IMG/VR virus record: IMGVR_UViG_3300025889_000422
Coordinates: 1 to 35,354 of that record
Reading direction: 5' to 3' (one strand)
Length of the DNA stretch: 35,354 nucleotides
DNA from: a virus
The notes under the pieces were generated by a model. It was given only the letters and a program-made list of their open reading frames with translations, had not been told where the DNA came from and did no database searches. This document shows, one piece after another, positions 1 to 35,354 of this stretch; within the stretch, counting starts at the first letter, position 1; every line of letters begins with the position of its first letter. Made by a program: the position numbers and the translations under genes.

Positions 1-195
1 CGCGCTAATTGGTAAGCGATAAAATATTGCACCGTTTTCCATAATAGCATGGAAGAGTATACTACGACCTGTAAGAGCGCTAAGACCAAAGATAATGCAG
101 TCTTCAACTTCTCCATGATGTTTTTTACAATCATATAAATACTCTCTTCTTATTTGTGCATAGGTCGCTGGTATGTTTGCATTTAAATAAGCCAT
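1..195 (-). CDS. Partial conserved phage protein, N-terminal 65 residues
   Basis: An open frame starts at the ATG at 195-193 and runs off the left edge, so only the first 65 residues are visible. It begins MAYLNANIPATYAQIRREYL and continues through KKHHGEVEDCIIFGLSA, with no signal peptide or membrane segment. The start lies 2 bases after the polymerase stop codon (200-198), so it is the next gene of the leftward replication operon. I do not recognise the family with certainty. The gene is real judging by its tight spacing and lack of stops. Its position after a DNA polymerase would suit a replication or nucleotide-metabolism role, but the sequence does not show one. Confidence 0.7.
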   Translation of the reverse strand, partial: MAYLNANIPATYAQIRREYLYDCKKHHGEVEDCIIFGLSALTGRSILFHAIMENGAIFYRLPISA

Positions 196-197
196 AG

Positions 198-2054
198 TTA
201 ATCATGTATTTCACCCCAGTTATCACCATACTCATAGTCAACTTTATTAGGGACTTCTAGTGTAACAGCGTGTTCCATAATTTCAACGATCTTTTTAGCG
301 TGTGCTTCATCTTGAACAGATATATCTAGTTCATCATGTACTTGTATGTGTGGTATAATTCCTTCTTTGTATAATTCTAACATTGCTTTTTTAGTCATGT
401 CAGCAGCTGAACCCTGGATTAATTTATTAAGAGCCTTGTATGTATAAGCTCTTTTTATCCCCGGTCCATGTTCCGCCAACGCATCTTCATGAGTCATAGC
501 TTTATGCATACCGAAACTGTTAGGCTCCCACAGGTGAAACCTGCAAAGTCTGCCTAGCAATGTACGAATTTGTCCACGATCTTGTGCTCTGTTAGATGCT
601 TTGTCCATCAATTGTTTTACAAATGGTACACGTGAATGGTATGTATTAAATAAGTCAGCAGCTTTGTCCTTTGTTACTCCTAATTCTGCTTGTAATTTAC
701 CTTTACCCATACCATAGAAAAGACCCAAATTGATCGTTTTAGCCTGTGTTCTAGGTATATCAGCCATATCTGCTACAGTCTGGTGAAAGTCTGCGCTAGA
801 GTCGTTTGTATAAGCATCTATTACATCATATACAGACGGTAATTTGTACAAAGAAGCATAATGCACTACCAACCTAGGCTCTTGCTGAGAATAGTCAAAA
901 CAACCCCATGTATGGCCTTCCTCGGGTATAAATAATGACCTTATCTTAGGTCCAAGGTCTTTGTTTCTGGCTGGAATCTGCTGAAGGTTAGGATTCTGAT
1001 AAGAAAACCTTCCTGTAACCGTACCACCTCCTGCATTTCTTAACTGATTTATTTCTGCATGGATTCTACCTTTGTGTTCATAACTTATAATAGAATCTAA
1101 AAAAGTTGTGTGTGCTTTGTTGATCTCTCTTGCCTGCGCAATCATATTTACAACAGGGTGCTCGTGTTCTTGTAAAAAGTTTTTTGTAAAAGAAGGTGCC
1201 TCTGTCTTATCTGTTCTTGGATATTCTAATCTCAACATATCAAAAACCTCTGCAACAGATCTTGCGGCCCAGATTTGAGTATCAATATTAGTCTCCATTT
1301 TTATTTTATGTAGAAGGTTTTGTTCTGCTTTCTTAAATTCTTTTTTCATTTTGTGTGCACGTTCTACATCTACACGCACACCTTTGAATCTCATGTCAAC
1401 AAGACATGGAAACAGATCAGACTCCAGATCAAATATATCCTCTAAGTCCTGGTTAATAATTTCTTTTTTCATTTCTTGCCAAAGACCAAGGGTTACTTCA
1501 GCATCACGTTCAGCGTACGCACCAACATGCATTGAAGGTAGTTTGTACATTTCTGATTTAGGATTGATTCCCCATTCTGCTGCAGCTTCTGCAAGTGCGG
1601 ATTCGTTCTTACCATAACCAAGATAGTGCCATGATAAACTATTTAAATCATACCTAAATCTATTTTCATTAGTGACAGCTGCCGCTATCATTGTGCAGGC
1701 TATGTTACCATTTATTTTAAAGCCTAATGCTCTTAACCAACAGACATCATAAATAGCATTGTGAAAAACTTTTGTTGAAGGTGCTTCAAGTACATCTTTC
1801 AACCAAGATAAAACTTTAGCTCTGTCCATGTTACCACCACCTTCGTGAGCAATTGGAAAGTAGCCTTTGTAATGACTGGTCGCAACTGCAATACCTATAA
1901 CATCACCATTACCAATAACAGAACCAGATCCTTTTTTAATTAGGTCAGGGTCTTTTGTTTCTAAGTCAATTGCTATTTCATCTACATGACGTAGGTCAGG
2001 AAATTCAGTTGGTTTTAACCATTCGGTAGGTGCCTCAAATCTAGGTATCTTCAT
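198..2054 (-). CDS. polA: Family A DNA polymerase (Pol I-like) with 3'-5' exonuclease domain
   Basis: This 618-residue replicative DNA polymerase resembles other phage Pol I-type enzymes. The N-terminal proofreading exonuclease is intact: Exo I has D30 and E32 (AIDLET), Exo II is HNAIYD (98-103) and Exo III is YAERD (180-184). The polymerase domain has motif A GCFDYSQQEPR (384-394), motif B RTQAKTINLGLFYGMG (435-450) and motif C QVHDELD (571-577). There is no 5'-3' exonuclease domain, as is usual for phage enzymes. The residue matching E. coli Phe762 is Leu443, a variant known to be common in marine viral Pol I. The ATG overlaps the stop of the upstream 51-codon gene as ATGA and has a strong AGGGAGG ribosome binding site. 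The function is firm. Confidence 0.97.
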   Translation of the reverse strand: MKIPRFEAPTEWLKPTEFPDLRHVDEIAIDLETKDPDLIKKGSGSVIGNGDVIGIAVATSHYKGYFPIAHEGGGNMDRAKVLSWLKDVLEAPSTKVFHNAIYDVCWLRALGFKINGNIACTMIAAAVTNENRFRYDLNSLSWHYLGYGKNESALAEAAAEWGINPKSEMYKLPSMHVGAYAERDAEVTLGLWQEMKKEIINQDLEDIFDLESDLFPCLVDMRFKGVRVDVERAHKMKKEFKKAEQNLLHKIKMETNIDTQIWAARSVAEVFDMLRLEYPRTDKTEAPSFTKNFLQEHEHPVVNMIAQAREINKAHTTFLDSIISYEHKGRIHAEINQLRNAGGGTVTGRFSYQNPNLQQIPARNKDLGPKIRSLFIPEEGHTWGCFDYSQQEPRLVVHYASLYKLPSVYDVIDAYTNDSSADFHQTVADMADIPRTQAKTINLGLFYGMGKGKLQAELGVTKDKAADLFNTYHSRVPFVKQLMDKASNRAQDRGQIRTLLGRLCRFHLWEPNSFGMHKAMTHEDALAEHGPGIKRAYTYKALNKLIQGSAADMTKKAMLELYKEGIIPHIQVHDELDISVQDEAHAKKIVEIMEHAVTLEVPNKVDYEYGDNWGEIHD

Positions 2055-2206
2055 TCGTCTTCTTCCTCCCTTAGTTTTTTCTCTTCTTCAAAACCTTCCA
2101 TTAGTTCTTCATGCAGAGTTTTTTCTTTTTTAAATATTTCATCGAAACGTTTACGATACGTATCGTTAGATGGTCTTGACCTTCCGTCAAACTTTTCTTT
2201 TTTCAT
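2051..2206 (-). CDS. Small charged protein, 51 residues, unknown function
   Basis: A 51-codon frame runs from ATG at 2206-2204 to TGA at 2053-2051. The product begins MKKEKFDGRSRPSNDTYRKR and ends in a strongly acidic helix-like tail (GFEEEKKLREEEDE). Two points support it. Its TGA overlaps the polymerase ATG in the ATGA arrangement typical of coupled genes, and without it there would be an unexplained 130-base gap in a genome with almost no gaps. It overlaps the preceding 65-residue gene by 20 bases. It has no recognisable domain. It may be a replication accessory peptide, or it may serve mainly to couple translation to the polymerase gene. Confidence 0.6.
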   Translation of the reverse strand: MKKEKFDGRSRPSNDTYRKRFDEIFKKEKTLHEELMEGFEEEKKLREEEDE

Positions 2207-2384
2207 AAATATATTTATCTTCTATTAGTTTATTTAACTTATCTTTATTACTAAAAGCATACAAAGATGCATGTCGGTCTTTCGGAAATATTTCCCAACT
2301 AACTAATCTTGGATAAATTTCTAGATCAAACTTATATTTTTTATCCACTACAATAGTTTTATTTATTTTTGCTTTTGCCGGCAT
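2187..2384 (-). CDS. Hypothetical basic protein, 65 residues
   Basis: This short lysine-rich protein begins MPAKAKINKTIVVDKKYKFD and contains LEIYPRLVSWEIFP followed by a KLNKLIEDKYIYEKRKV tail. The start is preceded by AAAGGA at a suitable distance. It overlaps the upstream DUF3310 gene by 26 bases and the downstream 51-codon gene by 20 bases, which is normal for this packed operon. I do not recognise the family. No metal-binding, signal or membrane motif is visible. Its place between DUF3310 and the polymerase suggests an early or replication-phase protein. Confidence 0.65.
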   Translation of the reverse strand: MPAKAKINKTIVVDKKYKFDLEIYPRLVSWEIFPKDRHASLYAFSNKDKLNKLIEDKYIYEKRKV

Positions 2385-2619
2385 TTGTATCCTTTATCTT
2401 TTTAATTTCTAGTTCACAGTAGTGTTTGATCTTCTCTAAATCTTCTATACCATTCTTGTGTAAATATCTACAAACATATTTCACAACGTTGCCCTGAAAA
2501 AATGATAAATTATTTTTTGAAATAAATTCGTAGGGTTGAATATAAAAATCCTTGTAGTGAGATCCTCCAATTTGCTTATCTTGTGGAAATGCTTCTTTAA
2601 ATAAGTCCTTCGACGTCAT
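2359..2619 (-). CDS. DUF3310 family protein
   Basis: This 86-residue protein matches the DUF3310 pattern often found in phages: KQIGGSHYKDFYIQPYEFI near the start, then NVVKYVCRYLHKNGIEDLEK. The family is sometimes labelled SaV-like or a putative nucleotide kinase, but no kinase P-loop is visible and its activity is unproven. I choose the ATG at 2619, giving MTSKDLFKEAFPQ, over an ATG at 2652. A GGAGG site sits 9 bases upstream of it, and the longer form would only add residues inside the helicase gene. It still overlaps the helicase 3' end by 23 bases. Confidence 0.82.
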   Translation of the reverse strand: MTSKDLFKEAFPQDKQIGGSHYKDFYIQPYEFISKNNLSFFQGNVVKYVCRYLHKNGIEDLEKIKHYCELEIKKIKDTNAGKSKNK

Positions 2620-4090
2620 AACCTTGATCCTCCTTTTTTGCTGACATGACATAAAGATTTTGTTTTGTACGTGTTACTCCAACATACCAAACTCTATGTT
2701 CTTCATCTTGTTTTTCCGGACTCTTTTCTACAGAGTCTCTGATTGTTTTAGTATTATCTAACATTAACAATACATTGTCAGCTTCTCCACCTTTTGCTGA
2801 GTGTATTGTAGATAATTTTATTCTAGGAGGTTTGTTTAATTCCTCTCCATTACTTAACATTTCCCTTATGTATAAACATTCTTCATAGTCTGATTGAAAC
2901 ACATCATACCAGGGTGTGTCTTTACTAAATCCAAATTCTGTTAAATCATACATTTTTTCTTCTGTAATTTCTGTATCTGTTCCAGTATATTCAAATATAT
3001 CTTTTACTTCTGCTAAAGATAAGTCATCTCCTTTGGTCCAACGAGTATAATTTAAAATTGTTTTAAACAAAGTTATCTTATAACTTTTACGATCTTGAAA
3101 CTCAAAATAAATACCACGTTCTTTTAATGTAGGTTTAAGTCTATTTAATTTATCATTGTATCTTGCTAGTACTAACCATGTCCCCTGATCAAGTGGTGCA
3201 TCTTCTGTGCTATAGATATAATTTACAGTACCCTCTTCTTCTCTAGCACTCCAACTTTTTTGTATTCTCCTATCGTCTGGTATTTGTTTTAAAATATTAT
3301 CTGCAAGATTTTGTACGAGTTGTGGAACCCTGTAAGATTGTGGCAAAATTATGTCTTTCTTTGAAACTTCCTGCTGAAATTTTTTTACATCTGCGCCTGC
3401 CCAACCATAAATTGCTTGATCATCATCACCTGCTAGTATAACATATTTGCTATTTTCCTTGATAATATTGAACATTTTCCACTGTATCGGTGATAAATCC
3501 TGTGCTTCATCAACAAATGCTACATCATATTTTGGACACAATCCGGACACAATAAATTTCTCAATCATATCTGTAAAATCTATCAGACCATATGATTGCT
3601 TATAGTTATCTACTTCATCAGAGATTATTTCTAATAATCTTTTATCCATGTCTTGTGAATACATATCGGTATTGTATTCTTCTTCTGCAGTTATGTTTTT
3701 TATTCTAGCTGCATTTATTAAATTAAAATATTCGCTATCAGAATTTATAAAACCTGTGTTCTCTTCACCACGAGAGTAAACGGTAACTTCAATACCAAGA
3801 GTCCTACCTATATCTTCGTAGTGTTCGTCCTGCATAACCTGAGCTTTCTTCATACCCAACTGAGTAAATGCTAAAGAGTGCAGTGTTCTAAAATGTTTTA
3901 AATCTTTTTTCTGAAATGCTGTGTGATAGTCTAACATTCTATCGACAGCTTCGTTTGCAGCTTTCTTTGTAAACGCAAAGTATCCTATTTTATCTACAGG
4001 TGTACCTAGTTTTAAAAATGTCTTAACATACTTTAATAGTTTAGTTGTCTTCCCCGTTCCCGGAGGCCCGAATAATTTTCTACTGATCAT
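2597..4090 (-). CDS. UvrD/PcrA-like superfamily 1 DNA helicase
   Basis: This is a compact 497-residue SF1A helicase, shorter than bacterial UvrD or PcrA (about 700 residues). Visible motifs are Walker A GPPGTGKTT (8-16), motif Ia-like YFAFTKKAANEAV (37-49), Walker B FVDEAQD (192-198), motif III GDDDQAIYGWAGAD (221-234), motif IV LPQSYR (249-254), motif V STIHSAKGGEADNV and motif VI VWYVGVTRTKQNL (467-479). All ATPase residues are present, so it should be an active 3'-5' translocase. Its ATG overlaps the primase stop (ATGA, 4 bases), so the two are probably translated together. No DnaB-type helicase is seen here, so this may be the replicative unwinding enzyme. That role is inferred. Confidence 0.95.
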   Translation of the reverse strand: MISRKLFGPPGTGKTTKLLKYVKTFLKLGTPVDKIGYFAFTKKAANEAVDRMLDYHTAFQKKDLKHFRTLHSLAFTQLGMKKAQVMQDEHYEDIGRTLGIEVTVYSRGEENTGFINSDSEYFNLINAARIKNITAEEEYNTDMYSQDMDKRLLEIISDEVDNYKQSYGLIDFTDMIEKFIVSGLCPKYDVAFVDEAQDLSPIQWKMFNIIKENSKYVILAGDDDQAIYGWAGADVKKFQQEVSKKDIILPQSYRVPQLVQNLADNILKQIPDDRRIQKSWSAREEEGTVNYIYSTEDAPLDQGTWLVLARYNDKLNRLKPTLKERGIYFEFQDRKSYKITLFKTILNYTRWTKGDDLSLAEVKDIFEYTGTDTEITEEKMYDLTEFGFSKDTPWYDVFQSDYEECLYIREMLSNGEELNKPPRIKLSTIHSAKGGEADNVLLMLDNTKTIRDSVEKSPEKQDEEHRVWYVGVTRTKQNLYVMSAKKEDQGYDVEGLI

Positions 4091-5718
4091 AGTATATCCG
4101 TCTTATGTTTTGTTTTAGTGTGATGTATAGGTACTTCCTCAAAAGTTTTTATATTAATCTGTATTATATTTTTTGTTGATGAGTTGTACTCACCAGTTTT
4201 TTTCGATGGATATCTTTTCTGTTCTAAAAATTCTATTTCACAATCCTGGTATGTAATCTGCATCATACGTCCGGTTTTATCTTCACTGTATTTCCAGTTC
4301 TTTGCTTTTAGTTTGTCATAAAATTTTTCAAACTTAAAGTATGCATAGTCACCTTCAATTAATACTGATCCAGTTTTAAATGCAGCATCACTGGTAGCCT
4401 TAGGTCCATTTATTTTTGCATGTATAACATCGTGTAGTTTTTCTTTTGGTGATGTACCTACTGGTGGTAACACAACTTTTTGTGTTGTGTATAGTGCATC
4501 CATAACAACTTGTTCCTCTTCACCTTTAATTAATGGTGGAAAAAATCCTGCAGCTTTTGATATTGCATTTCTTCTTTTACGTTGATCATTTAAATGTTCT
4601 ACAGTTCTACAGTGTACTGTAGCTGTGCTGATACCATCTGGTTTTGTTACATCAAATTCATATTCTGGTTCTGGATCTAAGTCTATCTTTTTTAAATTAG
4701 TTAATACGGGATAAGAACCTTTTGCTCCACGCAAGACTCCAAACTTTTTCTTAACACAAATACCTTTTTTACAATGCTCGCTAAGTGGACTTTCAGTACA
4801 AGTATAACCCTTGCTACTTCTATTCCATGATTTTACTTTTTGTCCTAAAAACTTTTTATCCCATGCATTAGCATGTATACCTGAAAAATATTTTACAGGT
4901 GCATTCATAACTTTCTGCTCCCAACTGTCAGGATATTTCATCTTAACCATGACATGATAGTTGTACATAAACCTATCTTTACCATCAAACTTTTCTTGAT
5001 TTGCTACTTTAGATATTGCTGCTAGACATGGTGGACCTTCTATAAATTCTTCGTCAACACCTTCCATACTCTTGCTTTCGATTCCTTCGGTAATTTCTTT
5101 CAGTCTTTCTTTGTTAACCAGATTTGCACTAATCACTTCTATGAATTGGTCCAAAGTAAATTTTGTACCATCAACGTTTAAAGCCTTACGCTCCTCGCCG
5201 AAGTAGGGTAGATTTATAAATTGTCCTGGTCGTAGTTGACCTGTCTCACTATCTTTTGTTAACTGTGTTTGTTTTGGAAATATTTCTGTATCTTGTTTAA
5301 GTCCAAACAAAGATAATAAGTTTGTTAGAAATGATTTGATTAGTGATGCATCTGTAAATTTATCCATGAATAAAAATAAATGCAAACCACCACTTTTAGA
5401 TTCGACCGGTAGTAAAGGTAGATCGTACTGTTGTATTATATCTATATAATCTTTTTTATTAAAACTAGAGTAGTCTTTTGGGTCTATGTCTATAACACCA
5501 AATTTTACTTCTGAGTCTTCTGTACAGGGTTGTATACCAATAGATAGCTCACCTTTTATATGTTGCTGATAAATATCGTTAGTAAGTTCCTCAAAGTTCC
5601 ATCTGTATACAGGTTTCTTTTTACCTGTTTCAGAATCTACTTTGGAATCTTGGTGATTAAAGTCAGCTACACCATAAGCATTCCTGTATCCGTTAAAATA
5701 TTCTATGTATCTTTCCAT
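4087..5718 (-). CDS. Archaeo-eukaryotic-type primase (AEP) with C-terminal cysteine domain
   Basis: This 543-residue protein carries the AEP catalytic core: motif I GVIDIDPKDY with D77 and D79, motif II ESKSGGLHLFLF with H113, and motif III TEIFPK around E145. This resembles the primase domain known from TOTE systems and many phages. A second region has four cysteines: C231 in EGPPCLAAIS, then C307, C316 and C321 in GYTCTESPLSEHCKKGIC. This spacing recalls the iron-sulfur domain of the primase large subunit (PriL). The far C-terminus is basic and ends HHTKTKHKTDIL. The ATG at 5718 is the first possible start, because a TAA lies in frame upstream. No close ribosome binding site is seen, and a GC-rich hairpin sits just upstream. 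Confidence 0.88.
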   Translation of the reverse strand: MERYIEYFNGYRNAYGVADFNHQDSKVDSETGKKKPVYRWNFEELTNDIYQQHIKGELSIGIQPCTEDSEVKFGVIDIDPKDYSSFNKKDYIDIIQQYDLPLLPVESKSGGLHLFLFMDKFTDASLIKSFLTNLLSLFGLKQDTEIFPKQTQLTKDSETGQLRPGQFINLPYFGEERKALNVDGTKFTLDQFIEVISANLVNKERLKEITEGIESKSMEGVDEEFIEGPPCLAAISKVANQEKFDGKDRFMYNYHVMVKMKYPDSWEQKVMNAPVKYFSGIHANAWDKKFLGQKVKSWNRSSKGYTCTESPLSEHCKKGICVKKKFGVLRGAKGSYPVLTNLKKIDLDPEPEYEFDVTKPDGISTATVHCRTVEHLNDQRKRRNAISKAAGFFPPLIKGEEEQVVMDALYTTQKVVLPPVGTSPKEKLHDVIHAKINGPKATSDAAFKTGSVLIEGDYAYFKFEKFYDKLKAKNWKYSEDKTGRMMQITYQDCEIEFLEQKRYPSKKTGEYNSSTKNIIQINIKTFEEVPIHHTKTKHKTDIL

Positions 5719-5730
5719 AATAACTGTTTC

Positions 5731-5762
5731 TGTGGGCCCTCCACTCTCGCTTTAGGCCCACA
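5731..5762 (-). promoter_or_regulatory. Intergenic GC-rich hairpin upstream of the primase
   Basis: Arms TGTGGGCC and GGCCCACA form an 8-base-pair stem around a 16-base loop in the 67-base gap between the 253-residue gene and the primase. On the minus-strand RNA it ends 12 bases before the primase ATG. There is no U-tract after it, so it is more likely an RNA processing, attenuation or stability element than a simple rho-independent terminator. The base of the stem (UGUGG/CCACA) is shared with the hairpins at 33387 and 34387. Confidence 0.55.
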
Positions 5763-5785
5763 CTGTGCACATATTCCAAAAGGAA

Positions 5786-6547
5786 TTATATAATGCTAGC
5801 TTGGTCCTTAGGTTTTTCTTCACCATGTTTAGCTTTAACACTTCCTTTAGAAATGCTATCGCTGAAACCTTTAGCTTGATCGTAAAGACCTTTTTCAGTT
5901 ACTGGGCCAACTTTACTTACTTCCCAACCAAACCAAGTGCCTTTATCGTTCGACATTTGAGTAGTCTTTAGTTTGTAAATGTGGCTGAAAGATGCCGGTG
6001 TAAACATTCCGTTCGCACCCTTCATCTTGATTCCAGACATCATTGAGTTCCACTTTCTACTAATTTTTAATTGAGTAGATTTCATAGAGATCAACGCTGT
6101 CGATGGACTATCTCCCGCTACTATAACAAAGTGAGATGCAGTCTTCTCGATGTAATTACCATTAGGTAATCTATCTTTGTAGTTTGCATCCGGTGTTGTT
6201 TTGGACATGATATCAGATGATGAATCATAGATTGCAACTGGTGCACCTAATCCTTCTCCTCTATCTTTCCATTCTATGTACTCCAACTTATAAAAGCATG
6301 GAATTACATTTATACCTTTTACTCCGTCATAGAGTTCTCCAGAAACAGAATTGAATATCATTCCTGGTTCTGCACCCTCAACATACTTACCATCACGTTT
6401 GTTAACTTCTGGTGAAAGTTGTCCTAGGATTTTTAGAAAAGGTAAGGCAAGATCTTCTTGACCTATTGCACCTAAACCTTTTGCTGCATCATCTTCAAAC
6501 ATATTTGCTGGAAGTGGTGCAGACTTTTTCTCTGTTACTTGGTTCAT
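5786..6547 (-). CDS. Conserved phage replication-module protein, unknown function
   Basis: This 253-residue soluble protein begins MNQVTEKKSAPLPANMFEDD and contains EDLALPFLKILGQLSPEVNK and EGAEPGMIFNSVSGELYDGV. It looks like a globular beta-rich protein with a flexible charged tail (KAKHGEEKPKDQASII). Proteins with this N-terminal pattern are familiar from marine phages but have no proven function. Its place beside the primase, and an acidic or polar tail as in single-strand DNA-binding proteins, make an SSB-like role possible. I see no diagnostic motif for that. The start has AAGGAGT 9 bases upstream. It follows the 184-residue gene with a 2-base gap. Confidence 0.8.
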   Translation of the reverse strand: MNQVTEKKSAPLPANMFEDDAAKGLGAIGQEDLALPFLKILGQLSPEVNKRDGKYVEGAEPGMIFNSVSGELYDGVKGINVIPCFYKLEYIEWKDRGEGLGAPVAIYDSSSDIMSKTTPDANYKDRLPNGNYIEKTASHFVIVAGDSPSTALISMKSTQLKISRKWNSMMSGIKMKGANGMFTPASFSHIYKLKTTQMSNDKGTWFGWEVSKVGPVTEKGLYDQAKGFSDSISKGSVKAKHGEEKPKDQASII

Positions 6548-6549
6548 GT

Positions 6550-7104
6550 TTATTTACTCCTTGTTACTTTGGTTCGGTTTCCTGCGAACACGTTAAATAG
6601 ATCAGAGGGCATTTCTTGTCCAGACTCAAGACGCTCTCTGACCAATGCTTTTAGAGTCATTGGTTCGACCTTAAGTTTCTGGACAGGTTCAAACCCTTGA
6701 CCCTTTGCAAGGGTCGCATAACTGCTAGCCTTGTTATCTTCGTTACGACCAAAGGAAACTATGATCTCATTTTTAATAAGATCACCTAGGCCGTTTTCTC
6801 GAAGCCATGTGTAGGCTGCTTCTTTATTAGCTACTGTAATAGAAGCGCCATAAACTGGTTTAACTTCAACTGAAGAACCATCTGCTAGTTTCAATGTAGA
6901 GATATTCATCTCCTGCATCATGGTAGGTATAACCTCACCTGAAACTAGATCGATATGTCTTTTCAGTTCTTTTAATTCTTTTTCTTTTTTTTCAAGACTG
7001 TCCTCTAATTCTTTTAGTTTGACAACTTGATCTGATAATGATTTTGCATCATTTACTGAATCCAGATCTTCTCTTTGATCTGCTTCAAAGTTTATGTTAC
7101 TCAT
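6550..7104 (-). CDS. Conserved phage protein with N-terminal coiled coil
   Basis: This 184-residue protein has a heptad-rich helix at about residues 22-55 (VVKLKELEDSLEKKEKELKE), then a globular part with ISTLKLADGSSVEVKPVYGA and AAYTWLRENGLGDLIKNE. The C-terminus, DLFNVFAGNRTKVTRSK, is basic and may touch nucleic acid. The type recurs in marine phage replication modules without an assigned function. The coiled coil followed by a small domain loosely recalls Gam-like nuclease inhibitors, but sequence alone does not establish that. The ATG overlaps the end of the upstream gene by 8 bases and has AAGGA upstream. Confidence 0.78.
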   Translation of the reverse strand: MSNINFEADQREDLDSVNDAKSLSDQVVKLKELEDSLEKKEKELKELKRHIDLVSGEVIPTMMQEMNISTLKLADGSSVEVKPVYGASITVANKEAAYTWLRENGLGDLIKNEIIVSFGRNEDNKASSYATLAKGQGFEPVQKLKVEPMTLKALVRERLESGQEMPSDLFNVFAGNRTKVTRSK

Positions 7105-7453
7105 CTATTTTTCCTTTCTCGTATAAATTAATTTTAATAGGATAGTATTGTCTTTCTTGTCTATCCCATTTGAGTAAATTGTATTTGCCGTTTGTAATAT
7201 CAGATACAATAGAACATGCAACACCTATAATTGCAGGATCACCTGTTAACAATAAATAATCTTCAGGTTTAAAATCTTTTAAAAGTTTTCTTAATTTAAA
7301 AATTAATGGACCTGGAGAAAAAATTATTTGTGAAAGTTCTGGTAACAACGATACTACTTCACCGTATTTTCTAGCACCTACAATATTTATTTTAGGTGTT
7401 CCAGCTTTTGTACCAGGCACGTCTTGTACTAAATAAACTATTCTTTCTGACAT
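7097..7453 (-). CDS. Conserved early phage protein, 118 residues, unknown function
   Basis: The product begins MSERIVYLVQDVPGTKAGTP, with KINIVGARKYGEVVSLLPEL and a conserved-looking DYLLLTGDPAIIGVACSIV stretch followed by LLKWDRQERQYYPIKINLY. It is probably a small alpha/beta protein, and I cannot name a family. An ATG lies 18 bases upstream at 7471, but that position is inside the likely -10/-35 region of the minus-strand promoter, so I choose 7453. The resulting mRNA would have almost no leader, and I see no ribosome binding site. It is the first gene of the leftward replication operon. Confidence 0.75.
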   Translation of the reverse strand: MSERIVYLVQDVPGTKAGTPKINIVGARKYGEVVSLLPELSQIIFSPGPLIFKLRKLLKDFKPEDYLLLTGDPAIIGVACSIVSDITNGKYNLLKWDRQERQYYPIKINLYEKGKIDE

Positions 7454-7481
7454 TGACAAAAGATATAACATCGATTATATA
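7453..7481 (+). promoter_or_regulatory. Sigma70-type promoter for the SNF2 helicase
   Basis: A consensus -35 TTGACA (7453-7458) and a -10 TATATA (7476-7481) are separated by exactly 17 bases. Transcription would start near 7488, giving a leader of about 23 bases before the helicase ATG at 7511. This is the best plus-strand promoter I see in the window, placed exactly where the only rightward genes begin. Confidence 0.7.
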
Positions 7482-7489
7482 GAAGTCAA
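7462..7489 (-). promoter_or_regulatory. Candidate sigma70-type promoter for the leftward replication operon
   Basis: On the minus strand, TTGACT (7489-7484) is followed after 16 bases by TATATC (7467-7462). The predicted start of transcription is near 7455, directly at the ATG at 7453. It overlaps the plus-strand promoter almost completely. An alternative -10, TATAAT (7479-7474), is perfect but has a weak -35. Confidence 0.5.
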
Positions 7490-7510
7490 TACAGAAAGAA
7501 GAAAAATATT

Positions 7511-8944
7511 ATGAATTATAAATTTAAAACTAAGCCGTACGAGCATCAGCTTAAAGCATTAGAAATGTCATGGGAGCGACCATACTTTGCATACTTTATG
7601 GAGATGGGTACTGGTAAATCTAAAGTGTTAATAGATAATATATCTATGCTTTACGACAATGGTAAAATTAATGGTGTTTTAATTATTGCACCAAAAGGTG
7701 TAGTAAAAAATTGGCACGAAGGTGAAATACCCACACACTTAGTAGACCACATAGAACATAAAAATATTTTATGGCAATCATTAATTAATGTAACACAACA
7801 AAGAAAGTTAGACACATTATTTGAAACAGGCGAAGACCTACACATATTAGTTATGAACGTAGAATCTTTGTCTACTAAAAAAGGTGTAGCCTTTGCAGAA
7901 AAGTTTTTAAATTCTCACAGGGCATTGATGGCTATTGATGAGTCTACTACAATTAAAAACCCAGAGGCTAAACGTACAAAAAATATTGTAACACTTGGTA
8001 AGCTTGCAACATACAGAAGAATACTTACAGGTTCTCCTGTAACTAAATCACCACTAGATTTATATAAACAATGTGAGTTTCTAGAAGATGAACTACTTGG
8101 TTTTAATTCTTACTATGCATTTAGAACTAGGTACGCTGTTATGAGAACAGCAAATTTCAGTGGTCGGTCTGTACAAATAGTAGTGGGTTATAGAAACCTA
8201 GATGAACTAGCTGACAAACTTAAAGAATTTTCTTATCGTGTACTAAAAGATGAATGTTTAGATTTACCTAAGAAAACGTTTATGAAACGAGAAGTGTTGT
8301 TAACACCAGAACAAAGTAAAGCATACCTACAAATGCAGAAACTAGCTCATGCACAACTAGACGGTAAGATGATGTCTACAGCTACTGTATTGACTCAGTT
8401 AATGAGACTACAACAGATAACTTGTGGTCACTTTACAGCTGATGATGGTACAATAAAAGAAATGCCAAACAATAGAATTGGTGAGTTGCTAAATCTTTTA
8501 AACGAAGTAGAGGGCAAGGTTGTTATCTGGGCACAATTCCAAAGAGATGTACATAATATTATTGAAGTTTTATCTAAAGAATATGGAGATAGTTCTTATG
8601 TAGATTATTATGGACTAACACCACAGGAAGACAGACAGGATAATATTAAGAAGTTCCAGGACCCTGATTCCTCTGTCCGGTTCTTTGTAGGAACCACACA
8701 GACTGGTGGATATGGTATTACATTAACTTCTGCATCAACCATGATTTATTATTCTAATGGCTATGACCTAGAAAAAAGACAACAATCAGAGGCTAGAATA
8801 GATCGTATCGGTCAAGAAAAACCAATGACCTACATTGACATTATATGTGAGAATACTGTAGATACGCGAATAGTGAAAGCGCTACGTAAGAAAGTAGATA
8901 TAGCTACACAGATAATGGGAGAGGATTTAAAAGAATGGATTTAA
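7511..8944 (+). CDS. SNF2-family (superfamily 2) DNA helicase/translocase
   Basis: This 477-residue SWI2/SNF2-type ATPase is stripped to its two RecA lobes. Motifs are a Q-motif-like YEHQ (10-13), Walker A EMGTGKSK (31-38), motif Ia LIIAPKGVVKNW, motif II DEST (143-146) in place of DEAH, motif III RRILTGSP, motif V GTTQTGGYGITLTSA and motif VI QSEARIDRIGQ (425-435). Such proteins are common in phages with Pol I-type replication and are thought to act in replication or recombination, like T4 UvsW. The exact role is inferred. It is the only large gene on the plus strand and has its own promoter. Upstream AGAAAGAAG is a weak ribosome binding site. Confidence 0.95.
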   Translation: MNYKFKTKPYEHQLKALEMSWERPYFAYFMEMGTGKSKVLIDNISMLYDNGKINGVLIIAPKGVVKNWHEGEIPTHLVDHIEHKNILWQSLINVTQQRKLDTLFETGEDLHILVMNVESLSTKKGVAFAEKFLNSHRALMAIDESTTIKNPEAKRTKNIVTLGKLATYRRILTGSPVTKSPLDLYKQCEFLEDELLGFNSYYAFRTRYAVMRTANFSGRSVQIVVGYRNLDELADKLKEFSYRVLKDECLDLPKKTFMKREVLLTPEQSKAYLQMQKLAHAQLDGKMMSTATVLTQLMRLQQITCGHFTADDGTIKEMPNNRIGELLNLLNEVEGKVVIWAQFQRDVHNIIEVLSKEYGDSSYVDYYGLTPQEDRQDNIKKFQDPDSSVRFFVGTTQTGGYGITLTSASTMIYYSNGYDLEKRQQSEARIDRIGQEKPMTYIDIICENTVDTRIVKALRKKVDIATQIMGEDLKEWI

Positions 8945-9012
8945 GACCAGGAGTTGTTATAAGATTTGGACTATGGATTAGTCTTGTTATGTGTATGCTA
9001 TGGTATTTTTAA
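8935..9012 (+). CDS. 25-residue putative membrane peptide
   Basis: A short frame overlaps the helicase 3' end and encodes a peptide starting MDLRPGVVIRFGLW and ending VMCMLWYF. Almost all of it after residue 6 could be one membrane helix. A GGGAGAGGA ribosome binding site lies 9 bases before the ATG, better than that of the helicase itself. Its stop overlaps the endolysin stop region from the opposite strand by 4 bases. It could be a small membrane effector or a chance frame. The ribosome binding site and exact fit between two genes favour a real gene. Confidence 0.45.
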   Translation: MDLRPGVVIRFGLWISLVMCMLWYF

Positions 9013-9485
9013 AGTATATCTTTTGCTTTACCTAAAATAGGTTTGTATTTAGTTTTATTTTCTTCTCTGTACGCATGTAGAAATTGTTTTCTTGGTGTGC
9101 CTTCTGTTACACTACAATGTATCCATCCCGAGTTAGGTTCTCCAGGAACATAGTACTCAACAATCAATTGATCCCATTCAAGCTCTCTATATATCCAATC
9201 TGCAAGCTCTGCATTGTCGACTCCAACACATTCGAAATCCGCCGCTTCCGCACGTGAGTGCTGGCTGTTGATCGAACTACCAATGGCTTGGCAAAGCTGA
9301 GGGGAACGGAACCCTGATGTAACTTTGACTCTACCGAAATGATCTCTTACGGGTTGCAATATTTTTTCACAAAGTGTTTTTAATTTTTCTATTTGTTCTG
9401 CGTTAGGGTTATTATTGATACCTTTACGTATCGCAGTGTCTGATTTAATTAACTCCTGAAGAGTGAAATTTCGTGTAAGTTCCAT
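9009..9485 (-). CDS. Endolysin, peptidase M15-type (D-Ala-D-Ala carboxypeptidase/endopeptidase)
   Basis: This 158-residue zinc peptidase should cleave peptide cross-links of the host cell wall at lysis. Zinc-site residues are visible: H76 and D83 in SQHSRAEAADFE, and H123 in SGWIHCS. VTSGFRSPQL (55-64) is typical of the Peptidase_M15_3 group. There is no signal peptide, so release to the wall needs a holin, and a holin candidate lies immediately upstream. I choose the ATG at 9485 (MELTRNFTLQEL) rather than one at 9548, because the extension would lie inside the holin gene. It has no clear ribosome binding site. The stop of the holin is 2 bases away, so translation is probably by reinitiation. 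Confidence 0.9.
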   Translation of the reverse strand: MELTRNFTLQELIKSDTAIRKGINNNPNAEQIEKLKTLCEKILQPVRDHFGRVKVTSGFRSPQLCQAIGSSINSQHSRAEAADFECVGVDNAELADWIYRELEWDQLIVEYYVPGEPNSGWIHCSVTEGTPRKQFLHAYREENKTKYKPILGKAKDIL

Positions 9486-9487
9486 TT

Positions 9488-9667
9488 TTATTTTGTGATG
9501 TCTGAAAGTAAAATTAATAGCACGGCTCCCATACCGCCAACAATCCAATACTCTAATCTTTTAATTCGTTCTTGCATTTCTTTTATTTGCTCAAACGTTT
9601 GCTTTTGCATTATTCTGCAAAGCTTTTCATGAGATTCTATTTTTTGTAGTGCAGATTTTTTAACCAT
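9488..9667 (-). CDS. Holin candidate (coiled coil plus one C-terminal membrane segment)
   Basis: A 59-residue protein starts at ATG 9667-9665 with GAGGA 6 bases upstream, and stops at TAA 9490-9488. Residues 5-40 form a charged amphipathic helix (QTFEQIKEMQERIKRLEYW), and residues 41-54 (WIVGGMGAVLLILL) form one membrane segment, followed by SDITK. This layout resembles XhlA-type hemolysin/holin accessory proteins. It sits directly upstream of an endolysin without a signal peptide and is spaced 2 bases from it, as expected for a lysis cassette. Family membership is inferred from layout and context. Confidence 0.72.
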   Translation of the reverse strand: MVKKSALQKIESHEKLCRIMQKQTFEQIKEMQERIKRLEYWIVGGMGAVLLILLSDITK

Positions 9668-9669
9668 AA

Positions 9670-12600
9670 TTATCCTCGTCCAAATAGTATTTCTAATTTT
9701 TGTTGTGTTGTCAAGTTAGAAAAAGACCCAGCAGCTCCAGGGTTATTAACAATATTTGCATCAATACTTGGTAAATTTAGTGTTGTTGGTGTTGCAGGTG
9801 TGTCTTGCATAATAGGTACTAATGGGTTTTCTATAAATGGAAATTCGGGTTCTAATAACGATGTTCTAGCTAACTGTTGTTGTATATTTCCAAGTGCAGT
9901 TAGTGCAGAAATTAATGGGTTAGGTTCTCCAATCTTTGCTGCGTTTTCTGCAAATGCTTGTTGTAATTCTGATGATATATTTATTGGTCTAAATATATTT
10001 TGTTCTATAGATCCAACTTCTACACCAGATAATCTATCTGTAGAGGTTCGTAATCCTGACTGTGTAATCCCTAAAGTTCTTGCTGCATCTAAATCTAATT
10101 TAAAATTTTTTCTTACACCAAACAAAGCTCTGTTTGCATTTAAATATGCATCTACAATTTCACTTGGATCAATTGGTCCACCACGTAAAGCTTCTCTAGT
10201 AAACAACTGTCTAGATTCCCTTACACCTCTTTGATAGTTTGCAACTTTAAATTTTAAAGTTCTATCTGGGTTGACCGCTACAGATCTAAAACCAAACAAA
10301 CCTGCAAACTCATCACCAAATTCATATGTTTGTCCAAATTTATCTATCTTACCTTTTTGTAATACATCAACAGACTCAATAGATTGATCTAGTCTTTTTA
10401 ATTGATTAAGTGAGAATGGCATTTGTGCTTCTACTAAGTGAGCCATAATTTTATAAGCTTTGTCTCCTGATGTATCTTGTGGGTTAAATACTTGGAAACC
10501 ATCTCTAGTTCTACCACCTCTAGCTATAATATCTGTTACCGCTTCTGTCCAGATAGACTCTGATATAAATGGTTGTGCAAATTCTTTCATAGATCCAAAC
10601 ATACCTGCAATGAAATCATCCATCATACCATCTTCATCATTTCTACCATCAGCTACTTGGTTTAAAATAGTTTGAATAGGTCTAACTAAAGTATCGTACG
10701 CATTAGCATGACTAAAATCTACGTATTTAAAATTACCTTCTTCATCTTTTATTGGTAGTAGTGTTGAGTTTTTTGACCAGTCAGCTACATATCTTCTAAG
10801 AGCTTCTCTTTCTTCATCAGTTACATTATAGATTGCAGCAAATGCTTCTGCTGTTGCAGCCGGTACAGCTACTGTAGTTGCACCCATACCAAATAATCTA
10901 GTGTACCCTATCGATTGAAATGGTTTTACTTTTGTGCCATCTGGTAAAATTACTTCTTCATTTATTTCTTTAAGACCACGTCTTATAATATTAGTTCCTG
11001 TTCTAGCTATCTCTGCAGGGAATGATACAAAGTTACCAATAGGTAATTTTCTTAGACCTTTTACAAAGTCAGATACATAATCATAATTAGGTACATTATT
11101 TTTAATAATATCTGCTGCTTCTTTTTTTAAAAAGTTATCATCAAACACTTGTTCAATACCGTTCCTTGTAAACGATTGTCCTTTTGTTAAACCTACATTT
11201 GTAAGGTTTTTTTCTAACCTGGATTTTTCCATAGCCCACGATGCTATCTTCCAGAAGTCGTCCTCAGCTGTATACAAATCTTGTGATACTGATTTTAATT
11301 TAGACAGTGGTTTTAACAACATTCTAAATCCTTTATCTGCTGTCATTGTTTCACCAAAGTTTACATCTTCTAATAGTCTTGTTAGATCCCCTAGTCTTAC
11401 GTTAGAGTTTACAACACCAAGCTCTAGTAGTTCTTCATACAACTCGTTTTGCATTCTTGTACCTTTAAGGGGTGTTTGTAATGCTTGATAAGCTTGTTTG
11501 ATTGCTTCACCATCAGGTATGATACCATTTGCTGTTGCAAAGAAACTAGCACTAACAAAGTTTCTCATGTGTGTTACTGGTGATAAAATTGTTTTAGCTA
11601 CCTGCGATAGACCTTTTGGATATAGAACTAAACTTTGATATAGCTGACCTAACATCCCTGGGTCCTGTTGCTGTAGCCCTGTGTCTTTTAACGCTTTTGC
11701 AACACCAGGTCTTGCAAAAAAAGATTGTTCTGAGAATGGATTGGTTGCACCCATAGCAACATTACCTTTATCTAATACCTCTTTCTTAACACCTTTACCT
11801 GCATCAATAGTTAATCTTTTAGCAGGATCAATAACTTCTACAGGTACAAAGTCTGTACCAAATAACTCCCTAGCTTCGTCTTCACTTTTAGCTAAGAAAG
11901 GTTTTACATTACTTTTTCCAGAACTAAATGCTTCGGCTACTTCATCGTTTTTATTTAAAAGATCTCTGTAAAACATATTACGTCTTGTAAGCATAGATAA
12001 TTTTGCAGTAGCACCTATGATTGTTTGCATTGGGTTTCTTTGTTTACCAAACAATTCTTCAAATACTTCTTTATCTGCTTTTGATTTTAATTCACCAATA
12101 GATACTAGTGGTTGTTGTGTTCTTCTTTTCAACGTCTCGTCTAATACAGTTCTATTAACAAAAAAATCAGGTACTTTAAATACAACATCTGATGGCCTAT
12201 CTAATCTAAAACCTTTAGGTAGATTAGGATCCTTTAATGTGTTCGCTACTATTTCTTCTGCCTGTAAATCTGTAATAGGTTTGCCCGCTTCATCAGCACT
12301 TTGTTTAAATACTGTTTTAGCTCTTTCGATTGCTTCTCTTGTAGGTGTGTATCCCATATAAGGTAGTATACTTTTGTTTTGAAATACATCATACGTTGCA
12401 CCAATGTAATTTTTAAACTTGTTACCAAATAATTTTTTAAATTCTGCTATCTCATTCTTACCAAGTGTTCTTCCTAAATTAGAAAACAGATCAGCCCACT
12501 TGTCTCTGATAGTTGTTAGACTACCAAATATAGTACCCATAGTTTCTTCATCTACTTTTAAGTCTTGTAATTTTTTAAGTAATGCTTCTTTTTTTGTTTG

Positions 12601-13578
12601 ATCTAATGCACCAAACTTTGCATAACCAAGGTCATCTATTTGTGCATCACCTGATAACAAGAGGTCATTAACATCTTTTAGTAGTGCATCTCTTTTCTTT
12701 TGATTGACTCTATTAGCTATGTTTCTAAACGGTGGAAATATCTTATCAATAGCTATATCTAATTCCCTAGATATATTTTTTGCCTTTACAGCATCAGCAG
12801 ATCTTTCTCCAATATTAGTTCTTTCAATATCAAAAAACTCTTGAGTCTTACCACTTCTTGCCCTGAACCCTTGTGCAATCTTATCTATAAATCTATCTAT
12901 CTTATCGTTTGAGTCTGTAATGTTTTTATTTCGATCAGTTAGTCTTTTAATAACTTTACCTGTACCTGCAATAACGCCGGTAAACAATGCACCTTCAGTA
13001 CCAAACTTAACTCTATTTAATAAATCTGTTAACGGATCATCAGACTCTCTATCTATTTCTGTAGGTCCACCAATTAAATCACCGAACGTACCTATCTGTT
13101 CTACGTCACCAACAAACGCTGCTTCACCAACACCGCCCCCTAGCGCACCACCAATAAATCTATTTGTTTTACCTTTAGCATTTAATTCTAAAACATCGTC
13201 AGCTAGTTTTTTTACTTCTCTTGAAGATTTAAAATATTTACCAGTTTTTGCAGCTTTCATAGCATCAACTGCTATTTTAGAACCAACTCTAAACCCTGCA
13301 GTAGCAGGTATACCAATGTTAATTAATGCTTCTGTAATTTGTCCAGCTACAGTTGCTTCTGCTTTCTCATCTAATGTTGTAAGATCATCAAAGAATGCTT
13401 CTACTCTAGCTGCTCTGTTTTGATCAACACCTAGATCTAATAATGTTGCACCTAATGAAAAGAAACCTTTTGGTATCGCAAGAAGACCAGAACCTACACC
13501 AGCCAGTACAGATTCAATTGTACCTACTTTATTATTATCGTTTGATTCCGCTAGTATTAGTTCTCGTGCAGAAGCCAT
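9670..13578 (-). CDS. Giant internal virion / DNA-ejection protein
   Basis: At 1302 residues this is by far the largest protein in the window. The N-terminus (KVGTIESVLAGVGSGLLAIP) is hydrophobic and glycine-rich and could insert in a membrane. The middle is a long series of helices, and the tail is proline- and asparagine-rich, ending TTQQKLEILFGRG. Size, position last in the structural series just before lysis, and lack of enzymatic motifs fit a podovirus internal core protein such as T7 gp16 or P22 gp16/gp20, which is ejected with the DNA. I see no lysozyme or transglycosylase signature. The family assignment is by context and architecture. Confidence 0.75.
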   Translation of the reverse strand: MASARELILAESNDNNKVGTIESVLAGVGSGLLAIPKGFFSLGATLLDLGVDQNRAARVEAFFDDLTTLDEKAEATVAGQITEALINIGIPATAGFRVGSKIAVDAMKAAKTGKYFKSSREVKKLADDVLELNAKGKTNRFIGGALGGGVGEAAFVGDVEQIGTFGDLIGGPTEIDRESDDPLTDLLNRVKFGTEGALFTGVIAGTGKVIKRLTDRNKNITDSNDKIDRFIDKIAQGFRARSGKTQEFFDIERTNIGERSADAVKAKNISRELDIAIDKIFPPFRNIANRVNQKKRDALLKDVNDLLLSGDAQIDDLGYAKFGALDQTKKEALLKKLQDLKVDEETMGTIFGSLTTIRDKWADLFSNLGRTLGKNEIAEFKKLFGNKFKNYIGATYDVFQNKSILPYMGYTPTREAIERAKTVFKQSADEAGKPITDLQAEEIVANTLKDPNLPKGFRLDRPSDVVFKVPDFFVNRTVLDETLKRRTQQPLVSIGELKSKADKEVFEELFGKQRNPMQTIIGATAKLSMLTRRNMFYRDLLNKNDEVAEAFSSGKSNVKPFLAKSEDEARELFGTDFVPVEVIDPAKRLTIDAGKGVKKEVLDKGNVAMGATNPFSEQSFFARPGVAKALKDTGLQQQDPGMLGQLYQSLVLYPKGLSQVAKTILSPVTHMRNFVSASFFATANGIIPDGEAIKQAYQALQTPLKGTRMQNELYEELLELGVVNSNVRLGDLTRLLEDVNFGETMTADKGFRMLLKPLSKLKSVSQDLYTAEDDFWKIASWAMEKSRLEKNLTNVGLTKGQSFTRNGIEQVFDDNFLKKEAADIIKNNVPNYDYVSDFVKGLRKLPIGNFVSFPAEIARTGTNIIRRGLKEINEEVILPDGTKVKPFQSIGYTRLFGMGATTVAVPAATAEAFAAIYNVTDEEREALRRYVADWSKNSTLLPIKDEEGNFKYVDFSHANAYDTLVRPIQTILNQVADGRNDEDGMMDDFIAGMFGSMKEFAQPFISESIWTEAVTDIIARGGRTRDGFQVFNPQDTSGDKAYKIMAHLVEAQMPFSLNQLKRLDQSIESVDVLQKGKIDKFGQTYEFGDEFAGLFGFRSVAVNPDRTLKFKVANYQRGVRESRQLFTREALRGGPIDPSEIVDAYLNANRALFGVRKNFKLDLDAARTLGITQSGLRTSTDRLSGVEVGSIEQNIFRPINISSELQQAFAENAAKIGEPNPLISALTALGNIQQQLARTSLLEPEFPFIENPLVPIMQDTPATPTTLNLPSIDANIVNNPGAAGSFSNLTTQQKLEILFGRG

Positions 13579-13587
13579 GAGTTACCC

Positions 13588-13857
13588 CTAACCTGTAATT
13601 TCGTCTAGATTTACAAATGTAGCACTACCATCCTCTACTTGAATAGCTTTTTTGTTTACGACATATAGACCATTATCTAGTCCACCATAATTTTCTTGTA
13701 GGTAATCTATTTCGTCCTTGCCTTCGTTATTTTTTTCCCATTTTGCATACTTGTCATCTGGGAAAGTATAGTCAACATCTTGTCCTAGACCAGTTAATAC
13801 AGATCTTAATGTATTACTTGTAACTATATTTTTACCATCTATTTCTGCCTTTGCCAT
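13588..13857 (-). CDS. ATG-started C-terminal fragment of a split internal protein, 89 residues
   Basis: The frame MAKAEIDGKNIVTSNTLRSV to VNLDEITG can start at the ATG at 13857. However, the frame stays open upstream of that ATG and joins the 248-residue gene across a single TAA at 14109-14107. I see no good ribosome binding site before 13857. It is more likely the C-terminal end of one 420-residue protein than a separate gene. The visible part is acidic and contains DYTFPDDKYAKWEKNNEGKD and YGGLDNGLYVVNKKAIQVED, probably a small globular tail. Confidence 0.55.
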   Translation of the reverse strand: MAKAEIDGKNIVTSNTLRSVLTGLGQDVDYTFPDDKYAKWEKNNEGKDEIDYLQENYGGLDNGLYVVNKKAIQVEDGSATFVNLDEITG

Positions 13858-14106
13858 AATGTCAGCAGCAGACGCACCTTTTAAATCTTTTTGTATTTTT
13901 GCAGTAGCTGCTTTTTTATATGCAAGATCAACTGCAGAAGATGGATCATTTGCTTTAATATCTTTTTCAATCTCTCCTTTAAGAACCGCAGCATCAATTT
14001 GTTTCTTAAGAGCAGAAGATTTATCTAAGTTTTTAGATATAGCACTAATTAATTGTGACTGTAGACTACCGGATTTAATAGATCCTTTTAAGTCTCCACC
14101 TTCTTG

Positions 14107-14853
14107 TTATATAATTTTACTTGCATCAATTAATGAATCATAAGTTGCATCTTTATTCATCTTATCAATTCCCATTAATTTGTAGTATCTATCTTTTGTT
14201 GCTTGAATTCTGTCTTCGTTTATTTCTTGTTTTGCACCTTCTCCAGTTCCACCAGTTCCACTTACATCAGGTGTAGCTACAACTTTAGTTTTTTTATCTC
14301 CACGTTTTAATCCAGTGCTTTCACCTGTTGGTGTTTTTTCTTTAGGACCAGTTTTAAAAGGGTCTGCAAAAGGTATTATAGTATTAGCGTATTCTTTTAA
14401 TAAATCTGGAGTTGCCTGAGCTATACCTTTTACAGCTTTAGTACCGGCCTCAAGGCCCATACTAGCTGCAGGTAGACCTAAACTTAATGGATTTGATCTT
14501 AAAAGAGAACCAACTCTAAAACCAGCACCTGCTCCTGTCTCAGCCATTCCTGCACCTAGTCCCGCTTTAGGTGTAAAAATATCTTTTAATCTACCCATGG
14601 TTCCTAAGTTTTGTGACATAGGTGTGTAAGCTCTAGCTGCTTTAAATCCTCTGTAAGCTGCCGGTAAAAATCTTGCAGCTGCTGAAAGTCCAGCACCTAT
14701 TAAAGGAAACGCGTAACCTTGTCTGCCTGTTTCATCTTTTGGTGCAAGTGGACTACCAACAGTATTGATAGCTTGTTTCTCTTTCATACCATTCATGATA
14801 CCCTCTTTAATAGGGCCACCGTATCTAAACATTGGTCTATTTAATGTCTTCAT
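14107..14853 (-). CDS. Internal virion protein, N-terminal part (248 residues)
   Basis: The protein begins MKTLNRPMFRYGGPIKEGIM, a glycine-rich N-terminal motif seen in marine phage internal proteins. It then has a hydrophobic, alanine- and glycine-rich stretch (FPLIGAGLSAAARFLPAAYR; AGLGAGMAETGAGAGFRVGS). Residues from about 175 are polar and low-complexity (EKTPTGESTGLKRGDKKTKV; GTGGTGEGAKQ). It ends KLMGIDKMNKDATYDSLIDA plus SKII before TAA. The hydrophobic segments suit a protein ejected into the host envelope. It lies between two other internal-protein genes, 3 bases after the 264-residue gene. Probably it is only the first part of a longer product. Confidence 0.72.
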   Translation of the reverse strand: MKTLNRPMFRYGGPIKEGIMNGMKEKQAINTVGSPLAPKDETGRQGYAFPLIGAGLSAAARFLPAAYRGFKAARAYTPMSQNLGTMGRLKDIFTPKAGLGAGMAETGAGAGFRVGSLLRSNPLSLGLPAASMGLEAGTKAVKGIAQATPDLLKEYANTIIPFADPFKTGPKEKTPTGESTGLKRGDKKTKVVATPDVSGTGGTGEGAKQEINEDRIQATKDRYYKLMGIDKMNKDATYDSLIDASKII

Positions 14854-14856
14854 ATA

Positions 14857-15651
14857 CTATCCGTATAATTTACCAAATAATCCTGCAACACCTGTTGCTG
14901 TGCTTAATGCTGTCGAGAATGGACTAGGACTTGCAGCTGGTGCGAATGAATCTCCAGCAACACCACCGGCAATACCTGTAATTCCTCTTCCATATACATC
15001 TAATCTATTGTAAGGCTCGTAAGCTGCAGTTCTTGCAGCGTCGGCATCTGCTCTTAGTCTTGCATCTTCTAACCCTGATCTAAATGCACCTAAATTACCT
15101 AGTGAAGCCACATCTCCGGCTCTACCGGCTCTTTCAAAATTAGCCGCTGTAAATTGGTTTGATAAGTCTTGACCTCTTCTTGCATTGGCGTCTGCAAAAG
15201 CTTGTTGTTGTAACTGTGCTACAATACCTGCTCTTCCCATAGTAGTATCTGCCATGTACTGACCTTGCATTGCACCCTGTCTACCACCACCAAATGCACC
15301 TTGTGTAAAAGCTTGGTCATTAATTTGTTGCATACCACCTGCTCTCGATTGATCATACTGTCTTAAAGTTTCATCAATAACACTTTGTTGATAAGGCGAC
15401 ATGTAAGAAGAAATAGAACCAACCCCTGTTCCAGCTCCCGGACCCATAAGTGTTTTTGCTGAATCTAAATAAGGTTGATAAGATCCAATACCTGAAGTTG
15501 CAAGATTAATTGCGTCTTTTTGTAATTCGTCCTCACCAGCAACAAAAGATCTACCTGTAAATTTACTTGTATCTATAGGTGCTGACGTTGTCGCCGTTAA
15601 ATTTCGGGCGTAATCTTTTACATTTGATTCTAAATAATCTGGTAATGCCAT
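14857..15651 (-). CDS. Internal virion protein, glutamine/alanine/glycine-rich
   Basis: This 264-residue protein is rich in Gln, Ala and Gly. Its central helical region reads SSYMSPYQQSVIDETLRQYD, AFTQGAFGGGRQGAMQGQYM and GIVAQLQQQAFADANARRGQ. The C-terminus (GITGIAGGVAGDSF; LSTATGVAGLFGKLYG) is hydrophobic and glycine-rich. This composition and the gene order fit a small ejection protein of the T7 gp14 kind. Its start overlaps the preceding stop as TAATG. Function is inferred from architecture and context, since no enzymatic motif is present. Confidence 0.75.
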   Translation of the reverse strand: MALPDYLESNVKDYARNLTATTSAPIDTSKFTGRSFVAGEDELQKDAINLATSGIGSYQPYLDSAKTLMGPGAGTGVGSISSYMSPYQQSVIDETLRQYDQSRAGGMQQINDQAFTQGAFGGGRQGAMQGQYMADTTMGRAGIVAQLQQQAFADANARRGQDLSNQFTAANFERAGRAGDVASLGNLGAFRSGLEDARLRADADAARTAAYEPYNRLDVYGRGITGIAGGVAGDSFAPAASPSPFSTALSTATGVAGLFGKLYG

Positions 15652-16991
15652 TATTCTATTCTACTCTCCAATTGTTGTGCTTGATCAAACATCGACTGTG
15701 CAGGATTTTCCATACCCTGGGACTCTTCTGATATAGTACCACCAGATTCTAGATTGTCCATCATATTCTGCATAACTTCTGCACCTCTATCAATATCTCC
15801 CTGACCCGCGTTTCTTACAGCGTCTGCTGTAAATACAAATTCATTCTTACTAAGTCTAGCCGGCACATCATCTGCTCTTTCCTTAGCTCCCAGTGGTACA
15901 AAACCACCTTCTCTATAATCTTTTTCTAAGCCACCTAGGTCCATAAGACCACCGTCTGCTTTTCTATCTCTTAAAGCATTGTAAATCATTTTAGAATCTT
16001 CATCCATCATTCCGGTATCACCACCATAATAATAATCTTGACCCTTCATAAATTCATCAGCACCTTTATCCCCTAATCTTAATCTTTTAGCTATTATATC
16101 TAAAGCGCCTTCATCTAATGCATTAATAATATATTCACCATCTGCATCTTTAGTAATGTCATAACCTTCATCAATTAAGCCTTCTATAACCTTTACAGCT
16201 TTTTTAGATTTAGGTGCTATAAAAACATCTTGACCAGTTGCCTGTGCTTGATACCCATAATCAGGAACATAGACATCTTCATCACGTATTTGAACACTTA
16301 TATCAGCATCATCAAATAAAGATTTAACTTTACCTACACCAGCTTTAAACATCTGACCTGCTTTTTGTAATACACCACCACCTATTCTATAACCTGGTCT
16401 TAAACTTGCTAATCCACCATCTGCAAAATCATAGAAAGATCTTTGTACAGATGCTTTAGGAGGCATGAAATATAATGCAGCGTTTGTAGGGTCTCTATAA
16501 TATTCTCTAGCTTGTCCTCTAATTTCTTCTACATCCGGTTGAGGCATAGTATACGATGTACCTGTATCTTCCTCTTCTTCGTCACCCATAAAAAATGGAG
16601 CAGCTATACCTGCAGCACCTAAACCTGTTAATGCTGTTCTCCCTAAACTAAAATTACCTTTAGGATCATAAAACATACCACTTAACAATCCTTTTTTACC
16701 TGTAGCAGCATTTATTGGTCTAACTAAATTCATAAGATTACTAAATCTAGATAATCCCTGACCCCCAGCAAATATACCTTTACCACCTAAAAATTTAGCA
16801 CCACCTAATCCATAACCTGCAGCCGCTAACATTGCCATCTTACCTATTGGTGATTTAGCAACTTTCTTAACAGCTCTACCTGCTTTTTTAACTAGTTTAC
16901 CTAAAAAATATCCTTGTCTCTGGTCTTCGAGACCCATAATGCCACCCATATTCCGCATTTGTCTTTCCATATTCATTCTTGAAATTGCCAT
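15651..16991 (-). CDS. Internal virion protein with conserved KERADDVPARLSKNEFVF motif
   Basis: This 446-residue protein has a basic amphipathic N-terminus (LGKLVKKAGRAVKKVAKSPI) followed by hydrophobic glycine-rich stretches. The middle contains FADGGLASLRPGYRIGGG, and the C-terminal third contains GAKERADDVPARLSKNEF, then VFTADAVRNAGQGDIDRGA. The ADDVPARLSKNEFVFTADAVR pattern recurs in marine podovirus virion proteins. The lysine-rich start could interact with DNA or membrane. It is probably packed in the capsid or injection apparatus. It overlaps the next gene by one base (TAATG). Confidence 0.75.
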   Translation of the reverse strand: MAISRMNMERQMRNMGGIMGLEDQRQGYFLGKLVKKAGRAVKKVAKSPIGKMAMLAAAGYGLGGAKFLGGKGIFAGGQGLSRFSNLMNLVRPINAATGKKGLLSGMFYDPKGNFSLGRTALTGLGAAGIAAPFFMGDEEEEDTGTSYTMPQPDVEEIRGQAREYYRDPTNAALYFMPPKASVQRSFYDFADGGLASLRPGYRIGGGVLQKAGQMFKAGVGKVKSLFDDADISVQIRDEDVYVPDYGYQAQATGQDVFIAPKSKKAVKVIEGLIDEGYDITKDADGEYIINALDEGALDIIAKRLRLGDKGADEFMKGQDYYYGGDTGMMDEDSKMIYNALRDRKADGGLMDLGGLEKDYREGGFVPLGAKERADDVPARLSKNEFVFTADAVRNAGQGDIDRGAEVMQNMMDNLESGGTISEESQGMENPAQSMFDQAQQLESRIE

Positions 16992-17025
16992 AATCTTACC
17001 CTTTTATCGCCTTTTTGTTCTATAA

Positions 17026-18321
17026 TCAATCATATATCTCTAGCATATCTGCTAGTCCACCGTCCATATAGTAAACTCTACCACCATCCATATAGTGTTG
17101 AGAATAACCTTGGGAAGTACCCGTTCCAGCAGCTGTTGCTTGAGCCGCGTTTTGTCCCTGAGCATTAGTTGCTTCTCTACCACCACCAACAGCCCTATCA
17201 CTAGCACTATAACCACCACTATCTCTAGAAACATAACTACCAGAATCTAGTCTACTTTGAACTTGAGCAACCCTGTCTCTCTCTGCTTGTGCTGCTGCCG
17301 CTTCTGCCGCTGCTGCCGCTGCTGCTGCATCTTCTTTTCTTTTCTTGTCTGCAGCTTTTTTATCTTTTCTCATTTTATAAACTTGTTTTGTTTTTTTACG
17401 TGCACCTAAAATTTGTGCTTCTGCATCATCTAATAAACCTAATCTTTCCTCTAACGTAGTAGTGTCTAAACCTTTTGCTTTTTTATCTGCAATAGTTTTT
17501 TCAATTGTATCTCTTCGTTTACCAAATGTATCTGCATCTATTTTATTAAGATTGTAACCTGCCATAATACCACCAGCAGTATTATAATCATCAGTAACAA
17601 TTCTACCTATGTCGTCTGTAAATATACCTGCACCTCTTGCTTCATTTTCCATAATAGCTCTTTCATTAATAGGCATTACTCTACCTAAAAAATCTTTTGC
17701 CATTCCAAACCCTTTTCCTATTAAACTATTTGACATATAATTTTTTATAGCACCTGGTATTCCTGGTTCAGGGACACCTGACGGCACACCATAATACTCT
17801 GGATAGTTGTCCATAAATTTTTGTGCTTCTGTCATTGAAGAATAGTTAGGGTCATACTGGTCAATGTATTGTCCCTGAGCCCCGTACTGTTCTTTGTTAT
17901 TCATTATAATTTCATTAGCTATGTCTTTTAAACCTGTTAAAGTTCCACCAGTAAAAGAACCATAGCCCTGACTGTTAGGGTCTATTCCTTGAGCTAGTGC
18001 TTGGCTAGCTTGATTATAGGCTGCTTGTGCATTTTCTACACCAGTACCATAAGGTTTTGGATTAAATGTTCCAGAATATATCTCACCAGCTTGTCTACTC
18101 GGAAATGCATTGTAGTCCTGTCTAACATTACTCATGTTTGTGTTATAAGGATTGAATCCATCACCACTATCTCTAGGAATTAGAGTAGGGATACCTCCTG
18201 TTTCTGTATCTACAATAGGTTTGCTTTCAGGTATTTTAAAAGGGTTTAATAAAAACTCAGTTCTAGGTATGTAATTATACCCTGCTTCCCTTACCTGTTT
18301 ATCGTAATCACTTAATGCCAT
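17026..18321 (-). CDS. Virion protein with alanine-rich helix and YMDGG repeats
   Basis: The 431 residues include a tyrosine-, asparagine- and glycine-rich N-terminal half (NPYNTNMSNVRQDYNAFPSR). A charged helical region at about residues 275-350 contains a poly-alanine run (KRKEDAAAAAAAAEAAAAQA). The short tail carries two copies of YMDGG (SQHYMDGGRVYYMDGGLADM). The end motif YMDGGLADML recalls other marine phage internal proteins. It is likely part of the internal core or tail base, by neighbourhood. The start overlaps the previous stop as TAATG. No enzymatic motif is seen. Confidence 0.72.
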   Translation of the reverse strand: MALSDYDKQVREAGYNYIPRTEFLLNPFKIPESKPIVDTETGGIPTLIPRDSGDGFNPYNTNMSNVRQDYNAFPSRQAGEIYSGTFNPKPYGTGVENAQAAYNQASQALAQGIDPNSQGYGSFTGGTLTGLKDIANEIIMNNKEQYGAQGQYIDQYDPNYSSMTEAQKFMDNYPEYYGVPSGVPEPGIPGAIKNYMSNSLIGKGFGMAKDFLGRVMPINERAIMENEARGAGIFTDDIGRIVTDDYNTAGGIMAGYNLNKIDADTFGKRRDTIEKTIADKKAKGLDTTTLEERLGLLDDAEAQILGARKKTKQVYKMRKDKKAADKKRKEDAAAAAAAAEAAAAQAERDRVAQVQSRLDSGSYVSRDSGGYSASDRAVGGGREATNAQGQNAAQATAAGTGTSQGYSQHYMDGGRVYYMDGGLADMLEIYD

Positions 18322-18578
18322 TACTCTTCTTTGTCCTCATCAGATGATGCACCTAACGGTGGCATCGCTGCTACTTTTATTTTTAATGATCTTGTTATGT
18401 GTTCTTGTTGAGTATCTGTTTCAGGGTTAGCAATATCGTCTTCTGCTTCTTTATCTGAGTTGTACTCATAATTAGTTTGTGTATTTCTTAATATTACTTC
18501 TGTTTCACATTTCACAACCGGTACTTTTTTACCATTGATTATTGTGTATGCTACTTCGCCTTCTTCTGTAAATGCCAT
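18321..18578 (-). CDS. Small acidic phage protein, 85 residues
   Basis: This acidic protein begins MAFTEEGEVAYTIINGKKVP and has a polar middle (NYEYNSDKEAEDDIANPETD) and a DEDKEE end. The beta-strand-like first third may be folded, and the rest is probably flexible. I do not recognise it. It sits between a small beta protein and the 431-residue virion protein, joined to the latter by TAATG. It is likely a minor virion or assembly protein. Confidence 0.65.
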   Translation of the reverse strand: MAFTEEGEVAYTIINGKKVPVVKCETEVILRNTQTNYEYNSDKEAEDDIANPETDTQQEHITRSLKIKVAAMPPLGASSDEDKEE

Positions 18579-18580
18579 AA

Positions 18581-18910
18581 TTAATCCCTATTTATTTCTA
18601 ATATTGCACAAGTGCCTTCGAATATATCTGCTGTAGCAGCTTGTAATTGTAGTTTATCATTCTCTTCTAACACAATTGAGCCGTCAGAGATAGACTTAGA
18701 ATCCCCTGAGTTTACAGTATGTTCAGCAAATTGAAAAGCAGTTGTTGCTGAATTATCATATAAAAAAGCTTTTATTTCTGTGTTTCCGCCACCTACATTA
18801 GCCGCATGTATATTCTGTATTATAGCCCTAGAATTAGATGGACATGTATAAACATCTATTACAGATGTTGAGTTTAGGTCAAAATTAGCATTTTTATAAA
18901 TATTTGCCAT
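18581..18910 (-). CDS. Small beta-rich virion protein, 109 residues
   Basis: The sequence alternates beta strands and turns: SVIDVYTCPSNSRAIIQNIH, EIKAFLYDNSATTAFQFAEH and SISDGSIVLEENDKLQLQAA, ending CAILEINRD. This pattern is typical of small beta-sandwich proteins that decorate phage heads or necks. A similar pattern occurs in the genes at 29689 and 32782. It is joined to the preceding 59-residue gene by TAATG. The exact position in the virion is unknown. Confidence 0.68.
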   Translation of the reverse strand: MANIYKNANFDLNSTSVIDVYTCPSNSRAIIQNIHAANVGGGNTEIKAFLYDNSATTAFQFAEHTVNSGDSKSISDGSIVLEENDKLQLQAATADIFEGTCAILEINRD

Positions 18911-19089
18911 TAACTATTATTACCCGAAGATTTAAACCAAGTAAATCTTTCTGTTTCTTGTTTAAGTTCATCTAAAAATGTAGAGTTTAATTGTTCTGTA
19001 ATTAAGGCAATAGCTCTATTAATTTGTTTTTGGTTTGAAACATCATATTCTTCTTTTGGTTCCGGTATTCTTATTACTATCTTAGCCAT
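18910..19089 (-). CDS. Small conserved virion-module protein, 59 residues
   Basis: I start this gene at ATG 19089-19087, giving MAKIVIRIPEPKEEYDVSNQ, rather than at 19140. The shorter form begins in a TAATG overlap with the nozzle-like gene and has GGAAGAAG just upstream, while the extension would lie inside that gene. The rest (KQINRAIALITEQLNSTFLD and ETERFTWFKSSG) is helical. Small proteins of this pattern often follow the nozzle gene in marine podoviruses. Its function is unknown and may be in neck assembly. Confidence 0.7.
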   Translation of the reverse strand: MAKIVIRIPEPKEEYDVSNQKQINRAIALITEQLNSTFLDELKQETERFTWFKSSGNNS

Positions 19090-21026
19090 TATCTTCTTCC
19101 ATCTGGTTGAATATCTAATCTTATAGTCCCAAATCTCCAAGACTCTGATGCGCTATCATTTTCTATTTTTATATTAACAAATCTTCCTCGTGCTCTTGTA
19201 TCCTTTTTTTGAGTAGAAGGTGTAATTGTAAATGGACTTAAGGCTGTCGCTGTTTGAGAATCTGAAGGATATCTTTTAACTGCAAGTGTTACTTTTGCAT
19301 TACCTGCAAGATCTTTAAAATCAGGTATGAATCTTCTAACCGCAAGAAAAACTTCTCCAGCTAATGCATATGTTTGTCCTCTTTGTGCCTGTTGAAGATC
19401 ATAGTCATATGACTGTATAAAAGAGGTAACTGTTGTCGTACTACCGTCAGGATTAACTTGATCAGTACCTACCTCATGCTCGAATAATGTAGTCTGCCCG
19501 AGCCCTGATTCCCCAATAATGACTGGAAATGTCCCTGACGCACTATCATTAAATTTAGTTGCAATAGGGTTAGGATACACGGTTGCATCGATCCAGGTAG
19601 TTCTAGCTTCTGTTCCTATATACCAAACACCTCCGGGTATTTTGCCACTTTCACCATAATTAAATACAACATACTGATCATTATATTCTGAATTTGTTGA
19701 TGGATAATACCAAGTCACTTCTGTGTACTGATTATTTAAACCCGCATAAACCTGTTGTCCTTTTGTAGTGTCTGCTTGATCATAGACATAATCTTCAACA
19801 GTACATGGTAGAGATTTAACTGTACCATCAAATGCAAAGAAACCGTTAGTAGACATCCAGTAAGCTACACCATCTATTTCAACCGCTGCATTTTTACCAA
19901 TCAATCCACAGTTAGTACCAACTTGTTCGAATCCAAATGTAAAAGGTGCACCAATAAATTTCATGGTGTATAAAGCGTTGTCTGTCCAAACTAGAATAGT
20001 TTCTTTTGCTTTTAAGGCACCCATAATTTTAGTACCGTCTTGTAGTCTTTGTGTACCAGCAGAGTTAATAGCAGTTACTGTATAGTCATTTATATCTTCT
20101 TGTTCTGAAAATCTTATAAACATATCATCTTGTGTTGCAGATGAACCAATAGTTGTTTCTGTTCCAAGATGAATTAAGTGACGTGTTGTTGGTGATACTA
20201 ATGTTACCCTTGTTGCAGTTGGATTGTTTGTAGTTGCAAATCCAGATGTAGATGTAGCTGCTCTTATTGTTAAAGCATTTGTTGCACCTGCGTTCCATGT
20301 AAATGTTTTACCGTTTGCAATCGTCGCAACTAATACCTGACCAAAATTACTTAATGACCAAAGACCTGGTTCAAGTGTTATGTCGTCTGCAGATGATGCT
20401 TCTCCCCAGTTTCCCGTTCCCCAAGTATCTGTACCCCAACCATAACCATATGATTGTGCGGCAGGACCTACTGGCTCGTAAGGAATTAATTCTATACTAC
20501 CACCTGTAGACACCGTTCCTGTTGCATTAGAACTTTGTGTAACTGTAAATACAGAACTAGATGTAACAGAAGTTACTTGAAAATTTTTATCTTCAAAGTC
20601 AGAATCAGAATAACCTGTACCACCAGGTAAAGTTACATTATTAAATTGTACGATGTCACCTGCTACCAATCCATGAGCAGATTTAGTTACAGAACAAATA
20701 GCAGAACCAGATGTAGTTGCAATTGTTGCACTAGTTAAAGCTGTTTTAACAGGTGTGATGTCATATAACTGACCTTCAAAATAAATAAGTAAACATTTAT
20801 CTGTGCCGATAGCAACATATCTGTTACCGGATAAATCTACAAATGCAAACTCACGTCTTGCAACACCAACAATTGTATCTGTAATAAGTGATGACCAGCC
20901 ACCAACTTTTTCTGGCAGCATATATCTAAATCGTACGTTATCACAATCTACCCAACGCTGTTCAGCACCTACTGTTGTGTTTTGTTTATCAATTCCTGGA
21001 ACGAATTGAAAGTCAAGAAGAGCCAT
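19089..21026 (-). CDS. Tail nozzle / stabilisation protein (P22 gp10 or T7 gp12 type)
   Basis: This 645-residue protein begins MALLDFQFVPGIDKQNTTVG, with WVDCDNVRFRYMLPEKVGGW, an N-terminal pattern common in podovirus nozzle or tail stabilisation proteins. The body is beta-rich with repeated short strand units (ETILVWTDNALYTMKFIGAP; GVAYWMSTNGFFAFDGTV), consistent with a beta-propeller. It ends RFVNIKIENDSASESWRFGT. It would form the lower tail tube that opens on infection. The adaptor-like genes lie on the far side of the adhesin region. The assignment rests on N-terminal pattern, fold and position. Confidence 0.75.
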   Translation of the reverse strand: MALLDFQFVPGIDKQNTTVGAEQRWVDCDNVRFRYMLPEKVGGWSSLITDTIVGVARREFAFVDLSGNRYVAIGTDKCLLIYFEGQLYDITPVKTALTSATIATTSGSAICSVTKSAHGLVAGDIVQFNNVTLPGGTGYSDSDFEDKNFQVTSVTSSSVFTVTQSSNATGTVSTGGSIELIPYEPVGPAAQSYGYGWGTDTWGTGNWGEASSADDITLEPGLWSLSNFGQVLVATIANGKTFTWNAGATNALTIRAATSTSGFATTNNPTATRVTLVSPTTRHLIHLGTETTIGSSATQDDMFIRFSEQEDINDYTVTAINSAGTQRLQDGTKIMGALKAKETILVWTDNALYTMKFIGAPFTFGFEQVGTNCGLIGKNAAVEIDGVAYWMSTNGFFAFDGTVKSLPCTVEDYVYDQADTTKGQQVYAGLNNQYTEVTWYYPSTNSEYNDQYVVFNYGESGKIPGGVWYIGTEARTTWIDATVYPNPIATKFNDSASGTFPVIIGESGLGQTTLFEHEVGTDQVNPDGSTTTVTSFIQSYDYDLQQAQRGQTYALAGEVFLAVRRFIPDFKDLAGNAKVTLAVKRYPSDSQTATALSPFTITPSTQKKDTRARGRFVNIKIENDSASESWRFGTIRLDIQPDGRR

Positions 21027-21036
21027 AGTTCAGCCC

Positions 21037-21756
21037 CTATATTTTATCTTTGTATACCCAGCCTCTCGTTGCATTAACATATACTAACGTGAAAGCTGAA
21101 GCATTTGTTGAAACAACTAGATCATTACCTGCACCATTTATATTTGATCCATTTCTTCCGACTGTTAAGTTGTTAGATGCAAGGTTATTACCACTGTCTA
21201 TAAATGTAACCTCATTTCCTATTGCAGGGGATGCGGGTAAATTAATTGTAATAGCTGTACCAATACCACCCCCAGAAGTATCTATCAAAACCTGATCACC
21301 ATTAACTGTAGTATAAGTAGCTGAAGGTGTGTAGTATCCTTTAGTCTGTAGTTTACCTGTAATGTTTGTTCCATCAGAATATAAAACTGTAGTTGAACCT
21401 ACAGGTAAAGCAATTCCTGTACCTGAAACTGTTTTAACTGTTAGTGTATAATTAGATGCTGATCTTGCTGTTGCATCTTCTACAATAAACACTCTTTCAG
21501 CACCATCAGGCATAGTGACTGTTCTATTAGCAGCCAAAGTTCCTGTTAATTTATAATATAGATTTTTACCGTTTGCTGTTGCATGATTAGCTAAAGATAA
21601 AGCAACATCTGAACTAGCTACACTTAAAGATAAATAACCGCTAGCTGCTTGTTCTAAAATCTGTAAATTTGTATTTGTAATAGTACCCCAGGTTCCTGAT
21701 TTCTCCCCTGTGGTAATTAATTCTAGTTTTAAATCACTTGACGTACTTGATGCCAT
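21037..21756 (-). CDS. Tail fibre / surface virion protein, 239 residues
   Basis: The protein starts MASSTSSDLKLELITTGEKS, with GTWGTITNTNLQILEQAAS, a widespread N-terminal module in marine phage fibre proteins that probably docks it to the tail. The rest is Ser/Thr/Asn/Gly-rich beta structure (YLSLSVASSDVALSLANHAT; VTFIDSGNNLASNNLTVGRN), ending GWVYKDKI. No catalytic motif is visible. It lies between the nozzle-like gene and the repeat-bearing adhesins, which supports a receptor-binding or fibre-base role. Confidence 0.72.
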   Translation of the reverse strand: MASSTSSDLKLELITTGEKSGTWGTITNTNLQILEQAASGYLSLSVASSDVALSLANHATANGKNLYYKLTGTLAANRTVTMPDGAERVFIVEDATARSASNYTLTVKTVSGTGIALPVGSTTVLYSDGTNITGKLQTKGYYTPSATYTTVNGDQVLIDTSGGGIGTAITINLPASPAIGNEVTFIDSGNNLASNNLTVGRNGSNINGAGNDLVVSTNASAFTLVYVNATRGWVYKDKI

Positions 21757-21765
21757 ATATTTCTC

Positions 21766-22017
21766 CTACGGATTGTTCGGGTCAATAGGTACCCAGGTAC
21801 CCGTTGTTCCTGGAACTATCGGGTTCCAGTTTATCACATCTACCGTGTTAGTTGCAAGGTTTATTTGATTACCAGTTACAGTAACTGTTGTAGGAAAAGC
21901 AATAGTAGTATTACCCACTGAAATATTTAATCTGTTTCCTGTTACTGCTATGTTTAAATCCTGTATGAAAGGACTTGAAAAAGGTGCTGCTGAAAATGAC
22001 GTTGATCCAAATAACAT
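21766..22017 (-). CDS. Short paralogue of the 22-residue-repeat adhesin (2 repeats)
   Basis: This 83-residue protein has the same three-part build as its 283-residue neighbour: a start MLFGSTSFSAAPFSSPF, two 22-residue repeats (residues 25-46 and 47-68, each beginning VTGN), and a tail PGTTGTWVPIDPNNP. The shared head and tail show that the two are duplicates differing in repeat number. It is probably a beta-structured surface fibre part. It begins in a TAATG overlap with the longer paralogue. Confidence 0.72.
   Translation of the reverse strand: MLFGSTSFSAAPFSSPFIQDLNIAVTGNRLNISVGNTTIAFPTTVTVTGNQINLATNTVDVINWNPIVPGTTGTWVPIDPNNP
21814..21945 (-). repeat. Two 66-base (22-residue) repeat units in the short paralogue
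   Basis: Units VTGNRLNISVGN... (residues 25-46) and VTGNQINLATNT... (47-68) fit the consensus of the 11-unit array in the neighbouring gene. Confidence 0.75.
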
Positions 22018-22868
22018 TATGAGCTCCTACTTGTTTGAACTGGTGTCCATACCTGAGTTGCGCCCGGTAGTATACCATCCCATTTTTTGATATTAACAGA
22101 TGTTGTTCCAACATTTAACTGATTTCCTGTAGGTAAAGCGGTTGCTGCAGCAGTGATTGTCACTGTTCCTGTTGCAAGATTAGATTGTTTTCCTGTAACA
22201 CTAACCACTGCATTTGCTTTAGCAACTGCATTACCAATTGTTAAATTAGCTCTTGATCCAGTAACAGAGAAGTTTGCATCAGCAGAAATGGTGACATCAC
22301 CTGTACCAATATTTGCTTGTGATCCATCTGGTAAAACAACTGCCGCAGCAGTAGTTGTTACATTACCAAGAGATACATTTGCTCTGTTTCCAGTAACAGG
22401 AACTGTAATATTAACTTTACTCTCAGCATTACCGATTGATAAATTAACTCTTGATCCTGTAAGAGCGACTAATGCATTAGCAACAATAGTTGGGTTACCG
22501 GTTGTAATACTAATTTGATTACCATCTACACTGACATTTGCATCAGCAGTAACAGTTACATTACCAACTGTGAAATTAACTCGTTGTCCTGTAACACCAA
22601 CGTTTGCATCAGCAGTGATACCAACTGTGCCTGTGTTTAAATTAAATCGATTACCGGTTAATGGAACATCTACATTGATTGCAATACCAACTGTACCTGT
22701 TGAGATGTTGGATCTGTTTCCTGTTACACCAAAATTAGCATCAGCGGTAACTCCAACTGTGCCTGTATTAGTATTGATCCGTGATCCATTGACTTCTACG
22801 AATGCGTATGGAGGAATGCCTTGTGAAGCAAAGGCTGCTTCAGAGAAAGCCGTTGCACCGAAGTACAT
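22017..22868 (-). CDS. Adhesin with eleven 22-residue repeats
   Basis: The 283 residues comprise a head (MYFGATAFSEAAFASQG), eleven back-to-back repeats of exactly 22 residues from residue 26 to 267, and a tail (PGATQVWTPVQTSRSS). The repeat consensus is V-T-G-N-R-x-N-x-x-T-G-T-V-x-I-x-A-D-A-N-V-x. Regular Gly and Asn positions suggest stacked beta strands, such as a beta-helix or shaft. It is likely an extended surface fibre. Repeat number is a plausible way to change its length. It follows the 96-residue chaperone-like gene and overlaps its shorter paralogue by TAATG. Confidence 0.78.
   Translation of the reverse strand: MYFGATAFSEAAFASQGIPPYAFVEVNGSRINTNTGTVGVTADANFGVTGNRSNISTGTVGIAINVDVPLTGNRFNLNTGTVGITADANVGVTGQRVNFTVGNVTVTADANVSVDGNQISITTGNPTIVANALVALTGSRVNLSIGNAESKVNITVPVTGNRANVSLGNVTTTAAAVVLPDGSQANIGTGDVTISADANFSVTGSRANLTIGNAVAKANAVVSVTGKQSNLATGTVTITAAATALPTGNQLNVGTTSVNIKKWDGILPGATQVWTPVQTSRSS
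22068..22793 (-). repeat. Array of eleven 66-base coding repeats
   Basis: Eleven units of 22 codons lie in tandem without any length change. Units start VNGSRIN, VTGNRSN, LTGNRFN, VTGQRVN, VDGNQIS, LTGSRVN, VTGNRAN, PDGSQAN, VTGSRAN, VTGKQSN and PTGNQLN. The units are diverged in sequence but fixed in length, so the array is old or under strong structural constraint. Confidence 0.88.
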
Positions 22869-22871
22869 GGT

Positions 22872-23162
22872 CTATGCTCCTGATTTCGGATATTTAGTTT
22901 TAGTAGCTGTTCTTTTAGCTTGTAATTCTGTAAGTGTATCACCACCATCTAATAGTGCGTGAATACATTCTTCATGTGTTGGGTATTCTGCTTGTCTGTT
23001 TCTTTTCCATTCTTCAGCGTCATACTCTGCTTGTAGTTCTGTCATCTTAGCTTCTATGTCAGCTACTGGTATAGGTGTTGTTCCATCATGCCAAACTATT
23101 TCTCCATCAGCTTTTATAGTTACTTTTGCGTTAGGATTTATTTTTAATATTGCATCAATCAT
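22872..23162 (-). CDS. Tail-fibre assembly/chaperone-like small protein, copy 1
   Basis: This 96-residue protein begins MIDAILKINPNAKVTIKADG and has IVWHDGTTPIPVADIEAKM, then a charged helix (ELQAEYDAEEWKRNRQAEYP). The W-x-(D/N)GTTPIPVADIEA block is shared with the gene at 26741, and 36 bases of DNA are identical between them (23050-23085 and 26949-26984). Such proteins follow fibre genes in many phages and may help fibre folding or attachment. It overlaps the preceding fibre gene by TAATG, as its copy does. Confidence 0.72.
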   Translation of the reverse strand: MIDAILKINPNAKVTIKADGEIVWHDGTTPIPVADIEAKMTELQAEYDAEEWKRNRQAEYPTHEECIHALLDGGDTLTELQAKRTATKTKYPKSGA

Positions 23163-23665
23163 TATTGTTCTACCTCTGTAAGTGTTAAAGCATAAGATGC
23201 GTTGTCATGTACTAATCTAAAATTACTGCCACCAGGAGACATTATATAAGGTTGGAAAATAAGTGTGTCTGTACTTGTTGTTGTGTATGAACCACCAAAA
23301 GTTACACCAGCATATCTGTTCTCACCATTTTGAATATAACCAATATGATAAGCTAAAGCACCACTCATATCTGTATAACTAGCACTACCGACTTTTACTT
23401 TCATTCTTCCTCTACCATTGTCTCCACTTCCAGTTACATCACACATTGTTGAACTAAAATCTACAATAATTAAATTACCAGATGCAGTAGGTGTAAGAGT
23501 TGCTGTAATACCACTTGAAGTTAAAGTCGTAGATGTAGTTTCAATATGACTAGCAGGATTTGCATAAGTTCTAACAACTTGCAAAACTTTCCCTTGTCCA
23601 GGTGCAACACTTGTTGGTATTGTCCCTGTTATTGCATTCGCTCCACCTAGTCTAGTTATCGCCAT
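23162..23665 (-). CDS. Tail fibre protein of the VLQVV type, copy 1
   Basis: The 167-residue product begins MAITRLGGANAITGTIPTSV with KVLQVVRTY, a common start in marine phage fibre heads. It is then a beta sandwich rich in Ser, Thr and Gly (LIIVDFSSTMCDVTGSGDNG; STDTLIFQPYIMSPGG), ending TLTEVEQ. It is paralogous to the gene at 27070, which shares the N-terminal pattern and the same downstream neighbour. It is probably a receptor-binding or decoration head on the fibre complex. Confidence 0.72.
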   Translation of the reverse strand: MAITRLGGANAITGTIPTSVAPGQGKVLQVVRTYANPASHIETTSTTLTSSGITATLTPTASGNLIIVDFSSTMCDVTGSGDNGRGRMKVKVGSASYTDMSGALAYHIGYIQNGENRYAGVTFGGSYTTTSTDTLIFQPYIMSPGGSNFRLVHDNASYALTLTEVEQ

Positions 23666-23668
23666 AAT

Positions 23669-23962
23669 TTATCCTATCAACGCTTTAATTTCTGCGTCGT
23701 CCAATCCTAAATCTTTTAGCTTCTGTTTACCAGAGGCTTTTTTATCTATTGCTGCTTGTTCAGCATCTTTTAATTCTTGTATCTTTGCATTTACTTCAGC
23801 TTCTGTAGGTATAATAGCTGTTTCATCATTTAATTTTATATATTTGTATTGCATACGCTGAGAATTAGGAATTTTATTTCCATTATCATCATGCGTTTTC
23901 CAACCATACCATTGAGATTTATCTTTATTAAAATGTGCTAAAGCTAATTGTAAGTAATCCAT
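23669..23962 (-). CDS. Small protein with KQKLKDLGL-DAEIKALIG tail, copy 1
   Basis: This 97-residue protein starts MDYLQLALAHFNKDKSQWYG and ends with a helix AIDKKASGKQKLKDLGLDD plus AEIKALIG. The last 30 residues closely match those of the gene at 24518, also at DNA level, while the N-terminal halves differ. It is likely a fibre-associated assembly protein, given that it sits between two fibre genes. It starts in a TAATG... arrangement with its upstream neighbour's frame (shared base 23962). Confidence 0.68.
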   Translation of the reverse strand: MDYLQLALAHFNKDKSQWYGWKTHDDNGNKIPNSQRMQYKYIKLNDETAIIPTEAEVNAKIQELKDAEQAAIDKKASGKQKLKDLGLDDAEIKALIG

Positions 23963-24516
23963 TATTGACTATCTCCTAAACGAATAAATTTAAAACAAGT
24001 ATAATTTACATCTGTATCTCCTTGAATACTACCAGAACCAATACTTGTTGCTTCAAAGAAAAGTTTTACATTTGTTGTATTAGTTACATTTACAAAAGCA
24101 AAACAAGAAGCTTGTTCATGTTGGCTATCAGTAGAAGCTGAAACTACATTACTTACTGGGTCATAATTAGAGTTATCAGTTGTTACATGTATTCTTATAA
24201 TATGGTTATCTGCTGAAGCACCAGTACTATTCATTGTAGCAGTAACTTCATAAAGACCAGTTGAAGGAAAACTCCAATAACCAGAACTAACAGACATTCC
24301 TGTTCCTATTTTAGAAAAACTTGCATCATCAACTCTTTCTAAGTTAGAAGCTATTGGATTAGTATTAGAACTTAAATTTGCAGTTAATCTCCAAAAATCT
24401 GCTTCTGTAATTCCAGTATTAGGCAAACTGCTAGTAAATGTACCAGAACCGTTTGAGGTAATAATATTGTTTCCCCCTGAATCCTGAAGCTGGTCTACTT
24501 TTAAAATACTGCTCAT
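23962..24516 (-). CDS. Fibre head protein with QLQD N-terminal module, copy 1
   Basis: The 184 residues start MSSILKVDQLQDSGGNNIIT, matching the gene at 27606 (MASIIKANQLQDFGGNSIIG). The body is a C1q/TNF-like beta sandwich in appearance (GYWSFPSTGLYEVTATMNST; CFAFVNVTNTTNVKLFFEAT), ending TCFKFIRLGDSQ. It is probably a trimeric receptor-binding knob, inferred from fold-like pattern and context. AGGAG inside the RLGDS codons can serve as ribosome binding site for the next gene, which overlaps by TAATG. Confidence 0.72.
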   Translation of the reverse strand: MSSILKVDQLQDSGGNNIITSNGSGTFTSSLPNTGITEADFWRLTANLSSNTNPIASNLERVDDASFSKIGTGMSVSSGYWSFPSTGLYEVTATMNSTGASADNHIIRIHVTTDNSNYDPVSNVVSASTDSQHEQASCFAFVNVTNTTNVKLFFEATSIGSGSIQGDTDVNYTCFKFIRLGDSQ

Positions 24517-24517
24517 A

Positions 24518-24724
24518 TTATGCTCCTATTAATGCTTTTATTTCAGCATCAGTTAATCCTAAATCTTTTAATTTTTGTTTACCAGATGTTTTCTTATCTA
24601 TTGTTGCTTGTTCAGCATCTTCTCTAGTTTGTTTATCTATGACTGCTTGTTCTTCTTCAGCCTGTCTTGTAGTAATTTCATTTGCTGTTAAATCAATTAA
24701 TTTATTATCTAATAATTTTTTCAT
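24518..24724 (-). CDS. Small protein with KQKLKDLGL-DAEIKALIG tail, copy 2
   Basis: The 68-residue, highly charged helical protein begins MKKLLDNKLIDLTANEITTR and ends in the same segment as the gene at 23669 (DKKTSGKQKLKDLGLTDAEI). The N-terminal part differs, so only the C-terminal module was copied or exchanged. It begins in a TAATG overlap. Probably an assembly partner of the adjacent fibre protein. Confidence 0.66.
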   Translation of the reverse strand: MKKLLDNKLIDLTANEITTRQAEEEQAVIDKQTREDAEQATIDKKTSGKQKLKDLGLTDAEIKALIGA

Positions 24725-25356
24725 TATGATTTTTTAACTCCCAAAACATTAATTGTTACTTGTGCGAAATTTCCACTTGTGAAAAAAAATCTAATACCAT
24801 TATGTGTTTCTGTTGCATCATTTCTTCTTCCAGTAAAATTGGTTGCTCTATTAGCATCAGATGCATTTGCAAAAGATATAGTTCCATTTAATCTTGTTGG
24901 AATTGTATTTATTTGAGGATTTGTAAAATCTATACAAGCTGTAAAACCTTCGTTAGCAGCATTACCCATTACAGTTTGTCTGTTTAATGTAATATTATCT
25001 TGTCCTGTTGATGAACCATCATCACTTAAACCAATTTCTGATGCTCCAAAATCATAATTACTTGTTACATCTGATCCATTATTTTGAAATCTAGCTTTTA
25101 ATTGAACACTATCTGTTGCTGGTTTTCCTGTAATAAAAATTTTATACCAATCATAAGTAGATGTAATATATGTACTAGAAATTACAACTTCAGAAACATT
25201 TGTAGCTGATGCATTATATAATTCTACCAATCCACCAAAACCAGATTGAGTAGCACCCGTTCCTAATGTAATTGTCTCCCCAGATTGACCAAGTGTAATC
25301 GTCCCTGATCCAGAGCTAGTTGTTATTGTTCCTACTTTTAATGTTCCGTCTGCCAT
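24724..25356 (-). CDS. Fibre head protein with LGQSGETITLG N-terminal module
   Basis: The N-terminus (MADGTLKVGTITTSSGSGTI; LGQSGETITLGTGATQSG) matches those of the genes at 25356, 28124 and 28681. The rest differs: ELYNASATNVSEVVISSTYI, DWYKIFITGKPATDSVQLKA and THNGIRFFFTSGNFAQVTIN, ending VLGVKKS. This is a common marine phage fibre head of beta type. It appears that one attachment module carries different heads. Position in the block corresponds to the gene at 28124 in the second block. Confidence 0.72.
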   Translation of the reverse strand: MADGTLKVGTITTSSGSGTITLGQSGETITLGTGATQSGFGGLVELYNASATNVSEVVISSTYITSTYDWYKIFITGKPATDSVQLKARFQNNGSDVTSNYDFGASEIGLSDDGSSTGQDNITLNRQTVMGNAANEGFTACIDFTNPQINTIPTRLNGTISFANASDANRATNFTGRRNDATETHNGIRFFFTSGNFAQVTINVLGVKKS

Positions 25357-25892
25357 TATGCTCCTATCCTGTATCCATAAAAATATGTTTTTCCATCTGC
25401 CTCTAAGTTGACAGAACTTCCACTATCTTGAAACATTTTAAATGCTACTACATTACCAGCAGATAAATCTAAAACTGCATGAATGGTGCTAGAACCTTCA
25501 CCACTACTATTTTGATTGAAATTAGTCTGTCTTATTATAGTTCCTCCAACAGTTAAAAAACAAGCAAGTCTAGTTGCTGAACCAGAAGCATTTGATCTAA
25601 AAGAAGCACCTACCATATACTTACCAGCTTTTCCTGATGGAACTGTAAATTCTCCAGTAGATGTACTATAAGCATTATCCGTATCAAGTTCTTCAGTATC
25701 ACAAACTACTGTTACAGCAGAACTATTTGCAACACCTGTTTGAGCTGAACCTCTTTTAGCACTCCAAGCTGGACTCATATGTCCAGTAGCAGCTCCACTT
25801 TCAAATGTAACTGTAGAGGAGTTTGTAGAACCAATAGTTAAATTAGCTGTTCCTGATACTGTATCAATTGTATTTGTTTCTAACTTACTCAT
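25356..25892 (-). CDS. C1q-like fibre head protein, RIGA C-terminus
   Basis: This 178-residue protein starts MSKLETNTIDTVSGTANLTI and has a jelly-roll-like head: AWSAKRGSAQTGVANSSAVT, FTVPSGKAGKYMVGASFRSN and FYGYRIGA at the end. The FTVPSGKAGKYMVGASF block is the hallmark shared with the genes at 28124 and 28681. It is probably a trimeric knob. The codons for RIGA contain AGGATAGGAG, which forms the ribosome binding site for the next gene, overlapping by TAATG. Confidence 0.73.
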   Translation of the reverse strand: MSKLETNTIDTVSGTANLTIGSTNSSTVTFESGAATGHMSPAWSAKRGSAQTGVANSSAVTVVCDTEELDTDNAYSTSTGEFTVPSGKAGKYMVGASFRSNASGSATRLACFLTVGGTIIRQTNFNQNSSGEGSSTIHAVLDLSAGNVVAFKMFQDSGSSVNLEADGKTYFYGYRIGA

Positions 25893-26350
25893 TATAAAAT
25901 TACGAATGTACTCCCTGATGGAATCGTTATTGTGCCTGAAACTGTAACGGGTCCAACTAATGCTCCATTGTTTGAACCTGTCATATTAATATTTGTCCAA
26001 GTTTGATTGTTCTTTACAAAAAAAGTTGAACTTAAAGAACCTGCACTGACTGTTGAATCTGTTGGAGTTCCAATATCAAATACATCACCTAATACTGTTC
26101 CGAAAAAAGTATCTGAACTTGCAGGATTTGATGTGAAAGTAATCTGACTTCCAGATATTGTAAATGCGGATTGCGGCTCTTGGACAACTCCTGAAATAGA
26201 GATTATACAATTAGCTTCGTTTCCAGGAGACACAGCTGTGCCGTTAACCGTTAAGTTAAACGGTCCTGGTGTTGATCCAGTGAATGACCCTGATATGTCA
26301 TCCAGTATTTGATACGCTCCTGTTTGAGGAGCTTTTCCAACGTAAGCCAA
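25892..26350 (-). CDS. Fibre base protein of the MAYxGxAP type, copy 1
   Basis: The 152 residues begin MAYVGKAPQTGAYQILDDIS and contain IISISGVVQEPQSAFTISGS and a C-terminal strand pair GPVTVSGTITIPSGSTFVIL. The same plan is seen in the gene at 29237 (MAYLGNAPK, QDPFSAYSISGG, GPVSFTATVTVQG). The C-terminus may form a short beta-helix cap that docks other heads. It is first in the left-hand block of duplicated genes. Function inferred from context and composition. Confidence 0.72.
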   Translation of the reverse strand: MAYVGKAPQTGAYQILDDISGSFTGSTPGPFNLTVNGTAVSPGNEANCIISISGVVQEPQSAFTISGSQITFTSNPASSDTFFGTVLGDVFDIGTPTDSTVSAGSLSSTFFVKNNQTWTNINMTGSNNGALVGPVTVSGTITIPSGSTFVIL

Positions 26351-26362
26351 TTGTTATTCTCC

Positions 26363-26713
26363 TTATTCAGTTGGGATCGGGTTTGCAGTCTTGACAGCTT
26401 CTACATGGTCTTTCCATGTAGTAGTACCATTAACATTGTCGTGGTACTGCATGTCGAGCTGTGAACCTAGATCACCGTAGGCGTTTTTTCTTGTAGCTCT
26501 TACTGCATTTTGTCTCTCTTCGAGATCTGCAGCAGAATCTACAGCGTTCAGTTGCTCATCAGTCGGTTTCGCTACACCTGACACATTCCATGTCTTGATG
26601 TAAGGGCCCTGACCGTTTGAGTCGTCCTGAAGCAAAACGTCAGTCATAAAGTCTACATTTGCTACGCCGTTGTTAGCGCAGTAAGTTTTGACTTTGCTTG
26701 ATAGTGATGCCAT
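26363..26713 (-). CDS. XkdW-like small tail assembly protein
   Basis: This 116-residue, mostly helical protein has SSKVKTYCANNGVANVDFMT, then KPTDEQLNAVDSAADLEERQ and YGDLGSQLDMQYHDNVNGTT followed by TWKDHVEAVKTANP. The last part resembles the XkdW type protein found next to tail fibre genes. It separates the two duplicated adhesin blocks and is not itself duplicated. Probably an assembly or structural accessory protein. It has a 27-base gap upstream with GGAG at a suitable distance. Confidence 0.68.
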   Translation of the reverse strand: MASLSSKVKTYCANNGVANVDFMTDVLLQDDSNGQGPYIKTWNVSGVAKPTDEQLNAVDSAADLEERQNAVRATRKNAYGDLGSQLDMQYHDNVNGTTTWKDHVEAVKTANPIPTE

Positions 26714-26740
26714 AGTTTTTGTCTCCTTTGTTATCTTATA

Positions 26741-27070
26741 TTATGGTTTGATTGGAAATACAACAGCATTTGCTTGTTCTACTGTCGTAATTCCTTCTGT
26801 TATATCTCTCAATTCCTGTCTGTAAGTAGTCATATCTGCTGACATTGTATTGTCAGACAATGCATGAAAGTCTGTGTCTTGTAGTAATTGATTTCTTTTT
26901 GATCTTAAATTTTGCATAGTGTTGTCTAATTCTACAGCTGGGAACTGTGCTTCTATGTCAGCTACTGGTATAGGTGTTGTTCCATTGTGCCAAGTTATTT
27001 GGTTAATGTCATCTGCATTTACAGAAAATTCTGCATTTAGATTTATTTTTTTAATTGCTTTTTCAATCAT
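26741..27070 (-). CDS. Tail-fibre assembly/chaperone-like small protein, copy 2
   Basis: The 109 residues begin MIEKAIKKINLNAEFSVNAD and include ITWHNGTTPIPVADIEAQFP, then a helical tail (NTMQNLRSKRNQLLQDTDFH). It is paralogous to the gene at 22872 and shares a 36-base identical DNA segment with it. As there, it follows a VLQVV-type fibre gene through a TAATG overlap. The C-terminal half has diverged completely, perhaps because it matches a different partner. Confidence 0.72.
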   Translation of the reverse strand: MIEKAIKKINLNAEFSVNADDINQITWHNGTTPIPVADIEAQFPAVELDNTMQNLRSKRNQLLQDTDFHALSDNTMSADMTTYRQELRDITEGITTVEQANAVVFPIKP

Positions 27071-27603
27071 TATCCAGATACCTCCATAACAATTATGCTA
27101 CTTGCACTTCTTCCACCTTCAGAAGCACTATCAACATCTGCTTGAGTTCTATTTATATAAAAAGAACCATTGCCATCTGTTTCGCCTTGTAATTTATACG
27201 TCTGTTGACTAGTACTTGCTGGACTATCTAGGTAATTTAAAAACCCCATAAATGCAGTTTCTTGACCAGCATTTGTTGCACCATTAAAATAATCATCTGC
27301 TGCAAAATAAGCAACTCTATGTCTATTACCAGCAGCGGCTCCTACATATGTAGATGTATTTCCACCAGATAATTGAAATTTTGGAGAAGCATTTATATCT
27401 GCTGACCAACAAAAACTAGCTGTTACTAATATTTTATTTGATGATGAAGATGGAGTTATGTTTACAGATAAATTAGATATATCTACCATGCTTTGGCTTG
27501 AACTACTTGTAGTATCTGTTTTAATTGCTTGAACAACTTGCAAAACACTACCAGCGGGTAGACCTGTAATTAAATTTTTTCCATCTATTTTACTTAATGC
27601 CAT
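27070..27603 (-). CDS. Tail fibre protein of the VLQVV type, copy 2
   Basis: The protein of 177 residues starts MALSKIDGKNLITGLPAGSV with LQVVQAIKTDT. A beta-sandwich head follows (VDISNLSVNITPSSSSNKIL; TAFMGFLNYLDSPAST), ending RSASSIIVMEVSG. The N-terminal pattern and the downstream small gene match the pair at 23162/22872. This head type with PSSSSNKILV is widespread in marine phages as a fibre domain. Confidence 0.73.
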   Translation of the reverse strand: MALSKIDGKNLITGLPAGSVLQVVQAIKTDTTSSSSQSMVDISNLSVNITPSSSSNKILVTASFCWSADINASPKFQLSGGNTSTYVGAAAGNRHRVAYFAADDYFNGATNAGQETAFMGFLNYLDSPASTSQQTYKLQGETDGNGSFYINRTQADVDSASEGGRSASSIIVMEVSG

Positions 27604-27605
27604 AA

Positions 27606-28121
27606 TTAACTTCCTATCCTTTCAGCTGCAAAGTTACTTTCAGTTCCATTTTCTCCAAGTAAAACTTTACTACTTCCTGCACTTTGTTTGAAAAATGCTT
27701 CCACATAATCGTCTGCATCTAAATACATAACGACTTCTATTTGTTGTGTTTGATAATTACTAAATGGATAACCATTTGCTGTAAAAGCATAAGAACTTCC
27801 ATTTTTATAAATAGCTACATTTCCAAAATTTGTATCAGTACACTGTAAATATCCATGTGCTGAAACTCTATAATAACCAGCTACTCCTGGATTAAAACGA
27901 TAGTTAGTTGTAGAATCAAATTTTCCATTACTATCAAATATTTCAGTGTCAAAATTTCCTTTAGTCCAAGTATCATTTGAAAGAGTTTGATTTGCACTTA
28001 ATTTAGCAGAAAAAGCAGGATAGTTAGTCTTCTGCGTAGTAAGATTACCCGCACCATCAGATCCGATAATGCTGTTACCGCCAAAGTCCTGTAGTTGATT
28101 TGCTTTTATAATTGATGCCAT
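27606..28121 (-). CDS. Fibre head protein with QLQD N-terminal module, copy 2
   Basis: The 171 residues start MASIIKANQLQDFGGNSIIG, then YPAFSAKLSANQTLSNDTWT, a C1q-like core (YRFNPGVAGYYRVSAHGYLQ), and end ESNFAAERIGS. It links two families: its N-terminal module matches the gene at 23962, while its head matches those at 28124 and 28681. RIGS is encoded by AGGATAGGAAGT, again a ribosome binding site for the next ATG 3 bases beyond its stop. Probably a receptor-binding knob. Confidence 0.74.
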   Translation of the reverse strand: MASIIKANQLQDFGGNSIIGSDGAGNLTTQKTNYPAFSAKLSANQTLSNDTWTKGNFDTEIFDSNGKFDSTTNYRFNPGVAGYYRVSAHGYLQCTDTNFGNVAIYKNGSSYAFTANGYPFSNYQTQQIEVVMYLDADDYVEAFFKQSAGSSKVLLGENGTESNFAAERIGS

Positions 28122-28123
28122 AA

Positions 28124-28681
28124 TTATGATCCTATCCTGTATGCACCGAAGTATGAATTAGCAACAAATATACCACCAGTGCTATCTCCACTTTCCGTAA
28201 AACCAAAAATTTCTATGTAATCTCCAACAGATAAATCTATTGTTGCTGATATTCCTACTGTTTGATTTATTGGTTGGGATGAATTGTTATTATAATTTCC
28301 TTGATTTTTATAGTCACTTCCATTTTTATAAATATAAATTTTTGATTGAAATAGTTTATAAAAACTACCACTCTGTGTTTGTTGAGTACCTCTTGCATAT
28401 ATAAAATATTTACCAGCTTTTCCACTAGGAACTGTAAATCGATAATTTGTAGAATTATCATAAACAGAGTCTGTGTCAAATCTCTCTGTGTTAAATTGCA
28501 TTTTAGTTATAGTAGTATTTGAAATATTTTGATTAGCTGACAAATACGTTTCAAAAGCAGGATAGTTTAAATTACTTTGCACAACACCTGAACCTAGAGT
28601 AAACGTATCTCCAGAACTACCCAGGGTTACTGTGCCGTTGTCAGCGATTGGTTCTATATTTGTTGTTTTAATTGTTCCCAT
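28124..28681 (-). CDS. C1q-like fibre head protein, RIGS C-terminus (a)
   Basis: This 185-residue protein starts MGTIKTTNIEPIADNGTVTL with LGSSGDTFTLGSGVVQS, then YPAFETYLSANQNISNTTIT, YRFTVPSGKAGKYFIYARGT and ends SYFGAYRIGS. It is closely paralogous to the next upstream gene at 28681 (same plan, same end), so the two are tandem duplicates. Gly- and Asn-rich insertions (YKNQGNYNNNSSQPINQT) differ and may be exposed loops that meet the receptor. Confidence 0.75.
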   Translation of the reverse strand: MGTIKTTNIEPIADNGTVTLGSSGDTFTLGSGVVQSNLNYPAFETYLSANQNISNTTITKMQFNTERFDTDSVYDNSTNYRFTVPSGKAGKYFIYARGTQQTQSGSFYKLFQSKIYIYKNGSDYKNQGNYNNNSSQPINQTVGISATIDLSVGDYIEIFGFTESGDSTGGIFVANSYFGAYRIGS

Positions 28682-29235
28682 TATGATCCTATCCTGTATG
28701 CTCCAAATAATGTTTTTCTACTTGGTGTAGTTCCAAAAAAATCTGGGTTACCACTTGTGTCATCTATTTGTCCAAAACCCTCTAAATAATCTGATGATCC
28801 ATTCATATCTACAGTTAGAGTTGCGTTAACAGTACAAAAAGAACCTAAAGTATTTCCTCTAGCATCAATTTTTGATTGACTAATCTCTGACCCATTTTTG
28901 TATATAAATAAATTTAACTGATCTAAATTAGCACCTGCAATTGTATCTGAACCTAAAACTGCATAAACAAAATACTTTCCTGCTACTGTTGGGGTAAATC
29001 TATAGTTAGTAGAATTATCATAACAATTATCGGTATCAAAAACTTCAGAATTAAATTGTATTTTTGTAGTGGTATTATCCGTTACAGTTTGATTAGAACT
29101 TAAAAATGCTTCAAAAGCTGGATATAAAAAACTTGGTTTAGCTCCCGTTGCAGTAGTAATAGTATCCCCAGAGCTACCTATCTCTAAACTAGTTCCTGAT
29201 TGTGGGTCTATTTTATCTACAAATAATGTTGCCAT
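28681..29235 (-). CDS. C1q-like fibre head protein, RIGS C-terminus (b)
   Basis: The 184 residues start MATLFVDKIDPQSGTSLEIG with SSGDTITTATGAKPS, then YPAFEAFLSSNQTVTDNTTT, YRFTPTVAGKYFVYAVLGSD, and end TLFGAYRIGS. It shares N-terminal module and head with the gene at 28124. The AGGATAGGATCATAATG junction gives ribosome binding site, last codons, stop and next start in one short sequence. Likely one of several alternative or co-assembled knobs on the tail. Confidence 0.75.
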   Translation of the reverse strand: MATLFVDKIDPQSGTSLEIGSSGDTITTATGAKPSFLYPAFEAFLSSNQTVTDNTTTKIQFNSEVFDTDNCYDNSTNYRFTPTVAGKYFVYAVLGSDTIAGANLDQLNLFIYKNGSEISQSKIDARGNTLGSFCTVNATLTVDMNGSSDYLEGFGQIDDTSGNPDFFGTTPSRKTLFGAYRIGS

Positions 29236-29236
29236 A

Positions 29237-29680
29237 TTATACTACCGTTAATGTTCCTTGTACTGTTACTGTTGCTGTAAATGATACTGGACCACATAAC
29301 ATCATGTTGTCCGTTGCAGGAACTGTAATTGTTTCTGAAACTGTTGCTAGGTTTTTATATCCACCATTGATTGCAGAAATCATTCCTGCTTGAATACTGT
29401 TTTCTCCAGGGTTAATGCTACCTGTAGATTTACCTTGGAACACTACATAGATGTTTGCTGTGCCTGATGGTGGAGCTTCTGTAAATGCTAGAGTGGTACC
29501 ACCTGATATTGAGTAAGCTGAAAATGGATCTTGTCTAACGTTTCCAACATAGACTTCTGCTTCTGCAGTATTTGAAACACTTTGACTTAATGTAAAATTT
29601 GTTGTTGAACCATTACCATTGAACTGTTGAGAGTTCATGGTATTTAAATTTTGTTTTGGAGCGTTTCCTAAATAAGCCAT
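29237..29680 (-). CDS. Fibre base protein of the MAYxGxAP type, copy 2
   Basis: The 147 residues start MAYLGNAPKQNLNTMNSQQF and contain TTNFTLSQSVSNTAEAEVYV, QDPFSAYSISGGTTLAFTEA, and NSIQAGMISAINGGYKNLAT, ending GPVSFTATVTVQGTLTVV. This plan (attachment start, one carbohydrate-module-like beta domain, short helix, final strands) recurs widely in marine phage fibres. It heads the right-hand duplicated block and is paralogous to the gene at 25892. Confidence 0.74.
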   Translation of the reverse strand: MAYLGNAPKQNLNTMNSQQFNGNGSTTNFTLSQSVSNTAEAEVYVGNVRQDPFSAYSISGGTTLAFTEAPPSGTANIYVVFQGKSTGSINPGENSIQAGMISAINGGYKNLATVSETITVPATDNMMLCGPVSFTATVTVQGTLTVV

Positions 29681-29688
29681 GATTCCTC

Positions 29689-30021
29689 CTACGTACTTAT
29701 ATCATCTACAGCGCCAACGACAGTATCTAAAGAAGAAGCTGTATCTGATTTAACATACAACTGATCTCCTGAAGCAAGTACTATCTTCGAGCCTCCATCA
29801 ATAAGTTCCAATGATCCGCCACTTACAATCGGCGCATTTTTGATTAAATAATAATTAGCTGATGATCTTCTTATGTAAGCTTCAACATTAATTGTTGAAG
29901 TAGTGATGTTTGCCATTCTAACACTAATTAAAGTGTCAAAACTATTTGCAGCACCACCTAAAGCATCAACTGCTGAAGTTCCTGTTTCTCTTGTTAGATA
30001 ATTTCTAAAGTTTTGTGCCAT
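29689..30021 (-). CDS. Small beta-rich virion protein, 110 residues
   Basis: The protein starts MAQNFRNYLTRETGTSAVDA and has beta strands typical of a small tail or head component: DTLISVRMANITTSTINVEA, YLIKNAPIVSGGSLELIDGG and KIVLASGDQLYVKSDTASSL. It resembles small beta-barrel proteins often found next to fibre genes in marine phages, with GSSLELIDG and SGDxLxVxS elements. Exact location in the virion is unknown. Confidence 0.7.
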   Translation of the reverse strand: MAQNFRNYLTRETGTSAVDALGGAANSFDTLISVRMANITTSTINVEAYIRRSSANYYLIKNAPIVSGGSLELIDGGSKIVLASGDQLYVKSDTASSLDTVVGAVDDIST

Positions 30022-30036
30022 AATTTATTCCTTATA

Positions 30037-30414
30037 CTACAAGGCGATCGACATTGCAATCACGAACCCATTACTTGGTACACCCACAATTGTATCTGAT
30101 GCATCTTTAAATACCGCTTTACTAGCAGGTAAAGTACAAAATACATCTTTTGTGCCTGCTGAAAAGTTAACAGCGCTATCTGAGTTAGATGAAGAAATAA
30201 TAGTTGTTCTAGCTAATGTTCCAGCCGCAACGGTCCCAAGACCAACTTCAAACTCTGCTCCACCTTGTAAAGATATTGCATAGTAAGTCGTATTACTATT
30301 TCCAATAGCAGAAGAAAAAGTTTCAAAACCAGTTACCGCTCCAGCCAAAGTGAATGTGCCGGTACCAGTAGTCGTACTTGTTTCTTTTACTCTGTCGTTT
30401 ACTACTAACGCCAT
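30037..30414 (-). CDS. Conserved marine phage virion protein, 125 residues
   Basis: The start MALVVNDRVKETSTTTGTGT with FTLAGAVTGFETFSSAIGNS is a highly recurrent pattern in marine phages, followed by TTYYAISLQGGAEFEVGLGT, TTIISSSNSDSAVNFSAGTK and a hydrophobic end. It is a small beta-structured protein thought to be part of the tail or baseplate-like fibre attachment. No experimental role is known to me. The gene has its own ribosome binding site and a short gap on each side. Confidence 0.75.
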   Translation of the reverse strand: MALVVNDRVKETSTTTGTGTFTLAGAVTGFETFSSAIGNSNTTYYAISLQGGAEFEVGLGTVAAGTLARTTIISSSNSDSAVNFSAGTKDVFCTLPASKAVFKDASDTIVGVPSNGFVIAMSIAL

Positions 30415-30432
30415 TTGTATTCCTTATAAATA

Positions 30433-30864
30433 TTACGCGTCGCCAAGTCTAATGATTGCACTAGATGAATTAGCAGTTGGAAACTGAACAACAAAATCAC
30501 CGTTAGTTGCAGTTTTTGATCCGCCGAAATCTAGAACTAATACTGCTTCATTAGAAGTCCCTTTATAAATCAGAGCACCTACTGCTGTTAAAGTTACAGA
30601 TGAAAAAGTTAAATCTGCAAAGTCAACGTATGCAATATTACTTGCTACTGCTACACCATTATTTGTTAAAGTATTTCCACCAGCAGTATAACTTGTACCA
30701 GATGAAGAAACTTCATTACTAGTTGTATAAGCTGTTGTTGAAGTACTGAAACCAGATATATTAGTGTATAGTGCTAATTTGAAAGTTGATCCACCAGATG
30801 AATCAAAATCAAACACACCACCAAGTAGGTCTGTTTTAAAAGAGTCAGGTACTATATTAGCCAT
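30433..30864 (-). CDS. Conserved marine phage virion protein, 143 residues
   Basis: The sequence starts MANIVPDSFKTDLLGGVFDF and continues FKLALYTNISGFSTSTTAYT, YVDFADLTFSSVTLTAVGAL and DFVVQFPTANSSSAIIRLGD. This pattern is common in tailed marine phages near connector genes and is probably a small beta-sandwich structural protein of tail or fibre base. Function is by association. It follows the adaptor gene at 30883. Confidence 0.74.
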   Translation of the reverse strand: MANIVPDSFKTDLLGGVFDFDSSGGSTFKLALYTNISGFSTSTTAYTTSNEVSSSGTSYTAGGNTLTNNGVAVASNIAYVDFADLTFSSVTLTAVGALIYKGTSNEAVLVLDFGGSKTATNGDFVVQFPTANSSSAIIRLGDA

Positions 30865-30882
30865 ATTTTTTCTCCTTAATTA

Positions 30883-31554
30883 TTATGGTGATGGCGACTT
30901 AATCTGAGAACGAATAGCGCCATCTTGCCATTCATCTCTACGTCTTCTACCTTCTTGTTCAATAGAGTACGATTTTGCAGCCCTTTTATATGACTGTTCA
31001 TAGTATTGTAACAGATCCGCTGGACCTTTCAAGTATCCATATGCTTCTACCAGACAAGCATACAAAAGTAAATCCTGATATTTGTTAGATGTGTAAGTTC
31101 CTGAAGCGCTTACTGATGAGTCTGTAAGACTTGTTGGCTGTTTAATATAAGCCAAAGTAATTTCAAAAGTAGCGTTTGGTGTAGGTGCTACCACCCAAAA
31201 ATTAGCGTCCCAGTTAGCATAATACTTAGGTAGGCCACTGGCTGTGCTAGGTGTGTTGTAATATTCTGTCATAAAACTAGTGTCTCTTTTTTCTAAAAAC
31301 ACCTGATTATTAGATCCATCTTTTAATTGAACATATCTAATCGCTCTTAAGTCCGATGGAATGGTGACATATCTGTTTCCAGACTGTAGGTTTGATGTAG
31401 CATAAAATCTATTATCATCAGAGTCTACTTCTCTATAGATTCTGTTCTCAGCATTTTTAATTATTGTGTTTAGAACACCTGTCGACAATACAGCGCTATC
31501 TACTTCTGTATAGTTTCTAATATCGTCCTGTAAGTTTGTAAGTGTATATGCCAT
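30883..31554 (-). CDS. Head-tail adaptor protein (T7 gp11-like)
   Basis: The 223 residues begin MAYTLTNLQDDIRNYTEVDS, then a helix (LNTIIKNAENRIYREVDSDD), a beta domain (RYVTIPSDLRAIRYVQLKDG; FLEKRDTSFMTEYYNTPSTA) and a final helical bundle (YEQSYKRAAKSYSIEQEGRR). This is the usual plan of podovirus adaptor/tail tube A proteins, which form a ring below the portal. It ends in a basic, disordered tail. It starts in a TAATG overlap with the upstream gene. Confidence 0.77.
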   Translation of the reverse strand: MAYTLTNLQDDIRNYTEVDSAVLSTGVLNTIIKNAENRIYREVDSDDNRFYATSNLQSGNRYVTIPSDLRAIRYVQLKDGSNNQVFLEKRDTSFMTEYYNTPSTASGLPKYYANWDANFWVVAPTPNATFEITLAYIKQPTSLTDSSVSASGTYTSNKYQDLLLYACLVEAYGYLKGPADLLQYYEQSYKRAAKSYSIEQEGRRRRDEWQDGAIRSQIKSPSP

Positions 31555-32048
31555 TATGGTGATAGTGTAACCGGACCAGCCGATATACTTCCTCCTCCTA
31601 TTTTTGCAGTTGCAGTTGCTGTGCCTGAAGCTGTAAATGTATAGTTATTAGCATTTGTAACTGTAATTGTAAATCCCGAAGCGTTATTAATATCTGTAGA
31701 AGTTATACCCGCACCAGGTTCACCGTCTCTAAATCTAACAGTATCACCTGTAGTTCTTCCATGATTATCTTCAAACACTGTAATAGTTGTAGATCCACTT
31801 ACAGCAGACAATGGGTTTAAAGTTAATACTCTTGCAACAGCAGGCTCAACTCTTGCAGGTCTTGCATTTAATAAACCTTGTGGATCCGCTGAATGTGGTT
31901 TTGGTTCTAGCTGAGGATGTTTTGGTTCAAACTCTGATACATGAACTCTTGCTCCATTCCATTCTATTACCATTTCAGAATATGGAAAAGCTAATCCTGA
32001 TCTATCTGATATAAATTGTGCATATTTACCTGAAGAAAGACTCGACAT
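31554..32048 (-). CDS. Conserved head-tail module protein, 164 residues
   Basis: The N-terminal half, GKYAQFISDRSGLAFPYSEM then VIEWNGARVHVSEFEPKHPQ and LNARPARVEP, is a recognisable conserved block in phages (ISDRSGxAFPY and FEPKHPQL). The C-terminal half is a Ser/Thr/Gly beta domain with VFEDNHGRTTGDTVRFRDGE. Homologues are usually next to connector genes, but the role is unproven. It is bounded on both sides by TAATG overlaps, so it is translated with the two connector genes. Confidence 0.73.
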   Translation of the reverse strand: MSSLSSGKYAQFISDRSGLAFPYSEMVIEWNGARVHVSEFEPKHPQLEPKPHSADPQGLLNARPARVEPAVARVLTLNPLSAVSGSTTITVFEDNHGRTTGDTVRFRDGEPGAGITSTDINNASGFTITVTNANNYTFTASGTATATAKIGGGSISAGPVTLSP

Positions 32049-32773
32049 TAAGACTCCGGATAATAAACTTTAGGACTAATAAAAGTACTTGATGATGAGC
32101 CGTCCTCTTGTAGTGCTCTTTGTAATTCATCTTCATACAACATCTTTAACATTTGAACTCTGTCAGGTGCATTTTTAATTGCAAGATAGTAAGCTAAACC
32201 GGCAGTCATACATGGTACAAATCTATATGGTACATCTGCATCATTAGTATAGTCTCCGGCATCTTGAATTCTTTTTACATAGTAATAATTTAAAAATTTA
32301 CCTGCCTCATTAGACCCAGGTGTTAAATATAAAGTAACTGTAATTTTATCTATAAATCTTTGAACAAAATATTGTGATGGTGTTCCAGTAGATGTTTTAT
32401 TTGAAAACGCTTGATACTGTGATCTACTTACCTTTGTAAGAGGTGTATCTACATTTGAGTTTCTGTATGATGCTTCTAATATATCATCAACACCATAAAC
32501 AGCTGTAGCACTTGAAGTGCCATCACTTGTTGATCTAAACATTGTATATGTTGCTTGATCTGCAACTAATGTAATATTATTGTTTGCAACTTCCCAATAA
32601 TGTAACCCTCTATTGGCCCATTCTTGAAATAAAATATTAAGGGATCTTCTTGCAGATTTTAATTGATAGCCAGAAACACCTTGTATACCCAATCTTTCAT
32701 AGGACTCTTCAACAATATCTGAAATAGAAAAACCTTTTTCAAAGGTAGTTGTACCCGAAGTAGTGTTGGCCAT
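32048..32773 (-). CDS. Head-tail connector protein (P22 gp4-like)
   Basis: This 241-residue protein contains SISDIVEESYERLGIQGVSG, SARRSLNILFQEWANRGLHY with W, a beta domain with the YGVDDILEASYRN element, and a helical end ALKNAP-like (YYLAIKNAPDRVQMLKMLYE) followed by DELQRALQED. This is the plan of the P22 tail accessory factor gp4 family, which binds below the portal. It sits near the capsid gene as expected. The ATG has TAGGAGAG immediately upstream. Confidence 0.8.
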   Translation of the reverse strand: MANTTSGTTTFEKGFSISDIVEESYERLGIQGVSGYQLKSARRSLNILFQEWANRGLHYWEVANNNITLVADQATYTMFRSTSDGTSSATAVYGVDDILEASYRNSNVDTPLTKVSRSQYQAFSNKTSTGTPSQYFVQRFIDKITVTLYLTPGSNEAGKFLNYYYVKRIQDAGDYTNDADVPYRFVPCMTAGLAYYLAIKNAPDRVQMLKMLYEDELQRALQEDGSSSSTFISPKVYYPES

Positions 32774-32781
32774 TTACTCTC

Positions 32782-33051
32782 CTATTTATCTATAATAACA
32801 GTTGCAGTTGCATTTGATATAGCAGAAACTGTCATTCCGCCTTCAAATAAGATTCCGTCTTCTGCTAGATTATAAGAAAATACATCACCTGCTGGTACAT
32901 CTACTTGAAACTGTGTTACTGAGTTTCCATCTTGTAATGTAACTGAACCTGCAGAACCTGTTGATGCTAAAATAATTCCTCTTAATCTTGTTCTTCCTGC
33001 AAAGACTGATGTAGCGTCTGTTTTTCTAACTGCTTTTACGTCTGATTTCAT
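32782..33051 (-). CDS. Small beta-barrel virion protein, 89 residues
   Basis: The protein MKSDVKAVRKTDATSVFAGR, then TRLRGIILASTGSAGSVTLQ and NLAEDGILFEGGMTVSAISN, looks like a small beta barrel. The pattern of strands ending in DGILFEGG is shared with the next upstream gene (SGIRFKNGVYL at 33051), so the two are likely distant paralogues. They may be head or connector decoration proteins. It is joined by TAATG to that gene. Confidence 0.7.
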   Translation of the reverse strand: MKSDVKAVRKTDATSVFAGRTRLRGIILASTGSAGSVTLQDGNSVTQFQVDVPAGDVFSYNLAEDGILFEGGMTVSAISNATATVIIDK

Positions 33052-33365
33052 TATCCTGTGTATCCTATTGTTACAGAGTCTGTAGTAGTTAAGTCTAAAT
33101 AGACTCCATTTTTAAATCTTATACCAGAACCAGGTATCATTATATCTAATCCTTCATCACTAAATTTAGCTTGAAACTCTAAAGAACCTGTTCCGTCTGT
33201 TCCATCATGTAGTTTTACTAAACAATTAGTTCCACCATGAGCTTGAATATAAGTAACTCTACATGGTCCTAAATTTACACTTCCACCAGTGATAGTTTTA
33301 AATCTACCATCTGCTGTTAATGTTGTAAACTTTTGATCACTTATAAAAGATCCGCCGCCTGCCAT
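33051..33365 (-). CDS. Small beta-barrel virion protein, 104 residues
   Basis: The 104 residues include SFISDQKFTTLTADGRFKTI, CRVTYIQAHGGTNCLVKLHD, and DIMIPGSGIRFKNGVYLDLT with DSVTIGYTG. It is beta-rich and Gly-rich with no catalytic motif and no membrane segment. It resembles its neighbour at 32782. The gene begins 22 bases after a strong hairpin and has CGGAG as ribosome binding site. Likely a minor capsid or neck protein. Confidence 0.7.
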   Translation of the reverse strand: MAGGGSFISDQKFTTLTADGRFKTITGGSVNLGPCRVTYIQAHGGTNCLVKLHDGTDGTGSLEFQAKFSDEGLDIMIPGSGIRFKNGVYLDLTTTDSVTIGYTG

Positions 33366-33386
33366 AATTATTCTCCGTTAAATTGA

Positions 33387-33406
33387 TGTGGGGCCGAAGC
33401 CCCACA
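33387..33406 (-). terminator. Strong hairpin with UUCG tetraloop
   Basis: On the minus-strand RNA, UGUGGGGC, loop UUCG, GCCCCACA makes an 8-base-pair stem closed by the extra-stable C(UUCG)G loop. It lies 11 bases after the stop of the 129-residue virion gene. No clear U-tract follows, so termination may be partial, or the hairpin may protect the 3' end of the upstream mRNA. The loop is the stable form only in RNA of this strand, which shows the direction. Confidence 0.7.
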
Positions 33407-33417
33407 CTAATTATTTA

Positions 33418-33807
33418 TTATGATTCTTTAGCAAAAGTTCCTCTAACTTCAGTAACTTGCCATGCAGTAGTTCCATCTAATGATGCAATTACAACATAGT
33501 CACCTTGTCTTGAAGTAGCTTTTGTATTGATTAAGTCTTTGTCATCTGTTGAAGAACCAGCGTATGTGATTCCATCAGAAGCGTTTGGACTGATCGTCAT
33601 TGTGTTTTGTCCATCAGGCGCATTGTTTGCGAACTTGAATGAGTATCCAACTGCAATTGCAGGTAAAGTGAATACCACACCATCTGTTTCAGAAACAAAA
33701 GTTTTTCCTGAATCAGCGTTAGTCACAGTGTAACTTGAAGCTTTAGTTTCAATGTTAACACCTTCTTTACCTTGAAGTACTGGACCTGAAAATGTAGTTT
33801 TTGCCAT
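33418..33807 (-). CDS. Highly expressed small virion protein, possible capsid decoration protein
   Basis: The 129 residues start MAKTTFSGPVLQGKEGVNIE and have beta strands SYTVTNADSGKTFVSETDGV, GYSFKFANNAPDGQNTMTIS and QGDYVVIASLDGTTAWQVTE. Similar proteins in marine phages occur next to the capsid gene and may be decoration proteins, but the sequence shows no direct proof. Its expression signals are the strongest in the window: a promoter with 17-base spacing, a leader hairpin, a perfect AGGAGG 8 bases before the ATG (33816-33821) and a UUCG hairpin after the gene. High copy number is therefore likely. Confidence 0.75.
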   Translation of the reverse strand: MAKTTFSGPVLQGKEGVNIETKASSYTVTNADSGKTFVSETDGVVFTLPAIAVGYSFKFANNAPDGQNTMTISPNASDGITYAGSSTDDKDLINTKATSRQGDYVVIASLDGTTAWQVTEVRGTFAKES

Positions 33808-33828
33808 AATTATATCCTCCTAGTTTAC

Positions 33829-33871
33829 AGATCATAGTCTCTAGGCCGTCGACTATACGCGTCTATGATCT
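33829..33871 (-). promoter_or_regulatory. Leader hairpin before the 129-residue virion gene
   Basis: Arms AGATCATAG and CTATGATCT pair perfectly over 9 bases, around a GC-richer 25-base loop. It lies in the mRNA leader, between the promoter at 33895-33923 and the AGGAGG site. Likely it stabilises the mRNA 5' end or controls access to the gene. It could also be an operator at DNA level. Confidence 0.55.
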
Positions 33872-33894
33872 TTTAATAATTGTATAGTAAGTTT

Positions 33895-33923
33895 TTTATA
33901 TACTAGATTTGAGTAGAGTGCAA
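33895..33923 (-). promoter_or_regulatory. Sigma70-type promoter within the structural region
   Basis: On the minus strand, TTGCAC (33923-33918) and TATAAA (33900-33895) are separated by exactly 17 bases. Transcription would start near 33888 and give a leader of about 80 bases holding the hairpin at 33829-33871. This gap of 159 bases, one of the largest in the window, has no gene in it. Confidence 0.6.
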
Positions 33924-33966
33924 GAGAGCCTACGGTATTTATGCATTTCAGCGATGTAGCTTTTGA

Positions 33967-34176
33967 CTAAGTAGCTACAGAAACTTGTGGAGTAACACCT
34001 TCTACAGTGTTTTGTTTGTGAGCAATAGCTGCTTCTTCCAGCTTAATATCAGTGATGATCTGCTTAACTTTGTCATCAATTCTGACCATTTCAAGAGTAT
34101 ATCTACCGTTAGATAGATGCTCCTGTTCCCACTTCAACTCCAAGGACCTTTTTGCTTTGTATAGGTCTTGTATCAT
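33967..34176 (-). CDS. Small helical protein, 69 residues
   Basis: I choose ATG 34176 (MIQDLYKAKRSLELKWEQEH) over 34191, because GAGGAAG lies at the right distance before it. The protein is almost all helix (TLEMVRIDDKVKQIITDIKL with EEAAIAHKQNT) with a short polar tail. It overlaps the previous gene by 68 bases. I cannot name it. Its place after the capsid gene suggests assembly or minor capsid role. Confidence 0.62.
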   Translation of the reverse strand: MIQDLYKAKRSLELKWEQEHLSNGRYTLEMVRIDDKVKQIITDIKLEEAAIAHKQNTVEGVTPQVSVAT

Positions 34177-34363
34177 TACTAACTTCCTCATAAGTTATTC
34201 GATAAGGTCTGTCCGAAAACATTCCCGATGATTCCCAACTTATACTCTTTTCTCCCAGTTTGTCAACTATTGATTGTTCTAGTGAAACAGGATCATCATT
34301 AGAATCTACTTCAAATCTAGCGTGATGATCGTATGCGTATATGTTTACAAGGAATTTTTTCAT
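34109..34363 (-). CDS. Hypothetical protein, 84 residues
   Basis: The product starts MKKFLVNIYAYDHHARFEVD and continues LEQSIVDKLGEKSISWESSG with FSDRPYRITYEEV. It looks like a small alpha/beta protein. The last 20 or so residues are encoded in the overlap with the next gene and may be flexible. I do not recognise a family. It follows the capsid gene after a hairpin. Ribosome binding site is weak (AGAAAGAC). Confidence 0.62.
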   Translation of the reverse strand: MKKFLVNIYAYDHHARFEVDSNDDPVSLEQSIVDKLGEKSISWESSGMFSDRPYRITYEEVSNDTRPIQSKKVLGVEVGTGASI

Positions 34364-34386
34364 GGTTTTGTCTTTCTATATAGTGA

Positions 34387-34413
34387 TTGTGGCGGAACTA
34401 TGTCCCGCCACAA
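34387..34413 (-). terminator. Hairpin downstream of the major capsid gene
   Basis: Arms TTGTGGCGG and CCGCCACAA form a perfect 9-base-pair stem with a 9-base loop, 10 bases after the capsid stop codon. A U-tract is missing on the minus strand, so it may be a partial terminator or an mRNA 3'-end stabiliser that keeps capsid mRNA more abundant than downstream mRNA. Base of stem UGUGG/CCACA is shared with two other intergenic hairpins. Confidence 0.65.
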
Positions 34414-34422
34414 AATTATTGA

Positions 34423-35331
34423 TTAAGCACCTGGTGATGCAAAAATACCTCTAGGGTCTGATACGCCAAATACGTATCTTTCTCTAGCTTTGTATCTTAC
34501 GTTTCCAGTATCGAAATCGCCTTCCATTTTAGTAGTCAATGGAGCTCTTTCCATATGCTTCATTCCGTTAGGCACGTCTGTAGTGATATAGAACGCATCT
34601 GTGTCAGTTAAGTAGTGGTTAACTGTGTATCCACCAGGAACCATTCCCATAGATACAAGTGCGTTAATATCATTATCAGCAGTTCCAACTCTTTGTGAAG
34701 ACTTCATAAGTCTTTCAGCAGTGAATTGTAGTGCAGATGGAATGATCATCTTCACAGCTTTCGCAGCGATCTTTAAACCTCTTTCATCAGTAAGAGCAGC
34801 GATATCAATCATTGCTTGTTCTAATGAAGTTTCGTTTAAGTCCGCAGCTGTTGCCAATGTATTACTGAAAGTTCCAGAAATAGTTGGGTGAGCTGTGTTG
34901 AAAAGAGTTACACCATCGCCTGAAGTGAAACTCAATCCAGGTAAACCATTGTTCAATGGTGAAGCTGCTTTAACTTGTTTAGTTTGAGCCATAGATCTTG
35001 CTAAAGCTTTTGTATATCTAGACGCAAGTCTGTCATACAAATTGTCCTCAATAGCTTCCTCAGTGATAGCAAACCCAAGAGCAATTGTCTCGTGAGTGTA
35101 TCTAGCTGTGAAAGTTTCTTGAGCACTGTCGTAAGTTATACCAGAACCTTCTGGTTTAACTTGTGCTTGAGCGAAACCTGACAACATAACTTCTTCTTCA
35201 AAAGCTCTGTCAGATGACTCAGTGTTGTATATTTCAGCATGTTCTTGTTCATACTGTTTATACTCCAGGCCGAATAAGGCATTCAAACCTGGCTCTAGTT
35301 CTTTAACTAGTTGATTACGTGATATAGCCAT
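34423..35331 (-). CDS. Major capsid protein (HK97 fold, Mu gpT-like)
   Basis: This 302-residue protein forms the head shell. It has the pattern of Mu gpT-like capsid proteins: an N-terminal helix (NQLVKELEPGLNALFGLEYK), an E-loop-like region (GITYDSAQETFTARYTHETI with ALGFAITEEAIEDNLYDRLA), the FNTAHP element, a P-domain helix (QFTAERLMKSSQRVGTADND, INAL), and a C-terminal RERYVFGVSDPRGIFAS. There is no fused protease or long scaffold-like N-terminus. The start has AAGGAGT upstream near 35350. Protease, scaffold and portal genes, if present, would be to the right of the window. Confidence 0.9.
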   Translation of the reverse strand: MAISRNQLVKELEPGLNALFGLEYKQYEQEHAEIYNTESSDRAFEEEVMLSGFAQAQVKPEGSGITYDSAQETFTARYTHETIALGFAITEEAIEDNLYDRLASRYTKALARSMAQTKQVKAASPLNNGLPGLSFTSGDGVTLFNTAHPTISGTFSNTLATAADLNETSLEQAMIDIAALTDERGLKIAAKAVKMIIPSALQFTAERLMKSSQRVGTADNDINALVSMGMVPGGYTVNHYLTDTDAFYITTDVPNGMKHMERAPLTTKMEGDFDTGNVRYKARERYVFGVSDPRGIFASPGA

Positions 35332-35354
35332 AATTTAATTACTCCTTATATACC

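What the first reader, a model, noticed from the sequence alone, without database searches (positions are those of the whole stretch)
22017..22868. Paralogous repeat adhesins with 11 and 2 units of exactly 22 residues
The genes at 22017-22868 and 21766-22017 share the same head (M-x-FG-x-T-x-F) and tail (W-x-x-I-x-PG-x-T), but one holds eleven and the other two 22-residue repeats. All units keep the exact length although their sequences have diverged. This suggests a stacked beta structure whose length sets fibre reach, and a history of repeat gain or loss.
Basis: partly seen in the sequence, partly recalled or inferred. Interest (0 to 1): 0.65.

Follow-up and report, generated by a model that had tools for sequence, protein, structure and literature searches.

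The report
Variable-length repeat proteins in phage tails
Two neighbouring genes of an ocean phage related to those that infect SAR11 bacteria encode a long and a short version of one beta-rich repeat protein, probably a tail fibre part, and relatives carry from 2 to 22 copies of the same 22-residue unit between the same two end pieces.

Summary
Window 22017-22868 (-, 283 aa) is a 23-aa head, eleven 22-aa units and a W..I.PG..Q.W tail; 21766-22017 (-, 83 aa) is the same head and tail around two units. The period is far above chance. In relatives the number varies: long gene 8, 9, 10 or 11, short gene 2 or 3, as adjacent pairs. Distant relatives with the same plan carry up to 22 units, and 93% of 1,868 unit spacings are exactly 22. 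Known phages carry unannotated members: Pelagibacter phages HTVC023P gp68 and HTVC027P gp68, 023Pt_psg01, DSL-LC04. In 63 of 78 distant loci the next gene is the same tail-fibre gene. No Pfam, PHROGs, NCBIfam or solved-structure match. AlphaFold2 gives an all-beta repeat but at low confidence (pLDDT 54). Counts change by mosaic recombination between diverged alleles, not by slippage: no unit pair in 112 long genes reaches 90% DNA identity. Most likely it is a modular, probably oligomeric beta shaft of a tail adhesion fibre. Adhesion, trimer state and 'length sets reach' remain untested.

The parts
22017..22868 (-). long repeat protein, 283 aa: head + 11 x 22 aa + tail
22800..22868 (-). head of the long protein (M-x-FG-x-T-x-F...), residues 1-23
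   Evidence: M1, F3, G4, T6, F8, F13 invariant in 24 relatives
22074..22799 (-). eleven 22-aa units, residues 24-265; Gly at unit positions 5 and 13
22020..22073 (-). tail of the long protein (..I.PG..Q.W), residues 266-283; the tail Trp 263 lies at the end of unit 11
   Evidence: W263 and W274 invariant
21766..22017 (-). short repeat protein, 83 aa: same head and tail around 2 units; start codon overlaps the long gene's stop by one base
21037..21756 (-). tail fibre protein, 239 aa (phrog_31104; residues 173-233 are 54% identical to a tail-fibre-like protein of Synechococcus phage S-SSM7); conserved next neighbour of the repeat genes
19089..21026 (-). tail hub / 'phage stabilization' protein, 645 aa (phrog_3287), 66% identical to 023Pt_psg01

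Best explanation
The two genes encode structural parts of the phage's tail adhesion apparatus. Each protein is a rod built of a 22-residue beta unit: a long strand with every other residue hydrophobic (unit positions 14 to 4 of the next unit), a Gly-Asn turn (5-6), a short strand (7-12) and a second Gly-Asn turn (13-14). Units stack, so unit number should set rod length. The conserved N-terminal FG/F piece and the C-terminal Trp piece cap the rod and are the likely docking ends, because they stay constant while unit number changes. The long and short versions are probably made from one coupled transcript and most likely sit at different places of one fibre assembly with the tail fibre encoded next to them. 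Unit number changes over evolution when diverged alleles recombine inside the array, which works because all units share one register. Shown: the units, their conservation, varying counts, mosaic breakpoints, gene neighbourhood. Inferred: virion location, oligomer state, stacking geometry, docking role and reach.
For: Exact 22-aa periodicity. 758 distinct units of the window's clade show hydrophobic residues at 1, 3, 8, 10, 15, 17 and Gly at 5 (96%) and 13 (82%); 586 units of distant relatives keep the same two glycines (96%, 90%). Counts vary with constant ends: 8-11 long, 2-3 short, 5-22 in distant relatives. Mosaicism: window and L010 are 98-100% identical over the first 700 bases of the aligned stretch and then fall to 40-93%, while L010 and L039 do the reverse, 44-83% and then 95-100% near the end of the gene; L268 (9 units) and L272 (8 units) share a 902-base downstream stretch at 94% but differ in unit content. 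The tail-fibre gene lies within 3 kb downstream in 63 of 78 distant loci and is the next gene in isolates HTVC023P, HTVC027P and in 023Pt_psg01. The region upstream holds C1q-type tips and a tail assembly chaperone above Pfam cut-offs and XkdW. AlphaFold2 models show about three strands per unit.
Against: Both structure models are poor (pLDDT 48 and 54, pTM 0.41 and 0.45). No direct evidence that the protein is in the virion. Foldseek against PDB found nothing significant (best E 0.55). The count-versus-fibre-size correlation does not survive correction for relatedness. In the window's clade counts cluster on 11 and 2, so length may be under narrow constraint rather than tuned.
Confidence: 0.6

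Rival explanations
1. Single-chain beta-solenoid adhesin: each 22-aa unit is one coil of a monomeric beta-helix, and the side faces, not the tip, bind a glycan or surface polymer.
For: The models resemble beta-helices: second-look Z 17.4 to a beta-helical antifreeze protein and 16.2 to tapirin; three strands and three turns per unit; indels fall at turn-like sites.
Against: Model confidence is low; real beta-solenoids are often predicted well from one chain; high Z is common among repeat proteins, as the tool notes; Foldseek E 0.55 or worse.
Confidence: 0.25
2. Central needle or spike rather than lateral fibre: an intertwined three-stranded beta-helix like the C-terminal needle of T4 gp5.
For: Profile search of PDB sequences gives T4 gp5 beta-helix residues 444-542 as one of the two best families, E 0.056; the tail hub gene is two genes away.
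Against: E 0.056 is not significant; the other top hit is a spider silk protein; the unit is 22 residues with Gly spacings 8 and 14; two paralogues of different length per phage are not expected of a single needle.
Confidence: 0.1
3. Phage-encoded curli-like fibre secreted from the infected cell; HTVC023P-type phages are reported to carry CsgA/B curli repeat genes (PMC9599517).
For: Similar repeat length (general knowledge of CsgA); the published curli genes are from the same phage group.
Against: No CsgG (PF03783) or Curlin repeat (PF07012) in the window, with working controls; no curlin hit in the proteins; the genes lie in the tail module, not in a CsgF/CsgG cluster.
Confidence: 0.03

Closest known systems
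HTVC023P gp68 (QGZ17697), HTVC027P gp68 (QGZ17849), 023Pt_psg01 URG13121, DSL-LC04 WJZ48131, MW202675 UOF80312 (all 'hypothetical protein')
   Same: same 22-aa unit with the two glycines, aromatic head and Trp tail; in the first four the tail-fibre gene is the next gene
   Different: no long/short pair was seen next to the fibre gene; 5-9 recognisable units; HTVC027P gp68 is very divergent, with W/G-rich blocks between units
C-terminal beta-helix of T4 gp5
   Same: Gly/Val-rich repeats of beta strands, phage tail
   Different: short octapeptide repeat (general knowledge of T4 gp5) versus 22; profile match only E 0.056
Triple beta-spiral fibre shafts (adenovirus fibre, PRD1 P5, from general knowledge)
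   Same: extended strand, Gly/Pro turn, second strand; unit number sets shaft length
   Different: different unit length; not testable here without a trimer model
Curli CsgA repeats
   Same: about 22-residue beta repeats
   Different: no curlin HMM hit, no secretion genes in the window

Membership tests
22-aa repeat family of aquatic phages (defined here; members in HTVC023P-type phages) | tandem 22-aa units with Gly at positions 5 and 13 and hydrophobic 1, 3, 15, 17 | tested here: met
22-aa repeat family of aquatic phages (defined here; members in HTVC023P-type phages) | head with FG/F or W-G motif and tail with two Trp | tested here: met
   invariant F3, G4, F8, W263, W274 in the window's clade; distant heads by inspection
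22-aa repeat family of aquatic phages (defined here; members in HTVC023P-type phages) | phrog_31104-type tail-fibre gene downstream | tested here: met
   window 21037-21756; 63 of 78 distant loci
Phage tail fibre shaft | encoded in the tail module next to fibre and hub genes | tested here: met
Phage tail fibre shaft | present in the virion | not testable with these tools
   no proteomics found in the papers searched
Phage tail fibre shaft | trimeric elongated beta structure | not testable with these tools
   no multimer prediction; monomer models all-beta but pLDDT 48-54
Curli CsgA/B | Curlin_rpt match and CsgG partner gene | tested here: not met
   CsgF not searched; the window is a fragment, so partner genes elsewhere are not excluded
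T4 gp5-type triple-stranded beta-helix | sequence or fold match to gp5 C-terminal domain | tested here: inconclusive
   E 0.056; not among Foldseek's listed PDB matches
Monomeric beta-solenoid adhesins (tapirin and similar) | significant fold match | tested here: inconclusive
   VIA Z 13-17 on a low-confidence model; Foldseek E above 0.5

The most novel reading that the evidence does not exclude
A new fibre fold: a 22-residue beta unit, not matched to any solved structure, that aquatic phages use as a length-adjustable shaft, with a long and a short paralogue forming two segments of one fibre and with unit number changed by in-register recombination between alleles to match the reach of the tail fibre.
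Probability: 0.2. Interest if true: 0.7.

Novelty: new member of a known kind. Interest (0 to 1): 0.42.

Why it matters
[quoted passage not shown] This repeat family sits beside their tail-fibre gene, is present in both cultured members, and has no entry in Pfam, PHROGs or NCBIfam. It gives named targets (HTVC023P gp68, HTVC027P gp68) for virion proteomics and structure work. Its natural series of lengths, from 2 to 22 units between constant ends, would allow a direct test of whether repeat number sets fibre length in phages.

Tried and rejected
Slippage as the cause of count change: rejected, because no unit pair in 112 long genes of the window's clade reaches 90% DNA identity (2 of 81 in distant relatives). 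Curli: rejected. A remembered similarity to repeat proteins of marine cyanomyoviruses: a consensus query found no match in the phage collection. Fold searches: Foldseek PDB gave no significant match; BFVD best E 2.6e-4, uncharacterised uncultured-phage proteins, not followed up. Counts of '6' and four of the five counts of '10' are undercounts caused by an insertion in one unit or in the last unit (two of the four judged by protein length); they are 8 and 11, and the tree's count of 12 changes for the long gene is therefore too high. Literature searches found no description of the repeat.

Full report
What is there. The ORFs at 22017-22868 (-, 283 aa) and 21766-22017 (-, 83 aa) are real and share one plan. 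The long one is a 23-aa head, eleven units of exactly 22 aa and an 18-aa tail; the short one is a 22-aa head, two units and a 17-aa tail. Self-identity at lags 22 and 44 is 0.40, against at most 0.20 in 2,000 shuffles. Units are diverged, 18-68% in protein and 32-70% in DNA. Start and stop overlap as TAATG.

What phage it is. The window is a 35,354-base virus record, probably a fragment. The 645-aa hub is 66% identical to phage 023Pt_psg01 and 47% to Pelagibacter phages HTVC023P and HTVC027P. These belong to the HTVC023P type, whose genomes average about 58.8 kb (PMC9599517). The host itself is not shown.

Relatives and counts. A protein search of IMG/VR gave 72 loci, and a profile search at least 484. 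Pairs (long, short) in distinct loci, after correcting undercounts from insertions, are (11,2) about 72, (8,2) 18, (9,3) 9, (9,2) 4, (11,3) 4 and (10,2) 1. Loss or gain is in whole units: the 8-unit clade lacks exactly 66 residues near the N-terminus, and L045 lacks about one unit there. Head and tail stay constant.

A wider family. DSL-LC04, found through the repeat, carries a 376-aa relative, and its own search brought 80 more loci. With them, 303 distinct ORFs have 2 to 22 units, and 1,734 of 1,868 spacings are exactly 22. The unit is the same: Gly at positions 5 and 13, hydrophobic residues at 1, 3, 15 and 17. Heads vary from MYFGATAF to MLGFYPLASAPIAD and W-G-rich forms; tails keep W..I/V..W. 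HTVC027P gp68 is a divergent member in a cultured phage. Nothing in Pfam, PHROGs or NCBIfam describes these proteins.

Neighbourhood. The next gene, 21037-21756, is a tail fibre: its N-terminal half matches phrog_31104 and residues 173-233 are 54% identical to the end of a tail-fibre-like protein of Synechococcus phage S-SSM7. In 63 of 78 distant loci it lies within 3 kb downstream of the repeat gene, although the repeat proteins themselves are then only about 25-35% identical to the window's. Upstream lie an XkdW-like gene, a tail assembly chaperone and C1q-type domains over Pfam's cut-off. This is the basis for placing the repeat proteins in the tail.

How the number changes. On a tree of the neighbouring tail-fibre protein, counts are interleaved, which fits repeated change or exchange of the repeat gene. 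DNA comparison shows exchange inside the gene: the window and L010 are 98-100% identical over the first 700 bases of the aligned stretch and then diverge, while L010 and L039 are diverged first and 95-100% identical near the end. L268 and L272 share the last unit, the short gene and the downstream DNA at 94% but have 9 and 8 units of different sequence. No unit pair within the 112 long genes is 90% identical, so slippage or recent tandem duplication is not the source.

Structure. Two AlphaFold2 runs (24 and 51 sequences) gave all-beta models with about three strands per unit but low confidence, pLDDT 48 and 54. Foldseek against the PDB gave nothing significant. A second look placed the model near beta-helices, Z up to 17.4, which for a repeat protein and a poor model is only a hint. 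A profile search of PDB sequences touched the T4 gp5 beta-helix at E 0.056, not significant. Poor single-chain confidence is what an intertwined oligomer would give, but it does not prove one.

Reach. If unit number sets reach, it might track the size of the tail fibre. Among 26 distant loci it does (rho 0.53, p 0.005), but not after correction for relatedness (r 0.32, p 0.11). In the window's clade the fibre protein is almost always 239 aa while counts vary. This idea is open.

Verdict. It is an uncatalogued, widespread family of a known kind of thing: repeat-built phage fibre proteins. Adhesin activity, trimer state and reach are unproven.

Noticed in passing
window 23962-29235 (-): Several paralogous small genes with C1q-type domains (25356-25892 and 27606-28121 above Pfam's cut-off, 28681-29235 weak; 23962-24516 and 28124-28681 similar by eye), interleaved with small XkdW-like or tail-assembly-chaperone genes (26363-26713, 26741-27070): an array of possible tail tips.
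   Followed up: partly
L156, 164-aa ORF: A zinc-ribbon-like protein ending in two 22-aa units of this family, so the unit also occurs attached to other domains.
   Followed up: no
window 20496-20738 (-): The hub protein carries a stretch at residues 97-177 that matches a separate family (phrog_28581, E 8e-6), perhaps an inserted domain.
   Followed up: no
L305:2980-3945 (HTVC027P gp68): Units are interrupted by W/G-rich blocks (WGxxxWG), which look like the head motif of other members used internally.
   Followed up: no

Follow-up and report, generated by a model that had tools for sequence, protein, structure and literature searches.

The region between positions 22,872 and 29,680 of the window, i.e. 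of the whole 35,354-nucleotide stretch of viral DNA that was analysed, is likely to be an array of addressed adhesin sockets, in which the docking tags are fixed and the tips exchangeable, some of the tips having a cognate chaperone. The window derives from a marine HTVC023P-type phage, the host of which is probably one of the abundant SAR11 bacteria. As listed in Table 1, two rows of four small tail-fibre genes are present, each headed by a base gene (A1 or A2). We infer both the docking and the chaperoning. The first ~20 residues of each fibre would constitute a position-specific tag, acting as a docking address on the tail; behind a short linker, a TNF/C1q-like tip, probably trimeric, would bind the host surface. 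Tips in need of folding help would bear a dedicated small gene just downstream, an observed association, and the N-part of the small protein would fit the tip family while its C-part would be more widely shared. Recombination with one end in the linker and the other past the tip, or past its small gene, would swap the tip, or the tip and its helper, and leave the tag in place, so that the geometry of the tail would be stable and the repertoire would change.

Table 1. Genes of the two fibre rows and their neighbours, in window coordinates
Gene	Positions	Strand	Assignment	Evidence
Upstream of A2	29689..30021	(-)		directly before A2 in 167/167 loci with both (overlapping loci counted)
A2	29237..29680	(-)	block 2 base protein (MAYLGNAP), short, without tip of its own	phrog_18673 tail fiber protein, E 2.8e-10; Pfam T7 tail fibre N-domain sub-threshold, E 0.024
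b2	28681..29235	(-)	slot tag + C1q-like tip, no small gene	C1q E 0.006, below cut-off; tip class C1q (assigned to the same gene in locus L007)
c2	28124..28681	(-)	slot tag + C1q-like tip, no small gene	no Pfam match; tip class C1q (same gene in L007); first row of profile A3
d2	27606..28121	(-)	slot tag + C1q tip, no small gene	Pfam C1q E 3.9e-5, above cut-off
e2	27070..27603	(-)	slot tag + VLQVV-type tip, predicted TNF-like lectin fold	AlphaFold2 model
F2	26741..27070	(-)	probable cognate chaperone of e2 tip	PF16778 Phage_tail_APC E 2.6e-7, above cut-off; phrog_4912 tail fiber assembly E 1.1e-13
Link gene (MASLSSK)	26363..26713	(-)	between blocks, XkdW-like	PF09636 XkdW E 3.9e-12, above cut-off; directly before A1 in 127/128 loci with both (overlapping loci counted)
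A1	25892..26350	(-)	block 1 base protein, TTG start	phrog_18673 E 3.6e-54
b1	25356..25892	(-)	slot tag + C1q tip, no small gene	Pfam C1q E 1.8e-5, above cut-off
c1	24724..25356	(-)	slot tag + unclassified tip	tag consensus; tip class 'other' (same gene in L010)
Small gene after c1	24518..24724	(-)	possible chaperone	no Pfam match; C-part in common with D (63% identity, 60 columns, BLASTP)
d1	23962..24516	(-)	slot tag + WRL-type tip, predicted C1q fold	AlphaFold2 model
D	23669..23962	(-)	probable cognate chaperone of WRL tips	tip association; no Pfam match above cut-off
e1	23162..23665	(-)	slot tag + VLQVV-like tip	own small tip community (6), counted under 'other'
F1	22872..23162	(-)	probable cognate chaperone	phrog_9114 (unknown function) E 4.1e-27; F1 family associated with VLQ tips

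Relatives were collected in three scans of IMG/VR viral contigs (the best 80 of 133, of 112 and of 135), and genes were called with a script of our own. Among the non-redundant, complete arrays of this form, the number of fibres was exactly four in 29/29 of block 2 and 53/54 of block 1. A set of 315 fibres was taken only from complete blocks in which precisely four genes reached 125 residues. The six-fibre block of L096, blocks that were incomplete and 42 alternative arrays lay outside this set, the alternative arrays serving as a separate check. Slots were defined by gene order, independently of the tag. The nearest neighbour of the first 18 residues was found in the same slot for 308 of the 315 fibres; for the C-terminal tips, the corresponding figure was 118 of 304 (shuffled mean 13%). 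A stricter version of the comparison gave 303/315 for tags and 94/301 for tips. The fibres are, in other words, several putative receptor-binding proteins with a conserved N-terminus and a variable C-terminus.

DNA was compared between arrays whose A genes share 85% identity or more, with 80 pairs for each block 2 slot and 120 for each block 1 slot: median identity was 0.70-0.95 for tags and 0.56-0.59 for tips, the random level being 0.58. Tips that are nearly identical are joined to different slot tags, the borders of the likeness lying in the linker and at the stop codon. Six of the seven cross-slot pairs of tips with more than 75% identity, when profiled, showed mostly 80-100% DNA identity over the tip, a tag near the random level and a drop of identity at about the stop. 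For the seventh (b1 of L101 and d1 of L033), the likeness spans tip and small gene, and continues past the latter to near the end of the compared stretch. The original prediction had proposed that the two rows could hold a reservoir for exchange, and such exchanged tips are indeed seen. Tips are nevertheless not freely interchangeable between slots: the rate at which neighbouring tips come from one slot is two to three times that after shuffling, the ING tips are confined to the e slots (22/22), and only 5 of 165 C1q tips are found there. Clustering at 50% identity split the tips of the 315 fibres into 242 groups, of which 202 were singletons, so the tip pool is far from sampled. As to avoidance of similar tips within an array, none of 462 pairs exceeded 50% identity, against 0.6 expected, which allows no conclusion.

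How the two rows came to resemble each other is a separate question. Two collinear blocks had been predicted, and their genes, strand and order are as claimed, except that block 1 holds two extra small genes. Each block 1 gene had also been expected to find its best block 2 match at the same position; by full-length BLASTP this holds for five of six, b1 preferring c2, and in the reverse direction, against block 1 only, likewise for five of six, c2 preferring b1. When all genes were offered, b2, c2 and d2 preferred a neighbour within their own block. Related N-termini at matching positions were found at several positions, the c tag pair not being in register. With hhalign profiles of the tags (26 residues), b1-b2, d1-d2 and e1-e2 were reciprocal best matches and the c pair was not; the in-register pairing of the blocks had the top summed score among 24 possible pairings. 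With mean pairwise scores over 18 residues, d and e were in register, c1 preferred c2, c2 preferred b1, and b1-c2 (26.3) came slightly above b1-b2 (25.1). At the level of sequence comparison, then, the in-register likeness of the blocks exceeds chance, but modestly, and the likeness of the b, d and e tags suggests some past copying of fibre positions from one block to the other.

One way to account for this is partial copying: two old units, each of A and e, would have been present, with b, c and d gained in one block and later copied across to the other. Pelagiphages HTVC203P and HTVC035P have the order A, one e-like fibre, link gene, A, e-like fibre, and HTVC019P has the first four of these genes, 'e-like' being judged by eye from the first residues; the b and d tags match across blocks, as this history would have it, whereas the out-of-register c tags and the preference of b1 for c2 by mean pairwise score speak against it. 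We regard it as a serious possibility, a little short of an even chance, and it is compatible with the socket array.

The fold of the tips was addressed with AlphaFold2. The e2 model (mean pLDDT 80) matched the PLTL lectin with Z 13.9 and rmsd 2.0 over 117 aligned residues, and the d1 model (mean pLDDT 87) matched C1QL1 with Z 16.1 and rmsd 2.2 over 130. Both modelled tips are thus predicted to have TNF/C1q folds, a likeness at the level of fold only. A TNF-like domain is found in the fibres both by modelling (e2, d1) and by Pfam C1q matches (b1, d2). In the two models the tags are of low to middling confidence, and the sole helix, of 4 residues, is in e2. Profile comparison by hhalign aligned the WRL profile with the C1q profile over its whole length, tag included (E 1.2e-20, 18% identity). 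The VLQ profile aligned with it over columns 1-116 of 180 (E 1.6e-11), the match being best in tag and linker, so that the VLQ-C1q fold link rests on the model.

The occurrence of a small gene after the tip varied with tip class: 0/165 for C1q-like, 42/48 for VLQVV, 30/35 for WRL and 22/22 for FRNIIING, the classes being given by our own clustering and a motif rule that left 45 of the 315 fibres, the window's c1 and e1 among them, as 'other'. An adjacent small gene with a fibre-specific N-part and a shared C-part accompanies VLQ, WRL and ING tips, and C1q tips go without. N-part clusters had an adjusted agreement (AMI) of 0.69 with tip and 0.19 with slot; for C-part clusters, tried as a slot marker, the values were 0.42 and 0.25, which makes a weak marker. 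Some observations go against these rules. Only 3 of the 6 WRL tips in e-type slots of the main set have a small gene, and only 1 of 7 WRL fibres in the alternative arrays, where classes came from simple motif rules, 20 of 85 fibres were unclassified and L116 looks frameshifted. A counterexample to the C1q rule is HMO-2011 gp31, which has a C1q tip and, next to it downstream, a small tail gene. The same pairs of tip and small gene recur in other marine phages: F genes follow a VLQ tip in 10/12 cases, D a WRL tip in 5/5 and K an ING tip in 4/4, in a set that is not a random sample since its members were picked for a base or small-gene match (H35, Eyrgjafa, was left out of the D matches).

Such specificity for the tip would also be expected if the small genes were part of the tip, i.e. 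a separate adhesin at the fibre end, rather than chaperones. This we hold to be unlikely, given that F2 reached the gathering score of the Phage_tail_APC family PF16778 (30.8 bits for a cut-off of 26.6). It alone did so: F1, D, the small gene after c1 and the K gene of L090 gave no match to PF16778, so that for F1, D and the K gene the adhesin reading may hold; the chaperone-family match concerns one of the window's four small genes. The chaperone role is suggested by the family matches of that one gene, together with the precedent of Pam3 gp24/gp25 (see below).

The tags, for their part, could be mere short homology arms guiding recombination, with no docking role. Their high DNA identity fits, as does a fourfold-site divergence which, for every tag, is below that of its own A gene. 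For seven of the eight tags, however, codon positions 1+2 differ less than fourfold sites, and homology arms would require neither slot specificity nor a fixed number of fibres; arms and nothing more is a decidedly improbable account. The selection test was set aside as clear support for docking tags, its result being mixed: for d2 the order is reversed (0.206 at positions 1+2 against 0.099 at fourfold sites). This pattern and the low fourfold divergence of the tags mean that tag conservation may in part reflect recombination.

Improbable, finally, is the history originally predicted, in which one block was copied whole, the copies diverged, and likeness by position is plain paralogy. In its favour, the A, b, d and e genes match by position, whether in tag profiles or over their full length, and both blocks are headed by A genes. 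Against it, A1 and A2 separated earlier than the sampled phage families, tips and small genes track position less than they track tip family, single slots exchange their tips, and in 42 unique relatives the block 2 beside the link gene is of quite another kind (A2 fused to a tip and, as a rule, one further fibre). The split was read from a base-protein tree of 53 rows, made up of random draws of 14/62 A1, 14/51 A2 and 10/42 fused loci, the window's two genes and 13 references. Labels were given by gene position in named phages and by BLAST against the window for loci, and the second A-like gene of HTVC034P was left out. The A1 genes form one side of a branch with support 100/98. Since this side includes those of HTVC019P (Autographiviridae), Melnitz (Kyanoviridae), HTVC115P and HMO-2011, both bases are older than the window's lineage; judged from this tree, the separation of the two base genes predates that of these phages. 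For the base gene, which is the gene treed, the paralogues A1 and A2 hence do not join within the lineage. Two further signs of duplication had been put forward. The TAATG overlap between the last two genes of each block does not serve as one, for 7 of the region's 15 junctions between successive genes show it. Both blocks do end with a shared GTTPIPVADIEA small gene, the family of which follows the tip and not the place: the two are alike because both last fibres bear VLQVV-type tips.

If the socket array is accepted, phages could reshuffle their binding without rebuilding the tail, and the array would provide a testable code, in which the tag says where, the tip what is bound and the small gene which helper. 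It could be used to sort tips by family in metagenomes, to predict helpers from tips and to follow tip turnover in natural populations. The wider proposal is of a fixed-valence plug-in array, with 4+4 protein-addressed sockets per virion carrying TNF/C1q-like tips, some with a dedicated chaperone, drawn from a pool common to marine phages that belong to several families and infect several hosts, chiefly SAR11 but also OM43 and SAR116; for this the chances seem to us evenly balanced.

The published systems are compared here on the basis of parts of the cited papers. Within the literature searched, the array appears to be a previously undescribed form of modular receptor-binding proteins. No slot tags or tip-chaperone cassettes in pelagiphages were found in the titles and abstract openings of open-access papers, among the matches listed. 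The papers on HTVC023P-type and HMO-2011-type phages (PMC9599517, PMC9038755), pelagimyophages (PMC7029224), Polarivirus skadi (PMC10504331) and Melnitz (PMC9004378) deal with metabolic genes transferred between families, conserved modules, host-recognition regions that are hypervariable or changes of host, and the parts consulted do not describe such tags or cassettes. The C1q genes of metaviromic islands of marine phages, also present in pelagiphage-like genomes, are likewise C1q-like, variable and proposed receptor binders, but slots, tags, tip classes and small partner genes do not figure in the portions of that article consulted (PMC3909814).

In Alteromonas phages A5, V22 and P24 (PMC10579305), a fibre and its cognate chaperone are common to unrelated phage families, but the module consists of ten syntenic genes (A5, V22) and not of single tips moved between slots. 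The branched tailspike complex of the Ackermannviridae (PMC11414711) also has several receptor-binding proteins per virion, with conserved N-termini, exchangeable C-termini and recombination at conserved 5' ends. It differs in having up to four tailspikes joined by XD/Gp10-like domains, and the word chaperone is absent from that text, where the window has small fibres of TNF/C1q type, 4+4 in number, and a helper gene beside some of them; XD/Gp10-like domains had no match in our Pfam and PHROGs output, which a weak relative could escape. Fibre gp24 of the myocyanophage Pam3 (PMC9608196) likewise has an N-terminal docking part and a TNF-like part proposed to bind the receptor, and its chaperone, gp25, binds the fibre through an N-domain that is variable, the C-domain being conserved; in this type of pair the chaperone is needed for folding, the complex is 3:3 and docking is by a helical N-terminal bundle. 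Pam3 has one fibre gene, a helical N-domain and a glycine-rich tip, whereas the window has eight short fibres with slot-specific tags, and its two modelled tips end in a TNF/C1q fold. In Pelagibacter phage HTVC115P, a cultured relative, the stretch gp54-gp65 includes A1 (gp60), the fibres gp56-gp59 and the small proteins gp55 and gp62. This phage has its block 2 in the fused form and a capsid protein without detectable likeness, but the same block 1, with b and c tags that are nearly the same (18/20 and 20/20 residues shared).

According to the original prediction, the region holds two collinear adhesin blocks made by block duplication, with TAATG junctions kept. Gene order and families do hold, but block 1 carries two extra small genes and a link gene separates the blocks. 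When full-length proteins are compared, five of six block-1 genes find their best match in register; the exception, b1, prefers c2, and b2, c2 and d2 prefer one another. The TAATG junction, present at 7 of 15 junctions, is no evidence of matching blocks. The initial picture is thus retained in part, and the stronger regularity is one of fixed addresses, changeable fibre tips and helper genes that go with the tips.

Array genes and neighbouring features of the window (all on the minus strand; A, base protein; b to e, fibre slots; F and D, small-gene families)
Feature	Positions	Remarks
Block 2 (A2, b2, c2, d2, e2, F2)	29680-26741	
Link gene	26363-26713	between the blocks
Block 1 (A1, b1, c1, small gene, d1, D gene, e1, F1)	26350-22872	A1 starts at 26350 with TTG behind AAGGAG; other array genes start with ATG
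Small D gene	23669-23962	in block 1
Repeat gene	22017-22868	~22-residue repeats, VTGNRxNxxTGTVGI-like (by eye)
Short paralogue of the repeat gene	21766-22017	E 3e-14
Small structural-region genes	29689-30021; 18581-18910	far apart, related, E 1e-5
Structural proteins	31554-32048; 19089-21026	~84-residue stretch in common, E 1e-8

The virus record is 35,354 bases long. Its capsid protein and DNA polymerase are 79% and 63% identical to those of Pelagibacter phage HTVC027P, which places it near the HTVC023P-type podoviruses. The host is probably SAR11, since relatives of the small genes lie in Pelagibacter phages: among 50,697 phage records, 11 hold F1 relatives (eight records from Pelagibacter phages, HTVC010P twice, and three from uncultured ones), and all seven records with D-gene relatives are Pelagibacter phages.

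To collect relatives, A2, A1 and the link gene were each used as a query (best 80 of 133, 112 and 135 loci, overlapping between the three scans). In these best 80 loci per scan, overlapping loci counted, the small gene 29689-30021 comes immediately before A2 wherever the two occur together (167 of 167), and in 127 of 128 loci the link gene adjoins A1. The fibre count per block is fixed: among the same loci, with identical arrays removed, complete blocks 2 of the window's form have four fibres in 29/29 arrays and complete blocks 1 in 53/54, the sole exception having six. An alternative block 2 was found in 42 unique arrays of these best 80 loci per scan (e.g. L100, L111-L116, L121); there, base and tip form one fused protein, followed as a rule by one more fibre and then by the link gene, which, like the first block 1 tags, was of the usual kind in the loci inspected. 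In L142, a 471-residue protein whose start resembles (by eye) a flavin-dependent halogenase or oxidoreductase lies within the array, behind the second fibre of its alternative block 2 and ahead of the link gene.

Tags and tips were compared on 315 unique fibres from complete four-fibre blocks, with slots named by gene order. Tags (first 18 residues; neighbours with tips more than 60% identical excluded) are slot-specific, 308 of 315 having their nearest neighbour in their own slot. For tips (last 110 residues) this was so for 118 of the 304 with any match (13% with shuffled labels), and for 85 of 297 once tips more than 60% identical were excluded. A stricter count, admitting as neighbours only fibres of the other block or of arrays in which the A protein falls below 90% identity, gave 303/315 for tags and 94/301 for tips. 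Arrays whose A genes have a DNA identity of at least 85% were also compared with one another (80 or 120 pairs per slot). Median tag identity was 0.70-0.95 depending on the slot, and tip identity 0.56-0.59 versus 0.58 for random tips; in each slot, between 1 and 7 of these pairs retained tips with an identity of at least 0.8.

Tips are exchanged between slots. Seven cross-slot tip pairs are more than 75% identical, two of them between blocks, the top one (L039 slot b2 and L029 slot c2) reaching 98% over the last 110 residues. At the DNA level, the six pairs profiled are about random in the tag, rise in the linker, are mostly 80-100% identical in the tip and drop at about the stop. The exchange is not free: ING (FRNIIING) tips are confined to e slots and C1q tips, with few exceptions, to b, c and d. 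The tags of phage HTVC115P agree with the window's at 18 (b1), 20 (c1), 12 (d1) and 7 (e1) of the first 20 residues; despite the near-identical b1 and c1 tags, the two capsid proteins have no detectable likeness.

The small genes are linked to the tip family. In the 315-fibre set, one directly follows 0/165 C1q-like, 42/48 VLQVV (VLQ), 30/35 WRL, 22/22 FRNIIING and 35/45 other tips. In 163 cases the full-size gene behind a C1q fibre begins after a median of 2 bases, with two gaps above 60, so a small gene there was not simply missed; for two other C1q fibres the next gene, 57 bases away, was taken as the link gene. The N-part of the small genes has an AMI of 0.69 with tip and 0.19 with slot; the C-part is more widely common (0.42 and 0.25). 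Between L153 d1 and L202 b2, small proteins are 99% and tips 72% alike (our own score) and tags share 1 of 15 residues; between L101 slot b1 and L033 slot d1, the likeness covers both the tip and its small gene and extends beyond the latter. In the alternative arrays (85 fibres, classified by simple motif rules, 20 unclassified), a small gene is present after 21/21 ING and 2/2 VLQ tips and absent after 32/35 C1q-type tips. WRL tips there have it in 1/7 cases only, which argues against a strict tip-helper rule; in e slots of the main set they have it in 3/6.

Profiles built from tips and small genes of the window's group were run on 20 named phages. Of the F genes, 10/12 stand behind a VLQ tip (S42C7 weakly, E 2e-4); of the D genes, 5/5 stand behind a WRL tip, and of the K genes (the third family), 4/4 behind an ING tip. 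F pairs occur in SAR11 phages, among them Kolga (by name a siphovirus), and in the Autographiviridae S30C28 and S46C10; D pairs in the Autographiviridae Gjalp and HTVC041P; a K pair in the OM43 phage Melnitz (Kyanoviridae); and both F and K pairs in the SAR116 phage HMO-2011. The profile search also gave two F genes with no VLQ tip before them (SAR11 Kyanoviridae phage Mosig; second S30C28 copy) and two tips with no partner gene (Lederberg VLQ tip; first WRL tip of HTVC035P), and the gene after the Melnitz VLQ tip did not match the F profile. Among 13 C1q-type tips, a small tail gene comes after that of HMO-2011 gp31, and a gene of 45 residues after that of HTVC010P. As the N-termini before the tips vary widely among these phages, tip plus helper looks like a common currency. 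Five HMO-2011 (L006) fibres, gp29, gp32, gp34, gp37 and gp40, have GDLA as a common ending and may represent one more class of tip.

As to the age of the blocks, the 22 A1 rows of a 53-row A-domain tree form one side of a branch (support 100/98). Since that side includes A1 genes of several phages, namely HTVC019P (Autographiviridae), Melnitz, HTVC115P, Lederberg and HMO-2011 (the branches of HMO-2011 and Melnitz being long and their exact placement unsure), the A bases were already two before the sampled phages parted. Tag profiles pair b1-b2, d1-d2 and e1-e2, so that, after the A split, copying of fibre positions from one block to the other may have taken place; the c pair departs from this pattern, and a second measure places b1 equally close to b2 and c2.

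In the arrangement we infer, the tags would dock the fibres, the tips would form trimers, the small genes would act as chaperones and the fibres would bind the host. F2 scores above the threshold of PF16778, a family of tail assembly chaperones; none of the window's other small genes reaches that threshold. The AlphaFold2 model of d1 (mean pLDDT 87) matches C1q domains (C1QL1: Z 16.1, rmsd 2.2, 130 aligned), and b1 and d2 are above the Pfam cut-off for C1q. That of e2 (mean pLDDT 80) matches the TNF-like lectins PLTL (Z 13.9, rmsd 2.0, 117 aligned) and BC2L-C (Z 13.4, rmsd 2.3, 116 aligned). Glycan binding is the likely role of the tips, because the matched lectins were, by their titles, solved with sugars, and because Bdellovibrio is reported to use chimeric fibres that end in TNF-like tips, GlcNAc being bound to one of them (PMC10769870).
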